From Candidatus Binatia bacterium (lineage in GTDB: Bacteria; Eisenbacteria; RBG-16-71-46; SZUA-252), in contig DASQJL010000053.1 in assembly GCA_035631035.1 (NCBI GenBank), positions 1-63,011 of the forward strand: 63,011 nt of DNA, read 5' to 3'. This document shows positions 1 through 63,011 of this stretch, in pieces. Each line of letters opens with the position of its first letter. Position 1 is the stretch's first letter. The translations under genes were made by a program, and so were the position numbers. The notes beneath the pieces were generated by a model, which saw only the letters and a program-made list of their open reading frames with translations, was not told the origin of the DNA and made no database searches.

Positions 1-1
1 G

Positions 2-340
2 TGGAAGGCGGCGAACGCGGGGGCGATCAACCTGGCGCCGCCCTTCCAGAAGCACAGCGTGGATCTGCAGGCCGATCCGGACGCCATCACCCAGGCGGGG
101 GTGCGCTCCATCACCGTGAAGATCTTCTACAACCTGGGCGATGCCGAGCAGGTCCGGACCACGACGCTGAATCCCTCCAAGGGACAGCTCTCGGACCGCC
201 TCGACTTCATCCTGCCGTCGAACGTCGTGGATTACGATTACGAGATCACGTGGCAGCTCAAGGGGAACCGGACGGTTTCGTCCGGCCGGAAGCGCGCCAA
301 CCAGTCCGTCCTGTTCGTGGACGAAGTGGCCGCGGGTTGA
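2..340 (+). CDS. C-terminal fragment of an unidentified protein (5' end outside window)
   Basis: The reading frame is open from the left edge to a TGA at 338-340, giving 112 residues of the end of a larger protein. The visible part alternates hydrophobic and polar residues (for example SITVKIFYNL and YDYEITWQLKG), which suggests a beta-sandwich rather than an enzyme core. A GTG at 59 could act as a start, but coding-like sequence continues upstream of it, so I treat the gene as truncated by the window. I do not recognise a family. The next gene begins 11 nt downstream on the same strand, so the two may be co-transcribed. Confidence 0.5.
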   Translation, partial: WKAANAGAINLAPPFQKHSVDLQADPDAITQAGVRSITVKIFYNLGDAEQVRTTTLNPSKGQLSDRLDFILPSNVVDYDYEITWQLKGNRTVSSGRKRANQSVLFVDEVAAG

Positions 341-351
341 GGGGGGACGCC

Positions 352-1887
352 ATGAACGCATCCATCGGAACGATCCTGACGCTTCGATTCGCGCGAATCC
401 TGGCGGCCGCGCTGGCCTCGTTGGCCGGAATCGCCCTGGCCGGCTCCGCGCTTGCCTTCGACACGGGGCCGCACTTCGACATCACCGAGGACGTCCTCAA
501 GTCGGAGGGATTCTCGCCCGCCGCCATCGCGACGGCTCAGAGCGCCAACTTCCTCGTCGACTTCTACGAATTCATCGGCAATCCCAAGCTCGCGTCGATC
601 CTGGATCCCGCCTGCCGGAAGGCGGTCGAGCGGGTTCTCGTCAACGGCGATGCCCAGCACTTCGACGATCTCGACTCGACGCGCGACGTGGCGCAGAAGT
701 GGGACGCGATGCTGGCGAACACGCAGAGCACGGCCGCGGCGAAAGCGAAGGCGGGCGACCTGCTTGGGCTGATGGCCCTGCTGGGGATGTCGCTCCACAA
801 CGTGCAGGACTTCTATGCGCACAGCAACTGGGTGGAAGGAGGGACGACCGGCCCGCCACTCGGCAAGGGGGCCTGGGCCAAGTATGGCGACCATCCCACC
901 TGGCTCTCGGTGGACCGCGCGGACCGCGAGGCCGTGGACGTGTATACCCGGCGCGAACGGGGGGTTCCCAAGCGGACGCACGGCGACTGGGACAGCAATG
1001 CCGATGCCCTGAACAAGGACTGGCAGGGGCGGCCGCATCACTCGGACGCCTACATCTGCGCCTACTTCGCGAGCCGCCAGTGGGTCCGGCTCTTCCGGGA
1101 TTTCGTGGGTGATCCGGCCGTCTGGAGCAGGATGCAGGCGTTCAGCAAGTCCACCTTCGACCCCAGCCGCGACTGGGACTACGCGCGCAAGATCTCGTTC
1201 TACGGCGGCCACTGGAACGGCAACGGAGGACCGACCACCCTGGGAAGCGCCTTCAGCGCGCGCACCGCGGCGACCTCGCCCGACCTGCTCGCGAACGCGG
1301 TGCTCAACTACATGTACGGGCGCTGCCTCACGACCAAGCCGGGCGCGCTGCGAACCGAGGCCGAGAAGCTGCTCTTGTCCTGGGGCGCCATGCCCTACAA
1401 GGGCCCGGTCAATCCGACGTTGCCGAGCCCCGCGCCCGAGACCATGCAGTTCGTGCGGCTCCAGGTCCATCGCATCGACAACATCAACGGCGATGACGGC
1501 TTCGGGGGCGGAGAAATGGACTGGTACAGCCGCGCCGCCATCGATGGGCAGCGCTACTGGTCGGGGCTGATCGACGAGCACGACAATTTCGACTTCGACA
1601 AATCGCCCTATGCTCCGTGGACGATGACCAAGGCCGTCACCTCCTCCGCGTCCGAGGTGCCGATCCTCTTCCAGCTGATGGAGCTCGATTACAGCGACGA
1701 CGACCAGGTGGACGTCAATCCCCGCTCGGGCGCGCAGAGCCTCGTCCTGCGCTACTCGCTCGCGGGGGGAACGCTCCGCGGGGACGTCACCGGCCCCTCC
1801 ACCTTCACGGTCGAGGGCAAGGGAGACTGCGACTGCGCCCGGCTCAAGATGAGCGTGGACCGTCTCTCGGGAAGCTGCCTCAAGTGA
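352..1887 (+). CDS. Secreted HET-C/zinc-phospholipase-C-like protein with C-terminal C2-like domain
   Basis: 511 residues, starting at the ATG 11 nt after the preceding stop. An N-terminal hydrophobic stretch ending in GSALA is a signal peptide, so the protein is exported. The next ~350 residues resemble the helical HET-C/phospholipase C fold: GPHFDITEDVL near the mature N-terminus and a central SLHNVQDFYAHSNWVE supply the histidines and aspartate that usually bind zinc in this superfamily. The last ~150 residues (from MQFVRLQVHRIDN onward, rich in Asp: DNINGDDGFGGGEMDW) look like a calcium-binding C2-type beta domain. The order helical metal domain then C2-like domain recalls clostridial alpha-toxin, but activity is inference. 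A metal-dependent lipid or phosphoester hydrolase is the best guess. Confidence 0.6.
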   Translation: MNASIGTILTLRFARILAAALASLAGIALAGSALAFDTGPHFDITEDVLKSEGFSPAAIATAQSANFLVDFYEFIGNPKLASILDPACRKAVERVLVNGDAQHFDDLDSTRDVAQKWDAMLANTQSTAAAKAKAGDLLGLMALLGMSLHNVQDFYAHSNWVEGGTTGPPLGKGAWAKYGDHPTWLSVDRADREAVDVYTRRERGVPKRTHGDWDSNADALNKDWQGRPHHSDAYICAYFASRQWVRLFRDFVGDPAVWSRMQAFSKSTFDPSRDWDYARKISFYGGHWNGNGGPTTLGSAFSARTAATSPDLLANAVLNYMYGRCLTTKPGALRTEAEKLLLSWGAMPYKGPVNPTLPSPAPETMQFVRLQVHRIDNINGDDGFGGGEMDWYSRAAIDGQRYWSGLIDEHDNFDFDKSPYAPWTMTKAVTSSASEVPILFQLMELDYSDDDQVDVNPRSGAQSLVLRYSLAGGTLRGDVTGPSTFTVEGKGDCDCARLKMSVDRLSGSCLK

Positions 1888-1900
1888 CGGCGGCCGCCTC

Positions 1901-3511
1901 CTAGCGCCGCCGCCGCGACCCGGTGTTCCGCACCGTCGTCCCCTTCTTCTTTCCCGGCGGCGGGTGGCTCTCGATCCGCCGGCTAGCGGCCGTGGTATCC
2001 GCCTTCGCTGAGATCCCCGCCTCGCGTTTCACTTCCGACGTCGAGGGGTGGACCGGCGCCGTCGCCGCGATCGGGACCTTGTGCTGGTCGATCTTCGGCT
2101 GGCCGTAGCGCTTCAGGTCGATCTTCACGAGGTCGGCCAGCTTGACGTTGCCCTTCTTGTCCACCGCGTACGTCTGGAGCTCGCCGCCGCCGAACCACAG
2201 CCGGATCAGCGTGAAGTTGTTGACCATCGCCGTGTAGACGTTCTCTGGCTTGATCGTGCCCCCGGCCACGTGGTACTCGGCAAAGAGCTGGGCCGCCTTC
2301 GCCGGAGGAGGCAGCGGATGAAGCGGCGCGCCGCCTCCGCCCTGGACGATGCAGATCAGCACGCCGCCGTCGGGGAAGGTCATGAGGGCGCGTTCGTAAT
2401 CGTGCTCGTGTCCCCCGGCCAGGACGGAGATGCCCGCATCGCGCATCGCGCGAACGATCTGCTCGCGGCGCTCCTGCATGACCGGGTCCATGTTCCAATC
2501 GTGGCGGTGATAGCCGGCCGACATGGGCGGACTGTGGAAGAAAACGAACGACGGGCCGTGGTGCTCCTTGAGTCGCGCCGTCAGCCAGTCGACCTGCTCC
2601 TTCGAGTACTTCACCTGCACTTCCTTGGACCAGTGAACCCCCGGCATCGTGATCGGGTTGGTGTCCAGCGCCACGAACCGAACCCAGCCGTCGGCGGAGT
2701 CGAAGCAGTAGTAGAACCGATCGCCCGCGATCGGAAGTCCGGTCGCGACGCGCCAGTTCGCGACGCCCGTCTCGGTGTGGGTCTTCTCGTGGTTGCCCGG
2801 CATTGCGAAATAGGGAACCCGGGTCATGAGCGGTTCGCTGAGGCGAAGGAAACGGCGCCACTGGGCCGGGTTCGTGCCGTCATAGACGAGGTCTCCCGTG
2901 TTGATCGCGGCGGCCACCTTCTTGTTCTGCATCTTCAGCGTGTCCAGCTTGGCCATGATCGCGTGAAGAACCTGCTTCTCACGCCCGTAGGTCGGCAGTC
3001 CGCGCAGGAACGGCGGAATGTCGCGCACGATCGCGACGTCGGGGGGGAGGAGGCCCTTCACGAGCATCCAGGGAATGGTGATCAGCGCGCGTCCCAACCG
3101 GAGCGGGTTCGGGGAGAGGCCCTTCTGGATGACGGCCAGCTCGGGCGCGAGCTTCGTCATGCGATAGCCGGGGCGGTTGTCACCGAACAGGAGGATGTTC
3201 AGCGTGTCGGCGGTGTAGCCGTCGAGGAGCTTGCCCAGATACCGCCGGGAGGAGTCTCCCGTGCCGGGCTGAAATCCGATCACGGTGTCGGGAAGGAAGA
3301 GGGCGCGTTCGCGCACCGGATGGCGCAGCGCGCGCTCGGGATGGTGGCCGCCCGTCGTGTCCGCGGGAGTGAGCGGCTGTTCGACGAACGTCAGCCGTCC
3401 CGTATGGGCGCAGCCGAGGACCAGGAGCAGAACAGAAAGCGGTGCCGCGGCGCGCCGCCACAGACGACTCCTGATGGCAGCGGCGCCGAACGGACTCGCG
3501 CTTCGAGCCAT
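1901..3511 (-). CDS. Purple-acid-phosphatase-like metallophosphoesterase lipoprotein
   Basis: 536 residues from the ATG at 3511, chosen over longer upstream frames because it has a GGAG ribosome site and begins a lipoprotein signal (VLLLVLGC, lipid-attached Cys34). The complete calcineurin-like dimetal set follows in order: LLFGDNRPG, INTGDLVYDG, FAMPGNHE, VFFHSPP and LAGGHEHDYER. The GHEHDYER form is typical of purple acid phosphatase and related ecto-phosphatases. It should hydrolyse phosphomonoesters or diesters at the outer or inner membrane surface; the substrate is unknown. The C-terminus is basic and low-complexity (GKKKGTTVRNTGSRRRR). It is convergent with the HET-C-like gene (13 nt apart) and divergent from the glycosyltransferase gene. 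Confidence 0.8.
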   Translation of the reverse strand: MARSASPFGAAAIRSRLWRRAAAPLSVLLLVLGCAHTGRLTFVEQPLTPADTTGGHHPERALRHPVRERALFLPDTVIGFQPGTGDSSRRYLGKLLDGYTADTLNILLFGDNRPGYRMTKLAPELAVIQKGLSPNPLRLGRALITIPWMLVKGLLPPDVAIVRDIPPFLRGLPTYGREKQVLHAIMAKLDTLKMQNKKVAAAINTGDLVYDGTNPAQWRRFLRLSEPLMTRVPYFAMPGNHEKTHTETGVANWRVATGLPIAGDRFYYCFDSADGWVRFVALDTNPITMPGVHWSKEVQVKYSKEQVDWLTARLKEHHGPSFVFFHSPPMSAGYHRHDWNMDPVMQERREQIVRAMRDAGISVLAGGHEHDYERALMTFPDGGVLICIVQGGGGAPLHPLPPPAKAAQLFAEYHVAGGTIKPENVYTAMVNNFTLIRLWFGGGELQTYAVDKKGNVKLADLVKIDLKRYGQPKIDQHKVPIAATAPVHPSTSEVKREAGISAKADTTAASRRIESHPPPGKKKGTTVRNTGSRRRR

Positions 3512-3585
3512 GACGCGAATCTCCTTCCCCTCAGCCCCGCCAGAATCGTAGCAGGAAACGATCCACGGTGTGACAGTATCCGGCC

Positions 3586-5136
3586 ATGATCCGTTCCCTG
3601 GGCCCCGAGGCGCCGGGATTGCCAAGGCTTGCGGTCGGCACCCTTGCAACACTCCTGGTGGCGAAGCTGCTGCTCCACCTGGCGGCAATCGGGCACTACG
3701 GGTATTTCCGGGACGAGCTTTACTACCTTGCGAGCACCGAGCATCTCGCCTGGGGTTACGTCGAACATCCTCCCTTCTCGATCGCGCTCCTGGCGCTCGT
3801 CCGGTCGGTCCTTGGAGATTCGCTGCCCGCACTGCGGCTGGTTCCCATCCTGTCCGGAGCCGCCGTCGTGCTCCTCACGGCGGTCCTGGCGCGGCGCCTC
3901 GGCGGCGGACGCTTCGCGCAGGGCATCGCGGCGCTCGCGGCCGTGATGGCGCCGGCTTTCCTGGGCACCCACCGCTACTACTCCATGAACGCACTCGATC
4001 TCCTCTTCTGGACGCTCGCGTCGCTCGCAACGCTCCAGGCGCTGGAGCGAGGGCGGGCGCGCGACTGGTCGGCGCTCGGCGTGCTGCTCGGGCTGGGCCT
4101 CCTGAACAAGGTCAGCATGGCGTGGTACGGCGGCGGACTCGCGATCGGACTTCTCGCCACGCGGCAGCGCCGGGCGCTGCTCGGGACCGGGCCCTGGCTC
4201 GCGGGCGCGATCGCGCTCGCCCTCTTCGCGCCGCACGTGGTGTGGCAGATCCAAAACGGCTGGCCCACCCTGGAATTCATCCGGAACGCGACCTCGCTCA
4301 AGATGGCCGCGACCACGCCGGGCGAGTTCCTCCGGGATCAGATCCTGACCCTGAATCCCGGCGCAGCACCGCTTTGGATCGCGGGGCTGATCTACGGCCT
4401 GGTCGCGCTGCGGGGCCGCCCGGGGCAGGTTCTTCCCTGGATCTACCTCTCGGTTCTGGTCCTTCTGCTCGCGCAGGGGCACAGCCGAGCGTCCTATCTC
4501 ACGGTCGCCTATCCGCCGCTGCTCGCCCTGGGCGGCGTGGCGGTCGAGCGGTGGACCGGCGCGACCCGGCGCTGGGTTCGCCCCGCGCTCGCGGCCCTCA
4601 TCCTCCTGACCGGGCTGGTCGCCGTGCCGCTGGCGCTTCCGGTGCTGCCCGTCCGGACGTTCGTGCGCTACCAGTCCGCCCTCGGCATGGCGCCCCGAAC
4701 CGAGGAACGGAACGCCATGGGCGCGCTGCCGCAGGATTACGCGGACATGTTCGGCTGGGAGGAGATGGCCGCCCTGGTCGCGAGAGCGTACGACCGGCTC
4801 ACGCCCGAGGAGCGCGGGCGCTGCCTCATCTTCGGCCAGAACTACGGCGAGGCCGGAGCGATCGACGTGATAGGGCGGAAGCTGGGCCTGCCGCCCGCCA
4901 TCAGCGGACATAACAGCTACTGGCTCTGGGGACCGCGGCGGCGCGAGTGGGAGGTCGTGATCATCATCGGCGGCGACCGTAAGGACAACGCCGCGTTCTT
5001 CGATCGGATCGAGATCGTGGGCCAGACGCGGTCGGAGTGGGCGATGCCCTACGAGCGGGGGCTGGACGTGTCCATCGCGCGCGGGCCGAAGATGTCCCTG
5101 GCCGAAGCGTGGCCGCGCGTGAAGCAGTACATCTGA
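3586..5136 (+). CDS. GT39/PMT-like integral membrane glycosyltransferase
   Basis: 516 residues with about ten hydrophobic segments. The first periplasmic loop carries YFRDELYYLAS and HLAWGYVEHPP (residues ~40-63). The Asp-Glu pair (43-44) is the catalytic signature of dolichyl-phosphate-mannose/ArnT-type GT-C enzymes, which transfer sugars from polyprenyl-phosphate donors. The C-terminal ~130 residues form a soluble domain (from about QSALGMAPRTEERN) that includes a GQNYGEAGAIDVIGRKLGLPP segment common in this subfamily. Acceptor and sugar cannot be told from sequence, and no polysaccharide cluster surrounds it. It starts 74 nt from the divergent phosphatase, so the promoters must share that short gap. 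Confidence 0.8.
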   Translation: MIRSLGPEAPGLPRLAVGTLATLLVAKLLLHLAAIGHYGYFRDELYYLASTEHLAWGYVEHPPFSIALLALVRSVLGDSLPALRLVPILSGAAVVLLTAVLARRLGGGRFAQGIAALAAVMAPAFLGTHRYYSMNALDLLFWTLASLATLQALERGRARDWSALGVLLGLGLLNKVSMAWYGGGLAIGLLATRQRRALLGTGPWLAGAIALALFAPHVVWQIQNGWPTLEFIRNATSLKMAATTPGEFLRDQILTLNPGAAPLWIAGLIYGLVALRGRPGQVLPWIYLSVLVLLLAQGHSRASYLTVAYPPLLALGGVAVERWTGATRRWVRPALAALILLTGLVAVPLALPVLPVRTFVRYQSALGMAPRTEERNAMGALPQDYADMFGWEEMAALVARAYDRLTPEERGRCLIFGQNYGEAGAIDVIGRKLGLPPAISGHNSYWLWGPRRREWEVVIIIGGDRKDNAAFFDRIEIVGQTRSEWAMPYERGLDVSIARGPKMSLAEAWPRVKQYI

Positions 5137-5169
5137 GGAGGCCCGCGAAGAGCGCGCGGAAGCGGGGCG

Positions 5170-6591
5170 CTACCGGAGCAGCGTGAACTTCTTCGTCAGC
5201 ACGCGTCCGGCCGCGGCGAGCCGCGCGAAGTAGACGCCCGAGGCCGCCGGCACGCCGCCGGCGCGCCCCGACCACTGGACGGTGTGCGGCCCCCGGTCCC
5301 AGGTGCCGCTGGCGAGCGTCTCGATGCGGTGGCCCGAGGCGTCGAAGATCCCCACCTCCACCTGTTCCGGTCCCGGAAGCGAGATGGCGAGCGTCGCGCC
5401 CCGAGGCGCCGGGTTGGAGGACGTGATCCGGAGCGATGGCGCGGCGGAGGCGTCGCCCTCGGAATCGGCGTCCGCGATCGAGCCGGAGTAGCGGAACAGC
5501 CAGAACGTTCCGCCCAGGTTCAGCACGAAGAAGTCGTTTCCCTCGTCGTAGTCGAGATCGACCGAGTAGAAGCGGGGAGGATTCGCCGGGAACGCCTCCG
5601 GGAAGAGCTGCTCCCACGTCTGGGTCGCCGGACGGAAGATCCAGGTGTCCGACAGCGTGACGTCCTTGGCCGTGATGCCGCCCCACATGAGGATCACGTC
5701 GTGCCGGCTGTCGCGGGCGAAGTGGGCGAAGCGCCGCGCGGCCGGCCACGGCTCCTGCTTGGGAACCTGGCTCCAGCGGTTGGCCCCATCGTCGTAGCAC
5801 CAGAGCTCGCTGTCGGCGCTGCCCCAGGGGGCTCCCGCGAACATCCAGGTCACGTGCCGCGCGGGGTCATAGACCATGTTCTGCCCCATGCGCGGCATCG
5901 GGCTGGTCGGCGGCGCCCGGTCGCTCCAGGTCTCCGTGGCCAGGTCCAGGGCATAGGTCCTGTCCCCGGTTCCGTACTCGTGGTCGGTGCCCGCGAAGAG
6001 AATCATCCGGTCGAGATCCGAGTCGTACGCGCAGGCCTGTTCGTAGACCGTGTAGGGGTGCGGGCCCGTGATCTCGCGCCAGGCCCGCGAGGCGAAGTCG
6101 TAGGTCCACGTCTCGCCGATCATGTCGTCCGTGACCGTCCGGTTCGCTCCCGACCACAGGTAGACCGCGTTCTTCACCGGGGAATAGACGAAACAGGAAT
6201 AGAAATGGCGGTCCCAGGGGGTCGGGTCCGACCCGTTCTCGGGGAGCGGCTCGCAGAATCCGTTCTGGGTCGTCCAGTTGTCGACTTTCTCCAGGGAGAG
6301 ACGGTTCGCGACGGGATCGTAGAGCCAGAGCGCGTTCGCGAAGATGCTGTCGAACGAGTACACGGGGAGCTCCGCGTATCCGTCGAACAGGACCATCTTC
6401 CCGAGACCGGAGGCGTAGCGCATGTGATTCCATCCCCGGCCGGCATAGACCCCAAGCCGATCCGGCGGAAGATCGAGCGTGGGCTGCGGCTGCTGGATCC
6501 AGAGATTGGAAGGGATCGTCAGCGGGAAACCGCCGGCGCGGGAGAACAGGGCCCCCAGCACGATCGAGAAGAGTAGGAGCTTCCGAGCCAT
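5170..6591 (-). CDS. Secreted kelch-type beta-propeller protein with FlgD-like C-terminal domain
   Basis: 473 residues with a signal peptide (MARKLLLFSIVLGALFSRAGG). Residues ~50-375 hold about six kelch-like blades: repeated YDxxxNRxxL, WTYDFASRAW, TYALDLATETW, WCYDDGANRW and WIFRPATQTWEQL motifs, each following a G/L-F-A/D-G turn. The last ~85 residues (RITSSNPAPRG, ending in SGVYFARLAAAGRVLTKKFTLLR) form the FlgD/T9SS-like Ig domain seen at the ends of secreted FCB proteins. It probably binds a surface ligand or partner; no catalytic residue of galactose oxidase is evident, so I call it structural or binding rather than enzymatic. It is convergent with the glycosyltransferase (33 nt apart). 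Confidence 0.7.
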   Translation of the reverse strand: MARKLLLFSIVLGALFSRAGGFPLTIPSNLWIQQPQPTLDLPPDRLGVYAGRGWNHMRYASGLGKMVLFDGYAELPVYSFDSIFANALWLYDPVANRLSLEKVDNWTTQNGFCEPLPENGSDPTPWDRHFYSCFVYSPVKNAVYLWSGANRTVTDDMIGETWTYDFASRAWREITGPHPYTVYEQACAYDSDLDRMILFAGTDHEYGTGDRTYALDLATETWSDRAPPTSPMPRMGQNMVYDPARHVTWMFAGAPWGSADSELWCYDDGANRWSQVPKQEPWPAARRFAHFARDSRHDVILMWGGITAKDVTLSDTWIFRPATQTWEQLFPEAFPANPPRFYSVDLDYDEGNDFFVLNLGGTFWLFRYSGSIADADSEGDASAAPSLRITSSNPAPRGATLAISLPGPEQVEVGIFDASGHRIETLASGTWDRGPHTVQWSGRAGGVPAASGVYFARLAAAGRVLTKKFTLLR

Positions 6592-6801
6592 GGTGTTCCC
6601 GAGGGATGGGCGTGTTCGGCGCGGGAGGGAAGCGCTCGGGCGAGGTCCCGGCGGTCCGGCGCGCTAGGTGGAGGTCACCCTAGAGTTAGCACCCGCCCGA
6701 GGAAGCAAACAAGAGGAAGTTCGAACGGCGACGAAGTTCACCCCCGGCGCCAAGGCCCTGCAGGGTACCTGACGTCCCGCGTTTCGCGTACCCTCCCCTC
6801 G

Positions 6802-7788
6802 ATGAGATCCTGGGTCCTGCGCGCTGGAGCTCTCGCCGCCATCCTAGCGGCGGCCTGGATCCTCCTCGGCCAAGTCGCGCCCGTCGCCGAACCGCCCACC
6901 GTCGCGGTCCGCGCAGGCCCGGCCCTGCTCGCCGCGGCCGATTCGATCTGCGACTGCGACGTCAGGACCGTCAATCCCCAATGCCGCTCCCGCGTGATCC
7001 CGGCGGATCCGGCCGCCGCCCGCGGCGTCGCGCACCCCCCCGTGGTCGTCCTCCTGCATGGATTCACCAACTGCCCGAAGCAGTTCGAGGGCCTCGGCCG
7101 CGACCTGGCCCGGAAGGGCTACACCGTGGTTCTGCCGCTTCTGCCGCGGCACGGCATGGCCGACGTGATGACGACGGAGCTGAGCCGCCTCAGCGCCGAG
7201 GATCTCGTGCGCGCGGGGGAGCGTTCGGTGGACCTCGCCCACGGTCTGGGCGGTCCCATCACCGTGGTTGGTCTGTCCTCGAGCGCGGTGCTGGCGGGAT
7301 GGCTCGCCCAGCATCGCGCCGACGTCGACGCCGCCGTGCTGATCGCGCCGGCTCTCGGTCCCAAGGGTCTCCCCGCGCCGATCGTGGCGCCGCTCACGGG
7401 CGCGCTGCTTCGCCTTCCCAATTTCTACGTGTGGTGGGACTCGAAGCTGCGCGAGAAGAACCCCGGGCCGCGGCAGTGCTATCCGCGCTTCGCGAGCCAC
7501 GCGATCGGGCAGGTGTACCGGCTCGGCGGCGCGGTGCTTCGCGATGCGGGCCGCGTGAAGCCCAGGGCGCGCCGGCTGGTGATCGTGACCACCGCGGCGG
7601 ACGACGCCGTGAACAACGAGCTGTGCGCCCGGCTGGGAGCGCTCTGGCGCGCGCACGGCGCCCGCGTCGAGAGCTATCAGTTCCCCGCCGGGATGGGCAT
7701 CCGGCACGACATGATCGATCCGGAGCAGCCCTACCAGCGCACCGCAGTCGTCTACCCGGTTCTCGAGCGGCTGGTCGCACCGCAGTAG
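6802..7788 (+). CDS. Exported alpha/beta hydrolase
   Basis: 328 residues with an N-terminal membrane anchor or signal (WVLRAGALAAILAAAWILLG). The alpha/beta hydrolase elements are VVVLLHGFTNCPKQF (oxyanion HG), VVLPLLPRHGMAD, the nucleophile elbow VVGLSSSAVLAGW, and a late IRHDMIDPEQPY histidine. The elbow reads G-L-S-S-S, so the usual final Gly of GxSxG is Ser. Serine lipases with small-residue substitutions are known, and I expect it to remain active. Probably an esterase or lipase of the cell envelope. It has its own ~210-nt upstream region shared divergently with the kelch gene. Confidence 0.7.
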   Translation: MRSWVLRAGALAAILAAAWILLGQVAPVAEPPTVAVRAGPALLAAADSICDCDVRTVNPQCRSRVIPADPAAARGVAHPPVVVLLHGFTNCPKQFEGLGRDLARKGYTVVLPLLPRHGMADVMTTELSRLSAEDLVRAGERSVDLAHGLGGPITVVGLSSSAVLAGWLAQHRADVDAAVLIAPALGPKGLPAPIVAPLTGALLRLPNFYVWWDSKLREKNPGPRQCYPRFASHAIGQVYRLGGAVLRDAGRVKPRARRLVIVTTAADDAVNNELCARLGALWRAHGARVESYQFPAGMGIRHDMIDPEQPYQRTAVVYPVLERLVAPQ

Positions 7789-7937
7789 CTTCGATCGTCG
7801 GCGAGCGGCCGCTCCCGACGCCTGCCAGCGCGTTCCGCGAGGCTGCCAATGTGTCAGGGAGCGTCCGGCTCCAAACACCCATGTCCAGGACGACGACCCA
7901 TGCAAGGTGTGCGTCGATCCGTTCTTAGGACAGGCGA

Positions 7938-7958
7938 GCCAGCGTCCGGATCGCTGGC
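7938..7958 (+). terminator. Hairpin, possible weak terminator
   Basis: GCCAGCG and CGCTGGC form a perfect 7-bp stem around a 7-nt loop, followed by ACGTTTCAC. It lies 150 nt after the hydrolase stop in the 227-nt gap before the convergent barrel gene. The T-tract is poor, so termination is uncertain. Confidence 0.3.
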
Positions 7959-8015
7959 ACGTTTCACGCGCTACGGGACGAAGCGGGTGTGCGGTGAAGG
8001 AGGAGAGGAGTGCGG

Positions 8016-8660
8016 CTAGGGTCCGGGGCCTCCGCCGGGGATCCAGCGGATGACGAAGAGCACCTCGAGCATGGGAGAGGCCTTGTAGCCGAGGATCTCG
8101 CGGTTGGTGCGGATGTAGTGGTACTGCCCTTCGAGACCGAAGCCCACGGTATCGCCGGCCCGGAAATCGGCGCCGCCGCCGATGCTCACGCCGTTGGCGG
8201 TCTGGGTGACTTTCAGCGTTCCGGTCGAGTCCTGGGACTGGGCGGAGATCGGGTAGATGCCGACCCCCGCCAGCACGAACGGAGCGATCTTCGCGTCTGG
8301 AGAGACCAGGAAGCGGCGGGCTCGGAAGCGCAAGCGCCACATCTCCCAATCGGTGTCGCCGCCGCGAACGCCGGGAATCAGGGTGCTGTCCTGGCCGGGC
8401 TTGAACTTGACGAAGCCGAACTCGCCGCCCAGCTCGAAGTGCGGCGACATCTGGCCGGCCATGGCGAGGACGATGGGCGTCCCGCGCTTCCAGATCGCAC
8501 CGAACGCTCCGCCCTCAGGCTTGGCGAAGCCGCTCCCGAAGGAGATCGACCAGTCCGAGCTCTGCGCGCGGGCGGCGGGGGCGAATCCGGGTGCGGCAAG
8601 GATCAGAAGGAGAAGGGACGCGACGGCAAGGATGGATACGGGGAGCTTCGAGCGGTGCAT
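8016..8660 (-). CDS. Outer-membrane beta-barrel protein
   Basis: 214 residues from the ATG at 8660, picked because it opens a clear signal peptide (hydrophobic LAVASLLLLILAAPG, cleavage after ARAQ). The mature part has about eight amphipathic strands with alternating aromatic and hydrophobic residues (WSISFGSGFAKP, FELGGEFGFVKF, WRLRFRARRFLV, APFVLAGVGIYPI, VSIGGGADFRAG, VGFGLEGQYHYI) and ends near a C-terminal strand MLEVLFVIRW. This matches small OmpA/OmpW-like barrels by pattern only. Its role may be structural or passive permeability. It is divergently arranged with the membrane rhodanese gene. Confidence 0.65.
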   Translation of the reverse strand: MHRSKLPVSILAVASLLLLILAAPGFAPAARAQSSDWSISFGSGFAKPEGGAFGAIWKRGTPIVLAMAGQMSPHFELGGEFGFVKFKPGQDSTLIPGVRGGDTDWEMWRLRFRARRFLVSPDAKIAPFVLAGVGIYPISAQSQDSTGTLKVTQTANGVSIGGGADFRAGDTVGFGLEGQYHYIRTNREILGYKASPMLEVLFVIRWIPGGGPGP

Positions 8661-8751
8661 AGACGCCCATTCTAAACATAGCCGCGGGGCGGACCGCAAG
8701 CTCCACGGTAAGTGGCGCGATGATCCGTCTCTCAACATGGGGGTGCCGAGC

Positions 8752-9237
8752 ATGAACGAGAAACCGGTGTCGCCGGCCCGGGACCGGAGTCCTTCAGGGT
8801 TGTGGTGGGTTCTGATCGCGATCGTCCTGGTTGCGATCGCGCTCGTGTGGATGCCGCGTCGGACCGCGGGCCCGGTGGGAAGGGCGCCGGTCGCGCAAGC
8901 GCCCGCGACACCGCCGGCAGCCGCCGGCCCGCAGGTCACGGTCGCGCGAGCGGCCCAGCTCCAAGCCGAGGGGGCGTTCCTGGTCGACGTGCGCCAGCCC
9001 GAAGAGTGGGCCGAGGGACACATCGAAGGGTCGAAGCTGATTCCCCTCGACGATCTCGAATCGCGGCTGGCGGAGGTGCCTCGTGACCGGAGCGTCGTCG
9101 TGGTCTGCCACTCCGGGAACCGGAGCAAGCATGGGCGCGACATCCTGCTCCGGGCGGGCTATGCGCAGGCCGTGAGCATGACCGGAGGGCTGTCCGCGTG
9201 GGAGGCCGACGGCCAGAAGACGGTCAAGGGGATGTAG
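8752..9237 (+). CDS. Membrane-anchored rhodanese-domain protein
   Basis: 161 residues. One N-terminal transmembrane helix (LWWVLIAIVLVAIALVW, ~17-33), an Ala/Pro linker, and a single rhodanese domain with LVDVRQPEEWAEGHIEGS and the active loop VVCHSGNRS holding Cys119. The domain should face the periplasm and could carry persulfide sulfur from thiosulfate or another donor. I chose the ATG at 8752 because GGGGG lies 8 nt before it; an ATG at 8737 would add five residues. Its 3' end overlaps the opposite-strand ADP-ribosylglycohydrolase-like gene by 14 nt. Confidence 0.8.
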   Translation: MNEKPVSPARDRSPSGLWWVLIAIVLVAIALVWMPRRTAGPVGRAPVAQAPATPPAAAGPQVTVARAAQLQAEGAFLVDVRQPEEWAEGHIEGSKLIPLDDLESRLAEVPRDRSVVVVCHSGNRSKHGRDILLRAGYAQAVSMTGGLSAWEADGQKTVKGM

Positions 9238-10168
9238 CGCCCTCGGCCCGCTCCAGGATTTGATCGGCGATCGCGGCGAGTCGCTCGGCGCGAGCGACCC
9301 CCGCGATCCACCGCGGGGGAATCGCATCCGCGCCGTGCAGCGCTCCCAGGACGGCGCCGGCGACGGCGCCGTTCGTGTCGGTGTCGCCACCAGCCTGGAT
9401 CACGGCGACCAGCGATTCTTCGAAGTCGCCCCCGCGCTCCAGGCACCACAGCCCCACCTGCATCGCTTTCAGCGTGTAGCCCATCGACTCGCCGTCGAGC
9501 TTCAGCTCGTCGAGATCGCGACCCGACGCGGCCCGGGCGGACTGCACCAGCATGAAGCTCACGTCCGCCGCCTCCAGCGCCGCCGCGATCGACTCGATCG
9601 TGGCCGTCCGGCCGTTCAGGGCATCGGCGATCGCCAGGTTGACCGCGAACGCCGACCATCCGCACCGCGGATCGTGGTGGGTGATCCGCGAGCTGTTCTC
9701 GGTCTCGGCGCGGAGCCTGACCGGATCGAGTCTCCACCGCATCGCGATCGGCGCGCAGCGCATCACCGCTCCGTTGCCGGCGGGCGAGTTCCCCGCGCGC
9801 TCCCAGATCAGGCGCGCGGCCTCGGAGGGGAGGAGGCCGTGGCGGAGGGCGTTCAGCACCGCTCGGGTCTGGGCGCCCATCCCCCGGCCGTTCGACTCGT
9901 ACCAGTCGAGCAGGCGCGCCGCGAGATCCTCGTTCCCCAGCGTGTCATGCGTCAGGATCGCCTCGGCGATGATCACCGCCTGCGCGAGATCGTCGTCCCA
10001 GGGGAGCTTCAGCTCCATGGGGTCCATCTCGCGCACGCCCTGGGGGTACGCCTGGAGAATTCGCTCGCGCGGCCAGGACTCGACAGGCAGCCCCAGCGTG
10101 TTGCCGACCGCGAGGCCCAGCAGGGCGCCGCGATAGCGGTCGCGGAGCTTCGTGGCGACGACGGACAT
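9224..10168 (-). CDS. ADP-ribosylglycohydrolase-like protein with altered metal site
   Basis: 314 residues from the ATG at 10168. The DraG/ARH fold is recognisable from RYRGALLGLAVGNTLGLPVE at the start, WDDDLAQAVIIAEAIL, SPAGNGAVMRCAPIAM and the C-terminal IQAGGDTDTNGAVAGAVLGA. Family members remove ADP-ribose from proteins or small molecules with two Mg ions. Here the usual GD(A/S)xG reads GNTLG, and the TDDT motif reads DDDL, so at least two conserved positions differ, while the GGDTDTN ligands are intact. It may bind metal differently or act on another substrate. It is convergent with the rhodanese gene. Confidence 0.75.
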   Translation of the reverse strand: MSVVATKLRDRYRGALLGLAVGNTLGLPVESWPRERILQAYPQGVREMDPMELKLPWDDDLAQAVIIAEAILTHDTLGNEDLAARLLDWYESNGRGMGAQTRAVLNALRHGLLPSEAARLIWERAGNSPAGNGAVMRCAPIAMRWRLDPVRLRAETENSSRITHHDPRCGWSAFAVNLAIADALNGRTATIESIAAALEAADVSFMLVQSARAASGRDLDELKLDGESMGYTLKAMQVGLWCLERGGDFEESLVAVIQAGGDTDTNGAVAGAVLGALHGADAIPPRWIAGVARAERLAAIADQILERAEGATSP

Positions 10169-10213
10169 GGCCGCAAGTATACGCCGCGGCGGGGGATCGG
10201 CTAGAGTGCGTCC

Positions 10214-10870
10214 ATGCCGCACACCTGGGATGCCGGCGTGCCCACGCCCGAGGAGTCGCTCCAGCGGCTCGTCGAGGGGAACCTTCGCTTCCGCGCCTCG
10301 AGGGCCAGCGCGGTCCGATCGTGGGATCCGAAGCACGCGACGGAGGGCCAGCGGCCCTTCGCGATCGTGCTGGGCTGCTCCGACTCGCGGACGCCGGTCG
10401 AGATCCTCTTCGACCAGGGTTTCGGGGACCTCTTCGTCGTGCGGATCGCGGGGAACGTCGTCGCGCCCTCGGTCGTCGGATCGATCGAGTTCGCCGCGTC
10501 CCAGTTCGGCTCGCGCCTCGTGGTCGTGATGGGGCACACGGGCTGCGGCGCCGTGACCGCGACGGTCCACGCGATCGAGACGGGATCGGGTTCCGAATCG
10601 CGCAACATCCGCGACATCACCGACCGGATCGCGCCGCACATCGAGGGGCTGGTCCGCTCCGGAGGTCAGGGAGCGGCCGCGCGCGAGGCGGTCGTGCGCG
10701 AGGCGGTGCGCGCGAACGTGCGGGCCTCGGTGGATCACCTGCGGCACGGAAGCCGCATCCTGGAAGAGCTCGTCGTCGCGGAGCGGCTGGTCGTGGTGGG
10801 CGCGGAGTACGATCTGGCGAGCGGGGAGGTCGTCTTCTTCGATCGAGGCGGATCCCTCCGATCCGGCTAG
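10214..10870 (+). CDS. Beta-class carbonic anhydrase
   Basis: 218 residues, a normal length. The zinc site is complete: Cys55 with the Asp57-Arg59 dyad in GCSDSRTP, then His108 and Cys111 in MGHTGCGAV. The enzyme interconverts CO2 and bicarbonate in the cytoplasm. VVRIAGNVVAPSVVGSIEFA is the usual dimer-interface segment. Its stop codon lies in a CTAG shared with the stop of the opposite-strand exonuclease gene. It starts 45 nt from the divergent ADP-ribosylglycohydrolase-like gene. Confidence 0.93.
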   Translation: MPHTWDAGVPTPEESLQRLVEGNLRFRASRASAVRSWDPKHATEGQRPFAIVLGCSDSRTPVEILFDQGFGDLFVVRIAGNVVAPSVVGSIEFAASQFGSRLVVVMGHTGCGAVTATVHAIETGSGSESRNIRDITDRIAPHIEGLVRSGGQGAAAREAVVREAVRANVRASVDHLRHGSRILEELVVAERLVVVGAEYDLASGEVVFFDRGGSLRSG

Positions 10871-11688
10871 GGCGCCGCCTTCCGGCACCGCTCCACCAGC
10901 CGCGCGGCGTCCATCTTCGTTGCGATCGTCTCGAACCCCGATGTCGGCCCCCGCCAGCGCAGCGCCTCGACGTCCTCGAAGAGCGGCGCGTCGGTGCGCA
11001 GCGTCGCGAGCTCCTTGAAGAGGAGCGCCTGGGCGCGCGCGCCGCGGATCGCGTCGTCCGGCATCGACTCGATGCCGCCGTATCGGGCGAGCAGGCGGGC
11101 CGCCCCGACCGCGCCGATGCCGGGGAGCCCCGGATATCCGTCGGCGGCGTCGCCGACGAGCGCGAGATAGTCGGGGATCAGCATCGGCGGCACGCCGTAC
11201 TTCTCCTTCACGCCGGCCTCGTTCAGGATCTTCTTCCCCCGCCGATCGACCTGCACGATCCGGTCGCCCCGCACGCACTGGGCGAGATCCTTGTCCGGGG
11301 ACCAGATCGAGATCTTCTCGACGCGCGGGTCTTCGGCGGCGATGCGCGCGGCCGACGCGATGGCATCATCCGCTTCCAGCTCCACCATCGGCCAGGTCGC
11401 GACCCCCATGGCGACGAGCGCTTCCTCGAGGGGATGGAACTGCGCCCAGAGCGCGGGCTCGATCCCCTCGCCCGTCTTGTAGCCCTCGTAGAGATCGTTT
11501 CGGAACGACTCGATCACGTGATCGGTCGCGACGCCGAGGTGCGTGGCGCCGGTCTCGATCATCTGGATCACGGTTCCGAGCACGCCCGCGACCGCGCCGT
11601 AGGGCGGGTCTTCACCCTTGTGGAAGCGGCGGAGGCCATAGAAGTGGCGGAACAGCTCGTACGTCCCGTCGACCAGATGGACGATCAT
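10867..11688 (-). CDS. Stand-alone 5'-3' exonuclease (PolA N-domain/FEN type)
   Basis: 273 residues starting at the ATG at 11688 (MIVHLVDGTYELFRHFYG). The acidic metal ligands appear in order: LVDGTYELF, VATDHVIESFRNDLYEGYK, MVELEADDAIAS, IWSPDKDLAQC and LVGDAADGYPGLPGIGAVGAARLL. The last is the helix-three-turn-helix that grips duplex DNA. This is the 5' nuclease domain of DNA polymerase I without a polymerase, useful for removing RNA primers or flaps. Its start ATG sits in a CATG palindrome whose other strand also reads ATG for the protease frame. It converges exactly with the carbonic anhydrase through a shared CTAG. Confidence 0.85.
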   Translation of the reverse strand: MIVHLVDGTYELFRHFYGLRRFHKGEDPPYGAVAGVLGTVIQMIETGATHLGVATDHVIESFRNDLYEGYKTGEGIEPALWAQFHPLEEALVAMGVATWPMVELEADDAIASAARIAAEDPRVEKISIWSPDKDLAQCVRGDRIVQVDRRGKKILNEAGVKEKYGVPPMLIPDYLALVGDAADGYPGLPGIGAVGAARLLARYGGIESMPDDAIRGARAQALLFKELATLRTDAPLFEDVEALRWRGPTSGFETIATKMDAARLVERCRKAAP

Positions 11689-11773
11689 GGGCCCTTTCCC
11701 GCTCGCCTTCTCGGCGCCGGGCGCGGTACCCTCAGGCCGTTCCCCCCGCTGGCCGGCCGCCGCCCGAGGTCCG

Positions 11774-14722
11774 TTGATCTTCGTCCGAACCGTTCCCGAT
11801 CGCCGGGTCGCCCGCATCCATCGCCTCCTGATCACGGCCGCGCTGGTCATGACCGCCGCCGGGGCGTCGGCCGTCGTGGCGGCGGCGCCGCTTCCGCGCA
11901 CGATTCCTCCCGCCGCCGCGACCGCGCGCTACGACCCATCGGCGCTGCTCATCAAGCTGAAGCCGGGATACCGCTTCACGGCCGGCCTCGCGCGCACGGG
12001 ATCGGCGTCGCTCGACGCGCGCCTGGCACGCGCCGCGGCCTTCGAGGTGTCGCATCTCTTCACCGCGGCCCGCGCGGGGCGTCCCATGAACGCGGAGCTC
12101 GGCACCGATCGCGTCTACCGGATCCGCCTCCGCGGCCCGGACGACATCCCCGCGCTCGTAGCGGCGTTGTCGCGGGAGTCCGGCGTGGAATGGGCGGAGC
12201 CCGATTATGAGGGATCGGCGGCCGAAACGCCCGCCTCCGGCTCCATGGTCCCGAACGATCCTGAGTTCGACCACCAGTGGGCGCTCCGGAACACCGGCCA
12301 GGTGCCCGGCATCGGACCGAGCACGCCGGGAGCCGACATCCGCGCGACCGAGGGCTGGGCGGTGACGACCGGCGACAGCGGCGTGGTCGTGGCCGTTCTC
12401 GATTCGGGGATCCGCTACGAGTACCCGGATTTCGCCGGCCGCGTCTGGGTCAACCGGGGCGAGATCCCCGGCAACGGCGTCGACGACGATGGGAACGGCT
12501 ACGTGGACGATGTCCGCGGCTACAATTTCGCGGACGCGAACGCCGAGGTTTTGGACGACCTGGGACACGGCAATGCCGTGTCGGGAGTGATCGGCGCGAC
12601 GTCGAACGACGGGCTCGGCTACTGCGGACTCGACTGGGCGTGCCGGCTCATGCCGGTGAAGATCCTGAACCGCGAAGGCGTCGGGCTCTACTCGTGGTGG
12701 ATCTCCGGCATCGATTACGCCGTGAAGAACGGCGCGCGCATTCTCAACATGAGCCTGGTGGGGGACCACGCCTCGCTCGCGCTGCAGACGGCGATCCGGT
12801 ACGCGTACGCGCAGGGCTGCCTGCTGGTCGCGGCGGCGGGGAACAGCGGCGACTCCACACGGTACGTTCCGGCCTCCTACGACGCCGAGGTGCTCGCGGT
12901 GGGCGCCACCGACCGGAACGACCGGCGCGCGGCCTTCAGCACGTACGGAAATCATCTCGACGTGGTCGCGCCCGGGGAGGACGTCGCCGTCCTCACGCTC
13001 GGCACGGAAACCTATTCGAGCTACGGAAGCGGCACGTCGTTCGCCTCGCCGATGGTCGCCGGCCTCGCGGCGCTCCTGCTCGCCAAGGATCCGTCCCTGA
13101 ACGCCGCCTCGCTTCGGGACGTGATCGATGCCACCGCGGACGATGGCGTGGGTCATGATGCGCAGGATGCGCCCGGATGGGACCCCTACTACGGCTATGG
13201 GCGCATCAACTGCTTCCGGGCGCTCACCCTCGACCGGATCCCGGATCCTCCCGCGCTGTCCGCGCCTACGTTCCTGAATCCCACGGAGGGGAAGACCACG
13301 GCGATCACCGTTTCCGTGTCCGATCCCGACGGCGATCCGATCCGGAAGCTCGAGGCCGACGCGAGCGCGCTGCCTCGCGGCAACGACGCCTCGTTCGCCA
13401 CCGACGCGGCCATGACGTCCGGCACCTGGTCCTGGACGCCGACCTACGACGACGCGGGCGGACCCTACCAGGTCACGTTCCGCGCCTACGATCCGCTGCG
13501 CGGCCAGGCGACGACCGCGATGTACGTGGGTAACGTGAATCGCCTGCCGGCGATGCTCGCCCCGGAGACGGCGGTCTTCGTGGAAACGGAGGCGGGGGGC
13601 TTCGACGTGCGGGGGACCGATCCGGACGGTGAGGAGCTCACCCTCGAGGCTACGGGCGTTCCCGTGGGAGCGACGTTCGAGGACCGCGCCGACAACACCG
13701 GCGCTTTTGCCTGGACGCCCGCGCGGGGGCAGGCCGGGACCTGCACCGTGACCTTCACCGCGCGCGACGGATGGAACGGAGCCGGCAGCGCGAGCACGCG
13801 CATCGACGTGCGCCGCATGAACCGCGCGCCGGTGGCCGAGGCGGGCGGACCCTACGCCGGCGTCGCGGGGGCGCCGGTCGCGTTCGACGGAAACGGGTCG
13901 AGCGATCCGGACGGCGACCTCCTGCGCTATTCGTGGTCGTTCGGCGACGGCGGCGAGGCGGCGGGGCCGGTGCCCTCGCACGCCTATGATCGCGGAGGCG
14001 ATTACCGGGTGGTCCTGGAGGCGAGCGACGGCTCGCTCTCGGGGCGCGACTCGACGTCGGCACACGTCGCCGATGCGCTCCCGGCGCGCGCGTTCGCGGC
14101 CGACGGCCGGCGCTCGATCCCGCTCTCGGGGGGATCCGCACCGGTCTGCATCGGCCTCGAGCCGGCGGGCGGCTCGTATGGCAACGCCGACCTGGACCTC
14201 TCGTCGCTCGAGCTCGTCGCGGACGGCGGGCCGGCCGCGGGCGTCTCGCCCGAGCCCCGGGCCGTGGCCGAGGGAGATCGCGACCGGAACGGAGTGGCCG
14301 AGCTGTCACTCTGCTTCGACCGGGCCTCGCTCCGGCGGCTGTTCGCTCGCGTGAGCGGCCGGGACTCGGTGGCCGCGGCGGTCGAGGGGCGGCTGGTGAG
14401 CGGCGCCAGGGTCCGGGCGCCGATCGCCCTGGTCGTGGTGGGCGCGGGCGGCGCGATCCGCCTCTCCTCGAATCCGATGGCAGCCGGTGCCGTGGTCACC
14501 CTCCGGAGCAGCCGTTCCGGCCGCCTTCGCGTCCGGCTCTTCGACGCGCGGGGCCGCCTCGTGCGGACGCTGGCGGACGAAGCGGCGGCGGCGCCGGGAT
14601 ACCACGACGTGGCGCTCGAGGCGCGCTCGACGTCGGGAGACCGGCTTTCCTCCGGCATCTATTTCCTGCGCGCGGAGACGGCGGACGGGGTCGCGACGTC
14701 CCGCGTGGCGGTGCTCAAGTGA
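11774..14722 (+). CDS. Secreted subtilisin-like serine protease with PKD and FlgD-like domains
   Basis: About 982 residues. I prefer the TTG at 11774, which gives a signal peptide of normal length (positive RRVARIHR, hydrophobic LLITAALVMTAAG, cleavage near AAA-PLP). The ATG at 11687 would add 29 non-coding-like residues and overlap the divergent exonuclease start. Domains in order: I9-like propeptide (LLIKLKPGYRF to VEWAEPDYEG), S8 catalytic domain with Asp (VAVLDSGI), His (LGHGNAVSGVIG) and Ser (GTSFASPMVAGLAALL), two or more Ig/cadherin-like repeats (SDPDGDPI, GTDPDGEEL), a PKD domain (YSWSFGDGGEAAG), and a C-terminal FlgD-like domain ending SGIYFLRAETADG. The His motif lacks the common HGTHVAG form. 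Likely a surface or released degradative protease. Confidence 0.85.
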   Translation: MIFVRTVPDRRVARIHRLLITAALVMTAAGASAVVAAAPLPRTIPPAAATARYDPSALLIKLKPGYRFTAGLARTGSASLDARLARAAAFEVSHLFTAARAGRPMNAELGTDRVYRIRLRGPDDIPALVAALSRESGVEWAEPDYEGSAAETPASGSMVPNDPEFDHQWALRNTGQVPGIGPSTPGADIRATEGWAVTTGDSGVVVAVLDSGIRYEYPDFAGRVWVNRGEIPGNGVDDDGNGYVDDVRGYNFADANAEVLDDLGHGNAVSGVIGATSNDGLGYCGLDWACRLMPVKILNREGVGLYSWWISGIDYAVKNGARILNMSLVGDHASLALQTAIRYAYAQGCLLVAAAGNSGDSTRYVPASYDAEVLAVGATDRNDRRAAFSTYGNHLDVVAPGEDVAVLTLGTETYSSYGSGTSFASPMVAGLAALLLAKDPSLNAASLRDVIDATADDGVGHDAQDAPGWDPYYGYGRINCFRALTLDRIPDPPALSAPTFLNPTEGKTTAITVSVSDPDGDPIRKLEADASALPRGNDASFATDAAMTSGTWSWTPTYDDAGGPYQVTFRAYDPLRGQATTAMYVGNVNRLPAMLAPETAVFVETEAGGFDVRGTDPDGEELTLEATGVPVGATFEDRADNTGAFAWTPARGQAGTCTVTFTARDGWNGAGSASTRIDVRRMNRAPVAEAGGPYAGVAGAPVAFDGNGSSDPDGDLLRYSWSFGDGGEAAGPVPSHAYDRGGDYRVVLEASDGSLSGRDSTSAHVADALPARAFAADGRRSIPLSGGSAPVCIGLEPAGGSYGNADLDLSSLELVADGGPAAGVSPEPRAVAEGDRDRNGVAELSLCFDRASLRRLFARVSGRDSVAAAVEGRLVSGARVRAPIALVVVGAGGAIRLSSNPMAAGAVVTLRSSRSGRLRVRLFDARGRLVRTLADEAAAAPGYHDVALEARSTSGDRLSSGIYFLRAETADGVATSRVAVLK

Positions 14723-14759
14723 TTTGGCCTGCCGCGCCCGGGAAGGTATCCTCTCGCCC

Positions 14760-15575
14760 ATGACCGACCTCAACCCGCATGCCGAGCAGATGGCCGACGA
14801 ATCGATGGTGCGCACGCTGGACGCGCAGGCGCGCGCCATCTGGCCCCAGGAATCGCAGCTGATCCGCCGCTACGGCCTGCGCGACGACATCCGCATCCTC
14901 GACGCCGGATGCGGGACCGGCGAGGGATCCTCGCGTCTGGCGGAGCTCTTCCCGCGCGCCGAGGTGCTCGGCGTGGACATCCTGGACGTGAGCCTGAACC
15001 GGGCCCGCGCGCGCTACGCCGCGCTGGCGCCGCGGCTTCGCTTCGAGAACCAGAGCGCCTTCGAGCTGCGCGAGCCGGACCGTTCCTTCGATCTCACCGT
15101 GAACCGCCACGTGCTCCACTCCGTCCCGCATGCCGAGCGCGTGCTGGCCGAGCTGGCGCGCGTGACGCGCCGGGGCGGCCGCCTGCACCTGATCGTCGAA
15201 GACTACGGGATGCTCCACTTCGAGCGCGACGAGATCGATCCCCGCGACTTCTGGCACGAGGGCCCGGCCCGGTTCGGCGCCGCGACCCAGACCGATCTCT
15301 TCGTCGGCCGCCACGCCTATCGGCACCTCGTGGAACTCGGACTGCGCGACATCACGATGGAGTACGTGATCGTCGACACGCTGCGCGTTCCGCGCGAAAC
15401 CTTCGCGCAGATCATCGAGGCGTGGCGGGACGGCTACGTGGACGTGACCGCCCGCTACAGCGACATGACGCGCGAGCAGGCGCGCGCCTATTTCGATCAG
15501 ATGATCGCGAACATCCGGGATCCCAAGGGCTACGCGGTCTGGATGGTCCCCGTGATGAGCGCGATCGTGCCGTGA
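14760..15575 (+). CDS. Class I SAM-dependent methyltransferase
   Basis: 271 residues from the ATG at 14760. SAM-binding motif I is ILDAGCGTGEGS (46-57), followed by the acidic strand-2 end VLGVDILDVSL and the motif FDLTVNRHVLHSVPHAERVLAELARVTRRGGRLHL, which is the UbiE/Methyltransf_11 pattern. The C-terminal ~100 residues (IEAWRDGYVDVTARYS, MIANIRDPKGYAVWMVPVM) probably form the substrate lid; the substrate is unknown. Translation is coupled to the next gene through a GTGA overlap. Confidence 0.8.
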   Translation: MTDLNPHAEQMADESMVRTLDAQARAIWPQESQLIRRYGLRDDIRILDAGCGTGEGSSRLAELFPRAEVLGVDILDVSLNRARARYAALAPRLRFENQSAFELREPDRSFDLTVNRHVLHSVPHAERVLAELARVTRRGGRLHLIVEDYGMLHFERDEIDPRDFWHEGPARFGAATQTDLFVGRHAYRHLVELGLRDITMEYVIVDTLRVPRETFAQIIEAWRDGYVDVTARYSDMTREQARAYFDQMIANIRDPKGYAVWMVPVMSAIVP

Positions 15576-16015
15576 CCCCGGGGCGGCTCCTGAGGGTCGC
15601 GCGCGCGGCCGCCGCCGTCCTGGCCGTCGCGCTCGCGGCGGGCTGCGCGCGGGAGACGGGCCGGCTCACGCCCGAGCTGGCGCGCCGCATCGAAACGGAG
15701 GGCGTCCTCCACCGGGCCGACAATCTCAAGTTTCGCCGGAGTCACGACGTCGGCCGGTACGACGCAGGCTGGCGCGAGGGGGTCGCCTCGATCATCGTCA
15801 CGCGCACGTCGGTCCTGATCCACCGCAACGATCAGATCTTTCTCGAGATCAATCCGCGAAGCCGGCGATTCCTGCAGGTTCGCCGGGAGGGGCAGCGCCT
15901 TCGAATCCGCTCGGGAAGCGGGGGGTCTTCGGAGGTCTGGTCCTTCGAGCCGCCCGACAGCGCGGAGGCCTGGGCGAAGGACATCCGGGCGGTGATTCGA
16001 AAGCCGTCCCGCTAG
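15572..16015 (+). CDS. Small lipoprotein of unknown function
   Basis: 147 residues from a GTG that overlaps the methyltransferase stop (GTGA), so translation is coupled. The signal peptide ends in a lipobox (VALAAGCARE). The mature protein has basic beta-rich segments (ASIIVTRTSVLIHRNDQIFLEINPRSRRF, in part), resembling a small PH-like or OB-like beta domain, but I cannot name a family. Coupling to a cytoplasmic methyltransferase does not reveal its role. It ends in a CTAG shared with the stop of the opposite-strand phosphatase. Confidence 0.6.
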   Translation: MTPGRLLRVARAAAAVLAVALAAGCARETGRLTPELARRIETEGVLHRADNLKFRRSHDVGRYDAGWREGVASIIVTRTSVLIHRNDQIFLEINPRSRRFLQVRREGQRLRIRSGSGGSSEVWSFEPPDSAEAWAKDIRAVIRKPSR

Positions 16016-16635
16016 GGGGAGGGGGCCGGCGCCGCCTGGGCGGTCGCCGTCGTCGGGGCGGCAGAGCCGGGATACGCCTCGACGTAGCCGCGCAGCCGCC
16101 GGTACCGTCCGCTGAATCCGAACGAGTCCATCTCCGCCAGCGCCTCGTCCTTGGTCCAGCCGCACGCCTCCATCCGATAGATCGCGGACATCGCGCCCGT
16201 CCGATCCTTGCCGGCGTGGCAGTGGATGAACACCGGATATTGGGTCGAGTCGGTGACGACGGAGAGGAACTGCCGCACCTGGGCCTGGGTTGGAGGCTGG
16301 GCGCTGAAGAGGCTGGAGGCCATCGGAATATGGACGTAGCGCATGCCGGAGCTCACCACCCACGAGCTCTCGGCGTCGTTCGTGAGGAAACTCACCACGG
16401 TGCGGTAGCCGTGGTCGCGGAGATAGCGCAGGCCGTCCTGGTTGGGTTCCCCGCCGCGCGCCAGGCCGGGCCGGATCAGGGCGAAACGGGCGATGCCCAC
16501 GTTCTCGGAAACGCGCTCCGCGAAGGCCCTTCCGCCGTTGGCGGCATTTTGAGCCTGGCGCGCCAGCGCCGACCCGGGGCCCAACAGCATCAGGACGGCG
16601 GCCGTGAGGGCGATGTGGCGGCGGGAATAAATCAT
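16012..16635 (-). CDS. Secreted tyrosine/dual-specificity phosphatase-like protein
   Basis: 207 residues from the ATG at 16635, preceded by AGGAAGG. The signal peptide (HIALTAAVLMLLGPGSALA) places it outside the cytoplasm. The CX5R loop is FIHCHAGKDRTG with nucleophile Cys139 and Arg145. The preceding strand (VHIPM) and the region beginning ALIRPGLARGGEPNQDGLRYL match the small plant-and-fungi-like/tyrosine phosphatase family, which includes phosphoinositide phosphatases. The general acid is not obvious. The C-terminus is an Ala/Pro-rich tail. Substrate unknown; phosphate esters in the periplasm or outside the cell are likely. Confidence 0.75.
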   Translation of the reverse strand: MIYSRRHIALTAAVLMLLGPGSALARQAQNAANGGRAFAERVSENVGIARFALIRPGLARGGEPNQDGLRYLRDHGYRTVVSFLTNDAESSWVVSSGMRYVHIPMASSLFSAQPPTQAQVRQFLSVVTDSTQYPVFIHCHAGKDRTGAMSAIYRMEACGWTKDEALAEMDSFGFSGRYRRLRGYVEAYPGSAAPTTATAQAAPAPSP

Positions 16636-16805
16636 GGTCCTTCCTACCCCGGTTCCGGGACGGTTCTCCTGACTCTTGGATGATCGGCAGGTCCCCCGGA
16701 TGCATCGCCCCGGGTTCCGCGGCCTCACGAGCCGGTGGACAGGATCGGCATCGGACCGCATGATGATGAGGAGACGGTAGTTCGTTTTCCCCTTTCGGAG
16801 CACGG

Positions 16806-17048
16806 ATGACCCCCGCCCGTCGACAAGCCTGGTTCAATGGACGCATCCAGCTCGGTCTGCTGTTCCTGGTCTTCGCTTCCCTCTGGCACTGGCTGATCCA
16901 TCCCGGCTCGCGACTCTCTTCGAGCGTCGTGGACGCGGTGGGGGGCGTCCTCTATGGGATCTCGATCGGCTGCATGCTCACCGGGCTGCGGCTGAACACG
17001 CTCCGGGGCGTGGGCCGGGGACCCGGCTCCGACGCGAGCGCGCGATAG
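16806..17048 (+). CDS. Small two-helix membrane protein
   Basis: 80 residues with GGAG eight nt before the ATG. There are two hydrophobic segments (GLLFLVFASLWHWLI and VVDAVGGVLYGISIGCMLTGL) separated by a short polar loop, and a basic C-terminus. No family recognised. It lies just before the EamA transporter on the same strand (43 nt apart), so the two may be co-expressed. Confidence 0.5.
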   Translation: MTPARRQAWFNGRIQLGLLFLVFASLWHWLIHPGSRLSSSVVDAVGGVLYGISIGCMLTGLRLNTLRGVGRGPGSDASAR

Positions 17049-17091
17049 CGATCGCCGCCCCTGGCCCGGGAGCATCGAGGCGATTGCGTCG

Positions 17092-18003
17092 GTGACGGCT
17101 CTCTTCACGCTGTTCGCCCTCGCGGGCTTCGCCGCGAACTCCATCCTCTGCCGCCTGGCGCTCGGTCCGCGCGCGATCGACCCGGCCTCGTTCACCGCGG
17201 TTCGCCTGGCATCGGGAGCGGCCGCCCTGGCACTGCTCGCGGCGGCCCGGCCCCGGACGCGGCGCCGCCCTTCGCAGGCAGCCTCGTGGACGTCGGCGCT
17301 CCTCCTCTTCCTCTACGCGATGCCGTTCTCCTTCGCCTACGTCTCGCTCGGCGTCGCGACCGGCGCGCTCATCCTCTTTCTGTCGGTGCAGGCGACGATG
17401 CTCGCCGGCGCGCTGATCGAGGGGGAGCGGGTCCACTGGCTGGAAGCCCTCGGCATTCTGTCGGCGCTGGCCGGCCTGGTCTACCTGGTCGCGCCCGGGC
17501 TCGCGGCCCCCGACCCCAAGGGAGCCGTGCTCATGGCGGCGGCCGGCGCCGCCTGGGGGATCTACACCCTGCGCGGCCGGCGCTCGCAGGACGCGATCGG
17601 GGACACGGCGGCCAACTTCGTCCGCTCCGTGCCTCTCGCGATCGCCGCGCTGGCCCTGCTCTGGGCCCTGGCGCGCGCCGCGGGCCGCCCCGTGGAGTCG
17701 CGCGTCACGGCCGGCGGTCTTCTGCTCGCGATCGCCTCGGGCGTGCTCGCCTCGGGCGCGGGCTACGCCGCCTGGTTCGCGGCGCTCCGGAGCCTGCGCG
17801 CGCTCCAGGCCGCGGCGCTCCAGCTCACGGTGCCGGTCATCGCGGCGGCGGGAGGGATCCTGCTTCTTTCGGAGCGGATCTCGACGCGCCTCGTGGTTTC
17901 GGCAGCGCTCATTCTCGGGGGCGTGGCCATGGCGGTGGGGGGCCGCGCGGCCCGAACCCGCGTAGCATCCCGTAGTTCGTCGCCCAAGGCACTTATGGGC
18001 TAG
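17092..18003 (+). CDS. EamA/DMT-family transporter
   Basis: 303 residues from a GTG start with ten predicted transmembrane helices in two homologous five-helix halves. The EamA features are FAANSILCRLAL and SFTAVRLASGAAALALL in the first helices, and the SGVLASGAGYAAWFAALRSL, LQAAALQLTVPVIAAAGGILLLSE pattern in the second half. Such proteins export or exchange small metabolites; the substrate cannot be inferred. The helix between the halves is followed by a short basic loop (RGRRSQD), consistent with positive-inside topology. Confidence 0.8.
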   Translation: MTALFTLFALAGFAANSILCRLALGPRAIDPASFTAVRLASGAAALALLAAARPRTRRRPSQAASWTSALLLFLYAMPFSFAYVSLGVATGALILFLSVQATMLAGALIEGERVHWLEALGILSALAGLVYLVAPGLAAPDPKGAVLMAAAGAAWGIYTLRGRRSQDAIGDTAANFVRSVPLAIAALALLWALARAAGRPVESRVTAGGLLLAIASGVLASGAGYAAWFAALRSLRALQAAALQLTVPVIAAAGGILLLSERISTRLVVSAALILGGVAMAVGGRAARTRVASRSSSPKALMG

Positions 18004-18059
18004 CCCCGGACGCCGATTCTCCGGTAGCGTTTCATGGACGTTCAACGAAGGGAGGCACC

Positions 18060-19613
18060 ATTCGGAAATTACGCATAGCCGTACTCGACATCGTCGCCCG
18101 GGCACCGACCCGGGCTCTCTACGCGCGCATCATGCACGCCAACCTGGCGAGCATCATGCCCCAGGTCATCGCGGTCTGGTGCGAGGAGGAAGGCCATGAG
18201 GTCCACCTCACCTGCTACACCGGATTCGAGGATCTCGATGAGCTGATCCCCGCGGACATCGACCTGGTGTTCATCAGCGCCTTCTCGCAGGCGGCGCAGT
18301 TCGCCTACGCCTTGAGCAACCAGCTCCGCGCGCGCGGCGCGGTCACCGCCCTCGGCGGGCCCCACGCGCGCTGCTATCCCGAGGACGCCCGGAAATACTT
18401 CGACTACGTCTTCGGGTTCACCGACAAGGAGACCGTCCGGTCGGCGCTCACCGACTGCGCGCCGCACCGGCCGCTGGGCGTCCTGCTCGACGCGAAGAAG
18501 CACCCGGCGACGCTCCCGGGCGTCCAGGAGCGGTGGAAGTTCATCGAGCCGACGCTCCGGAAGGCGCCCACCTTCAAGATCGTTCCGATGATCGGCAGCC
18601 TCGGCTGTCCCTACACCTGCCCCTTCTGCATCGATTCGACGGTGGAGTATCAGCCGCTCGGCTTCGAGCAGATCAAGCAGGACCTGCGCTTCCTCCGGAC
18701 CAAGATGAAGCACCCGCGCGTGGGGTGGCACGATCCCAACTTCGGGGTGCGGTTCAACGACTACATCAACACGATCGAAGAGGCGGTGCCTCCGGGCAGC
18801 ATCGATTTTCTCGCCGAGAGCAGCCTCTCGCTCCTGTCGGAGCCGCACCTGGTCCGCATGAAGCACAACAGCTTCAAGGCGATCCTGCCCGGGATCGAGT
18901 CCTGGTACTCGCTGGGGAACAAGGCCGGCACCGGCAGCAAGATCAGCGGCATGGACAAGGTGCAGCAGGTCTCGGCGCACGTGAATACGGTGCTCCGCTA
19001 CATCCCCTACGTGCAGACCAATTTCGTCCTCGGCCTCGACATGGACGAGGGGGATGAGCCGTTCGAGCTGACCAAGCGGTTCATCGACATGACGCCGGGC
19101 GCGTTTCCGGGCTACTCGCTGCTCACCGCGTTCGGAAAGGCGGCTCCGCTCAACCTCGAACTGCAGCGGGCCGGGCGCGTCTCCGGCTTTCCGTTCCACT
19201 TCCTGAACAACAACCACGCGATGAACGTCCAGCCGAAGAACTACCAGTGGCGGGAGTTCTACGACCGCGTGATCGACCTCACCAAGTACAGCTTCTCCTG
19301 GCGCTCGATCGCCAGGCGCTTCCGGGGCACGAAGGAGCCGATTCCCAAGTGGATGAACGTGGTGCGCGCCATCTCCACGGAGGGTTTCGGGCGGATCCGG
19401 TATCACTCGCGCGTGCGCGAGCTCCTGGACGCCGACCCGTCGTTCCTGCCCTATTTCACGGGACAGAGCGAGAAGCTGCCTCAATTCTACGTGGAACGGA
19501 TCAAGCGGGACCTGGGGCCGCTCTGGCCCCATCTCCCGGAGGGTTCCCTGTACCACGACCCGAACGCCTATCTGAAAACACACAACACGGCCCTTCCGAT
19601 CAGCGTGGGGTGA
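18060..19613 (+). CDS. B12-binding/radical SAM enzyme with probable ATT start
   Basis: About 517 residues from an ATT at 18060, or 493 from the first ATG at 18132. I favour ATT: AAGGGAGG lies just upstream, and the 24 extra residues (RKLRIAVLDIVARAPTRALY...) supply the first beta strand of the cobalamin-binding Rossmann fold, which continues in ASIMPQVIAVWCEEEGHEV and DIDLVFISAFSQ. The radical SAM domain has GSLGCPYTCPFCIDS (CxxxCxxC cluster ligands) and later TNFVLGLDMDEG. Such enzymes make a 5'-deoxyadenosyl radical, often for methylation or ring chemistry. The stop overlaps the next gene by one base (TGATG), so the PLP enzyme downstream is translationally coupled. Substrate unknown. Confidence 0.8.
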   Translation: MRKLRIAVLDIVARAPTRALYARIMHANLASIMPQVIAVWCEEEGHEVHLTCYTGFEDLDELIPADIDLVFISAFSQAAQFAYALSNQLRARGAVTALGGPHARCYPEDARKYFDYVFGFTDKETVRSALTDCAPHRPLGVLLDAKKHPATLPGVQERWKFIEPTLRKAPTFKIVPMIGSLGCPYTCPFCIDSTVEYQPLGFEQIKQDLRFLRTKMKHPRVGWHDPNFGVRFNDYINTIEEAVPPGSIDFLAESSLSLLSEPHLVRMKHNSFKAILPGIESWYSLGNKAGTGSKISGMDKVQQVSAHVNTVLRYIPYVQTNFVLGLDMDEGDEPFELTKRFIDMTPGAFPGYSLLTAFGKAAPLNLELQRAGRVSGFPFHFLNNNHAMNVQPKNYQWREFYDRVIDLTKYSFSWRSIARRFRGTKEPIPKWMNVVRAISTEGFGRIRYHSRVRELLDADPSFLPYFTGQSEKLPQFYVERIKRDLGPLWPHLPEGSLYHDPNAYLKTHNTALPISVG

Positions 19614-20737
19614 TGCGCTTCGAGACGCGGGCGGTCCATGCCGGGGGAGAGCCCGATGCCGAGACGGGCGCCCTCGCTCCGCCCGTTCATCTTTCCACCA
19701 CGTTCGAGCACGGCCCGGCCGGCGAGGCGCGCGCCGGGCACATCTACATCCGCGAGTCCAATCCCACGCAGGCGCGCCTCGAGGCGGCGCTCGCGGAGAT
19801 CGAAGGAGGGGAAGCGGCGCTGGTCTTTGCCTCGGGCGTCGCCGCGGGGGGCGCGTACCTCCAGGCGCTCGATCCCGGCGCGCACGTGCTGTTCCATCGC
19901 GATATCTACTACGCGTTCCGGACCATGGCCCAGGAGTACCTGCCGCGATGGGGGCTGGAAGCCTCGTCGGTCGACATGACCGACCTCGGTGCCGTGCGCG
20001 CGGCCGTCCGGCCGAACACGCGGCTCTTCTGGGCGGAGACCCCGACGAACCCCCTGATGCAGGTGCTCGACCTGCGCGCGCTCGCGGCCGAGTCGGCCCG
20101 CGCGAAGGCCCGGCTCCTCGTGGACGGCACCTTCGCGACTCCCGCGCTGCAGCGGCCGCTCGAGCTGGGCGCCGACGTCGTGCTCCATTCGACCACGAAG
20201 TATCTCGGCGGACACGGCGACATCCTGGGGGGCGCGCTCGTCTTCCGGTCGCGCGACGACACGGTCGCGCGCGTGCAGCACCACCGCCACATCCTGGGGC
20301 CGATCGCCTCGCCGTTCGCCTCCTGGATGGTGCTGCGCGGCCTGCGCACCCTGGCGTGCCGCGTGGAGCGGCAGGCCGCGAGCGCGCTCGCGCTCGCGCT
20401 CGCGCTGGAGGGGCATCCGGGCCTTCGGTCGGTGCACTACCCGGGCCTCGCATCGAACCCGGGTCATGAGATTGCCAGGCGCCAGATGAGCGGCTTCGGC
20501 GCGATGATGTCGCTGCGGGTCGCCGGAGGGCGCGAGGGAGCGCTTCGCGCGGCGCGGGGGGTCCGCCTCTTCCGGAACGCGACGAGCCTCGGCAGCTTCG
20601 AGAGCCTCCTCGAGCACCGCGTCTCCGTCGAGAGTCCGGACACCACGACTCCCGACGATCTCCTGCGGCTCTCGATCGGCCTGGAGCACCCCGACGATCT
20701 GATCGAGGACCTGCGCCAGGCGCTCGCGGGCGCCTGA
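19613..20737 (+). CDS. Cys/Met-metabolism PLP enzyme (cystathionine gamma-synthase/lyase family)
   Basis: 374 residues. Fold-type I PLP features: YIRESNPTQARLEAALAEIEGGEAALVFASG, WAETPTNPLMQVLDL, LLVDGTFATP (Asp contacting the pyridine nitrogen) and the Schiff-base lysine in HSTTKYLGGHGD. FRNATSLGSFESLLEHRVS near the end is the family's carboxylate-binding arginine region. The normal YxRxxNPT appears as YIRESNPT. Members carry out gamma-replacement or gamma-elimination on homoserine esters, cystathionine or methionine; sequence alone cannot separate these. The start codon overlaps the radical SAM stop (TGATG), suggesting linked function. Confidence 0.88.
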   Translation: MRFETRAVHAGGEPDAETGALAPPVHLSTTFEHGPAGEARAGHIYIRESNPTQARLEAALAEIEGGEAALVFASGVAAGGAYLQALDPGAHVLFHRDIYYAFRTMAQEYLPRWGLEASSVDMTDLGAVRAAVRPNTRLFWAETPTNPLMQVLDLRALAAESARAKARLLVDGTFATPALQRPLELGADVVLHSTTKYLGGHGDILGGALVFRSRDDTVARVQHHRHILGPIASPFASWMVLRGLRTLACRVERQAASALALALALEGHPGLRSVHYPGLASNPGHEIARRQMSGFGAMMSLRVAGGREGALRAARGVRLFRNATSLGSFESLLEHRVSVESPDTTTPDDLLRLSIGLEHPDDLIEDLRQALAGA

Positions 20738-20779
20738 TCCCTCCGTGCGATCCCCGCCGGCGCGGCGGAGACGACGAGC

Positions 20780-21472
20780 ATGAGCGAGCCTCCCACCGTC
20801 AGCGTCCGGGGCCTCCTCTTCCCGAAGCGTGGCGTCTCCGCCACCGAGCTCCTGCTCGCGGCCAACGTGACCGTCGCGGCGGTCCTCTTCGCGCTCCTGG
20901 GATCCAGCTACCCCTATGCCCTGCGCGCATGGGCGGGGGAGCGCTGGATCGACGTGCACGCGCACGGCGCCTACGGCTGGCTCCTGCCGACGCTCTTCCT
21001 CCACGCGGGACCGGGGCACCTCACGAGCAACCTGCTGGCGCTGGTCGCCGCGGCGGGAGCCGTGGAATTCCTGATGGGAGGAGGATGGGCGGTCGCCCTC
21101 TATTTCCTCACCGGGCTCGGCGCCGCCTGGATCTCCTACACGGGGCACGGCGCGCCGCCGCTCAGCATCGGCGCCTCCGGGGCGATCATGGGGCTGGTCG
21201 GCTGCACGGTGTCGTTCCTCATCCGCAGGCGGCGCTCGTTCAACTACGCGCAGCGGTGGAAAGTCTGGCGGGTCTACGTCCCCCTCTTCCTCCTCGTCTT
21301 CCTCCCCACGCTGGTCCACGCCGACGTTCACGCCCACATCGGCGGATTCGCTTGCGGCCTCGCTCTCGGCTTCTTCGTTCCGCCCCATCGGCGGGTGGCG
21401 CTGCTGGCCGCGGTGGATTCGCTGCGCGACGAGGCGGACACGGAGGCGGCTGCGGGCGAGGAGGAGTTGTAG
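20780..21472 (+). CDS. Rhomboid-family intramembrane serine protease
   Basis: 230 residues, six or more membrane helices. The catalytic serine is in SIGASGAIMGLVG and the partner histidine in ADVHAHIGGFACGLALGF. The helix-2 pair of small residues appears in LFLHAGPGHLTSNLLAL. It should cut single-pass membrane proteins within the bilayer. It follows the PLP enzyme gene by 42 nt and converges on the RiPP precursor gene, from which a shared hairpin separates it. Confidence 0.85.
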   Translation: MSEPPTVSVRGLLFPKRGVSATELLLAANVTVAAVLFALLGSSYPYALRAWAGERWIDVHAHGAYGWLLPTLFLHAGPGHLTSNLLALVAAAGAVEFLMGGGWAVALYFLTGLGAAWISYTGHGAPPLSIGASGAIMGLVGCTVSFLIRRRRSFNYAQRWKVWRVYVPLFLLVFLPTLVHADVHAHIGGFACGLALGFFVPPHRRVALLAAVDSLRDEADTEAAAGEEEL

Positions 21473-21487
21473 CGGCGGGAAACGTAC

Positions 21488-21523
21488 GAAGGGCGGTGCG
21501 ACCCGATGGCCGTACCGCCCTTC
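21488..21523. terminator. Bidirectional hairpin closing the RiPP operon and rhomboid gene
   Basis: GAAGGGCGGT pairs perfectly with ACCGCCCTTC, and the stem extends through a G-T pair and CG/CG to a 10-nt loop. On the minus strand the stem is followed by GTACGTTTCC. It lies between the rhomboid stop (21472) and the precursor stop (21551). Confidence 0.65.
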
Positions 21524-21550
21524 ACCTACTGCGGAAGGGAACCGCCCGCC

Positions 21551-21685
21551 TCAGTTCTCCTCGGAATCTTCCGGAGTCACCAGAACGGGGCACGTGCAGC
21601 GCGGCGAGGTGCTCGAAGAGCCGGTGCATCCCGGCTTCGGGCCGCTTTCCACTTCCACGACTTCCAGATCCAGGTTCTCATTCAT
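21551..21685 (-). CDS. Putative RiPP/lanthipeptide precursor peptide (44 aa)
   Basis: 44 residues from the ATG at 21685. An AGGAGG ribosome site lies six nt before the start. The N-terminal part is acidic and leader-like (LDLEVVEVESG, residues 5-15), which recalls the F-x-L-D motif of FxLD lanthipeptides but without the Phe. The core-like region GCTGSSSTSPRCTCP (19-33) holds Cys20, Cys30 and Cys32 and six of the peptide's ten Ser/Thr (Thr21, Ser23-25, Thr26, Ser27), plus Thr31. An acidic tail ends PEDSEEN. It lies 60 nt downstream of the MFS gene, in the same direction as the LanB and SpaB_C genes, and ends before a terminator. Assignment rests on composition and position, since no homologue search was possible. 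A chance small frame is unlikely given the ribosome site and context. Confidence 0.75.
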   Translation of the reverse strand: MNENLDLEVVEVESGPKPGCTGSSSTSPRCTCPVLVTPEDSEEN

Positions 21686-21745
21686 GGGGAGCCTCCTGCC
21701 TAGGTGGATTGGAAGAGCGGGTCGAATTACCCGCGGGCCCGAATC

Positions 21746-23056
21746 TTACTCCCGGCGCGAGAGGCCGTTCCAGCCTGTTTCCGCGGTTCGATCATCGGCG
21801 TCGGGCTCGGCGGCCAGGGCGCGTGTCAACATGACCCACCCGACGGCCCCGCCCGCCACGCAGAGGGCTCCCGCCACGAAGAAGACCTCGCGTATCCCCA
21901 CGCGGTCGGCCACGAGCCCGGCCCATCCCATCGAGACCATCATCACCGCCAGTAGCATCGTGTCGACCGCCGACTCGACGCGTCCCAGCAAGGAGTTGGG
22001 CGTGCGGCGCTGGAGAATGGCGTTGGTCGCCGACTGCATCGGCATGGCGAAGAGCCCGAGAAGGAGGAGGCAGGCGAGGACGAAGGCGAGATCGGGGGCT
22101 ACGCCCAGGAGCACCGTGGCCAGTCCGATGCCGGCGAGGCCACCGCCCACGAGGAGCGCGCTCGAACGCGACAGGCCGCTTCGCGCCGCCCACGCGCCGC
22201 CGAGCAGAAGTCCCGCGACCTGCGCCCCCCTGGCCAGCGCCACCGAGGCCGCGGGGACGTGGAGCGTATTCACCAGGAAGGGGACGAAGAGCACGGAAAC
22301 CGCGCCCGTCCCGAGCGAGGCGACGGCGAACGAAATCAGGACCGCGAGGAGCACGCGGGAGCCGAACACCAGGCCCAGCCCGTCGAGGAGCTCCCGCAGG
22401 ATGCCGCGGCCCTCTTCGATGGAGGGCGCATCCGCGCGCGTGGCGGCGATCCCGCCGGCGCGGATTCCCGCGACGCATCCGGCCGAGACGAGGAAGCTCG
22501 CCGCGTCCAGCACGAACGCCGGCCAGCCGCTTCCCGCGAGCGGCACCAGCACGCCGGCGAGCGCGGTCCCGATCAGGCCGCCCACGACCTGCGTCGTCTG
22601 AAGGAGGGAGTTGGCGCCGAGGAGCTCGGCGGGCGCCACCAGCCCAGGGGTGAGCGCGGCGCGCGCGGGATTGAAGAACACGCCGACGATCGCCTGGAGG
22701 AATCCGAGCAGGTAGAGGAGCCAGAGATCGCCGGGATCGCGGATCAGGAGAAATCCGAGCACCAGGGCCCCGCGCGCAAGGTCGGCGACGATCATCGTGC
22801 GGCGCCGGTCCCAGCGGTCGGCCATCACCCCGGCGAAGAGGCCGAGGCCCAGCTGCGGAACGGTGAGGACGACCGAGAGGGTCGCGATCATCGCGGCCGA
22901 TCCGGTCAGCCGGTTCACGGTCAGGACCAGCGCGAGCCAGGTGAGGCCGTCCCCGGCCTGGGACACTCCGTGGGCGATCCAGAGGCGGCGGAAATCGGGG
23001 CGGCTCAGCGCGGCGCGCGCGCCGCCTCCATCCTCCGGAGCGCCGCGCGGGCTCAT
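21746..23056 (-). CDS. MFS transporter, probable RiPP exporter
   Basis: 436 residues with twelve predicted membrane helices. MFS signatures include FAGVMADRWDRRRTMIVADL between helices 2 and 3 and PNSLLGRVESAVDT later. The N-terminal RPDFRRLWIAHGVSQAGDG start and helix 5 PARAALTPGLVAP are the MFS_3/enterobactin exporter (EntS-like) pattern. Its ATG overlaps the LanB stop (ATGA), so it belongs to the RiPP operon and most simply exports or confers immunity to the product. No LanT ABC peptidase-exporter is present in the operon, so leader removal must be done by another protease. Confidence 0.85.
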   Translation of the reverse strand: MSPRGAPEDGGGARAALSRPDFRRLWIAHGVSQAGDGLTWLALVLTVNRLTGSAAMIATLSVVLTVPQLGLGLFAGVMADRWDRRRTMIVADLARGALVLGFLLIRDPGDLWLLYLLGFLQAIVGVFFNPARAALTPGLVAPAELLGANSLLQTTQVVGGLIGTALAGVLVPLAGSGWPAFVLDAASFLVSAGCVAGIRAGGIAATRADAPSIEEGRGILRELLDGLGLVFGSRVLLAVLISFAVASLGTGAVSVLFVPFLVNTLHVPAASVALARGAQVAGLLLGGAWAARSGLSRSSALLVGGGLAGIGLATVLLGVAPDLAFVLACLLLLGLFAMPMQSATNAILQRRTPNSLLGRVESAVDTMLLAVMMVSMGWAGLVADRVGIREVFFVAGALCVAGGAVGWVMLTRALAAEPDADDRTAETGWNGLSRRE

Positions 23057-25593
23057 TCGGTGCCACTCGTCGCGGGATCCAGGTTGTCGATGTGCGCCAG
23101 GAATTCTGTGGCGTGCCGACCGCCGCTCGGCGTGCCGGCCATCCATAGGTCGGCGGGGCCGGGGAGCATCTCCGTGACGTGGACCCGCGCCGCCCGCGGA
23201 AACGAGCGGCGCATGAGATCCACGAACAGGGGCGCGTCCAGGTTGGCGTAGAACGGCTTGGGCTCGGCATCGGTGTGGACGAACAGATCGGCGGGCAGCC
23301 CGTGCGCTCGCCGCCAGCGCTGCGTCTCGAGGAAACGCTCCTCCGCCGTCGTTCCACCGGGCAGCTCGGACGCCTCGAACGCCCATCGCCTCCGGAACAG
23401 GATCACGTTTTCGAATCGGAAGCGCGGCCAGCGCCTCACTTCGGGGTGGTCGAATCCCGGCAAGAGGCCGAGCGGCTGCAGGTCTTGTCCCCCGACCATC
23501 GTGAGGAAGGAGACGAACCCCTCCGGATTGATGCCGCTCGAGATCACGGGGACGATCTCGATCCCGCGGGAGACGGAGCGCAGGTGGAAGCGGCCGGCGG
23601 CGGAGTCCCACGTCGCCGTGAGGTCGGCGAGCGGAATCGCCTCGCGCCCCTCGGTCGCGCGATCGCCCGGCAGCTCGATCTCCAGGGGAAAGAGCGGCGG
23701 GCGGAGCCCCGCGTTGGCGGTGCGCCCGCCGTGCATGAAGGTCACCTCGGCGAACGCGGACCCGGGGCGGGCTCGCCGCGCCCATCCCTCCTCCAGGACG
23801 CGCACGATCGGATTCTCCTCCCCCTCGACGGCCGGCCGGTGCAGGTGGGCCAGCCGCGCCACCGAAAGGCCCGCGCCGGGGAAGAGCGCGTTCAGACAGA
23901 CCCGCGCCGCGCGGTCCGCGGCCGACGCAGCCGAGGGTGCCGCCACCTGGAACAGCGCCGCGCAGGAGAATCGCGGCTCGGGGGCGTCGCCGGCGATCTC
24001 GATCCAGTCCGCTTCGGACAGGAGGACTTCGTCGGCGCCGGCCGCCTCGGCCCGCCTCGCCCGCTCGGCGAAGAAATCACGCGCGCGCTCGAACGCGCGC
24101 CCGGCGGCCTCGCGCCGCGGGGAATCGGATCGGCCGGACGCCGCGGAGACGAAGGCGGAGAGCGGCGCCTGCGCGGCGGGCTCGAACAGGCCATGATAGA
24201 AGTCGAGCACCGGGATCGGCGCGTCGGGCGGGTAGCGCTTCAGGAACCGGGCGGCGAAGGTCTCGCGCGTCAGCCGCTCCGGATAGATCGCGCCGTAGAA
24301 CCGCGCGTAGAGCGGGAGGAGTCGCTCGAGACCGGCGAGCAGCGCCGCGGGAAGCGATGCCTCGAATCCCGTCGCGGCATCGCAGCGGACGAGATCGTCG
24401 CCCGAGAGCGGACGGGCGTGGGGCAGGGCCTCGAGACGCGAGGCGACGCGGTCGATCCGTGCCGGGATCTCGGAGATCGGCGCCTGCGCCAGCGCGTCCA
24501 CCTCCGCCTCGATCGCGAGGAGCTCGCCGGCCCAGGGCGCGCCCGGGCAGCGCGCGGCGAGCGCGCGGAGCGGCCGCCGCTCGCTCCAGGGGATCTCCAC
24601 CTCGGCGATCAGCACCCCGCGCTCCACGAGCTTCGCGTAGAAGGGTGCGGTGTCCTGGCCGACGCGGGCGGAGACCGTCTCGATCACGCGCCCGGCGGGG
24701 ATGCGTCCGGTCGCCTCCTCCAGGAACATCCGCAGCACCGGGTGGTCCTTGATCTCGAGACGGACCTCGTCGTCGTTCTCGCGGCGCGGGCTGGCCGGCC
24801 GCCAGAGCGTCCAGCGATCGCCCTCGCGGCGCAGCGTCGGATTGGCGCGCGGGAAGATCGCCGCGGCCGCTCCGGGCGAAACCGCGAGGCACGCCGTGAT
24901 CGTCCGCGCCTCGCCGACGTGCAGGGCGAAGTCGAGCCGCGCGACCGCTCGCCCGTCCCGCACTCCAGCCGGCGCATCGCCCAGACGGCCGATGCCCGTG
25001 GCGCAGAAGAGGCCGTTGGGGCTGGTCTTCGCGGCGAAGCGCCCCAGGTAGGCGAGCACCTTGGAGGCGGCGTGGCGTTCGCGCTGGCCCCACGAGCCCG
25101 CGAGAGCGTCGGCCCGCCCCAAAAGCTCGCGCGCCGCGAGGCGAAGGCCCGCGCGAACGAAGGGATCGCGCGCCGCCGCGGCGATCGCCGCGCGTCCGCC
25201 CGCCTCGCACCTGGCATAGGCGGCCGCGTATTCGGCGCGGGCCCGCTCGACCGCGCACGCCGCGTCCCGATGCGCGCGCATCCTCGAGCCGAGCTCCGCG
25301 GAGAGAAGGGGCGCCGCCTTTGCGAGGTCCCCCTCGGACAGGGCCCGCCCGTGGTGGATCGCGCGGCGCAGTCGGAGCACGGCGCCCCGGGCCCCGGCCA
25401 GCTCCGGCGCGACCCCCGCCCCGGCCGCCTCGTAGAGGAGCGCCGAGAGGCGCTCCGCATCGGCCGCGCGCGATTCCAGTCCGTCCAGCAGCGCTCCGGC
25501 GGCGGCGCTCGCCTCCTCGCCGCGCAGCGGGGCCAGCGCCTCGAACGGCAGGCCGGCCACGCGGACGATCAGCAGGGGAGCCGTGTGCGTCAT
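23053..25593 (-). CDS. LanB-type lantibiotic dehydratase (glutamylation domain)
   Basis: 846 residues from the ATG at 25593. This is the Lant_dehydr_N family, which uses glutamyl-tRNA to activate Ser and Thr side chains of a precursor peptide. Family features include LLEAA-like helices at the start, YLGRFAAKTSPNGLF (182-196, the conserved R..K/R-TSP segment), the repeated barrel-like strands of the middle and the closing ENVILFRRRWAFEASELPGG, then GLPADLFVHTDAEPKPFYANLDAPLFVDLMRRS. It has no fused SpaB_C elimination domain; that lies in the adjacent gene. The gene is very GC-rich with many Ala and Arg. It starts 5 nt after the SpaB_C stop. A PEARL (peptide-aminoacyl-tRNA ligase) role is an alternative, but PEARLs normally lack a SpaB_C partner. 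Confidence 0.88.
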   Translation of the reverse strand: MTHTAPLLIVRVAGLPFEALAPLRGEEASAAAGALLDGLESRAADAERLSALLYEAAGAGVAPELAGARGAVLRLRRAIHHGRALSEGDLAKAAPLLSAELGSRMRAHRDAACAVERARAEYAAAYARCEAGGRAAIAAAARDPFVRAGLRLAARELLGRADALAGSWGQRERHAASKVLAYLGRFAAKTSPNGLFCATGIGRLGDAPAGVRDGRAVARLDFALHVGEARTITACLAVSPGAAAAIFPRANPTLRREGDRWTLWRPASPRRENDDEVRLEIKDHPVLRMFLEEATGRIPAGRVIETVSARVGQDTAPFYAKLVERGVLIAEVEIPWSERRPLRALAARCPGAPWAGELLAIEAEVDALAQAPISEIPARIDRVASRLEALPHARPLSGDDLVRCDAATGFEASLPAALLAGLERLLPLYARFYGAIYPERLTRETFAARFLKRYPPDAPIPVLDFYHGLFEPAAQAPLSAFVSAASGRSDSPRREAAGRAFERARDFFAERARRAEAAGADEVLLSEADWIEIAGDAPEPRFSCAALFQVAAPSAASAADRAARVCLNALFPGAGLSVARLAHLHRPAVEGEENPIVRVLEEGWARRARPGSAFAEVTFMHGGRTANAGLRPPLFPLEIELPGDRATEGREAIPLADLTATWDSAAGRFHLRSVSRGIEIVPVISSGINPEGFVSFLTMVGGQDLQPLGLLPGFDHPEVRRWPRFRFENVILFRRRWAFEASELPGGTTAEERFLETQRWRRAHGLPADLFVHTDAEPKPFYANLDAPLFVDLMRRSFPRAARVHVTEMLPGPADLWMAGTPSGGRHATEFLAHIDNLDPATSGTE

Positions 25594-25598
25594 CGCGG

Positions 25599-26480
25599 TC
25601 AGGCGGCGGTCTTGGCGCGCTCCTCGAGCATGCGGGCCATGAAGAAGCGGAGGATCGCCTCGGGGACCGCCTCCACGCCGAGGCGGTTCGTCATCATGTG
25701 CGTGTAGGACCAGAGGAGATGGACCAGGCTTTGCCGGATGCGGCCCGCGCGATGCTCGCGCAGGATCGACTCCACGATCGGTCGCGCCTGCTCGAGGAAC
25801 CGGGCCGCGACGGCGGCGGCTTCGGCTCCGCCATAGAATCGCGCGGGGTCCTCGGCCGCATCGCCGAAGAAGAGCCTCTCCAATCCGGGGCGGAGCGCCT
25901 GGAAGCGGGTCTCCAGCGCCGACAGCTCCTCCGCCTCCCACGTCTTCAGCTCGAGCGCCCAGCCGTAGCCGTACTTGTAGAAGTCGATGCGCTCCCGCGC
26001 CGAGAGCTCCGCGAGATCCATGAAGCGGTCGACCAGCGCCATCGCCAGCTCGCGGCGCGATTTCTTCAGGAGGCCGGCGCGGTCGATCCGCACGAGATCG
26101 AGACAGGCGAGCGAGTCGACGTGGAAGAGCTTCTCGGCGAGCGCCATGCCGGTCTCTCCACCGTAGCGATCGAGCTCGCGGTCGTAGCGCTGGAACTCGT
26201 GGCGCTCGATCGTGCCGTCCGACTCGAGCTCGCGCACCCGGCGCTCGACGTCCGCGCGCAGGTCCCCCTCGACCCACGAGCGGCGCCCCAGGACGCGGAA
26301 CCGAAGCTGCCACTCCGGCTCGGAGAAGCGGACGAAGAAGAGGGAATCGAGGTCGGGGTGGTTCTGGATGCTGGCGGCTAGGGGTGCCACGAAGGTCTCG
26401 AGGATCGACTCGTGCCGCTCGCGAGGAACGATGAGGAGGCTGTAGAGACAGCCCTGGTCGGATGCGGGGGGAGGTTCCAT
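25599..26480 (-). CDS. SpaB_C/thiopeptide-type bacteriocin biosynthesis protein
   Basis: 293 residues matching the elimination domain of split LanB enzymes (SpaB_C family). Signatures: LYSLLIVP near the start, FFVRFSEPEWQLRFRVLG (48-65, the usual 'fRY-HLRLR'-type strand pair), YDRELDRYGG (99-108), and late YTHMMTNRLG, where His and Asn/Arg are conserved. In class I lanthipeptides this domain removes glutamate from activated Ser/Thr to form dehydroamino acids. In thiopeptides, relatives form the pyridine ring. No YcaO or cyclodehydratase is nearby, so I favour the elimination role. The LanB gene follows with a 5-nt gap. Confidence 0.88.
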   Translation of the reverse strand: MEPPPASDQGCLYSLLIVPRERHESILETFVAPLAASIQNHPDLDSLFFVRFSEPEWQLRFRVLGRRSWVEGDLRADVERRVRELESDGTIERHEFQRYDRELDRYGGETGMALAEKLFHVDSLACLDLVRIDRAGLLKKSRRELAMALVDRFMDLAELSARERIDFYKYGYGWALELKTWEAEELSALETRFQALRPGLERLFFGDAAEDPARFYGGAEAAAVAARFLEQARPIVESILREHRAGRIRQSLVHLLWSYTHMMTNRLGVEAVPEAILRFFMARMLEERAKTAA

Positions 26481-26523
26481 GAGGGCGGAATTGTACGCTC
26501 CCGCGGCGCGCCGCGCCCACTCC

Positions 26524-27333
26524 CTAGGGCGATTTCCGCTCCTGCGCCTCCCGATTCGCCTGCGCGGCGCGCGTCCAGGTGACGACGTCCTCCGGACGCA
26601 TCCGACCCTCCGGAGGGAGCCGCGCGTCGCGATATCCGCGCGCGAGAGCCTCGAGGTATTGCTCGCGGGACAGGAGCGTTCCCCGGCAGACCCGGTCCTC
26701 CTCCCCCGATCCGCGGCGCGCCCGCTCCAGGTCGGAGAGGAGGTATTCCCAGACCCACGAAGGCACCCGGTCTCGAGCGGAGGGGAATGCGAAGAGGAAG
26801 AGCGTGAGGTGGGCCAGCAGCACCAGCGGGTAGTCGCGGAAGCGCTGCAGGAGCCGCTGCCAGTCGAGGTCGGCGCCGCGCGCGAGGATCAGATGCGCCA
26901 CGTCCGCGCCGTCGTAGCGGTCGCGCTCCATCAGAAACGCCTTCGACCAGATCATCTCCTCGGCGGGGGAGATCTTCACGCGGTGTCCCAGCACCTCGTC
27001 TTCCGACGCGTGCTCGAACCACGCCTCGTCGACCATCGCCACGCCGTTTCCGGAGCTGAAGATGACGTCCACGTAAGCCTTCCCCTTGTAAATCTTGCCC
27101 AGCCAATGGGGGAAGGTCATCTCGGTCCGGTACCCCAGCTCCGCGAAGTGCTGCAGCACCCGCTCCGCGTCGGCCGGGAGAACGAAGATGTCGAGGTCGC
27201 GCGTGGGGCGGCCCGTTCCGGTATGGCGCTTCAGGGCGTACCCTCCTCCGATGAGGAACGGGATCTGCGATTCGCACATCGAGTTGAGGACCGCCGCATA
27301 GAAGGAGACGGATTTCGGGCGCGTTTTCTGCAT
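26524..27333 (-). CDS. Nucleotidyltransferase-fold protein, first gene of the RiPP operon
   Basis: 269 residues from the ATG at 27333. The nucleotidyltransferase core is FLIGGGYALKRH (27-38), then RPTRDLDIFVLP (42-53) with Asp47 and Asp49, and a third acidic strand KAYVDVIFSSG. This is the MNT/AbiEii-like minimal fold, which transfers NMPs to proteins, RNA or small molecules. The second half is helical and charged and unrecognised. It ends 43 nt before the SpaB_C gene on the same strand, so it is probably co-transcribed with it. Possible roles include modifying the peptide, its leader or tRNA, or an unrelated toxin-like function. Family is clear; function is not. Confidence 0.7.
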   Translation of the reverse strand: MQKTRPKSVSFYAAVLNSMCESQIPFLIGGGYALKRHTGTGRPTRDLDIFVLPADAERVLQHFAELGYRTEMTFPHWLGKIYKGKAYVDVIFSSGNGVAMVDEAWFEHASEDEVLGHRVKISPAEEMIWSKAFLMERDRYDGADVAHLILARGADLDWQRLLQRFRDYPLVLLAHLTLFLFAFPSARDRVPSWVWEYLLSDLERARRGSGEEDRVCRGTLLSREQYLEALARGYRDARLPPEGRMRPEDVVTWTRAAQANREAQERKSP

Positions 27334-27376
27334 GGCTCGGAGGACGGCTCCAGGGTGGGGAAGCGAGGAGGATCCG

Positions 27377-28144
27377 ATGACTGACGGCCGAGAACCGGCG
27401 CGGCTGCGAATCGCGGCGGTGGCGGACATCCACTATCCACATTCCAGTGACGCATCCACCGTGCCAGCGCTGGCGAGAGCGGTCGAGCAGGCTGACGTAC
27501 TGCTGATCTGCGGCGACCTGACGCACCACGGGCTGGTCGACGAAGCGGTCGAGCTGGCGAAGCTCCTGTCCCGAATCCAGATTCCGATCCTGGCGGTCCT
27601 CGGGAACCACGACTTCCATTCCGACCAGCAGGAGGAGATCAAGCGGGCGCTCAAGGATTCTCCCGTCCAGGTCCTGGACGGGGACGCCGTGGAGATTCGC
27701 GGCGTGGGCTTCGCCGGGGTGAAGGGGTTCGCATCCGGGTTCGGCCGCCGGGTGCTCGAGCCCTGGGGCGAGCCGGTGGTCAAGCAGTTCGTCCGCGAGG
27801 CGGTCGAGGAGTCGCTGAAGCTGGGCGCCGCCCTCGCCCAGCTCCGGGCCGAGACGCGCGTGGCCCTCCTCCACTACGCTCCCATCGTCGAGACGGTGGA
27901 GGGAGAGCCCGCGGAGATCCATCCCTTCCTGGGCAGCAGCCGGCTCGAGGAGCCGCTCAACCGCATGCAGGTGTCGGCCGTATTCCACGGGCACGCCCAC
28001 CATGGACGGCCCGAGGGGCGGACCAGCGCCGGCATCCCCGTCTACAACGTGTCGCTTCCCCTGCTCCGGCGCACGCAGCCGGGGGAGTCGCCGGTCCGCA
28101 TCGTCACGATCGAGATAGGCGCCGCTTCACCATCTTCAGGGTGA
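27377..28144 (+). CDS. Calcineurin-like metallophosphoesterase
   Basis: 255 residues from the ATG at 27377 with AGGAGG six nt upstream. The metal-binding motifs are complete: VADIHYPH, LLICGDLTHHG, LAVLGNHDFHS, ALLHYAPI and AVFHGHAHHG. There is no signal peptide, so it acts in the cytoplasm, probably on a phosphodiester. Only 43 bp separate its start from the divergent nucleotidyltransferase start, so the two promoters overlap and may be regulated together. A nucleotidyltransferase next to a phosphodiesterase could add and remove a nucleotide, but this pairing is inference. Its 3' end overlaps the DUF3618-like gene by 41 nt. Confidence 0.85.
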   Translation: MTDGREPARLRIAAVADIHYPHSSDASTVPALARAVEQADVLLICGDLTHHGLVDEAVELAKLLSRIQIPILAVLGNHDFHSDQQEEIKRALKDSPVQVLDGDAVEIRGVGFAGVKGFASGFGRRVLEPWGEPVVKQFVREAVEESLKLGAALAQLRAETRVALLHYAPIVETVEGEPAEIHPFLGSSRLEEPLNRMQVSAVFHGHAHHGRPEGRTSAGIPVYNVSLPLLRRTQPGESPVRIVTIEIGAASPSSG

Positions 28145-28319
28145 TGACCACGGCCGCGATCCCCGCGACCACCCCGAGGAGGGCGGGACCGCGGCGGCGC
28201 AGCTGCAGCTTCCAATCGGTCATCTCGTGCCGCCGGTGATCCAGCTCGTCGAGCACCGGCGTCATCTCCTCCCGGATCGCCTCCACCTCGCGCTTCAGCT
28301 CCTCGGGCGAGGCCTTCAC
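28104..28319 (-). CDS. DUF3618-like small membrane-anchored protein
   Basis: 71 residues from a GTG that overlaps the upstream stop (GTGA). KASPEELKREVEAIREEMTPVLDELDHRR is the usual DUF3618-type N-terminal amphipathic helix, followed by a single membrane helix (GPALLGVVAGIAAVVITLKMV) and a basic tail. An ATG at 28340 would add seven residues. It is coupled to the holin-like gene; such pairs are common in envelope-stress operons of unknown function. Confidence 0.65.
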   Translation of the reverse strand: MKASPEELKREVEAIREEMTPVLDELDHRRHEMTDWKLQLRRRGPALLGVVAGIAAVVITLKMVKRRLSRS

Positions 28320-29770
28320 GCCATGCGTTCCTTGGCCCATTGCACGTCCTCCTTCAGGGTCTTCTGGGTCCGTTCCAGGGGATTCTTGACGCGCTTCGAC
28401 CGCGCGACGGCGGCGGCGATCCCGGCGATCGCCAGCATCGCGACGCCCACGATCAGGGCCGCCATCCACGGCGCCATGCTGGTCGCCAGCCCCAGCACCG
28501 CCGCGGCGGAGAGGAGGCCCAGTCCGAGCAGGCCGAACAGAGCCGCGACCGCGAATCCCACGATCATGGTTACGCCCGATTTCACGCTGGCGTTCACCTC
28601 CGCCTTGGCCAGCTCCAGCTCCTTCCTCAACAGCTCCGACGTCTGCCGGAAGAACTGCCCGAGAAGCTCGCCGGTCGACGCCGACTCGAGCGGGCGCGGT
28701 TCCGGCGCCGCGTCCTCCACACGTTTCGAATTCATGGATCCTCCCTCCGCCGATGCGGCGGCCTGCAAGAGTTGCGGCTCCCCCTCGATCGCGCGGGCGA
28801 GCTGCACGATTTTTCGATAAACGACCTGCCACTGCTCGTAGGGAACGTCGAGCGTCCCCAGATCGCGGCCCGCCTCGCGGACGCGCGCCAGGAGCACGCG
28901 CGAGTCCTGGTGCGCCTCGGGCTCGTTCTCGTAGACCCGCCACACGCGATGCACCTGGCGCTCGAGCTCCTGGGCGTCCGGATCGAACGTCTGGAGTCCC
29001 GGCCCCCGCGCGAACGTTTCGGCGATCAGGCCGTGGGTCCACGAAGCGCGTTTCTTGTCGCCCCGCACGAGCGCGTCGCTGGGATAGAGGGCGATCTGGA
29101 GCGACGCTCCCCGCCAGTGCGCGAGCTCCCGGGGGATGAACCCTCGCAGCGCCCGGCCGCCCATCCGTCGCAGGATCCCGGCCGGCGTCTTCATCCACCA
29201 GGGCGGCTCGGCCCGCGCGGCATCGAGATCGTTCGCCTCGATCAGGCGGTCGATCTGGTCGGCGGCCTCCCGGTACTCGTCCCCCTCGGTGATGAGGGGC
29301 ACATGCTCGTCCGACCACCCGCGCAGCACGGAGACGATCCGAAGCGCCGGGACCGTGAGGAACATCACGGCGAACGCGGCGGCGAGGCCGATCGTGAGCG
29401 GAAATCCGCGAAGCACCCGCTTCACGAACGGCTCGCGCTCCGTGCCCGGGGGAGCCTTGGCGGCCACCACCAGCCCCACGATCGTAGGGATCAGAAGCGC
29501 CAGAGCGATCCAGACGATGCGCACGACGGAATCGGGCACCGACCGGGCAAGGGGGATGAAGGCCAGAAGGAACGTGGCGACCTTGGGCGCGGCGATTCCG
29601 ACCAAAAGGAGCGGCCAGAGGACCGCCATGGCCACGACCCCCGAGAGGATCGTCTCCTGCCGGGACGAGGTACGGCCGAACAGGGCGATCACGGCCCAGC
29701 CGAAGATCGCATTCAGGACCTTACCGGCCGACCGTCCGAGGAATGAGAGGAACGCCTGCACCAGGACCAT
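28316..29770 (-). CDS. Membrane protein fused in frame to a holin-X domain, with possible internal start
   Basis: 484 residues in one continuous frame. Residues 1-~130 have about four membrane segments, then a soluble ~200-residue region (DEYREAADQIDRLIE, ELERQVHRVWRVYENEPEAH). From residue 346, an actinobacterial-type holin-X domain follows: RQTSELLRKELELAKAEVN, then two membrane helices (VGFAVAALFGLLGLGLLSAAAVLG and MAALIVGVAMLAIAGIAAAV). The join reads EGGSMNSK, encoded by GGAGGGAGGATCCATG, a strong ribosome-binding site exactly before an internal ATG at 28735. So the holin part may also be made alone as a 139-residue protein, or this is a natural fusion. Role unknown, perhaps envelope integrity. 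Confidence 0.6.
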   Translation of the reverse strand: MVLVQAFLSFLGRSAGKVLNAIFGWAVIALFGRTSSRQETILSGVVAMAVLWPLLLVGIAAPKVATFLLAFIPLARSVPDSVVRIVWIALALLIPTIVGLVVAAKAPPGTEREPFVKRVLRGFPLTIGLAAAFAVMFLTVPALRIVSVLRGWSDEHVPLITEGDEYREAADQIDRLIEANDLDAARAEPPWWMKTPAGILRRMGGRALRGFIPRELAHWRGASLQIALYPSDALVRGDKKRASWTHGLIAETFARGPGLQTFDPDAQELERQVHRVWRVYENEPEAHQDSRVLLARVREAGRDLGTLDVPYEQWQVVYRKIVQLARAIEGEPQLLQAAASAEGGSMNSKRVEDAAPEPRPLESASTGELLGQFFRQTSELLRKELELAKAEVNASVKSGVTMIVGFAVAALFGLLGLGLLSAAAVLGLATSMAPWMAALIVGVAMLAIAGIAAAVARSKRVKNPLERTQKTLKEDVQWAKERMA

Positions 29771-30004
29771 GGGATGACTCGATTACAAGTTGCCCTCGGG
29801 CGTCGACGCCACGGGGCCGCGAACATGAAGTCAGCGTGGCCGCCGGGCCGTTTGCCCGGCGCCGCCTCGGCACCTAGCCAATTCCATGCCTCGGCGCCCT
29901 GCGAGGATGTCAGTTCCCGCAAATCCGATAGGCGCGAGGCATCCGGCGGACGTAGGCTCGGCGCTCGACCCCCAGCGTCCGACCGCTTCCGAAAGGAGTC
30001 CTCG

Positions 30005-30970
30005 ATGTTCCGCAGCCCCAGCTGGTTCCTCGGCGTCGCCTGCGCCGCCCTCGTGATGGCCGCGACCCCCGCGGCCGCCGGTCCCGCCGCGCCGTCGGGC
30101 CCGGGAGCGACCTTCACCGCCGGCGGCGGCGCCACGATCTGGTACGAAGTCCGCGGCGGCGGGAACGGCCGTCCGCTCGTCATGGTGAACGGCGGTCCCG
30201 GTTTCGATCACAACTACGTGCTCTGCTCCGACGCGTGGGACACGCTCGCGAAAAAGCGGCGCGTCGTCTTCTATGACCAGCGGGGGAACGGCCGGTCGGG
30301 CGCGTTGGCGAAAGAGCAGTCCTGCACCCTTGCCGATCAGATCGCCGATCTGGACGCGCTGCGCGAGCAGCTGCACGCCGAGACGATCGATCTCCTGGGG
30401 CACTCCTGGGGCGGGTATCTCGTCATGGCCTACGCGGCCCGGCATCCCCAACGCGTCGCGCACCTGCTCATCGTGGACTCCGCCGCTCCCAAGTGGGCCG
30501 ACACGGAGTTCATCTTCAAGTACATCTTCCCGGAAGGGATCGATCGCCAGGGGGTGCTGGATTTCGCCGACGCTCTCGGCGACAGCGCCTCCGGCCGCCA
30601 GAGCCTGGCCGAATACCTCCGGATGCTCTTCGTCTCCGAGCAGAAGCGCGACGAGTTCATGAAGAACGCGGATCGCTATCACTACAGCCGGTCGGTCAAC
30701 GAGGCGCTGAACGCCGACCTCGCCAAGTACGACATGTGGCCGGTGCTCCCGACCCTCGCGATGCCGACGCTGGTCCTGACGGGGCGCTACGACATCAACG
30801 TCGCCCCGAGCACGGCATGGAAGATCCACAAGGCGATCCCCGGTTCGGGCTGGCAGGTGTTCGAGAAGAGCGGACACCTGCCCTACTTCGAGGAGCCCGA
30901 GAAGTTCGTGCGCGTGGTCGAGGACTTCCTGGGCGCGCCGGCCGCACGGGCCGCCTCCGTCGATCACTGA
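30005..30970 (+). CDS. Secreted proline-iminopeptidase-like alpha/beta hydrolase
   Basis: 321 residues from the ATG at 30005, preceded by AAGGAG. The signal peptide ends near AAAGPA. Family motifs: MVNGGPGFDHNYV (the NGGPG replaces the usual HGGPG of proline iminopeptidases), VVFYDQRGNGRSG, LLGHSWGGYLVMAYA with the nucleophile Ser, LTGRYDINVAPS with Asp and EKSGHLPYFEEPEKF with His. It should cleave N-terminal proline or other small substrates in the periplasm; the exact substrate is unclear. Confidence 0.8.
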   Translation: MFRSPSWFLGVACAALVMAATPAAAGPAAPSGPGATFTAGGGATIWYEVRGGGNGRPLVMVNGGPGFDHNYVLCSDAWDTLAKKRRVVFYDQRGNGRSGALAKEQSCTLADQIADLDALREQLHAETIDLLGHSWGGYLVMAYAARHPQRVAHLLIVDSAAPKWADTEFIFKYIFPEGIDRQGVLDFADALGDSASGRQSLAEYLRMLFVSEQKRDEFMKNADRYHYSRSVNEALNADLAKYDMWPVLPTLAMPTLVLTGRYDINVAPSTAWKIHKAIPGSGWQVFEKSGHLPYFEEPEKFVRVVEDFLGAPAARAASVDH

Positions 30971-31014
30971 GATCCGGCCGCCGGTCGCCGGGCGGCCATG
31001 GAAAGGGGCGGGGC

Positions 31015-31185
31015 ATGGATGAGGTCAAGGTCACCTGCAAGTCGATGGGATCGGGCGCGGCGCTGGGGCCGCTCTGGTTCATCGGCTGGCTGTTCACGAT
31101 CGGCTATCTGAAGCTCGCCTTCTGGAAGGGCGTCCTGGCGCTGGTGGTCTGGCCCTACTACCTGGGGGTCTTCTTCCGGAAGTAG
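31015..31185 (+). CDS. Small hydrophobic membrane protein (56 aa)
   Basis: Starts at the ATG at 31015 with GGGGCGGGGC before it. Two hydrophobic helices (LWFIGWLFTIGYLKLAFW and ALVVWPYYLGVFF) follow a short charged head. The layout KSMGSGAALGPLWFIGW...WPYYLG looks conserved and coding, but I know no function. It lies 45 nt after the hydrolase. Confidence 0.55.
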   Translation: MDEVKVTCKSMGSGAALGPLWFIGWLFTIGYLKLAFWKGVLALVVWPYYLGVFFRK

Positions 31186-31254
31186 CTCACCGGCCTCCCA
31201 TTAAGGAAGGTCCCGATCCTGCCGATACCGTCAGGACGAAAGGGGGACCTCCTC

Positions 31255-32646
31255 ATGCTCCGTCGATGGCTGCCGATCCTCGTGACGGGCGCGCTCCTGG
31301 CCGGGTGCGCGGGCTCGTCCAAGCTGTCCCAGAAAAGTGAAGAGAAGCTCGCGAGCGGCGACGCCTGGAAGGCCTGGCAACTCGCCACCCGCGCCCTCGA
31401 CAAGGAGCCGGGAAATCCGCGGGCGCAATCGGCCGCGGCCGCGGCCGGGACGGCCATCGTCCAGGACTGGCAGCGGAAGATCCGCGACCTGGCCCAGCTG
31501 GACAGCCTGAACGCCGCCGAGGAGGTGCTGAAGCTCGCCGAGTTCCGGCTGAACGCCGCGCACTACGCCACCGTGCCGGTCGGGCCCGGCTGGCCCGCCG
31601 AGGAGAACGCGCTCCGGCGCGCCGCGGCCCGCGTCCACTACCAGGCCGGGCAGGAAGCGGCCGCGTCCAAGCGTCCGAAGAAGGCGTGCCTGGAGTACAC
31701 CGAGGCCTCCCGCTTCGTGAACGACTACCGCGACGTGGGCCGGCGGATCGACCGCACCCTGGCGGACGCCACGACGCGCGTGGCCCTCGCGCCCTTCCGG
31801 ACCACCTCCGAGGATCCGGCCTTCGGCGCGCAGGTGGCCCAGGCGTGGCAGGACGAGCTGGCCGAGGAGATGGCGCCTCCCGCCGCGCAGTTCACGAAGG
31901 TGCTGGGCGGCGACGCCATGCGACGCTCGATGACCGTCGCCGAGCTGGAGGACCTCTCGCGCAACGACGCCCTTCGCATGGGGCGGCGCATGGGGGCCCA
32001 GCGCGTGGTTTGGGGAACGGTCGGGCCGGTGAAATCGTCGACCCAGTTCCACCTGTTCCGGGACACGGTCTACCGCCGCGTCGTGGATCACGACAAGGAC
32101 GGCCACGAGATCGCGCGCTGGGTGGACGTGCCGATCGAGGTCGTCTCGCGGACGCGCGACGTGACGGCGGGCGTCGATTACGAGGTGATCGAGACCACGA
32201 GCGGGACGTCGCTCCTCCATCGGCACCTGGATCGGAGCACCTCGGCGCGGGTGGTGTGGACCTCGTACCAGCCGGAAGGGGATCCCGCCTCCTACTCGCT
32301 GGTCTCCGAAGAGGTGCGGAATTCCAATCCCGACCGCGCGCGCGACGTGGAGAAGCGGTGGGCTTCCGTGTGCGGCAGCGCGGTGACGCTGGCCCAGGTG
32401 CTCGAGGAGCGGAAGCGCACCGGCTCGTCCGGCCAGTCCGCGCGCGAGGCGATCGGCCGGTTCGCGGCCGGAGCCGCGTTCGTCATGCTCCAAGACCTGC
32501 CACCGGCCGAGGACCTGGCTCTGGCGGCCCTGCAGCACGGCTCGGCGCCCCTGCGGGAAGACCTCCTGAAGCTGGACCCGGTGGACGACGTGGATCTGGG
32601 GACGTCGGACGAACCGGACGACGAGCCGGTCACCCGCCAGCGGTGA
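31255..32646 (+). CDS. Large lipoprotein with TPR-like N-terminus
   Basis: 463 residues. Lipobox LVTGALLAGC gives a lipid-attached Cys. The N-terminal ~140 residues are helical (EKLASGDAWKAWQLATRALDKEPGNPRAQSAAAAAG) and TPR-like. The middle contains VALAPFRTTSEDPAFG and RMGAQRVVWGTVGPV, strands of a CsgG/LpoB-like fold by pattern. The remainder is beta-rich, with a lipoprotein-like acidic tail DEPDDEPVTRQR. Role unknown, perhaps in outer-membrane or cell-wall assembly. Coupled by a GTGA overlap to the small protein after it. Confidence 0.6.
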   Translation: MLRRWLPILVTGALLAGCAGSSKLSQKSEEKLASGDAWKAWQLATRALDKEPGNPRAQSAAAAAGTAIVQDWQRKIRDLAQLDSLNAAEEVLKLAEFRLNAAHYATVPVGPGWPAEENALRRAAARVHYQAGQEAAASKRPKKACLEYTEASRFVNDYRDVGRRIDRTLADATTRVALAPFRTTSEDPAFGAQVAQAWQDELAEEMAPPAAQFTKVLGGDAMRRSMTVAELEDLSRNDALRMGRRMGAQRVVWGTVGPVKSSTQFHLFRDTVYRRVVDHDKDGHEIARWVDVPIEVVSRTRDVTAGVDYEVIETTSGTSLLHRHLDRSTSARVVWTSYQPEGDPASYSLVSEEVRNSNPDRARDVEKRWASVCGSAVTLAQVLEERKRTGSSGQSAREAIGRFAAGAAFVMLQDLPPAEDLALAALQHGSAPLREDLLKLDPVDDVDLGTSDEPDDEPVTRQR

Positions 32647-32810
32647 ACCGCAAGGCGCTCATCACCATCGGCATGATCGCGGGGTCGGCGCTCGGAGGCT
32701 GGGTTCCCAGCCTCTGGGGCGCCGATCCCTTCTCGTTGTGGCCCATCGCGCTCTCGATGCTCGGCGGCTTCGCCGGCATCTGGGCCGGCTACCAACTCTC
32801 GCGAGCGTAA
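32643..32810 (+). CDS. Small glycine-rich membrane protein (55 aa)
   Basis: Starts at a GTG overlapping the lipoprotein stop (GTGA), so translation is coupled. It has two hydrophobic helices (LITIGMIAGSALGGWVPSLWG and IALSMLGGFAGIWAGYQL). No family recognised; probably a small subunit of the lipoprotein's complex. Confidence 0.55.
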   Translation: MNRKALITIGMIAGSALGGWVPSLWGADPFSLWPIALSMLGGFAGIWAGYQLSRA

Positions 32811-32813
32811 GAT

Positions 32814-32828
32814 CTCCCCTGCGGGGAG
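32814..32828 (+). terminator. Short hairpin after the lipoprotein operon
   Basis: CTCCCC and GGGGAG pair around a TGC loop just after the stop at 32810. No T-tract follows, so termination is weakly supported. The remaining ~200 nt before the efflux operon hold no recognisable gene. Confidence 0.3.
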
Positions 32829-33026
32829 GGCTCTGAAGCACCCCGTTCCAATCGTTCCCAACCAGTTGTAGACTTCCCCCGATCCAATTCCCCAGGCTGC
32901 CGGATACCGGAAAATCCGCAGACACCGCCACCGCGCCGAAACCTTCGGCGCCGGAGCGCCGTACTTCTTTCGCGTTCCAGAGGTCCTGAAGCCGTTGACT
33001 CAGAAGAGATTGGAGGTCGTTGGGCC

Positions 33027-34298
33027 ATGAAGAACAAGCGCGTCTGGATCGCCGTGGGCGCCGTGCTCCTGCTGGTCGTCGCCAGCGTCGTGGCGATGAA
33101 GAGCCGCGGGAGCAAGCCGCCGGAGGTCCAAACGGCCAAGGTCGAGCGCCGGAAGATCGTCCAGAAGGTCAGCGCCACCGGCAAGATCCAGCCCAAGACC
33201 AAGGTCGACATCAGTGCCGACGTCAGCGCCAAGATCATCAAGCTACCCATCGTCGAAGGCCAGTGGGTCAACAAGGGGACGTTCCTCGTCGGGCTCGATC
33301 GCGAGCGCTACCAGGCCGCCGTCGAGAACGCCGAAGCCGGCGTGAGCTCCGCCGAGGCGAACGCGGCCCAGGTGAAGGAAAGCCTGGTGCGGGCCGAGAG
33401 CGAGTACAAGCGCTCCAAGCAGCTCCTCGACGGCAAGCTGGAGTCGCCCTCGGCCTTCGAGGCGAAGCAGGCCGAGTACCAGTCCGACGTGGCGCGCTAC
33501 AAGGCAGCCCTCGACCAGGTCGCGCAGGCGCGGGCCGCGCTCAAGCAGGCTCGGGTCGACCTCTCCAAGACCACCATCTTCGCCCCCATGGCCGGAACGG
33601 TCAGCGCGCTCAACAAGGAGCAGGGGGAGATCGCGCTCGGCTCACAGTTCCAGAAGGACGTCATCGCCACGGTCGCCGACCTCTCGGCGATGGAAGCGCA
33701 GGTCAAGGTGGACGAGAACGACGTCATGTCGATCGCCGTCGGCCAGCCCGCGGACATCGAGGTGGACGCGCTGCCCGGCCAGACGCTCCACGGGGTGGTG
33801 TCCGAGATCGGAAGCAGCGCGATCTCGGCGGCCCAGGGGACGACGGAGGCCAAGACGGAGTTCGAGATCAAGATCGCGATCACCGACCCGCCCAAGACGC
33901 TTCGCCCGGGGATGACCGCGAGCGCCGAGATCATCACGAAGACCAACGCCAGCGCACTCAGCGTGCCGCTGCAGGCCGTGGCCGCCCGAAGCGTGGACCA
34001 GCTCGCGGTGAAGGGGCAGAAGCGGAAGGACGCCGAGACCCGCTACAAGCCCGATCACGACGGCTTCGTCGAGGTGGTCTTCTGCATCGAGAACGGCAAG
34101 GCGATCGCCAAGCAGGTCAAGACCGGCATCCAGGGCGACGACCTGATCGAGATCGTGGACGGGCTCAAGGAGGGGGACCAGATCGTGACGGGCAGCTATC
34201 GCGCGATCTCCAAGGACCTCGACAACGGCGCCGTCGTGACCATCAACAACAACAAGAAGCCGGAGCGGAGCCAGGACCAGCGCGGCTCGCAGGGATAA
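33027..34298 (+). CDS. Periplasmic adaptor of MacA/HlyD type
   Basis: 423 residues with an N-terminal membrane anchor ([19 protein letters not shown]). Domain order: barrel-sandwich half ([39 protein letters not shown]), alpha-helical hairpin ([22 protein letters not shown]), second half ([24 protein letters not shown]), beta-barrel ([17 protein letters not shown]) and a C-terminal membrane-proximal domain. This is the MacA-like adaptor linking an inner-membrane ABC transporter to an outer-membrane channel. A GGAGG ribosome site lies 12 nt before the ATG. No TolC-like gene is present in the window. Confidence 0.85.
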
Positions 34299-34302
34299 CG
34301 GC

Positions 34303-35079
34303 ATGACCCCCGCCGACGGGATCACCCTTTCGCTCCAGGACATCGTCAAGACCTACGACATGGGCGCCGAGAAGGTGCGCGCCCTGGACGGGGTGTCGCT
34401 GGACGTCGCCCGGAACGAGTACGTGGCGATCATGGGGCCCTCGGGGTCCGGGAAGTCGACCTTGATGAACCTGATCGGCTGCCTGGACACGCCGACCTCG
34501 GGGCGCTACTACCTGGAGGGGCAGATGGTCGCCTCGATGGCCGAGAACGATCTCGCCGAGATCCGGAATCGACGGATCGGGTTCGTCTTCCAGACCTTCA
34601 ACCTGATTCCGCGCGCGAACATCTTCCACAACGTGGAGCTTCCGCTGGTCTACGCCGGCGTGCCGCGCGCCGAGCGGCGCGCCCGCGCCGAGGAGGCGCT
34701 GACCAAGGTCGGATTGGGCGAGCGCATGAAGCACCGCCCGAACGAGCTCTCCGGCGGGCAGCGCCAGCGCGTGGCGATCGCGCGGGCGCTGGTCGTGGGC
34801 CCCTCGATCCTCCTCGCGGACGAGCCGACCGGAAATCTCGACAGCAAGACCGGAGACGACATCATGGCCATGTTCGACGAGCTGCACGCGGCGGGCCAGA
34901 CCATCATCGTGGTCACGCACGAGGAGTACATCGCCGAGCGCGCCCATCGGACCGTGCGCCTCCGCGACGGCAAGATCGAGAGCGACGTGGCGAGCGGGTC
35001 CTCCGGCAAGGGCCGCGGCCCGGCGCCGCCCCCGCGCGCGTCGAACGTCGAAGCGCGCGCCGAGGTCCTGGCGGGATGA
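34303..35079 (+). CDS. MacB-like ABC transporter ATPase
   Basis: 258 residues. Walker [10 protein letters not shown], signature [15 protein letters not shown], Walker [13 protein letters not shown] and switch histidine [10 protein letters not shown] are all intact. [23 protein letters not shown] is the LolD/MacB subfamily form. Uniquely for this operon, a Pro/Ala-rich tail ([15 protein letters not shown]) follows. It starts 4 nt after the adaptor gene and ends in an ATGA overlap with the first permease. Confidence 0.92.
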
Positions 35080-36317
35080 GATCGAACCTCGGCCTCGGCG
35101 AGTCGTTCCACATCGCGATCCGGGCCATCCGGGCCAACAAGGCGCGCGGCGTCCTCACCACCCTCGGCATCGTGATCGGAATCGTCGCGGTCGTGCTCAC
35201 GATGACCGCGGCGAACGGGCTGCAGAACAAGTTCCGGGAGAGCTTCTCCTCGGTCGGCGCCGACGTGCTCTACGTCTCGCGCATGCCGTGGGTCATCATG
35301 AACGACTTCTTCCTCTATCGGAACCGCCCCAATCTCGAGCTCCGCGAGGCGCAGGCGCTGGAGACCAGTCTGCGCGGGCGCGCCATCGTGAACCCGTCGC
35401 TGTCGAACGAGTTCGATGTCAAGTACCGGGACGAGACCATGGAGGGGGTGCGGATCGTCGGCACCACCGAGAAGCAGATGCGCATGGGTGGCGCCCAGCC
35501 CCAATCGGGCCGTTTCCTGATGCCCTTCGACATCCAGTACAAGAAGAACGTCTGCGTCATCGGGACGGACGTGGCAGGGGGGATCCTCAAGGGCATGAAT
35601 CCGCTCGACAAGGAGATCCAGATCGGTCGGAGCCGGTTCCGGGTGATCGGCTTGATGGAGAAGCAGGGTGGCAGCTTCATCGGTGGCGGGCCTAATTTCG
35701 ACCGGCAGATCTACGTTCCGATCACCACGTATGTGCGCGCATTCGGCGGCGACCACGGCCACCAGGACGTGATGATCGCGGTGAAGGCGCCGGCCCAGGA
35801 GCAGCTGGGTGACCTCGAGTATCAGTTGATCGGCGAGATGCGCTCGATCCGGAAGCTCCGGCCCACCCAGCCCGACAACTTCTCGATCAACAAGATGGAC
35901 ACGCTGGTGGGCGGCTTCAACCGGACGATCGGGGTCGTGCTCTTGGTCGGACTCATCGTCACGAGCATCTCGCTGTTCGTCGGCGCCGTCGGCGTCATGA
36001 ACATCATGTTCGTATCGGTCACCGAGCGGACGCGCGAGATCGGCGTGCGCAAGGCGATCGGCGCCACGCGCAAGAGCATCCTCCTCCAGTTCCTCTTCGA
36101 GTCCTCGGCCATCTGCCTCATGGGAGGCGCGATCGGGATCCTGCTCGCGGCGCTCCTCACCGCGGTGCTCAACGCCACCCTGATGCCGGCCTCGCTCTCC
36201 GTCCCGATCCTCGTCATCGCGGTCGCCGTGTCGGTCGCGGTCGGCGTGCTCGCGGGCGTGCTGCCGGCCTACCGGGGAGCGCGGCTCGATCCGATCGAGT
36301 CGCTCCGCTATGAATAG
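35076..36317 (+). CDS. MacB/FtsX-type ABC permease 1
   Basis: 413 residues. One N-terminal helix ([24 protein letters not shown]), a large periplasmic MacB-PCD domain, and three C-terminal FtsX helices beginning [40 protein letters not shown], the hallmark. It lacks its own ATPase domain, so it must use the adjacent ATPase. Start overlaps the ATPase stop (ATGA); its stop overlaps the next permease by eight nt. Confidence 0.88.
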
Positions 36318-37587
36318 CCGCCGGCGGGGCCCCTCCTTGCTGCACGCGCTCGATACGCTGTTCATGTCGATGGGGGCCATCGTCAGCAACAAGCTCCGCT
36401 CGACGCTGACCCTGGTCGGCATCGTCGCGGGCGTCGCGTCGATCATCGCGGTGATGACCGCGATCTCGGTGGTGCAGGGGACCATGGAGCGCGAGATGAG
36501 CGTGCTGGGGGCCCAGGTCTTCCAGGTTCAGAAGTGGCCCGCCGGCGGCTTCCACGGCGCCGCCGAGCGCCGCAAGGCGATGAAGCGCCCGCCGCTCACG
36601 CTGGAGAACGCCGCCGCCATCCGGGACCACGTCTCGAGCGTCGACCTGGTCGGCTCGGAGCTCTGGGACTTCGGCTTCGCGGCCTCGTACCATGGGGTCA
36701 CGACCAACCCCAACCTCTCCATCTGCGGCGGCACGCCCGAGTACCCGCCCAACAACACGCACTACGTGGGCCTGGGGCGGAACCTGTCGCCCATCGACAT
36801 CAAGGCGGCGCGCAAGGTCGCGGTGATCGGCTTCGCCATCGCGAAGAAGCTCTATCCCTTCACCGATCCGATCGGCAAGGAGATCCGCGTCGACGGCCGG
36901 AAGTACGAGGTGATCGGCGTCTTCGACGAGAAGAAGTCGGCTTTCGGCGGAAACTTCGACAACTACGTCCTGATTCCGGTCACGACCTTCGTGAACACGT
37001 ACGGCCTGATCGGGCGCGACGGCTTCGCCCGGTCGGTGAACATCACCGTCCGGGCCAAGACGCCCGAGCTGACCCAGGACGCGATCGAGGAGACGCGCCA
37101 GGTGCTGCGGCGCGACCGGGGGTTGAGGCCGGGGCAGGAGGACAACTTCGAGTTCTTCAGCAGCTCCAGCCTCATCACCCAGTTCAACAAGATGAGCATG
37201 GGGGTGAAGCTCGCGGCGTTCGTGATCGGCATCATCGCGCTGGTCGTGGCCGGCATCGGCATCATGAACATCATGCTCGTGGCGGTGACCGAACGGACCC
37301 GCGAGATCGGGATCCGGAAGGCGCTGGGCGCCAAGCCCGCGAGCATCCTCACGCAATTCCTCCTGGAAGCGGTGATCCTCTGCAATATCGGGGGCGTGGT
37401 CGGCGTGCTCGCCGGATTCGGGATGGGGAACCTCGTCGCGGTCTTCGCCCACTTCGACGTGCGCGTTCCGATGGAATGGGCGTTCATCGGAATTCTATTC
37501 TGCTCCGCCGTGGGGATCGGCTTCGGCATGCTCCCCGCGATCCGCGCCTCGCGGCTCAACCCGATCGACGCCCTTCGGTACGAGTAG
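36310..37587 (+). CDS. MacB/FtsX-type ABC permease 2
   Basis: 425 residues, paralogue of the preceding permease with the same layout: helix 1 (STLTLVGIVAGVASIIAVMTAISV), periplasmic domain, and FtsX block ([34 protein letters not shown]). Two distinct permeases and one ATPase suggest a heterodimeric membrane unit. Start overlaps the first permease by eight nt. Likely exports a lipid, peptide or toxic compound. Confidence 0.88.
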   Translation: MNSRRRGPSLLHALDTLFMSMGAIVSNKLRSTLTLVGIVAGVASIIAVMTAISVVQGTMEREMSVLGAQVFQVQKWPAGGFHGAAERRKAMKRPPLTLENAAAIRDHVSSVDLVGSELWDFGFAASYHGVTTNPNLSICGGTPEYPPNNTHYVGLGRNLSPIDIKAARKVAVIGFAIAKKLYPFTDPIGKEIRVDGRKYEVIGVFDEKKSAFGGNFDNYVLIPVTTFVNTYGLIGRDGFARSVNITVRAKTPELTQDAIEETRQVLRRDRGLRPGQEDNFEFFSSSSLITQFNKMSMGVKLAAFVIGIIALVVAGIGIMNIMLVAVTERTREIGIRKALGAKPASILTQFLLEAVILCNIGGVVGVLAGFGMGNLVAVFAHFDVRVPMEWAFIGILFCSAVGIGFGMLPAIRASRLNPIDALRYE

Positions 37588-37638
37588 TCTGCCTCGGTTC
37601 TTGATGGGCCGCGGGAACCCTGCTACGGTTTTCGTCCC

Positions 37639-39687
37639 ATGCGCGGACTGAGGCTCCTTCCCCTGCTCCTGGCGGCAGCGTTTCCGCTGGCCCGGCCCCT
37701 GCCGCTGCTCGCCGCCCCCGACGTGCCGCCCTGGGGGCTGAACCTCGAGTACCTGGACCGCTCCGGCAACCCGGGCGACGACTTCTACGTCTACGCCAAT
37801 GGCGGCTGGCTCAAGGCGGCCGCGATTCCACCGGACCGCCCGTCGTCCGGCGCGGGGCTCGAGATGAGTCTCCGGAACGAAGACCGCATGAAGGCGATCA
37901 TTGCGGACCTCCACGCGCGGCCGACCCTCACCGACGAGGAGAGGAAGCTCCGCGACCTCTACGACGCGTTCGTGGACCGGAAGGGGATCGATGCGGCCGG
38001 GATGAACCCCTCAGCCGGCGACCTCGCTCGCATTGCGCATGCGGATACGCCCGAGGCGATCGTCGCGCTGATGAGCGATCCCTCGCTCCGGCTGGGCGGG
38101 CCCTTCTCCATGCGGATCGACGCGGACGACAAGAACCCGAACGCCTACGTCGTGTTCGTCGGCCAGTCGGGGCTGGGGATGCCCGACCGCGACTACTATC
38201 TCCGGGACGACAAGGAGATCGTCGCGACGCGCGAGGCGTACAGGAAATACCTCGCCCGGATGCTTGCCCTCGCCGGCTTGGACGCCGCCCCGGCCCGGGT
38301 CGACGCGATCTTCGCGGCCGAGCACGACATCGCGGCCGCGTCCTGGCCCGCCGCCGACCGGCGCGACGCCGACCGGACCTACAATCCGATGGCCATCCCC
38401 GAGCTCGCGAAGCTCGCGCCCGGCTTTCCCTGGAGCGCCTGGTTCCAGGCGGCGGGGATCCCGGCGCGCGCACCGGCGGGAGATCGGCGCCTCGTCGTCG
38501 CCGAGAAGTCGGCGTTCCCGCCCATCGCCCAGGTGTTCGCCGCAACGCCGGTCGCGGTCTGGCGGGACTACCTGACCGTTCGCTACCTCCACGCGTTCGC
38601 GGCGTACCTCCCGCAGGCCGTGGACGACGCGGACTTCGACTTCTACGGCACCGCCCTCGGGGGCCGGACGAAGCAGCTCGACCGGGAGACGCGCGGCGCC
38701 CGCCTCCTCGACACGCGGATGGGGGAGGCGCTGGGCAAGCTCTACGTCGCGAAGTACTTTCCGCCCGAGGCCAAGGCCAAGATCCAGGCCCTCGTGAAGA
38801 ACCTCCTCGCCGCCTACACGGAGGATCTCAAGACGCTCCCCTGGCTCACCGAGCCCACGCGCGAAAAGGCGATGGAGAAGGTTCGGAAGTTCACGGTCAA
38901 GGTCGGGTATCCGGACCAGTGGCGGGACTACTCGTCCCTCGCGGTCGACCGCGGAGACCTGGTCGGCAGCGTGAAAAACGCGATCCGGTTCGCGTGGAAC
39001 CGCGACGTCAAGCGGATCGACGGTCCCGTGGACAAGACGGAGTGGGGCATGACGCCACCGACGGTGAACGCCTACAACAATTCGACCGCCAACGAGATCG
39101 TCTTCCCGGCGGGAATCCTCCAGGCGCCCCAGTTCGATCCCCAGGCCGACGACGCGGTGAACTACGGCGCGATCGGCGCGGTGATCGGCCACGAGATCAG
39201 CCATGGGTTCGACGATCAGGGCTCCAAGTACGATGCGTCGGGGGTGCTGCGCAGCTGGTGGACCGAGGAGGATCGCAAGCGGTTCGACGCCCAGACGAGC
39301 GCGCTCGCCGCCCAGTACGATCAGTACGAGGGTCTTCCGGGGCTGCACGTGAACGGGAAGCTCACACTGGGGGAGAACATCGCCGACCTCGCGGGACTCG
39401 TGATCGCGCATAAGGCCTACCGGATCTCTCTGGGCGGCCAGGAGGCTCCGGTGCGGGACGGACTGACCGGCGACCAGCGCTTCTACCTGGGCTACGCCCA
39501 AAGCTGGCGCTCGAAAGTGAAGGAGGGCACGAACCGGCAGCGGCTCCTCTCCAATCCCCACAGCCCGCCCGAGTTCCGCGTGAACGGCGTGGTCCGGAAC
39601 GACGACGGCTGGTACGCCGCGTTCCCCGCCGTCACGGCCTCCTCGAAGTACTACCTTCCTCCCGAGAAGCGGGTCCACCTCTGGTGA
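37639..39687 (+). CDS. M13-family (neprilysin-like) zinc metallopeptidase
   Basis: 682 residues with a signal peptide. The zinc motif VIGHEISHGFDDQG places HExxH at 518-522, and the third ligand is Glu579 in GENIADLAG, with Asp583 conserved. Other family features include NAYNNSTANEIVFPAGILQ (the NAYY-like substrate strand) and RVNGVVRNDDGWYAAF near the C-terminus. It should cleave peptides outside the cytoplasm. It starts 51 nt after the efflux operon. Confidence 0.92.
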   Translation: MRGLRLLPLLLAAAFPLARPLPLLAAPDVPPWGLNLEYLDRSGNPGDDFYVYANGGWLKAAAIPPDRPSSGAGLEMSLRNEDRMKAIIADLHARPTLTDEERKLRDLYDAFVDRKGIDAAGMNPSAGDLARIAHADTPEAIVALMSDPSLRLGGPFSMRIDADDKNPNAYVVFVGQSGLGMPDRDYYLRDDKEIVATREAYRKYLARMLALAGLDAAPARVDAIFAAEHDIAAASWPAADRRDADRTYNPMAIPELAKLAPGFPWSAWFQAAGIPARAPAGDRRLVVAEKSAFPPIAQVFAATPVAVWRDYLTVRYLHAFAAYLPQAVDDADFDFYGTALGGRTKQLDRETRGARLLDTRMGEALGKLYVAKYFPPEAKAKIQALVKNLLAAYTEDLKTLPWLTEPTREKAMEKVRKFTVKVGYPDQWRDYSSLAVDRGDLVGSVKNAIRFAWNRDVKRIDGPVDKTEWGMTPPTVNAYNNSTANEIVFPAGILQAPQFDPQADDAVNYGAIGAVIGHEISHGFDDQGSKYDASGVLRSWWTEEDRKRFDAQTSALAAQYDQYEGLPGLHVNGKLTLGENIADLAGLVIAHKAYRISLGGQEAPVRDGLTGDQRFYLGYAQSWRSKVKEGTNRQRLLSNPHSPPEFRVNGVVRNDDGWYAAFPAVTASSKYYLPPEKRVHLW

Positions 39688-39732
39688 GCGCCGCGCGGGT
39701 CTCCATTCCCTGAAGCGCCGGGACCGCTGATC

Positions 39733-40257
39733 GTGGAGCCGCGGGTCCTCCTGGCGCCGCCGCGGCTCGCGGACGAGGCGGCGCTGCTCCAGATGAACCG
39801 CGCGAGCGTCGCGTTCCACAAGGGGCGCGCTTTCACGCCGACCACGCACGAGCACTACGCGCGCTACCTCGCCGCCTGCCGCCAGCCGAACTTTCTCGGG
39901 CTCCTCATCAAGCGGCGCGCCGACGGCGCCGTGGTGGGCGCGGTCGAGCTGAGCCAGATCGTGCTGGGCGTCTTTCGCAGCGCGTACCTCGGCTACTACC
40001 TCGGCGCGGCGTACGCGGGGCAGGGACTCATGACCGAAGCGATCGCGCTGACCTTGAACCATGCGTTCACGACGATGGGGCTGCACCGCGTGGAGGCCAA
40101 CATCCAGCCGGACAACGCGGCCTCGCTCGCGCTGGTCGCGAAGCTGGGGTTCGTGCGGGAGGGCTACTCGCGCCGCTACCTCAAGATTCGCGGCCGCTGG
40201 CGCGATCACGAGCGCTGGGCGATCCTGTGCGAGGACTGGCGGAAGCGCCGGCGGTAG
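39733..40257 (+). CDS. RimJ/RimL-type GNAT acetyltransferase
   Basis: 174 residues from a GTG start. GNAT features: GYYLGAAYAGQGLMTEAIALTLNHAFTTMGLHRVEANIQPDN ASLALVAKLGFVREG is the acetyl-CoA-binding segment (R/QxxG/A as YAGQGL) and the RimJ-type LHRVEANI strand. Likely acetylates protein N-termini such as ribosomal S5, or an antibiotic or peptide. It is convergent with the CPBP gene (18 nt apart). Confidence 0.85.
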   Translation: MEPRVLLAPPRLADEAALLQMNRASVAFHKGRAFTPTTHEHYARYLAACRQPNFLGLLIKRRADGAVVGAVELSQIVLGVFRSAYLGYYLGAAYAGQGLMTEAIALTLNHAFTTMGLHRVEANIQPDNAASLALVAKLGFVREGYSRRYLKIRGRWRDHERWAILCEDWRKRRR

Positions 40258-40275
40258 GAAGGCTCGGCGTGGGCG

Positions 40276-41001
40276 CTAGAAGCTCTTCTGGATGATTCCT
40301 CCGAAGATGTCGGTCCATGCGTGCAGGATCATCCCGGGCTTGAGGCTCCGCCGCCAGAGAGCCAGCGCGCCGAAGAGCGCGCCGTACACCGTGATGAAGA
40401 GCATATTGCGCACGCCCTGGTAACCGTGCGAGATGCCGAAGATCACGGCCTGGAGGGCCACGGCGGCGATGCCGCTGCCGGTCAGGGCGTGGAACTGGCG
40501 CTGCAGGTAGCCGCGATAGACCACCTCTTCGCAGAAGCCCGCGGACAACGAGAGCAGAATCCAGACCGCGATCTCGGCGACCCCGCGGGGGAGCATGTTC
40601 TCGACGGCCTTCGCGGTCTGGGCCCTGGTGAAGTGGTCCACGACGCCGGAGCCCGCGGTCCAGATTGCGAACACCGCCAGAGCGATTGCGACGTCCCGCA
40701 GCACGTCCTTCCAGCCGGTCCATCGGCGCCCCAGGATCTCGCGGAACGGCGTTCCGCCCTTGCGAAGACCCACCATGACGTAACGGACGAGCGCCCACTC
40801 GGCGACGAGGAGCGCCAGGTAGAGCGGCAAGGTTGAGCCGCGGGATGCGGGTGGGGGAGTCTGGGCCGCCACGTGCTGCCCGTACACGCCGTACGCCGCG
40901 ATCGCGAACAGGATCGCGATCAGGATCACGGTGTGGCGGACCGGCGCCAGCAGGCGCCGTTCTGCGGGGGTCGCTACGCTCGGCGCCAGCGGTTCCGTCA
41001 T
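40276..41001 (-). CDS. CPBP-family intramembrane metalloprotease
   Basis: 241 residues with seven or eight membrane segments. The family motifs are FCEEVVYRGYLQ (EEXXXR), FGISHGYQG and HAWTDIFGG, which hold the catalytic Glu and His. Relatives process prenylated or bacteriocin-related proteins, and some provide bacteriocin immunity. Its ATG overlaps the padR stop (ATGA), so the two are an operon and PadR probably controls it. Confidence 0.88.
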   Translation of the reverse strand: MTEPLAPSVATPAERRLLAPVRHTVILIAILFAIAAYGVYGQHVAAQTPPPASRGSTLPLYLALLVAEWALVRYVMVGLRKGGTPFREILGRRWTGWKDVLRDVAIALAVFAIWTAGSGVVDHFTRAQTAKAVENMLPRGVAEIAVWILLSLSAGFCEEVVYRGYLQRQFHALTGSGIAAVALQAVIFGISHGYQGVRNMLFITVYGALFGALALWRRSLKPGMILHAWTDIFGGIIQKSF

Positions 41002-41579
41002 GGGGAAGGCTCCCGGTGTTTGCGCGCGACCCGAAGATCCCGGAGCGCGCTCGAGGTCTCTCGCGCCCAGCGGAGGGCGGCACGGGAGTGAAGCTCGCCA
41101 TAAGCCACCACGGCGAGCCAGTAGGGAAGGCTGGGATGATCGCGCCGCTCGTCGAGGAGCTGTCGGCGGATGCGGCGGAATTCGCGCCCATGCGCCGCTT
41201 CCTTCGTCGCGAGCTGCTCGAGCCATGCGATCTCGCCGCCCCCCTCGCCCGGGGCGCCGAAGAAGAGCTTGAGCAGGAGCTCGTTTCGAACGGGGGCGGG
41301 GCGCGGCGGCTCCGCCCGCCATGCCGCGAGCGCGCGGCGTCCCTTCGCGGTGATCTCGTAGACGCGGCGCTCCCGCCCCCCCGGCGGGGTCCCCGGCTTC
41401 ACCCGGATCAGGCCCTCCCGGGAGAGCTCCCGCAGCGCCGGGTAGATCTGGCCGTAACTCTCGCTCCAGAAGTAGCCGATGCTCGCCGCGACTTCCTTCC
41501 GGATGTCGTAGCCCGACATCGGCTCGAATCCGAGAAGGCCGAGAATGGCGAAAGGGGTCGACCGCGATCGCGTTGACAT
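40998..41579 (-). CDS. PadR-family transcriptional regulator
   Basis: 193 residues from the ATG at 41579. AILGLLGFEPMSGYDIRKEVAASIGYFWSESYGQIYPALRELSREGLI is the PadR winged helix, followed by wing strands (RVYEITAKGRRALAAW) and a helical dimerisation domain. The start codon lies at the edge of an ATATCT-AAA-AGATAT palindrome, and no ribosome site precedes it, suggesting autoregulation and a leaderless transcript. A TTG at 41621 would add 14 residues but overlaps the putative promoter. Confidence 0.88.
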   Translation of the reverse strand: MSTRSRSTPFAILGLLGFEPMSGYDIRKEVAASIGYFWSESYGQIYPALRELSREGLIRVKPGTPPGGRERRVYEITAKGRRALAAWRAEPPRPAPVRNELLLKLFFGAPGEGGGEIAWLEQLATKEAAHGREFRRIRRQLLDERRDHPSLPYWLAVVAYGELHSRAALRWARETSSALRDLRVARKHREPSP

Positions 41580-41592
41580 ATCTAAAAGATAT
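41578..41592 (-). promoter_or_regulatory. Probable PadR operator over the start codon
   Basis: ATATCT and AGATAT form a perfect inverted repeat with a 3-bp AAA spacer. It covers the -10 hexamer (TATCTT) proposed below and overlaps the first two bases of the padR start codon. A dimeric PadR bound here would block its own transcription. Confidence 0.6.
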
Positions 41593-41614
41593 ATCGCGGC
41601 GCCGGACGTGTCCA
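41586..41614 (-). promoter_or_regulatory. Predicted padR-CPBP promoter
   Basis: On the minus strand, TGGACA (-35, 41614-41609) and TATCTT (-10, 41591-41586) are separated by 17 nt. Transcription would begin at or near the start codon at 41579, giving a leaderless message. Both hexamers are imperfect, so this is a prediction. Confidence 0.4.
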
Positions 41615-41620
41615 CCCCCA

Positions 41621-41648
41621 AACGAAAGGGCCCCGGACAGCGGGGCCC
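41621..41648 (-). terminator. Intrinsic terminator of the cupin gene
   Basis: GGGCCCCG and CGGGGCCC form an 8-bp GC stem around GACAG. Read on the minus strand it is followed by TTTCGTTT, a proper U-tract, 26 nt after the cupin stop. It separates the cupin gene from padR. Confidence 0.75.
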
Positions 41649-41673
41649 CTCGTGCCAGCGGATGCCGCGCGCG

Positions 41674-42372
41674 CTAGTCGGGCATTCCGTGGCGAATCAG
41701 GATGAACTCGCAGCCCCCCTCGGTGGCGGCGGGCCGGTGGACGGCGCCCTCCACCGAGCGGTGATAGTCGCCGTAGCCCAGCTTTCGTCCCTCGCAGAGG
41801 CAGTCGCCCCGCAGGATGAAGATCTCCTCGGCGCCGACGTAGCGATGGCCGGGGTAGGCGGCGCCCGGATCCAGCTGCACGAGCGTGATCTCGATGTGAT
41901 GCGCCGGGTCGCGCATCAGCCGCTTGTACCGCATGCCGGGGCCGGTGTCGGTCCAGCGGCGCTCCACGACGCGGATGGTGTCCGCGGCGCACATCGAGCC
42001 GACGTCCGGCGCCTCGCCGGTGCCCGCGGAGGGGGCGCATTCGCGCAGGGTGAACAGAATGCATCCCGCCTCGGTGCGGCCGTCCACCGCGGCGCCCACC
42101 GTCCGGTGGAAGTCGCCCTCCTTGAGGCGCTCTCCGTCGGCCTCGAATTCGCCCGAGACGACGTACACCTCCGGTCCGAGCAGCTCGGGCGCGCCCGCCG
42201 TCACCGCCCCGGCGGGAAACCGCACGAGGCGCGCCTCGATCCGGTCGGTGGGATCCACGTAGAGCCGGCGCACCTCGCCCGGCCCGCATGCGGCCGGCTC
42301 CCAGCGGAGCCGGCTCGACGTCAGGAAATAGAAGCCCTTCTCCTCGGTTCGATCGCCCATCGTGTTCGGCAT
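41674..42372 (-). CDS. Double-cupin (ChrR-like) protein
   Basis: 232 residues from the ATG at 42372, preceded by GAGGAGGGG. Two tandem cupin halves: EARLVRFPAGA...LLGPEVYVVSGEFEADGERLKEGDFHRT and EITLVQLDPGAAYPGHRYVGAEEIFILRGDCLCEGRKLGYGDYHRS. The second has the metal-binding GxRY-GxEEIF-type set; the first lacks its histidines. Such proteins act as ChrR-like anti-sigma metal sensors or as small dioxygenases or storage proteins; no sigma factor lies nearby. Function uncertain. Confidence 0.75.
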   Translation of the reverse strand: MPNTMGDRTEEKGFYFLTSSRLRWEPAACGPGEVRRLYVDPTDRIEARLVRFPAGAVTAGAPELLGPEVYVVSGEFEADGERLKEGDFHRTVGAAVDGRTEAGCILFTLRECAPSAGTGEAPDVGSMCAADTIRVVERRWTDTGPGMRYKRLMRDPAHHIEITLVQLDPGAAYPGHRYVGAEEIFILRGDCLCEGRKLGYGDYHRSVEGAVHRPAATEGGCEFILIRHGMPD

Positions 42373-42526
42373 GGCTCACCCCTCCTCGGCTCGACCACCT
42401 CGAGATTCAGGTTCTGCCCGCGGCCCGGCTCGCGCAAGCGGTACCAAAGTAGGATGGCGGCGGGCGACGGCGCCGGCCACGCGCCTTGTCGCGCGCGCCG
42501 GCATGAGGTAGGGTCCGAACGGCCGC

Positions 42527-44596
42527 TTGTCCTTTTTTCCGAAGCGCGTCGATTCGAACGCCGTCCCACACCCGGGAAGGGGCCGTCCGATCTTCTGGTT
42601 TCTGGCTTCCGCAGGAACGCTCGTCCTATCGGGGCTCGTTTCATGGATCGTTCCCCGCGGCTGCACCGGCGCGCGGACCGGCGCGGGGGGAGCGGTCGTC
42701 GGATGCGCGCTGGGACTGGTGCCGGCGGTCCGCGTGCTGCTGGGCCACCCCGCGGAATCGCTCCGTCTCCCCTGGAGCGTTCCCCTCGCCTCCTTCAGCC
42801 TCGAGATCGACGCGCTCTCGGCATTCTTCCTCGTGGCGATCTTCGGCCTGTCCGCGCTCGCCGCCGCCTATGGAGGCGGCGCCTGGCGTGCCGGGCCGGG
42901 GCGCCGCGGCGCCGCCGCATGGCTCGCCTTCAACCTGCTCGTCGCCAGCATGGCGCTTGTCGTGGCCGCCCGAAACGGAATCCTCTTCCTCTTCGCCTGG
43001 GAGATGATGACGCTCGCATCGTGGTTCCTCGTCACGCTGCACCACGACCGGGACGAGGCGCGGCGCGCGGGCCGCATCTACCTGATCGCCGCGCACATCG
43101 GCACGGCGTTTCTCCTCGTCTTCTTTCTGGGGCTCGCCGGAGTGGCGCCCACGCTGGATTTCGGCCTGAGCGGTGCCCCGGCCGCTTCGACCCCCGCGGC
43201 GGGCGCCTTCCTCGGCCCCTCTGCGCTCTTCCTGCTCGCCGTCGTGGGCTTCGGCACGAAAGCGGGCTTCATGCCGCTCCACATGTGGCTCCCCGAAGCG
43301 CATCCCGCCGCGCCGGCGCACGTTTCCGCCGTGATGTCGGGCGTGATGATCAAGATGGGGATCTACGGGCTCCTCCGGATGCTGCCCTACCTGGGACCGC
43401 CCCCCGCCTGGTGGGGGTGGCTCCTGATCGCGATCGGCCTCGTCTCGGGAATCCTCGGGGTGCTCTACGCGCTCGCCCAGCACGAGCTGAAGCGGCTCCT
43501 CGCCTACCACAGCATCGAGAACATCGGCATCATCGCCGGCGGCATGGGGCTCGGGCTTCTCGGCACCGCGTACGGGACGCCCTTCCTGGCCGCTCTCGGC
43601 TTCTCGGGCGCGCTGCTCCACGTCTGGAATCACGCCATGTTCAAGGGGCTCCTCTTCCTGGGAGCGGGATCGGTGATCCACGCGACCGGGACGGGCGAGA
43701 TCGAGCACCTGGGGGGACTCCTTCGCCGCATGCCCTGGACCGGGGCGGCGTTTCTGACCGGCGCGCTCGCGATCTCCGGGCTTCCGCCGCTCAACGGCTT
43801 CGTGAGCGAGTTCCTGATTTACCTGGGATCGTTCCAGGCCGCCGCCGCCGCGCCGGGGTCGATGGCGCTGGCGGGGATGGCGCTGATCGCTGGGCTCGCG
43901 CTGATCGGGGGGCTGGCCGCGGCGTGCTTCGTGAAAGCGTTCGGCATCGCGTTCCTCGGCGAGCCACGGAGCGCCCGGGCGTCCGAGGCGCGCGAGTCGG
44001 GCGTTCTTCTGCGCGCGCCGATGGCGATCCTCGCGGCCCTGTGCCTCGCGATCGGGCTTATGGCGCCGTGGCTGCTCCCGCTCCTCCAGCCGGCGCTCCC
44101 GTACGGCGCGGCGTTTCCCGCACCCGCGCTCGCCGCCGGATTCGGCACGGCCACGACGATTCTGACGCGCGTCACGGCGGTCGCCGGGCTCTTTCTCCTG
44201 CTCGTCCTGGCGGCGGTCGTGCTGCGACGGGCGCTGCTGGCCCGCCGCGGCGTCCGGCGGAGCGGAACGTGGGACTGCGGCTACGCCCTGCCGACGCCGC
44301 GCATGCAGTACACCGCATCCTCCTTCGCGCAGCCGATCCTCGAAGTCTTCGCGCCGCTCCTGGGCACGCGCGTCTCCTCGCTCAAGCCGATGGGCCTCTT
44401 TCCGGACAAGGCGTCGCACGCCACGGAAACGCCGGACTCGTTCCGCGAGCGGGTCGTCGCTCCGATCGCGGCCGAGGTCGCGCGCCGCGTCGCCCCCTTC
44501 CGGAGGATCCAGGAGGGGAGGGTGCAGGTGTACGTGCTCTACATCGCCCTCACCCTGGTCGCCGTTCTCGTCTATCAGTTCCTGGTGAACCCATGA
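42527..44596 (+). CDS. hyfB: HyfB-like antiporter subunit of a hydrogenase-4-type complex
   Basis: 689 residues from a TTG start (no ATG or GTG fits; GAGGTAGGG lies further upstream). About 15 membrane helices. The Mrp/complex I antiporter signatures are intact: WEMMTLASWFLV (Glu), GFGTKAGFMPLHMWLPEAHPAAPAHVSAVMSGVMIKMGIYG (two Lys), AQHELKRLLAYHSIENIG and HVWNHAMFKGLLFLGAG (Lys). A C-terminal soluble extension (TWDCGYALPTPRMQYTASSF) is the HyfB/HycC type. It pumps or conducts protons or sodium within a larger complex. First gene of a six-gene operon; ends in an ATGA overlap. Confidence 0.85.
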   Translation: MSFFPKRVDSNAVPHPGRGRPIFWFLASAGTLVLSGLVSWIVPRGCTGARTGAGGAVVGCALGLVPAVRVLLGHPAESLRLPWSVPLASFSLEIDALSAFFLVAIFGLSALAAAYGGGAWRAGPGRRGAAAWLAFNLLVASMALVVAARNGILFLFAWEMMTLASWFLVTLHHDRDEARRAGRIYLIAAHIGTAFLLVFFLGLAGVAPTLDFGLSGAPAASTPAAGAFLGPSALFLLAVVGFGTKAGFMPLHMWLPEAHPAAPAHVSAVMSGVMIKMGIYGLLRMLPYLGPPPAWWGWLLIAIGLVSGILGVLYALAQHELKRLLAYHSIENIGIIAGGMGLGLLGTAYGTPFLAALGFSGALLHVWNHAMFKGLLFLGAGSVIHATGTGEIEHLGGLLRRMPWTGAAFLTGALAISGLPPLNGFVSEFLIYLGSFQAAAAAPGSMALAGMALIAGLALIGGLAAACFVKAFGIAFLGEPRSARASEARESGVLLRAPMAILAALCLAIGLMAPWLLPLLQPALPYGAAFPAPALAAGFGTATTILTRVTAVAGLFLLLVLAAVVLRRALLARRGVRRSGTWDCGYALPTPRMQYTASSFAQPILEVFAPLLGTRVSSLKPMGLFPDKASHATETPDSFRERVVAPIAAEVARRVAPFRRIQEGRVQVYVLYIALTLVAVLVYQFLVNP

Positions 44597-45504
44597 ATCC
44601 GGAGGGCCTCGGCGGACCCGTTCTCGCCATCCTCTTCGCCCCTCTCTTCCTGGGCCTGATCCAGCGCGCCAAAGCCTTCTTCGCGGGGCGAACCGGCCCC
44701 CCGCTCCTCCAGCTCTACTACGACTTGGGCAAGCTGCTCCGGAAGAGCGCGGTGTTCAGCCGCACGACGACCTGGGTCTTCGGACTCGGCCCGGTCGCGG
44801 GCGTCGCCGCGGTGCTCGCGGCGCTCACGCTCCTGCCGCAGGGCGGCCTTCCGGCGCTGTTCGCGTTCCCGGGCGATTTCGTCCTGCTCCTCTATCTCCT
44901 CGGCACGGCGCGGTTCCTCACGATGGCCGCGGCGCTCGACACCGGATCCAGCTTCGAGGGGATGGGGGCAAGCCGCGAGGCGGCGTTCTCCGCCCTCGCC
45001 GAGCCGGTCCTCCTGCTCTGCCTGGCGGCGGCCGCGCGGGTCTCGGGGCGCACCTCGTTGAGCGGAATCGTGGGCGGCCTCACGGAAGCCGACTGGCAGC
45101 GCGGCGCTCCGGTTCTCGTCCTCGTCGGGGCGGCGGTTCTCGCCGTCCTGCTCGCGGAGAACGCGCGCATCCCCGTGGACGATCCGAGCACGCATCTGGA
45201 GCTGACCATGATCCACGAGGCGATGGTGCTGGACCACGGCGGGCCGGACCTGGCGATGATCCTCTGGGGCGCGGCCCTCAAGCTCTGGGTGATGGGGGCG
45301 CTCCTCGTGGGGCTCCTCCTTCCCGTGCGCACGGGGATCCTCGCGCTCGACGGGGGCGCCTTCCTCCTGGCGATGGCGGTCCTCGCGATCGTGATCGGAA
45401 TCGTCGAATCGACGATCGCGCGCCTTCGCATGAACCGCGTGCCTCAGTTCCTGGTCGGGGCCGGGGCGTTCGCCGTGGTCGCGATCGCGCTCATCCTGAG
45501 ATAG
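44593..45504 (+). CDS. hyfC: HyfC-like (NuoH-type) membrane subunit
   Basis: 303 residues with eight membrane helices. NuoH/HycD signatures: LIQRAKAFFAGRTGPPLLQLYYDLGKLLRK at the N-terminus and AENARIPVDDPSTHLELTMIHEAMVLDHGG, the acidic loop that lies at the quinone-chamber junction in complex I. ATG overlaps the hyfB stop (ATGA). This subunit links the ion-pumping arm to the hydrophilic modules, whose cofactors are missing here (see hyfG and the fused HI gene). Confidence 0.88.
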   Translation: MNPEGLGGPVLAILFAPLFLGLIQRAKAFFAGRTGPPLLQLYYDLGKLLRKSAVFSRTTTWVFGLGPVAGVAAVLAALTLLPQGGLPALFAFPGDFVLLLYLLGTARFLTMAAALDTGSSFEGMGASREAAFSALAEPVLLLCLAAAARVSGRTSLSGIVGGLTEADWQRGAPVLVLVGAAVLAVLLAENARIPVDDPSTHLELTMIHEAMVLDHGGPDLAMILWGAALKLWVMGALLVGLLLPVRTGILALDGGAFLLAMAVLAIVIGIVESTIARLRMNRVPQFLVGAGAFAVVAIALILR

Positions 45505-45508
45505 GACC

Positions 45509-46153
45509 ATGCGCCTCCTCCTGGACACGATCATGGTGCTCCTCGTCTTCACGAACCTCCGCCTGCTCGGGCTGAGCCGGCTGAACGCGAGCATCCGGAC
45601 GGTGGCGGTGCAGGGCGTGCTGCTGGGCGTGACCGCCATCCTGGCGAACGCGGGGCACCTGACGGCGCCGTTCGTCGCGATCGGCGCCGCCGGCATCGTG
45701 CTCAAGGGGATCGTCTTCCCCTGGCTCCTGTTCCGCGCGCTTCGCGGGGCGAAGATCCGGCGCGAGGTGGAGCCCTTCGTCGGCTACGTCCCGTCGGTGC
45801 TCGCCGGCGTCGGCGCCTTCCTGACCGCCCTTTGGGTCGCGCGCCGCCTGCCGCTCCCGGCCGCGGCGGCTTCCGACCTCCTCGTCCCCACGTCGCTCTC
45901 GATCCTGTTCGTGGGGCTCTTCCTCGTGGTGAGCCGGAAGAAGGCGGTGAGCCAGGCGCTCGGCTACCTGGTCTTCGAGAATGGGATCTACGCCTTCGGC
46001 GTGGGGATCGCCTACCAGGCGCCCGTGCTCGTCGAGATGGGCATCCTGCTCGACGTCTTCGTTGCGGTGTTCGTCATGGGGATCACGGTGTTCCACATCA
46101 GCCGCGAGTTCGACAGCATCGACACCACCCGGCTCGCGGCGCTCAAGGAGTAG
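45509..46153 (+). CDS. hyfE: HyfE-like (NuoK-type) membrane subunit
   Basis: 214 residues with six to seven membrane helices. Contains the HyfE pattern SQALGYLVFENGIYAFGVGIAYQAPVLVEMGILLDVFVAVFVMGITVFHIS, with the buried Glu residues (FENGIY, VEMGILLD) that form the proton path in NuoK. The N-terminal half (LRGAKIRREVEPFVGYVP) is a HyfE-specific extension. It starts 4 nt after the hyfC stop. Confidence 0.85.
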   Translation: MRLLLDTIMVLLVFTNLRLLGLSRLNASIRTVAVQGVLLGVTAILANAGHLTAPFVAIGAAGIVLKGIVFPWLLFRALRGAKIRREVEPFVGYVPSVLAGVGAFLTALWVARRLPLPAAAASDLLVPTSLSILFVGLFLVVSRKKAVSQALGYLVFENGIYAFGVGIAYQAPVLVEMGILLDVFVAVFVMGITVFHISREFDSIDTTRLAALKE

Positions 46154-46155
46154 CG

Positions 46156-47640
46156 GTGCTCTCCGCGCTCGTTCTGATCCCGGCCGCGGCCGGCCTCCTG
46201 GCCTTCTTCCTCCGGCCGGCTTCGTGGCGTCGCGCGCTCCTCCTCCTCACGGCGGTCGCGCACGCGGGGCTCACCGCTTCGCTCTGGGTTCGGGCCCCCG
46301 GCTCCGGATGGGGCGGCGCGCTCGCGCTGGACGCGATCGGCCAGCTCTTCCTCACGATCACGAGCGGGCTCTTCCTGGCCGCGGCGGTCTATGCCGTGGG
46401 GTATCTCGGCCGCGAGTTCCCGGGAGCGCGGGAGGACTTCGTCGAGGGGTTCCGTTTCACGAACGCCCCGGAGGCGGTGTTCACCGGATGCCTCCTCTTC
46501 TTCCTCGCCACGATGACCCTCGTGGTCGTGAGCGACCATCTCGGGCTCCTGTGGGTCGCCATCGAGGCGACCACGCTCGCCAGCGCGCCGCTCATCTACT
46601 TCCACCGCCATCACCGCTCGCTCGAGGCGACCTGGAAGTACCTTCTCATCTGCTCGGTGGGGATTGGCCTCGCGCTGCTCGGGAACTTCTTTCTCGTGGT
46701 GGCCGCGACCGCGCCGGGCGGCGCCAGCCTGCCGCTGAGCGCGCGGCTCCTGACCGCGCAGGCGGCCTCGCTGCAGACGCCCTGGCTCAAGGCCGCGTTC
46801 CTCTTCCTCCTGATCGGCTACGGCACGAAGATGGGCCTGGCGCCGCTCCACACCTGGCTCCCCGACGCGCACAGCGAGGCTCCCTCCGTGGTCTCGGCGC
46901 TCCTCTCCGGCGCGCTCCTGAACTGCGCGTTCGTCGGAATCCTGCGCGTGCTGCAGATCTGCGGGGCGGCCGGGCTCGGCACGTACGCCGGGGGGATGCT
47001 CATCGTCTTCGGCCTCCTCTCCATCGCGCTCGCGGCGGCGTTCCTCGTGGCGCAGGCCGACTACAAGCGGCTCCTCGCCTACTCCAGCGTGGAGCACATG
47101 GGCATCCTCGCGCTCGGCGTGGGCCTGGGCGGCGCGGCCACGTTCGGCGCGATGCTGCACGCGGTGAACCACGCGGTCGTGAAGGCGATGCTCTTCCTCC
47201 TCGCGGGAAACATCCTCGCGGCCTATCGGACCAAGACCGCCCGCGACGTGCGCGGGCTCTTCCGCCGCGTTCCGGTGACGGGCGCGCTCTGGATGGCGGG
47301 ACTCTTCGCGATCGCGGGTTCGCCGCCGTTCGGAACCTTCTCGAGCGAGCTCCTGATCCTGCGCGGCGCCCTGGAGCAGGGGCGCTTCGCGATCGCCGCG
47401 CTCTACCTGGCGCTTCTGACGGTGGCGTTCGTCGGCATGGCGGCGACGATGACGCGCATGGCCCAGGGGGAGGGACCGCCGTTGGTGGTGCCCGGGGCCT
47501 CCGCGGGCGAGAGCCGCCTCGCCGTCCTGCCGCCGCTCGCGCTCATCGCGGCGTCGCTGCTCCTGGGCCTCTACCTTCCTTCGGGACTCTCGGGCGCGCT
47601 GCGCTCGGCGGCGGCGCTGGTCGGAGCCGGCGTTCGATGA
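46156..47640 (+). CDS. hyfF: HyfF-like antiporter subunit
   Basis: 494 residues from a GTG start with AAGGAG upstream. Antiporter motifs: WVAIEATTLASAPLIYFHRHHRSLEATWKYL, GYGTKMGLAPLHTWLPDAHSEAPSVVSALLSGALLNCAFVGILR, AQADYKRLLAYSSVEHMG and HAVNHAVVKAMLFLLAG. Compared with HyfB, the second key lysine (IKMG) is Asn (LNCA), as in known HyfF proteins. Overlaps hyfG at ATGA. Confidence 0.85.
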   Translation: MLSALVLIPAAAGLLAFFLRPASWRRALLLLTAVAHAGLTASLWVRAPGSGWGGALALDAIGQLFLTITSGLFLAAAVYAVGYLGREFPGAREDFVEGFRFTNAPEAVFTGCLLFFLATMTLVVVSDHLGLLWVAIEATTLASAPLIYFHRHHRSLEATWKYLLICSVGIGLALLGNFFLVVAATAPGGASLPLSARLLTAQAASLQTPWLKAAFLFLLIGYGTKMGLAPLHTWLPDAHSEAPSVVSALLSGALLNCAFVGILRVLQICGAAGLGTYAGGMLIVFGLLSIALAAAFLVAQADYKRLLAYSSVEHMGILALGVGLGGAATFGAMLHAVNHAVVKAMLFLLAGNILAAYRTKTARDVRGLFRRVPVTGALWMAGLFAIAGSPPFGTFSSELLILRGALEQGRFAIAALYLALLTVAFVGMAATMTRMAQGEGPPLVVPGASAGESRLAVLPPLALIAASLLLGLYLPSGLSGALRSAAALVGAGVR

Positions 47641-49151
47641 GCGCCCGCGCGTTCCTTCCCCTCGGAAACGGGGGATCGGCGCCGCTCGCCGACGTGCCCT
47701 GTCTTCAGCCGGCGTCGTTCCGCGAGGCCATCCTCACGACGCCCGGGGCGCGGCTGGTCTCGCTGTTCGGGTTCCCGGATGGGGACGCGATCCGGATCGT
47801 GGCGATTCTCGAGCGCCCCGGGGACCGGAACCTGCTCGTGACCTCGACGCGCGCCGCCGAGGCGTTTCCGTCCCTCACGGTGGAGATGCCGCAGGCCCAT
47901 CTCTTCGAACGGGAGATCGCGGAGACCTGGGGGCTGACGCCGGAAGGGCACCCGTGGCTCAAGCCGGTGCGGTTCGTGCCGCCCCGGCGCGAGCCGGTCG
48001 GCGCGGTCACGGCCGTCCCGGACGCGCCGCGACCGGGGATCATGGGGTACTTCGCCGTGGAGGGGGAGGAGGTGCACGAGGTGGCGGTCGGACCCGTGCA
48101 CGCCGGCGTGATCGAACCCGGCCACTTCCGCTTCCAGTGCCACGGCGAGCGCGTGATCCATCTGGAGATCTCCCTGGGTTACCAGCACCGGGGCATCGAG
48201 CGCGCGCTGGAGGGAGGCCCCGACGCCCGCACCGTCCATCGCGTCGACGCGGTCGCCGGCGACATGTCCGCGGGGCATGCGGCCGCCTACGCGCAGATCG
48301 TGGAAGCGCTGACCGACACGGCCGTCCCCGAGCGGGGCGCGGCCCTTCGCGCCGTCGCGCTCGAGCTGGAGCGGATGGCCAATCACGCCGGAGACCTCGG
48401 CGCGCTCTCGGGCGACATCGGCTACCTGCCCGCCGCCGCCTTCTGCGGAAGGATCCGCGGCGATCTCCTGAATCTCACGCTGGCCGCGTGCGGCAACCGG
48501 ATGGGCCTGGGATGGGTCCGGCCCGGCGGTGTCGCCGCCGACCTTTCGGACGAGGCGGCGGGCGGCATGGCCGCGGGCGTGGATCGCGCGGTGGCCGAGC
48601 TGGGCCGTTCCTTCCTGCTGATGCTCAAGAACTCCACGGCCCGATCGCGCCTGGAGGAGACCGGCGCGCTGCCGCGCGAAACCTGCGCGGCGCTCGGCAT
48701 GGTGGGCCCGGCCGCGCGCGCGTCGGGCGTCGCCGGAGACGTTCGTAAGGACCATCCGCTCGGGGCGTATGCGACCCGCTCCATGCCCGTTGCCGTCCGT
48801 GACACAGGGGACGTGTTCGCGCGAGCGGCCGTGCGCTCGCTGGAGTGCGCGCACTCCGCCGAGTACCTGGCGAAGCTCCTGCGCTCGCTGCCCGCCGGCC
48901 CGGCGCGCGCGCAGGTCCCCGCCGGCGGGGGCGCGAATCGGATCGCCGTGTCGCTGGTCGAGGGTTGGCGCGGGGAGATCTGCCACGTCGCCGTCACCGA
49001 CGACGGGGGACGCTTCCGCCGCTACGCGATCGTGGACCCCTCGTTCCACAACTGGGCCGGGCTCGCCATGGCGATGCGCGACCAGCCGGTCTCCGACTTT
49101 CCGCTCTGCAACAAGAGCTTCAATCTCTCCTACTCGGGTTACGACCGGTGA
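47637..49151 (+). CDS. hyfG: HyfG-like NuoC-NuoD fusion lacking [NiFe] ligands
   Basis: 504 residues. Residues ~1-130 are NuoC-like (MPQAHLFEREIAETWGLTPEGHP); the rest is NuoD/hydrogenase large-subunit-like (HLEISLGYQHRGIERALEGG, ERMANHAGDLGALSGDIGY). In active enzymes the [NiFe] site is held by RxCGxC and DPCxxC. Here the first reads RVDAVAG (202-208, Cys to Asp204 and Ala207), and the second DPSFHN (467-472, Cys to Ser469 and Asn472). All four cysteines are lost while the flanking fold is preserved. The protein cannot bind NiFe. This resembles Ehr-type hydrogenase-related complexes. Its role is probably structural, or it binds another ligand. Confidence 0.88.
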   Translation: MSARAFLPLGNGGSAPLADVPCLQPASFREAILTTPGARLVSLFGFPDGDAIRIVAILERPGDRNLLVTSTRAAEAFPSLTVEMPQAHLFEREIAETWGLTPEGHPWLKPVRFVPPRREPVGAVTAVPDAPRPGIMGYFAVEGEEVHEVAVGPVHAGVIEPGHFRFQCHGERVIHLEISLGYQHRGIERALEGGPDARTVHRVDAVAGDMSAGHAAAYAQIVEALTDTAVPERGAALRAVALELERMANHAGDLGALSGDIGYLPAAAFCGRIRGDLLNLTLAACGNRMGLGWVRPGGVAADLSDEAAGGMAAGVDRAVAELGRSFLLMLKNSTARSRLEETGALPRETCAALGMVGPAARASGVAGDVRKDHPLGAYATRSMPVAVRDTGDVFARAAVRSLECAHSAEYLAKLLRSLPAGPARAQVPAGGGANRIAVSLVEGWRGEICHVAVTDDGGRFRRYAIVDPSFHNWAGLAMAMRDQPVSDFPLCNKSFNLSYSGYDR

Positions 49152-49161
49152 GGGCGGGCGC

Positions 49162-49944
49162 GTGCTGAAGGCCTTCGTGGAGCGGATGCGGCAGGGACGG
49201 CGGACGATCGCGATGCCCGCCGCGGGCCCGGTGCTGCCCGCATCGTTTCGGGGAAGGCCGGTTCTGGATCCGGCGCGATGCGAGGAGGGATGCCGCGCCT
49301 GCGCGGAACGCTGTCCCACATCGGCCATTCGCGTCGAGCCGCCCGCGGAAAACGGGGGAGCGCCGAGGCTGGCGCTGGATCTGGGGCGCTGCCTCTTCTG
49401 CAACGAGTGCGTCGAGGCCTGCCCGAGCGGGGCGGTGCGCTTCGGGAAGGACTACCGGATGGCCGCGCGCGCGCGGGAGGACCTGGTCGCGGACGAGGGA
49501 GCGTACCGGCTCGCGGGGGCGCTCGACGCCGAGGCGCGGAGGCTCTTCGGCCGCTCGCTCCGGCTGCGGCAGGTGAGCGCGGGCGGATCGGCGGGGTGCG
49601 AGCAGGAAGCGAACGCGCTCGGCAACGTGGTCTTCGACATGGGACGTTTCGGGATCCAGTTCGTGGCCTCGCCCCGGCATGCCGACGGGCTCCTGATCAC
49701 GGGCCCCGTGACGCGGAACATGAAACTCGCGCTGGAGAAGACGTACGAGGCGGTGCCCGGGCCGAAGATCGTGGTGGCGGTGGGCGCCGCGGCCATCTCC
49801 GGCGGCCCCTTCGCGGGCGATCCGGAGGTCATCGACGGGGCCGGATCGGTCGTGCCCGTGGACCTCTTCGTTCCGGGACACCCGCCCCATCCCCTCACCA
49901 TCCTCGACGGGCTGCTCCGGCTGTTGGGGCGAATCCGGGAGTAG
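49162..49944 (+). CDS. Fused HyfH-HyfI protein: 2[4Fe-4S] ferredoxin plus NuoB-like domain missing most ligands
   Basis: 260 residues from a GTG at 49162. Residues 1-100 are a HyfH/NuoI-like ferredoxin with two complete sets: Cys40, 44, 47, 51 (CEEGCRACAERCP, with three residues between the first two) and Cys77, 80, 83, 87. Residues ~130-260 are NuoB/HyfI-like: GCEQEANALGNVVFDMGRFG, TGPVTRNM, VVAVGAAAISGG, FVPGHPPHPLTILDGLL. Of the four cysteines that bind the proximal cluster, only Cys146 remains; the others are Ser143, Ala210 and His240. Ferredoxin clusters survive but the N2-type cluster almost certainly does not. Last gene of the operon. Confidence 0.85.
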   Translation: MLKAFVERMRQGRRTIAMPAAGPVLPASFRGRPVLDPARCEEGCRACAERCPTSAIRVEPPAENGGAPRLALDLGRCLFCNECVEACPSGAVRFGKDYRMAARAREDLVADEGAYRLAGALDAEARRLFGRSLRLRQVSAGGSAGCEQEANALGNVVFDMGRFGIQFVASPRHADGLLITGPVTRNMKLALEKTYEAVPGPKIVVAVGAAAISGGPFAGDPEVIDGAGSVVPVDLFVPGHPPHPLTILDGLLRLLGRIRE

Positions 49945-49952
49945 AACGCGAA

Positions 49953-49980
49953 CGGGGCGGAGCCTTTCGGCCCCGCCCCG
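49953..49980. terminator. Hairpin between hyf operon and csp
   Basis: CGGGGCGG and CCGCCCCG form an 8-bp stem, extended after one mismatch by GCC/GGC around TTTC. It sits 8 nt after the fused HI stop and 28 nt before the csp stop on the opposite strand, so it can serve both convergent genes. Confidence 0.55.
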
Positions 49981-50008
49981 GGCTGTTCCGTGGTTCGGTT
50001 CGGCTAGG

Positions 50009-50209
50009 CTATGCCTTCCGGACGTTGGCCGCCTGCAGACCCTTCGGTCCGCGGACGATGTCGAACTCCAGCCGCTCGCCCTCGGCCAGCGTCTTGAAGC
50101 CCTCGCCCATGATCGCCGAGTAGTGAACGAAGACGTCCTCGCCACCCTCCTGCTGAATGAACCCAAAGCCCTTCGCTTCGTTGAACCACTTCACGGTACC
50201 AGCAGCCAC
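50009..50209 (-). CDS. Cold-shock (CspA-family) protein
   Basis: 66 residues from a GTG at 50209, preceded by AAGGAG. Both RNA-binding motifs are present: KGFGFI and VFVHYSAI (the RNP1- and RNP2-type surfaces are KGFGF and VFVHY). It binds single-stranded RNA or DNA as a chaperone. Its leader of about 185 nt contains structured elements annotated below. Confidence 0.95.
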
Positions 50210-50292
50210 ACTGTGCTCCTTGCTCTTCGGGGACGATTGCCCCAACTCGCCGCCCTCTCGGAACGGCCGACCCGGCCACTTTGGACGGGTCC

Positions 50293-50309
50293 CCGGACGA
50301 GTCGTCCGG
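50293..50309. repeat. 17-bp dyad in the csp leader
   Basis: CCGGACGA-G-TCGTCCGG is a perfect inverted repeat with a one-base centre. The loop is too small for a stable full hairpin, so it looks more like a protein-binding dyad, though an RNA stem is possible if central pairs open. Confidence 0.5.
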
Positions 50310-50310
50310 A

Positions 50311-50346
50311 TACAAAATAAGCCGCAGGAAGGGTTCATCCTGCGGC
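50311..50346 (-). terminator. Intrinsic-terminator-like hairpin inside the csp leader
   Basis: GCCGCAGGA (50321-50329) pairs with TCCTGCGGC (50338-50346) through nine bp around an 8-nt loop. On the minus strand the stem is followed at once by TTATTTTGTA, the U-rich tail of an intrinsic terminator. It lies ~100 nt before the csp start and after the predicted promoter, so it may attenuate csp transcription or act as a cold-sensitive leader element. Confidence 0.65.
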
Positions 50347-50395
50347 GTTCTATCGCGTCATGGCGCTGCACTGCGACCGTCAGGCGACTTCGACT

Positions 50396-50428
50396 GCGGG
50401 AAGTATCGGCAGGCCCCGGCGGGAAGTA
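50396..50428 (-). repeat. Two direct repeats over the predicted csp promoter
   Basis: GCGGGAAGTA occurs at 50396-50405 and 50419-50428, 23 bp apart, overlapping the predicted -10 and -35. The spacing is close to two helical turns, suitable for a dimeric regulator. Binding is inference. Confidence 0.4.
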
Positions 50429-50430
50429 AA
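50402..50430 (-). promoter_or_regulatory. Predicted csp promoter
   Basis: On the minus strand, TTTACT (-35, 50430-50425) and GATACT (-10, 50407-50402) lie 17 nt apart. The implied start near 50395 would give a leader of about 185 nt, the length expected of cspA-type messages. Each hexamer matches consensus at four of six positions. Confidence 0.4.
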
Positions 50431-50530
50431 GGCTTTTGTTGCACCCCCTCGCGACGAACGGGCCGGGCGCTGCTATCCTTGTGGGTACGTGGGCGCCCAC
50501 GCCCAGAGTGCTTCACAAGGAGGACGAACC

Positions 50531-51046
50531 ATGAAGCGCATCATCGCCATGATGGCCATCACGCTCTGCGCGGTCGTGCTGACCGGCCGCGCCTCTGCCG
50601 ACGAGTCCGACAAGGCCCCGCAGGGCAAGGAGATCTTCACCAAGTACAAGTGCCAGGGGTGCCACTCGGTGGATGCCGCTCAGATCAAGCGGACCAAGCC
50701 GGTCTCCGCGACCATGAAGCACAAGCCTCCCGATCTCTCCACGATCGGAGACACGCGGGGCCACGAGTGGATTGAGAAGTGGCTGGACAAGATGGAGAAG
50801 GTGGACGGCCGCTCCCATCCTACGCTGAAGTTCAAGGGGACGAAGGACGAGAAGGAGGCCGTTGCCGCCTGGCTCGAAACGATGAAGACCCCGGGCGCGA
50901 CGGGCGCGACCGGCGCGGCCCAGGAAGCCAAGGACGCGGCCAAGGAAGCGAAGCAGGACGCCAAGGCGGCCGACGAGGCGGCGGAGAAGGCCAAGGCCGC
51001 GGCCGAGGAAGCCAAGGAGAAGGCGGACACCACGCACGCCCACTGA
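50531..51046 (+). CDS. Exported c-type cytochrome with lysine/alanine-rich tail
   Basis: 171 residues from the ATG at 50531, preceded by AGGAGG. Signal peptide (IIAMMAITLCAVVLTGRASA). Heme motif CQGCHS (Cys41, Cys44, His45). The 50-residue C-terminal tail (EAKDAAKEAKQDAKAADEAAEKAKAAAEEAKEKAD in part) is an Ala/Lys/Glu repeat likely to form a coiled coil or bind membrane or polyanion. A mono-heme electron carrier in the periplasm; partner unknown. The methionine that would be the distal ligand is not certain. Confidence 0.8.
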   Translation: MKRIIAMMAITLCAVVLTGRASADESDKAPQGKEIFTKYKCQGCHSVDAAQIKRTKPVSATMKHKPPDLSTIGDTRGHEWIEKWLDKMEKVDGRSHPTLKFKGTKDEKEAVAAWLETMKTPGATGATGAAQEAKDAAKEAKQDAKAADEAAEKAKAAAEEAKEKADTTHAH

Positions 51047-51074
51047 TCGCGACTCTGCGCCACAACCAGTACGG

Positions 51075-51102
51075 GGCCCCGGCCGCTCGCGCGACCGGGG
51101 CC
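51075..51102. terminator. Hairpin between cytochrome and citrate synthase genes
   Basis: GGCCCCGG and CCGGGGCC form an 8-bp GC stem with a 12-nt loop, 28 nt after the cytochrome stop and 31 nt before the citrate synthase stop on the opposite strand. No clear T-tract, but the position suits a shared terminator. Confidence 0.5.
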
Positions 51103-51133
51103 TCCGTCCATCGGGCCGGATGGATGCCGCGCG

Positions 51134-52441
51134 TCAGGCGCGGTCGGGAAGAGGCACGTACATCCGCTTCGGCGACCCCACGTAGATCTGCCGCGGACGG
51201 GAGATGCGGAAATCGGGATCCCGCCGCATCTCGAGCCACTGCGCGATCCAGCCGGGGAGCCGTCCCAGCGTGAACATGACCGTGAACATGTTCACCGGGA
51301 TGCCGAGCGCCTTGTAGATCACCCCCGAGTAGAAGTCGACGTTCGGGTAGAGCTTCCGGCTCACGAAGTACTCGTCCTGGAGCGCCACCGCCTCGAGCCT
51401 CATCGCGATCTCGAGAAGCTTGCTCGAGACGCCCACGCGCTGGAGCACCTCGCCACAGGACTTCTTCAAGATCGCCGCGCGCGGGTCGTAGCTCTTGTAC
51501 ACGCGGTGCCCGAAGCCCATGAGCCTCGTGGTGTCGTTCTTGTCTTTCGCCTTTGCGAGGAACCGGTCGGCCGAGCCCTCCTCGGCCTCGATCCGCTCCA
51601 GCATCTCGATGACCTGCTGATTCGCTCCGCCGTGGAGGGGACCCCAAAGAGCGCTGATGCCCGCCGAGATGGAAGCGTAGAGATTCGCCTTGGAGCTGCC
51701 CACCACGCGGACGGTGCTGGTGGAGCAGTTCTGCTCGTGGTCGGCATGCAGGATCAGGAGCAGGTCGACGGCCTTGGCCAGCACCGGATCCACCTCGTAC
51801 TCCTCGCTCGGCACCGAGAACATCATGCGCAGCAGATTCGAAGCGTAGTCGAGGCGATTGAGCGGATAGACGAACGGCTGTCCGATCGAGTGCTTGTAGC
51901 TGTACGCCGCGATCGTCGGCATCTTGCCGATCAGCCGGATGATCGTGTCGTGGATCTGCGCTTCGCTCTCCGGCTGCTGGTAGAACGTGGCGAGCGCGCC
52001 CACGGCGGCCGCGCAGACCGGCATGGGATGCGCGTCCTTCGGCAAGGCGCCGAAGAAGCGCTCGAAATCCTGGTGCAGCATCGTATGGCGCGTGATCTCG
52101 TTCGTGAATTCCTTGAGCTCGACATTCGTGGGCAGCTCGCCGTGGATCAGGAGCCAGGCGACCTCGAGGAACGAGCTCTTGGCGGCCAGCTCCTCGATCG
52201 GATAGCCGCGATAGCGGAGGATCCCCTTCTCGCCGTCGATGAAGGTGATCGCGCTCCTGCACGAGCCGGTGTTGGCGAAGCCGGGATCGAGCGTGATCAG
52301 GCCGGTGGCGGCCCGGAGCTCTTCGATGTCGATCGCGGTCTCCCCTTCGGTGCCCGTGATCACGGGGAGCGTGGCCAGGGTCCCCTCCAGCGAGAGCGTG
52401 GCCGTTCTGGACTTCTTCGCATCCTGGACGAGGGTTGCCAT
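51134..52441 (-). CDS. gltA: Citrate synthase, copy 1
   Basis: 435 residues from the ATG at 52441, with AGGAGAAG upstream. Type II citrate synthase: catalytic His270 ([10 protein letters not shown]), His312 ([14 protein letters not shown]) and Asp369 (VDFYSG), plus CoA-binding [14 protein letters not shown]. It condenses acetyl-CoA and oxaloacetate. It is one of two adjacent copies. Ungapped comparison with copy 2 gives 59 differences in 435 (about 86% identity). It may instead be a methylcitrate synthase, but the strong similarity argues for a recent duplication. Confidence 0.93.
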   Translation of the reverse strand: MATLVQDAKKSRTATLSLEGTLATLPVITGTEGETAIDIEELRAATGLITLDPGFANTGSCRSAITFIDGEKGILRYRGYPIEELAAKSSFLEVAWLLIHGELPTNVELKEFTNEITRHTMLHQDFERFFGALPKDAHPMPVCAAAVGALATFYQQPESEAQIHDTIIRLIGKMPTIAAYSYKHSIGQPFVYPLNRLDYASNLLRMMFSVPSEEYEVDPVLAKAVDLLLILHADHEQNCSTSTVRVVGSSKANLYASISAGISALWGPLHGGANQQVIEMLERIEAEEGSADRFLAKAKDKNDTTRLMGFGHRVYKSYDPRAAILKKSCGEVLQRVGVSSKLLEIAMRLEAVALQDEYFVSRKLYPNVDFYSGVIYKALGIPVNMFTVMFTLGRLPGWIAQWLEMRRDPDFRISRPRQIYVGSPKRMYVPLPDRA

Positions 52442-52621
52442 TGGCTTCTCCTGCCTGACGGGCCCGTCATGGGCCTCTGTCATGCTGTCAGTCCCACAGC
52501 GGCCGCCGACGGCGCGCGCCGGGAGGCACACGCCTGTCGTGTCGGCGGTTATCGGTTTCATGAGGATGATGGCGGTGGGGAGGTACGCATGAAGGGTGCC
52601 GGTCGCCTGGCGGCACGAGAA

Positions 52622-52647
52622 CGGGCCCCGCCGGGGGGCGGGGCCCG
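52622..52647 (-). terminator. Strong GC hairpin after citrate synthase copy 2
   Basis: CGGGCCCCGCC and GGCGGGGCCCG form a perfect 11-bp stem with a 4-nt GGGG loop, 21 nt after the copy-2 stop at 52669. On the minus strand TTCTCGTG follows, so the U-tract is weak. It divides the two citrate synthase transcripts. Confidence 0.55.
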
Positions 52648-52668
52648 CTACGTTCCTGTGGGGCCGCG

Positions 52669-53976
<1,308 letters not shown>

Positions 53977-54200
53977 GGGGCTCCCTCCTGGCCGGCAGTC
54001 CGCTCGGTCAGGTTTGTCGGTCGTCAACGTCGCGGGAGGCCCGGAGAGGCCGTGGCCGCGGCAAATTCATACATCTGCATCATGGGGGAATGTCGGCACC
54101 CCCACAAGGCACGAACCGTCCCCAGGGCACGTCCTATGGTCGAGGGGGCATTGCGACCATGGGACCATGCCGCGCCTGGCTTGTGGCGGGTTCGCGGAGT

Positions 54201-55115
54201 TCAGGGGCGGGGCCAAACGGTGAAGTAGGTGTAGTCCACCGCGGCGGAACCGAACAGGCCGATGCCGCCTTGAACGTGGAAGAGGGGACGCTCGAAATCG
54301 TCGCCCGCGTTCGACCCAAATCCGAGATTGGCGGGCCCGTTGAATCGTACGGAGCGGGCCACGTCGTACCAGTTCTGATCCACCGAATAGACGGCGAATT
54401 CATGTCGGCCCTCGTACCAGACGGCCAGCCACGGGAGGCGGACGTATCCGTCCGGGGCTTCCAGCGGTGGCGACGAGCTCCGGCGCTCCAGGGTCGCGAG
54501 ATCGGCCGGATCGATGAAGTCGGCGTCCAGGAGCAAGGGCGAATTGGTTTCCAGGTTGAAAAGCGCCATCTGGAAGGCCAAGGCGTTGCCGCGGTCGAAG
54601 CGTGCTTCGACCAGACCGTCCTGATAGTACAGAGTATCGAAGGGTGCGATTGTTCTGCGTGCCGCCAGCGTGTTCGAATCGACCAGGAGCCACTCGCGCA
54701 CGGAGAAGGTATCCGGGGTTGTGGTCTGGGCCGTGACGATCCGCCCGTCCGCCGCACTGACCTTCAGGCGGTACGTCGTGCGCGGCCGAACCTCATTGAG
54801 CAGCCCTGGGGTGCCCCGGAACGGGCGATAGGACCCCGGGCTATTGAGCTCCTCGTACCAGACCGTATCCACCGATCCGGTCGTCAGGAACAAGCTTGCG
54901 CCGCGCAGTGGCGGTGCGTCGCCCATGGGGGCTTGATCGGGGGCCTGCGTGATGCTGAGATGGATTTCAGGAAATTCGCCGCTGACGATCAGCCGACCCT
55001 CCACGACGATCGTGCCTCCCCCTTTCGGGGCCAGAAGGCTTCGAGCGTCGCGCTCCCCGGAACATCCCGTTCCGACCGCGAGCGCGATGGCGATGCAGGC
55101 CAGGGCGCGTTTCAT
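54201..55115 (-). CDS. DUF4249-like outer-membrane lipoprotein
   Basis: 304 residues from the ATG at 55115. Lipobox LAVGTGCSGE gives a lipid anchor. Beta-rich body with ATYRLKVSAADGRIVTAQTTTPDTF-like fibronectin-type strand, DTVWYEELNSPGSYRP and a C-terminal YFTVWPRP. Proteins of this type sit next to TonB-dependent receptors in FCB bacteria. Here its start overlaps the receptor stop (ATGA), so the pair forms one uptake unit. Substrate unknown. Confidence 0.75.
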   Translation of the reverse strand: MKRALACIAIALAVGTGCSGERDARSLLAPKGGGTIVVEGRLIVSGEFPEIHLSITQAPDQAPMGDAPPLRGASLFLTTGSVDTVWYEELNSPGSYRPFRGTPGLLNEVRPRTTYRLKVSAADGRIVTAQTTTPDTFSVREWLLVDSNTLAARRTIAPFDTLYYQDGLVEARFDRGNALAFQMALFNLETNSPLLLDADFIDPADLATLERRSSSPPLEAPDGYVRLPWLAVWYEGRHEFAVYSVDQNWYDVARSVRFNGPANLGFGSNAGDDFERPLFHVQGGIGLFGSAAVDYTYFTVWPRP

Positions 55116-57421
55116 AGATCGAAGTTGATCCCGATCGTCGGGATCAGGGGCAGCTGATGAACGATCTTGGGGTCCGCCCCGGAGCTCGTTTCCGTGTCGT
55201 ACTGAACGAACCATTCGTTCTTGCGGTCATACACGTTGAAGACCTGGGCATAGTAATCCGCAGGCACGCCGAAGAGATGACCATGCAGGGTCGCGCTCAC
55301 GTCGAGGCGGTGGTAGGGAAGCAGCCGCGCGCTGTTCCTGGCGCCGGGCAGTAGCAGCATCTTCTCCTGCCCCGTGGCCGGATCGTCGAGTCGATACTGC
55401 GCCTCGACCGGCGTGAACGCCTGGCCGGTCGCGAACACGAAGTCCGCGCCGAAGCTCCAACGCTTCCGATTCCACTGCGCGACCACCTTCACGTCGTGCC
55501 GGCGGTCGTACTTGGGCGGGAAGGTCTGCCCTTGGTTCAGCTCCGGCCAGCGGCGGCGGCTCCAGCCCAGCGTGTAGCCGACCCATCCCGTGAGCGCGCC
55601 CCGGCGCTTCTGCGCGAACAGCTCGACGCCGCTCGCCCAGCCCCGGCCCCCGGTGTAGAAGAGGTCCTCGGTGCTCGTCCCCTGCGCGTCGGCCGCGCGG
55701 GTGTTGTCGAGCTGCACCAGATTCCGAAGCCAGGTGGAGTAGCCCTCGATCGAGACGGTGTACTCATCGGTCGGCAGCCACTCCAGACCGCTCACCGCCT
55801 GCCAGGAGCGTCCCGGCTTCGCGGAGACGTCGGTCGGCACCCAGAAGTCGGTCCCATTGAAGGCTTCGGTCGAGACGAGCTGGAGGTGCTGCGTGTAGCC
55901 GCCGCCGCCGGCTTTCAGGCGCAGGTTCGGGCCCAGGACGTGATTCACCGACAGCCGCGGCTCCACGCTCGCGTGACCGCGGCGGCCGAACACCTCCGCG
56001 CGCACCCCCGGCCGCACCGTCCAGAGCGCGTTCGGGGTCCATTGGTCCTCCACGAACGCGGCCGTCCCGACCGGACGCTCGTCGAATCCCGGCTGCGCCA
56101 CGCCGTTGAATTCCTGACCCAGCTGGAACCGGTACGCCGAGACCGACACGCCCGCCCGGGCCGCGTGGCCGGGCGCGGCACTCCAGGAAAGGTCCGCCTT
56201 GGCGCTGACGTCGAGGAGACGGTTCCCGAAGAAGAGCGGCGTGCTGAAGATCTTCACGTCGGTGTCGCTCTTGTACTCCGTCCCCGAGACGAGGAGGCTG
56301 CCGATCGCGCCGCGGCCGAAGTCGTGCATCCAGCGTCCCATCCCCGCCACGTTGCCCCATCGGATGTCCACGAACGTCCCTCGATCGAGATCGAGATGCA
56401 GCTTGTCGCGCCCTCGATATCCCGAGAACGAAAGGTCGTCGCGCGGGCTCATCGAGCGGTGCACCCGCCCGTTCAGGTCGTAGAAGAAATACGACGGGAT
56501 CTCGGTCGAATCGTTGCGCACCGCATCGAGCACCGGCTCGAGGTAGGTGCGCCGCGCCGACAGGATCCACGATCCGTTCCGGATCGGCCCCTCCACCGTC
56601 GCGCGCCCGGCGATGAGGCTCACCGCCCCGGTGCCGCGCAGGCCGTCCCGGCTGCCGTCGCGATTCTCGACGTCCAGCACCGAGCCGAGCCGCCCGCCGT
56701 ACGGCGAGGGGTAGGCGCCCTTGTACAGGGCGACGTCCTTGATCGCGCCGGGATTGAACGTGGAGAAGAACCCGAACGCATGCGTCGGGTTGTAGAGCGG
56801 AATCTGGTCGAGAAGGATGAGCGTCTGATCGGGACCGCCACCGCGAATGTACAGCCCGCTGCTGAAGTCGGACGCCGACTGCACGCCCGGGAGGAGCTGG
56901 AGGCTCCGGATCAGGTCGGCCTCGCCGACGGCGGGAAGCCGCTTCAGCTCGCGCGCGGGCAGCTCGACGTAGCTCGGGGTGCCGCGGATCTCGCGCGGCT
57001 CGCGCTCCCCGCGCACGTCCACGGCGGCCACGGGAAAAGGCGACGTCTCGAGGACGATGTCGCGGCGGACGTCGCCCTCCCCGATCGCGACGGTGTCTGC
57101 GAAGTCGCGGTAGCCCGCGGCGCGACAGCTCCTGCGATAGGCTCCTTTCGGGATGCCGCTGAACGAATAGAAACCGTTCGGACGGGATACGGCGTGGAAA
57201 CCGGTCCGCGCCGCAGCCGTCGAGTCGCCGGCGGTCACGGGAGTGAGCGCGATCGAGGCGTAGGCCGGGCCCTCCGCCTCGCCCTTGGCGCGCACGAACC
57301 CCTCCAACGTTCCCGCGATCGCGTTCGTGCCGCCGAGGACCAGATGGAGAAGAAGCCACGCGCAGGCCGCCGGGGGCCGGGGGTAGCAGCGGGGACGCTT
57401 CGGCGATCGGCACGGGAGCAT
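55112..57421 (-). CDS. TonB-dependent receptor with carboxypeptidase-regulatory-like domain
   Basis: 769 residues. Signal peptide, then a CarboxypepD_reg-like domain (GTLEGFVRAKGEAEG, FSGIPKGAYRRSCRAAGY), a plug (LPAVGEADLIRSLQLLPGVQSASDFSSGLYIRGGGPDQTLILLDQIPLYN, GAYPSPYGGRLGSVLDV) and a C-terminal 22-strand barrel ending INFDL. It imports a ligand using TonB energy. Translationally coupled to the DUF4249-like gene. No TonB or periplasmic enzyme nearby to suggest substrate. Confidence 0.9.
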   Translation of the reverse strand: MLPCRSPKRPRCYPRPPAACAWLLLHLVLGGTNAIAGTLEGFVRAKGEAEGPAYASIALTPVTAGDSTAAARTGFHAVSRPNGFYSFSGIPKGAYRRSCRAAGYRDFADTVAIGEGDVRRDIVLETSPFPVAAVDVRGEREPREIRGTPSYVELPARELKRLPAVGEADLIRSLQLLPGVQSASDFSSGLYIRGGGPDQTLILLDQIPLYNPTHAFGFFSTFNPGAIKDVALYKGAYPSPYGGRLGSVLDVENRDGSRDGLRGTGAVSLIAGRATVEGPIRNGSWILSARRTYLEPVLDAVRNDSTEIPSYFFYDLNGRVHRSMSPRDDLSFSGYRGRDKLHLDLDRGTFVDIRWGNVAGMGRWMHDFGRGAIGSLLVSGTEYKSDTDVKIFSTPLFFGNRLLDVSAKADLSWSAAPGHAARAGVSVSAYRFQLGQEFNGVAQPGFDERPVGTAAFVEDQWTPNALWTVRPGVRAEVFGRRGHASVEPRLSVNHVLGPNLRLKAGGGGYTQHLQLVSTEAFNGTDFWVPTDVSAKPGRSWQAVSGLEWLPTDEYTVSIEGYSTWLRNLVQLDNTRAADAQGTSTEDLFYTGGRGWASGVELFAQKRRGALTGWVGYTLGWSRRRWPELNQGQTFPPKYDRRHDVKVVAQWNRKRWSFGADFVFATGQAFTPVEAQYRLDDPATGQEKMLLLPGARNSARLLPYHRLDVSATLHGHLFGVPADYYAQVFNVYDRKNEWFVQYDTETSSGADPKIVHQLPLIPTIGINFDL

Positions 57422-57471
57422 GAGCAGCCACCCACTATCCTCGCTTCGGACCCCCAGGGGAAGGGAGTAAG

Positions 57472-58656
57472 ATGGCGCCCATGGGCGCGACCTTGATCCT
57501 CGGCGCGGGCTTCGGCGGCCTCGCCTGCGCGCGCGCGCTGCGCGCCCGAGCCCCTCGCGACCATCGCATTCTCCTCATCGACCGCTCGCCTCTGTTCGTG
57601 GTCGGCGCGGCGAAGACGTGGGTGATGATCGGCGAGCGTCGCGCCGACGAGGTCATGAAGACGCGCGCGGCGCTCGTGCCCGACGGGGTCGAGCTCCTGC
57701 GCGAAGAGGTGAAGCGCGTGGACGCCGCCGGGCGCCGCGTGGAGACCGACCGGGGCAGCCACGCCGGCGATCATCTCGTGATCGCGCTCGGCGCCGAGCT
57801 GGACATGGCCGCCGTTTTGGGCCTGGACGCCGCCGCGCATACCTTCTACACGCTGGACGGCGCGGCCCGCATCCGCCAGGCCCTCGAGTCGTTTCAGGGG
57901 GGCCGCCTTCTGCTCCTCGTGCCGCGCGTCCCCTTCGCGTGTCCTCCCGCCCCGTACGAGGCGGCCTTCGTGCTGCACGCGCTGCTGGAACGTCGCGGGA
58001 TCCGGGGCGCCACGCAGCTCGATGTCGTCACCGTCGAGAAGGCGCCGATGACGACCGCCGGCCCGTTCATGGGACGGATGATCGTCGGCCAGCTCGAGTC
58101 GCGCGGCATCGGATTTCAAGCGCAGAAGAAGGTGGCGTCGGTCGACGCCAAGGCTCGGGTGGTGACGTTCGAGGACGGAAGCGAGGCGGCGTACGACCTG
58201 CTCCTCGCCGTGCCGCCGCATCGGGTCCCGCGGATCCTGGTGGAGGCGGGACTCGCCGAGGCCGGAGGCTGGGTGCGGGTGGATCCCAGGACGCTCGAAG
58301 TGCCCGGGGCCGCCGACGTGTACGCGATCGGTGATTCGACCGTGCTGGCGCTTCCCGGGCGCTTCGATCCCGGCGCCCCGCCGCTCGCGCTGCCGAAAGC
58401 CGGGGTCTTCGCGGCCGCCGAGGGGGAAGCGGTGGCGGCGCGGATCGCGTCCCGAATCACGAAGGGACCGGAGCCGGCACCTTTCGACGGCCGCGGCTTC
58501 TGCTACGTCGAGATGGGCGGGCGGCGCGCCATGCGCGCGGAGGGAGACTTCTTCGCGGAGCCGCATCCGGTGATGGCCTCGCGGGAGCCGAGCGAGGAGC
58601 AGTACCGGGACAAGGTGGCCTGGATCGAGGGTTGGCTCAGGCCGCAGCGGGTCTAG
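57472..58656 (+). CDS. FAD-dependent pyridine nucleotide/sulfide:quinone oxidoreductase-like flavoprotein
   Basis: 394 residues from an ATG with GGGAG upstream. Dinucleotide site TLILGAGFGGLACARAL, second FAD strand ADVYAIGDST, and PRVPFACPPAPYEAAFVLHALLERRG, which resembles the sulfide:quinone oxidoreductase/flavocytochrome c loop with a single Cys. The C-terminus has FCYVEMGG. SQR needs two to three redox cysteines, and only one is obvious, so quinone reduction by another donor is also possible. Divergent from the TonB receptor by 50 bp. Confidence 0.75.
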   Translation: MAPMGATLILGAGFGGLACARALRARAPRDHRILLIDRSPLFVVGAAKTWVMIGERRADEVMKTRAALVPDGVELLREEVKRVDAAGRRVETDRGSHAGDHLVIALGAELDMAAVLGLDAAAHTFYTLDGAARIRQALESFQGGRLLLLVPRVPFACPPAPYEAAFVLHALLERRGIRGATQLDVVTVEKAPMTTAGPFMGRMIVGQLESRGIGFQAQKKVASVDAKARVVTFEDGSEAAYDLLLAVPPHRVPRILVEAGLAEAGGWVRVDPRTLEVPGAADVYAIGDSTVLALPGRFDPGAPPLALPKAGVFAAAEGEAVAARIASRITKGPEPAPFDGRGFCYVEMGGRRAMRAEGDFFAEPHPVMASREPSEEQYRDKVAWIEGWLRPQRV

Positions 58657-58659
58657 GCA

Positions 58660-59274
58660 TCACGCGCCGCCGACCAGCTCCCGCAGCGACTCGATCCGGA
58701 CATCCCCCTCACGACGGTATCCGATGAAGTGGACGCGCGCCGCGCGGGCCGCGCGGGCATCGAATTCGGAATCGCCGACGTAGCACGCTTCCTCCCGCGC
58801 GACACCCGCTTCGCGCAGCACGTGCTCGATCAGGTCGGGCTCGGGTTTTCCCTTCGCGACCAGGTCCACCCCAGCGGCCCAGCTCACGTGCGCCCGCAGC
58901 GACGCCAGCTCGAGGAGCCGCTCGACCATCGCCATCGGGGAGTTGCTCGCGACCGCGATCCGCTTTCCCGCGCGCTCCAGGCCGGCGAGCGTCTCCTGGG
59001 CCCCCTCCATCGGCTGGATCCACTCCGCGTAGCGGGGAAACTCGCGCGTGTAGTGCCCGATCAGCCGCTCCACCGACCAGTCCGGGAAGAAGCGGCGGCG
59101 GTCGGCCTCGACATCCTGACCCCAGCAGGCCGAGAACTCCTCCTGCGTGAGCGGATGCTTGCCATGCGCTTCCAGGGTGCCGTTCAGGAGCCGCCACCAG
59201 CACTGGAAGGAATCGACGAGCACGCCGTCGAGGTCGAAGATGACGAGGCTGTAGGGGAGGAGCGAAACCGGCAC
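58660..59274 (-). CDS. HAD-superfamily phosphatase
   Basis: 204 residues from a GTG at 59274. HAD motifs: FDLDGVLVDS (Asp14 and Asp16), VASNSP, and KGKPEPDLIEHVL then CYVGDSEFDARAA. The cap resembles phosphoglycolate phosphatases. I reject the longer GTG at 59349 because it lies upstream of a strong terminator hairpin (59295-59320) for the neighbouring gene. Substrate: a small phosphorylated metabolite. Confidence 0.8.
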   Translation of the reverse strand: MPVSLLPYSLVIFDLDGVLVDSFQCWWRLLNGTLEAHGKHPLTQEEFSACWGQDVEADRRRFFPDWSVERLIGHYTREFPRYAEWIQPMEGAQETLAGLERAGKRIAVASNSPMAMVERLLELASLRAHVSWAAGVDLVAKGKPEPDLIEHVLREAGVAREEACYVGDSEFDARAARAARVHFIGYRREGDVRIESLRELVGGA

Positions 59275-59294
59275 GACCGCATTGTAAACGAAAG

Positions 59295-59320
59295 GCCCCG
59301 GCGGATCGCTCCGCCGGGGC
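59295..59320 (-). terminator. Intrinsic terminator of the Tyr-rich gene
   Basis: GCCCCGGCGGA and TCCGCCGGGGC form a perfect 11-bp stem around TCGC. On the minus strand it is followed by CTTTCGTTTAC. It lies 26 nt after the Tyr-rich gene stop and 21 nt before the HAD start. Confidence 0.75.
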
Positions 59321-59345
59321 ACTCGATCCAACGTCCATGCCGCGG

Positions 59346-59774
59346 TCACCAGCCGCAGTAGGGATCTCCGTAGCCTCCGTAGTAGTACCCCGGAGAGCCG
59401 AACGAGAGGCTGACGGCGACCCGAGGCCGATGCCGGTAGTGGTGGTAGTAGACCGGACGCACGTAGGCGATGTCGTCGTCGTAGCAGTAAGGATCGCCGA
59501 CGATGACCTCGCGGTAGCGGGGCCGGTAGTAGGACGCGTAGTACGGCCGGTAGTACGAGCGGTACGCGACCGTTCGGTAATACGGCCGGTATGCGACCGT
59601 CCGGTAATGAGGCCGGTGCGCGTATCCGTAGCTCGCCACGCGGTGCCGGCCGCAGGCATGTCCGCGGCCTCGGTTCGCCGAGGCCGTGCCCGGGAGCGCG
59701 AGCAGCGTGGCGGCAAGGATCAGCACGGCGGTCGTCAGGGCGAGCCCGCCGCGCCTGTGAAGAACGTTCCGCAT
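59346..59774 (-). CDS. Secreted Tyr/Arg/His-rich repeat protein
   Basis: 142 residues with a signal peptide ending GTASA. The mature chain is dominated by Tyr, Arg and His in short repeats (HYRTVAYRPYYRTVAYRSYY in the middle, then YYASYYRPRYREV), with Cys pairs near both ends (ACGRH, DPYCYDD, DPYCGW). It resembles low-complexity adhesive or metal-binding proteins; no enzyme motif. A strong terminator follows the gene. Confidence 0.65.
   Translation of the reverse strand: MRNVLHRRGGLALTTAVLILAATLLALPGTASANRGRGHACGRHRVASYGYAHRPHYRTVAYRPYYRTVAYRSYYRPYYASYYRPRYREVIVGDPYCYDDDIAYVRPVYYHHYRHRPRVAVSLSFGSPGYYYGGYGDPYCGW
59564..59617. repeat. Two tandem 27-bp repeats in the Tyr-rich gene
   Basis: 59564-59590 and 59591-59617 are adjacent 27-bp copies differing at a few positions, each encoding a nine-residue Tyr/Arg unit such as YRPYYRTVA. 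They show how the repeat region expands. Confidence 0.65.
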
Positions 59775-59874
59775 CTCATCCTCCTCTGCCGGGATGGTCC
59801 CGGCGGTTGCACCCTGCCCACAACTTCAACGCTAGGACGGCTGCGTAGATCGTGCAAGGGTCCAGCGGGCGCCC

Positions 59875-60291
59875 TCAGGGCCGTTCCGCCCGGTGAGACC
59901 GCCGCTTCGCCGCGCTCCGAGCCTGGCTCGAGAGCGCCCGGCGCGACGCGGCCCGATGCGGCTCCCGCTTCAGGGCCCGGCGCGCCGCCTGCGAGCGTCT
60001 CGGCGAGGGAGCCCGGGGCGTCCGCTCCCCCTGGCCCTCTTCGTACGCCCGCTCCGCGCTCTGTCGGGTCCTCTCGCTCGCCTGTCCCTTGCGCGGAGGC
60101 TTCAAGGGCACGCCGGATCGGCGCGCTTTCGAGAGCCCGATCGCGATCGCCTGCTTCGTGGAGCGCGCTCCGTGCTTTCCCTCGCGAATGTGGTGCATCT
60201 CTTCCCGAACGAACTCGCCCGCCGCGGTGGAGGGCTTCTTGCCCTGCTTCAGATCGCGCCGGGCTCTCTGGGTCGTCGCTTTCGATGGCAT
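59875..60291 (-). CDS. DUF6496-like basic protein
   Basis: 138 residues from the ATG at 60291, preceded by AAGGAG. The core KHGARSTKQAIAIGLSKARRSGVPL is the DUF6496 signature. The rest is Arg/Lys/Ala-rich, ending AAKRRSHRAERP, so it probably binds DNA or RNA. Same strand as the DJ-1 gene 11 nt upstream, so likely the same transcript. Confidence 0.75.
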   Translation of the reverse strand: MPSKATTQRARRDLKQGKKPSTAAGEFVREEMHHIREGKHGARSTKQAIAIGLSKARRSGVPLKPPRKGQASERTRQSAERAYEEGQGERTPRAPSPRRSQAARRALKREPHRAASRRALSSQARSAAKRRSHRAERP

Positions 60292-60302
60292 GGTGATTCT
60301 CC

Positions 60303-60857
60303 TTATCTCCGATCGCGGCCCGCGACCGGCTCCCGCGTGGCGGGCGCGCGATCCAGGTGGCGAAGGATGGCGTCGGAAAAGGCCTGCAGATCGTCCGGCT
60401 TCCGCGAGGTGATCAGGTTCCCGTCCTCGACGACCGTCCGGTCCACCCAGGTGGCCCCCGCGTTCACGAGGTCGGTCTTGATCGAAGGCCACGAGGTCAC
60501 GGTCCTGCCGCGCGCGATTCCCGCCTCGGCGAGCATCCAGGGGGCGTGGCAGACGGCCGCGACCGGCTTGCCGGCGTCGAAGAAGGCGCGCGTGAAGGCG
60601 ACCATGCGGGGGTCCATGCGCAGCTTGTCGGGCGAATAGCCGCCGGGAATGACGATCGCGTCGAACCCGTCCGCCGAGACCTCGGCGATCGCGCGATCGG
60701 CCGTGACGGTCTCCTGGCCCTTCTTCCCTTCGATCCGCTTTCCGGCCTCGGATCCGATGATGGTGATGTCGTGTCCGGCCTCTCGCAGCCGGTCGTAGGG
60801 GACGCGAAACTCCGAGTCCTCGAACAGGTCCGCGACGATCATTGCGATTTTGGCCAT
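60303..60857 (-). CDS. DJ-1/PfpI-family protein
   Basis: 184 residues from the ATG at 60857. Glu13 and nucleophilic Cys103 in AVCHAPWMLAEAG form the DJ-1 pair, with His104. IVIPGGYSPDKLR and SRKPDDLQAFSDAI complete the PfpI/YhbO-type pattern. Such enzymes act on glyoxal- or methylglyoxal-damaged molecules or stress-related substrates. Cotranscribed with the DUF6496 gene. Confidence 0.88.
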   Translation of the reverse strand: MAKIAMIVADLFEDSEFRVPYDRLREAGHDITIIGSEAGKRIEGKKGQETVTADRAIAEVSADGFDAIVIPGGYSPDKLRMDPRMVAFTRAFFDAGKPVAAVCHAPWMLAEAGIARGRTVTSWPSIKTDLVNAGATWVDRTVVEDGNLITSRKPDDLQAFSDAILRHLDRAPATREPVAGRDRR

Positions 60858-60950
60858 GGCTCCCTCCTTGGGGCTGGGGTCCGGGCCCAAAAAGGTGCAT
60901 CGCGCGTGCCGGGGAGGCACGGATCGCGGGGAGCGGGGCAGGAATGAAGA

Positions 60951-60976
60951 AGGCGCGCCGGAACGACGGCGCGCCT
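60951..60976 (-). terminator. Intrinsic terminator of the PEPCK gene
   Basis: AGGCGCGCCG and CGGCGCGCCT form a perfect 10-bp stem with a 6-nt loop. On the minus strand it is followed by TCTTCATTCC. It lies 25 nt past the PEPCK stop (61001). Confidence 0.65.
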
Positions 60977-61000
60977 CGCGGGGGACGGCGGTTCGGTAGG

Positions 61001-62830
61001 CTATGTCCTGTCGGCGCCCCGCGCCCGTCCGTCGGGTGTGCCCATGGCCACCGACTCCGACAGGAGCTCGCGCTGAAGCTCGAGCGCTTTCGGCATATAG
61101 GGATCGAGGGTGCGGAAGAACTCGCCCTGCGATCGGATCTCCTCGCTCCACTCCTCGGGCCGCACGGCCGTGGCCTCCATGAAGTCCTCGCTCGCGATCG
61201 AGAGCCCCGAGAGATCGAGGTCCCCCTCCCGCGGCACCCAGCCGACGGGGGTCTCGCGGCCGCCCACCGAGCCGAGCGCGCGATCCACGATCCACTTGAG
61301 GACCCGCATGTTCTCGCCGTACCCCGGCCAGACGAAGCGGCCGTCCTGGCCCTTGCGGAACCAGTTCACCATGAAGATCTTCGGCGGATAGGGGATCCGG
61401 GAGCGCATCTCCAGCCAGTGGCAGAAGTAGTCCCCCATGTTGTAGCCGCAGAAGGGGAGCATCGCCATCGGGTCGCGCCGCACGACGCCCACCTTGCCGG
61501 TGGCCGCGGCGGTGGTCTCCGACCCCATCGTCGCGCCCATGTAGACGCCGTGGATCCAGTTGAACGACTGGAGGACGAGGGGAATGGTGCTGGCCCGCCG
61601 CCCTCCGAAGATCAGCGCGGAGATCGGCACCCCCTCGGGATCGTTGATCCGCTTGGACAGGTACGGATTGTTCATGGCGGGGGAGCAGAAGCGGCTGTTC
61701 GGGTGCGCGGCCGGCTTGCCCGAGGCGGGATCGTACTTCTGCCCCAGCCAGTCGGTGAGCCCCGCGGGCGCCTTCTCGGTCATTCCCTCCCACCACACAT
61801 CGCCGTCCTCGGTCATGGCCACGTTGGTGAAGATGGTGTCGCGCTCCACGATCCGCATCGCGGTGGGATTCGATGTGCCGCTGGTTCCCGGCGCGACGCC
61901 GAAGTAGCCCGCCTCGGGGTTGATCGCCCACAGCCGCCCGTCGTGGCCGACCCGCATCCAGGCGATGTCATCGCCCACGGTCCAGACGCGCCATCCCTGG
62001 AAGCGGCGGGGCGGGATCAGCATCGCGAAGTTGGTCTTGCCGCAGGCGCTGGGAAACGCCGCCGCGACGTAGGTGGTCTGCCCCTCGGGACTCTCGACGC
62101 CCAGGATCAGCATGTGCTCCGCCAGCCAGTTCTCGCGCCGGCCCAGGTAGGAGCCGAGCCGAAGCGCGAGGCACTTCTTGCCGAGCAGCACGTTGCCGCC
62201 GTAGTTGCTGCCCACCGACCAGACCGTGTTGTCCTCGGGGAAGTGGCAGATGAAGCGCCGCTCCGGGTTGATGTCCAGCATCGAGTGGACGCCGCGGCTG
62301 AAATCGTTGGAGTCGCCGAGGAGGTCGAGCGCCTGCTTGCCCATGCGGGTCATGATCCGCATGGAGAGGGCGACGTAGACGCTGTCGGTGATCTCGACGC
62401 CGACCTTGGAGAAAGGGGAGCCCAGGGGGCCCATCACGTAGGGCACGACGTACATCGTGCGGCCGCGCATCGAGCCCTCGAGCATCGTCGCCAGCTTCGC
62501 GTAGGCGTCGGCCGGGGCCATCCAGTTGTTGGTGGGTCCGGCTTCCTCTTTCGTCGGCGTGCAGATGAACGTGAGGTGCTCGACGCGCGCGACGTCCTTG
62601 GGATCGGAGCGGTGGAGGTAGCAGCCCGGGCGCTTCTTCTGGTTCAGGGGGATCAGGATGCCTTGCGCCACGGCGCGGTCGAGCAGGCGGCGCTTCTCGG
62701 CATCCGAGCCGTCGCACCATTCGATCGTGTCGGGGTGGCACCGGCGGGCGGTCTCCGCGACCCACTCGAGGAGGTAGGTGTTCGTCGTCAGGGAGGTGCC
62801 GGCCGCGGTCTGCTCCACATCGGGGTTCAT
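61001..62830 (-). CDS. pckG: GTP-dependent phosphoenolpyruvate carboxykinase
   Basis: 609 residues from the ATG at 62830 (an upstream ATG at 62839 would add three). The P-loop kinase motif is FPSACGKTNFAML (259-271) with the reactive Cys263, and the second kinase motif VGDDIAWM holds Asp287 and Asp288. NPEAGYFGVAPGTS and the C-terminal FNWIHGVYMGATMGSE also match GTP-type enzymes. It decarboxylates oxaloacetate to PEP for gluconeogenesis or carboxylates PEP in the reverse. The 180 bases upstream to the window edge hold no recognisable gene. Confidence 0.95.
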   Translation of the reverse strand: MNPDVEQTAAGTSLTTNTYLLEWVAETARRCHPDTIEWCDGSDAEKRRLLDRAVAQGILIPLNQKKRPGCYLHRSDPKDVARVEHLTFICTPTKEEAGPTNNWMAPADAYAKLATMLEGSMRGRTMYVVPYVMGPLGSPFSKVGVEITDSVYVALSMRIMTRMGKQALDLLGDSNDFSRGVHSMLDINPERRFICHFPEDNTVWSVGSNYGGNVLLGKKCLALRLGSYLGRRENWLAEHMLILGVESPEGQTTYVAAAFPSACGKTNFAMLIPPRRFQGWRVWTVGDDIAWMRVGHDGRLWAINPEAGYFGVAPGTSGTSNPTAMRIVERDTIFTNVAMTEDGDVWWEGMTEKAPAGLTDWLGQKYDPASGKPAAHPNSRFCSPAMNNPYLSKRINDPEGVPISALIFGGRRASTIPLVLQSFNWIHGVYMGATMGSETTAAATGKVGVVRRDPMAMLPFCGYNMGDYFCHWLEMRSRIPYPPKIFMVNWFRKGQDGRFVWPGYGENMRVLKWIVDRALGSVGGRETPVGWVPREGDLDLSGLSIASEDFMEATAVRPEEWSEEIRSQGEFFRTLDPYMPKALELQRELLSESVAMGTPDGRARGADRT

Positions 62831-63011
62831 GGACTCCATCCTCGTTCGAGGGGGGAAGGTCGCCATCCACGTATGGCGGTCCATTATACGCCAACCGTAT
62901 GCTCGCGGCGGCGGTCAGGACAGTCCCCAGGAGTCCCATTGTCGCCGGCCCTCCCCCGGGGTTAGGCTTCGGGCGCGGAGCCCCCATGGGATACATCCAG
63001 AAAACGCTCAT

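What the first reader, a model, noticed from the sequence alone, without database searches (positions are those of the whole stretch)
21551..21685. Unannotated 44-residue RiPP precursor at the end of a LanB operon
A 44-codon frame with a strong AGGAGG site sits 60 nt downstream of the MFS gene, on the same strand as LanB and SpaB_C. It has a leader-like acidic half (LDLEVVEVESG) and a core-like GCTGSSSTSPRCTCP holding all three cysteines and most Ser/Thr. Its length, composition and context fit a lanthipeptide-type precursor. The tail PEDSEEN is an unusual acidic follower after the last Cys. FxLD-type leaders look similar, but the Phe is missing, so this may be a new precursor family.
Basis: partly seen in the sequence, partly recalled or inferred. 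Interest (0 to 1): 0.9.

Follow-up and report, generated by a model that had tools for sequence, protein, structure and literature searches.

The report
Lone precursor for a split LanB
A tiny unannotated gene at the end of an enzyme operon in an uncultured bacterium (Candidatus Eisenbacteria) very probably encodes the peptide that those enzymes dehydrate, but the usual ring-closing enzyme is missing from the locus, so the shape of the product is open.

Summary
The frame is real: 44 codons at 21685-21551 (-), AGGAGG six bases before the ATG, 60 nt after the MFS stop, and a strong hairpin just after it. It ends a minus-strand operon: PF14907 nucleotidyltransferase, stand-alone glutamate-elimination protein (PF14028), stand-alone glutamylation protein (PF04738; AlphaFold model matches only LanB structures), MFS exporter, precursor. 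The elimination protein keeps NisB's arginines and His961. The leader (NLDLEVVEVES) resembles the class I FxLD/FNLDL box with Leu for Phe; a precursor beside LanB and LanC in Amycolatopsis anabasis (EDLDLDLEVVVVE) shows the same change. Best reading: the substrate of this split LanB, giving a dehydrated peptide, perhaps with thioether rings. "Lanthipeptide" is not shown: the locus has no LanC. The genome's only LanC is fused to a HopA1 lyase beside an APH kinase on another contig. YcaO is absent, so it is not a thiopeptide. Codon bias is weak and no peptide homologue exists, so translation is inferred. A new variant of a known kind, moderately interesting.

The parts
21551..21685 (-). 44-aa candidate RiPP precursor; leader-like residues 1-18, Cys/Ser/Thr-rich core 19-33, C-terminal tail 34-44
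   Evidence: ORF and ribosome site; only leader-box-positive small frame in the window
21692..21697 (-). AGGAGG ribosome-binding site, 6 nt before the ATG; the strongest in the operon
   Evidence: starts at 26480, 25593 and 23056 lack such a site
21481..21526 (-). hairpin GAAGGGCGGT...ACCGCCCTTC between the convergent rhomboid gene (+) and the precursor (-); probable shared terminator
   Evidence: fold -45.2 kcal/mol for 21470-21550, z -3.6; no classical T-run terminator detected
21746..23056 (-). MFS exporter (436 aa), start overlaps the LanB stop
   Evidence: PF07690 E 7e-29, PF05977 E 3e-19
23053..25593 (-). stand-alone glutamylation half of LanB (846 aa)
   Evidence: PF04738 E 4.7e-60; AlphaFold model pLDDT 75.5; Foldseek best hits MibB, TbtB, MadB, NisB, GodF
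25599..26480 (-). stand-alone glutamate-elimination half (293 aa) with R60, R62, R105 and H261 kept
   Evidence: PF14028 E 1.2e-38, TIGR03891 E 1.9e-35; alignment to NisB; residue positions
26524..27429 (-). nucleotidyltransferase (PF14907), first gene of the operon; start possibly at 27333
   Evidence: PF14907 E 4.8e-8, just over cut-off; start candidates

Best explanation
The 44-residue frame is the precursor of a LanB-dependent RiPP. Residues 2-13 (NENLDLEVVEVE) act as a short leader that docks on the glutamylation protein. That protein uses Glu-tRNA to glutamylate Ser/Thr of the core (Thr21, Ser23-25, Thr26, Ser27, Thr31, perhaps Thr37 and Ser41). The separate SpaB_C protein then eliminates glutamate to give Dha/Dhb, and the MFS protein exports the product. 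Cys30 and Cys32 may close thioether rings onto nearby dehydro residues, either unaided or through a cyclase encoded elsewhere. The nucleotidyltransferase may add a further decoration. Shown by sequence: gene order, domain identities, kept elimination residues, leader resemblance. Inferred: co-transcription, translation, binding, dehydration, any ring, export and activity.
For: Complete LanB in two proteins (PF04738 and PF14028) with the equivalents of NisB's elimination-domain arginines and His961 kept. The glutamylation protein's model matches only LanB-type structures. The frame is the last gene before a strong hairpin and has the best ribosome site among the operon starts inspected, as expected for a substrate made in excess. 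It is the only leader-box-positive small frame of 424 in the window. In 80 fetched LanB-type loci the box-plus-Cys pattern occurs in 25 of 3863 small frames within 2.5 kb of LanB and 5 of 7121 further away. Closest leader: Amycolatopsis anabasis EDLDLDLEVVVVE, 94 bases before LanB, with a LanC-like frame downstream.
Against: No homologue of the peptide in the genome, the plasmids or the LanB loci and no family hit. Codon bias is weak. The box was defined to allow Leu after the finding was read; Leu-only boxes alone are not enriched near LanB (about 2 near, 4 far). No protease, LanC or ABC exporter in the operon. No relative to test conservation.
Confidence: 0.78

Rival explanations
1. True class I lanthipeptide: the dehydrated peptide is cyclised by a LanC acting in trans, such as the LanC domain on contig C111, to give lanthionine rings, for example Ser27-Cys30.
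For: Three Cys among dehydratable residues; the genome does encode a LanC-like domain. It shows WCHG and CHG motifs in the sequence; that these are the zinc ligands is from general knowledge of LanC. Leader of class I type.
Against: That LanC is fused to a HopA1 lyase and sits beside an APH kinase, the class V dehydration pair (PMC9486802), so it probably has its own pathway. Class I clusters are defined by LanB plus LanC together (PMC7268733).
Confidence: 0.3
2. A LanB-dehydrated peptide that stays linear or closes rings without an enzyme; a LanC-free type of dehydrated RiPP. (This and the first rival are sub-cases of the best explanation.)
For: No LanC in the operon or the 63-kb window; YcaO absent from the 97%-complete genome. 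Ring formation can occur without LanC at basic pH (PMC9889658).
Against: Three Cys would be unusual in a peptide meant to stay linear; a missing cyclase gene in a 135-contig assembly cannot be excluded.
Confidence: 0.4
3. The frame is not a gene; the split LanB acts on a peptide encoded elsewhere.
For: Weak codon bias, no conservation evidence; some precursors are known to lie away from their enzymes (PMC7268733).
Against: Ideal ribosome site, operon position, terminator-like hairpin after it, leader and core composition together.
Confidence: 0.17
4. Thiopeptide, goadsporin-type or other azole-containing peptide, since split LanB proteins are typical there.
For: Split halves and a TbtB/GodF-like glutamylation protein.
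Against: No YcaO anywhere in the genome; no pyridine synthase in the operon.
Confidence: 0.03

Closest known systems
Class I lanthipeptides with split LanB (pinensin, SapT)
   Same: Glutamylation and elimination on separate proteins; short Cys/Ser/Thr-rich precursor in the cluster (PMC7268733, PMC9011353).
   Different: SapT has its own LanC (SptC), and pinensin's LanC is discussed in PMC7268733. SapT's lyase lacks the His base, while this one keeps it (H261). Here an MFS protein and a nucleotidyltransferase are present and the elimination gene precedes the glutamylation gene.
FxLD / FDLD class I precursors (TIGR04363, NF038155)
   Same: Acidic leader box D-L-[DE]-V followed by a Cys/Ser/Thr core.
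   Different: No hit to either model; Leu instead of Phe; very short leader; acidic tail after the last Cys.
Unannotated class I precursor candidate of Amycolatopsis anabasis (L082:7386-7538) beside LanB and a LanC-like frame
   Same: DLDLEVV-VE leader with Leu at the Phe position.
   Different: Fused LanB, LanC-like frame downstream, different core, no acidic tail.
Thiopeptide split LanB (TbtB) and goadsporin GodF
   Same: Stand-alone glutamylation protein of similar length; structural match.
   Different: No YcaO in the genome.
PEARLs (peptide aminoacyl-tRNA ligases)
   Same: LanB-like glutamylation-type domain.
   Different: A separate, apparently intact elimination protein is present here; PEARLs lack it (general knowledge).

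Membership tests
Class I lanthipeptide | LanB glutamylation domain | tested here: met
   PF04738 E 4.7e-60; fold match
Class I lanthipeptide | LanB elimination domain with catalytic residues | tested here: met
   PF14028 E 1.2e-38; R60/R62/R105/H261 kept
Class I lanthipeptide | LanC cyclase in the cluster | tested here: not met
   Whole-genome PF05147 search: one hit, on contig C111, fused to HopA1
Class I lanthipeptide | Precursor with FxLD-type leader | tested here: inconclusive
   LDLEV with Leu for Phe; no NCBIfam hit; same substitution in L082
Class I lanthipeptide | Lanthionine in the product | not testable with these tools
   needs mass spectrometry
FxLD family lanthipeptide (TIGR04363) | match to the model | tested here: not met
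   0 families up to E 10
Thiopeptide / azole RiPP | YcaO cyclodehydratase | tested here: not met
   PF02624 absent from genome
PEARL-type small LanB | no elimination domain partner | tested here: not met
   intact PF14028 protein directly upstream

The most novel reading that the evidence does not exclude
A minimal LanB-only RiPP pathway in a candidate phylum: split dehydratase, MFS export and a nucleotidyltransferase make a Dha/Dhb-rich, Cys-containing peptide without LanC or YcaO, possibly with self-closed rings or a new decoration added by the nucleotidyltransferase.
Probability: 0.3. Interest if true: 0.6.

Novelty: new variant of a known kind. Interest (0 to 1): 0.42.

Why it matters
No paper in the searched library mentions both Eisenbacteria and lanthipeptides. 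A compact five-gene pathway with separate dehydratase halves, an atypical leader and no cyclase could be rebuilt easily in E. coli. It would show whether LanB alone can support a natural product and whether a cyclase on another contig serves two pathways.

Tried and rejected
Thiopeptide/goadsporin reading: no YcaO. PEARL reading: intact elimination protein present. SapT-type lyase: His base kept here, missing there. In the BLAST survey of those loci nearly all LanBs are fused; a few are separate, and none has related MFS, nucleotidyltransferase and precursor genes as here. IMG/VR: none. Plasmids: only distant actinobacterial LanBs. Peptide homologues: none convincing. Leader statistics: the Leu-only form of the box is not enriched near LanB, so the leader alone is suggestive, not decisive.

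Full report
Observation. AGGAGG lies 6 nt before the ATG, and the ATG is 60 nt after the MFS stop. Just downstream, between this frame and the convergent rhomboid gene, the RNA folds into a hairpin (-45.2 kcal/mol, z -3.6). No T-run terminator was called.

Operon. On the same strand, in order of transcription: a PF14907 nucleotidyltransferase (27429 or 27333 to 26524), a stand-alone elimination protein (26480-25599, PF14028), a stand-alone glutamylation protein (25593-23053, PF04738), an MFS exporter (23056-21746) overlapping the LanB stop, then the peptide. The starts of the elimination, glutamylation and MFS genes have no strong ribosome site, whereas the peptide has a perfect one, as expected for a substrate needed in excess (inference). 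That the five genes form one transcript is inferred from strand and spacing.

Enzymes. The elimination protein aligns to NisB, MibB and MadB. It keeps the LRFR pair (R60, R62), the Arg of RYGG (R105) and His261, the equivalent of NisB His961, which is essential (PMC4341554). It therefore differs from the SapT lyase, which lacks this His (PMC9011353). The glutamylation protein was modelled with 19 LanB homologues (mean pLDDT 75.5, pTM 0.77; the first ~90 residues are poorly predicted). Its only significant Foldseek matches are LanB-type enzymes: MibB, TbtB, MadB, NisB and GodF.

Genome context. The window belongs to a 97%-complete genome (G000) whose class holds 47 genomes in this collection. 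One of their LanB contigs (G032:C231, L102) has the same length and match coordinates as a named Candidatus Eisenbacteria record (L025), so I take the phylum to be Ca. Eisenbacteria. LanB glutamylation domains occur in 6 of the 47. The others found are fused or fragmentary, and none is close to this one. YcaO is absent. The only LanC-like domain is on contig C111, fused to a HopA1 lyase and adjacent to an APH kinase, the pair that dehydrates class V lanthipeptides (PMC9486802).

Precursor test. In the 80 loci fetched around LanB-like proteins, small frames with a box [FL][DNQE][LIV][DEQN][LIVT] followed by at least 2 Cys and 4 Ser/Thr are found in 25 of 3863 within 2.5 kb of LanB and 5 of 7121 elsewhere. 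Nearly all near hits look like precursors; two are antisense readings, and one far hit looks like a real precursor. In the window only 1 of 424 small frames passes: this one. Caveats: the box was widened to Leu after reading the finding, and the Leu-only form is not enriched by itself. The best leader match, EDLDLDLEVVVVE in Amycolatopsis anabasis, lies 94 bases before a LanB, with a LanC-like frame downstream recognised by eye. Codon bias of the peptide is weak, and it has no homologue or family match.

Mechanism. Most likely the leader docks on the glutamylation protein, Ser/Thr of the core are glutamylated with Glu-tRNA and eliminated to Dha/Dhb by the partner protein, and the MFS protein exports the product. 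Steps shown: gene content, domain identity, kept elimination residues. Steps inferred: everything about translation and chemistry. Rings are uncertain: Cys30 and Cys32 follow dehydratable residues, Cys20 has only Ser14 before it. Ring closure can happen without LanC at basic pH (PMC9889658). The nucleotidyltransferase has a possible parallel in the lasso peptide pseudomycoidin, where PsmN, annotated as a nucleotidyltransferase, is needed for hexose addition to phosphorylated Ser (PMC9266682); homology between the two was not tested.

Comparison and verdict. It works like a class I (split LanB) pathway but fails the LanC criterion in the locus, so it should be called a LanB-dependent RiPP candidate, not a lanthipeptide.

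Noticed in passing
L096:7492-10969 (G000:C111 about 27.5-31.0 kb): A second lanthipeptide-type locus in the same genome: a 797-aa protein fusing a HopA1 lyase to a LanC domain, directly after an APH-type kinase; a class V-like pair with a LanC cyclase attached. No precursor was identified.
   Followed up: partly
L097:532-816 (genome G005, same family): A 94-aa Cys-rich frame beside a fused LanB with a leader like LxLxKx5L (KLRLRKNTLRDLT), a type described for Bacteroidetes class I precursors (PMC7268733).
   Followed up: no
L008/L100 (genome G034:C56, match 3928-4284): A stand-alone elimination-domain-like frame (422 aa open frame) in a genome without any Lant_dehydr_N match.
   Followed up: no
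window 26524-27429 (-): A PF14907 nucleotidyltransferase heads this LanB operon; no relative of it was found by BLAST in the fetched LanB loci.
   Followed up: partly
window 18132-19613 (+): A B12-binding, radical SAM-type protein lies near the operon on the opposite strand beyond the hairpin; probably unrelated.
   Followed up: no
L065:6539-6685: A precursor-like frame beside LanB in Streptomyces atroolivaceus with a DFDLDLDLEVV leader, weakly matching NCBIfam TIGR04451 and NF038155.
   Followed up: partly
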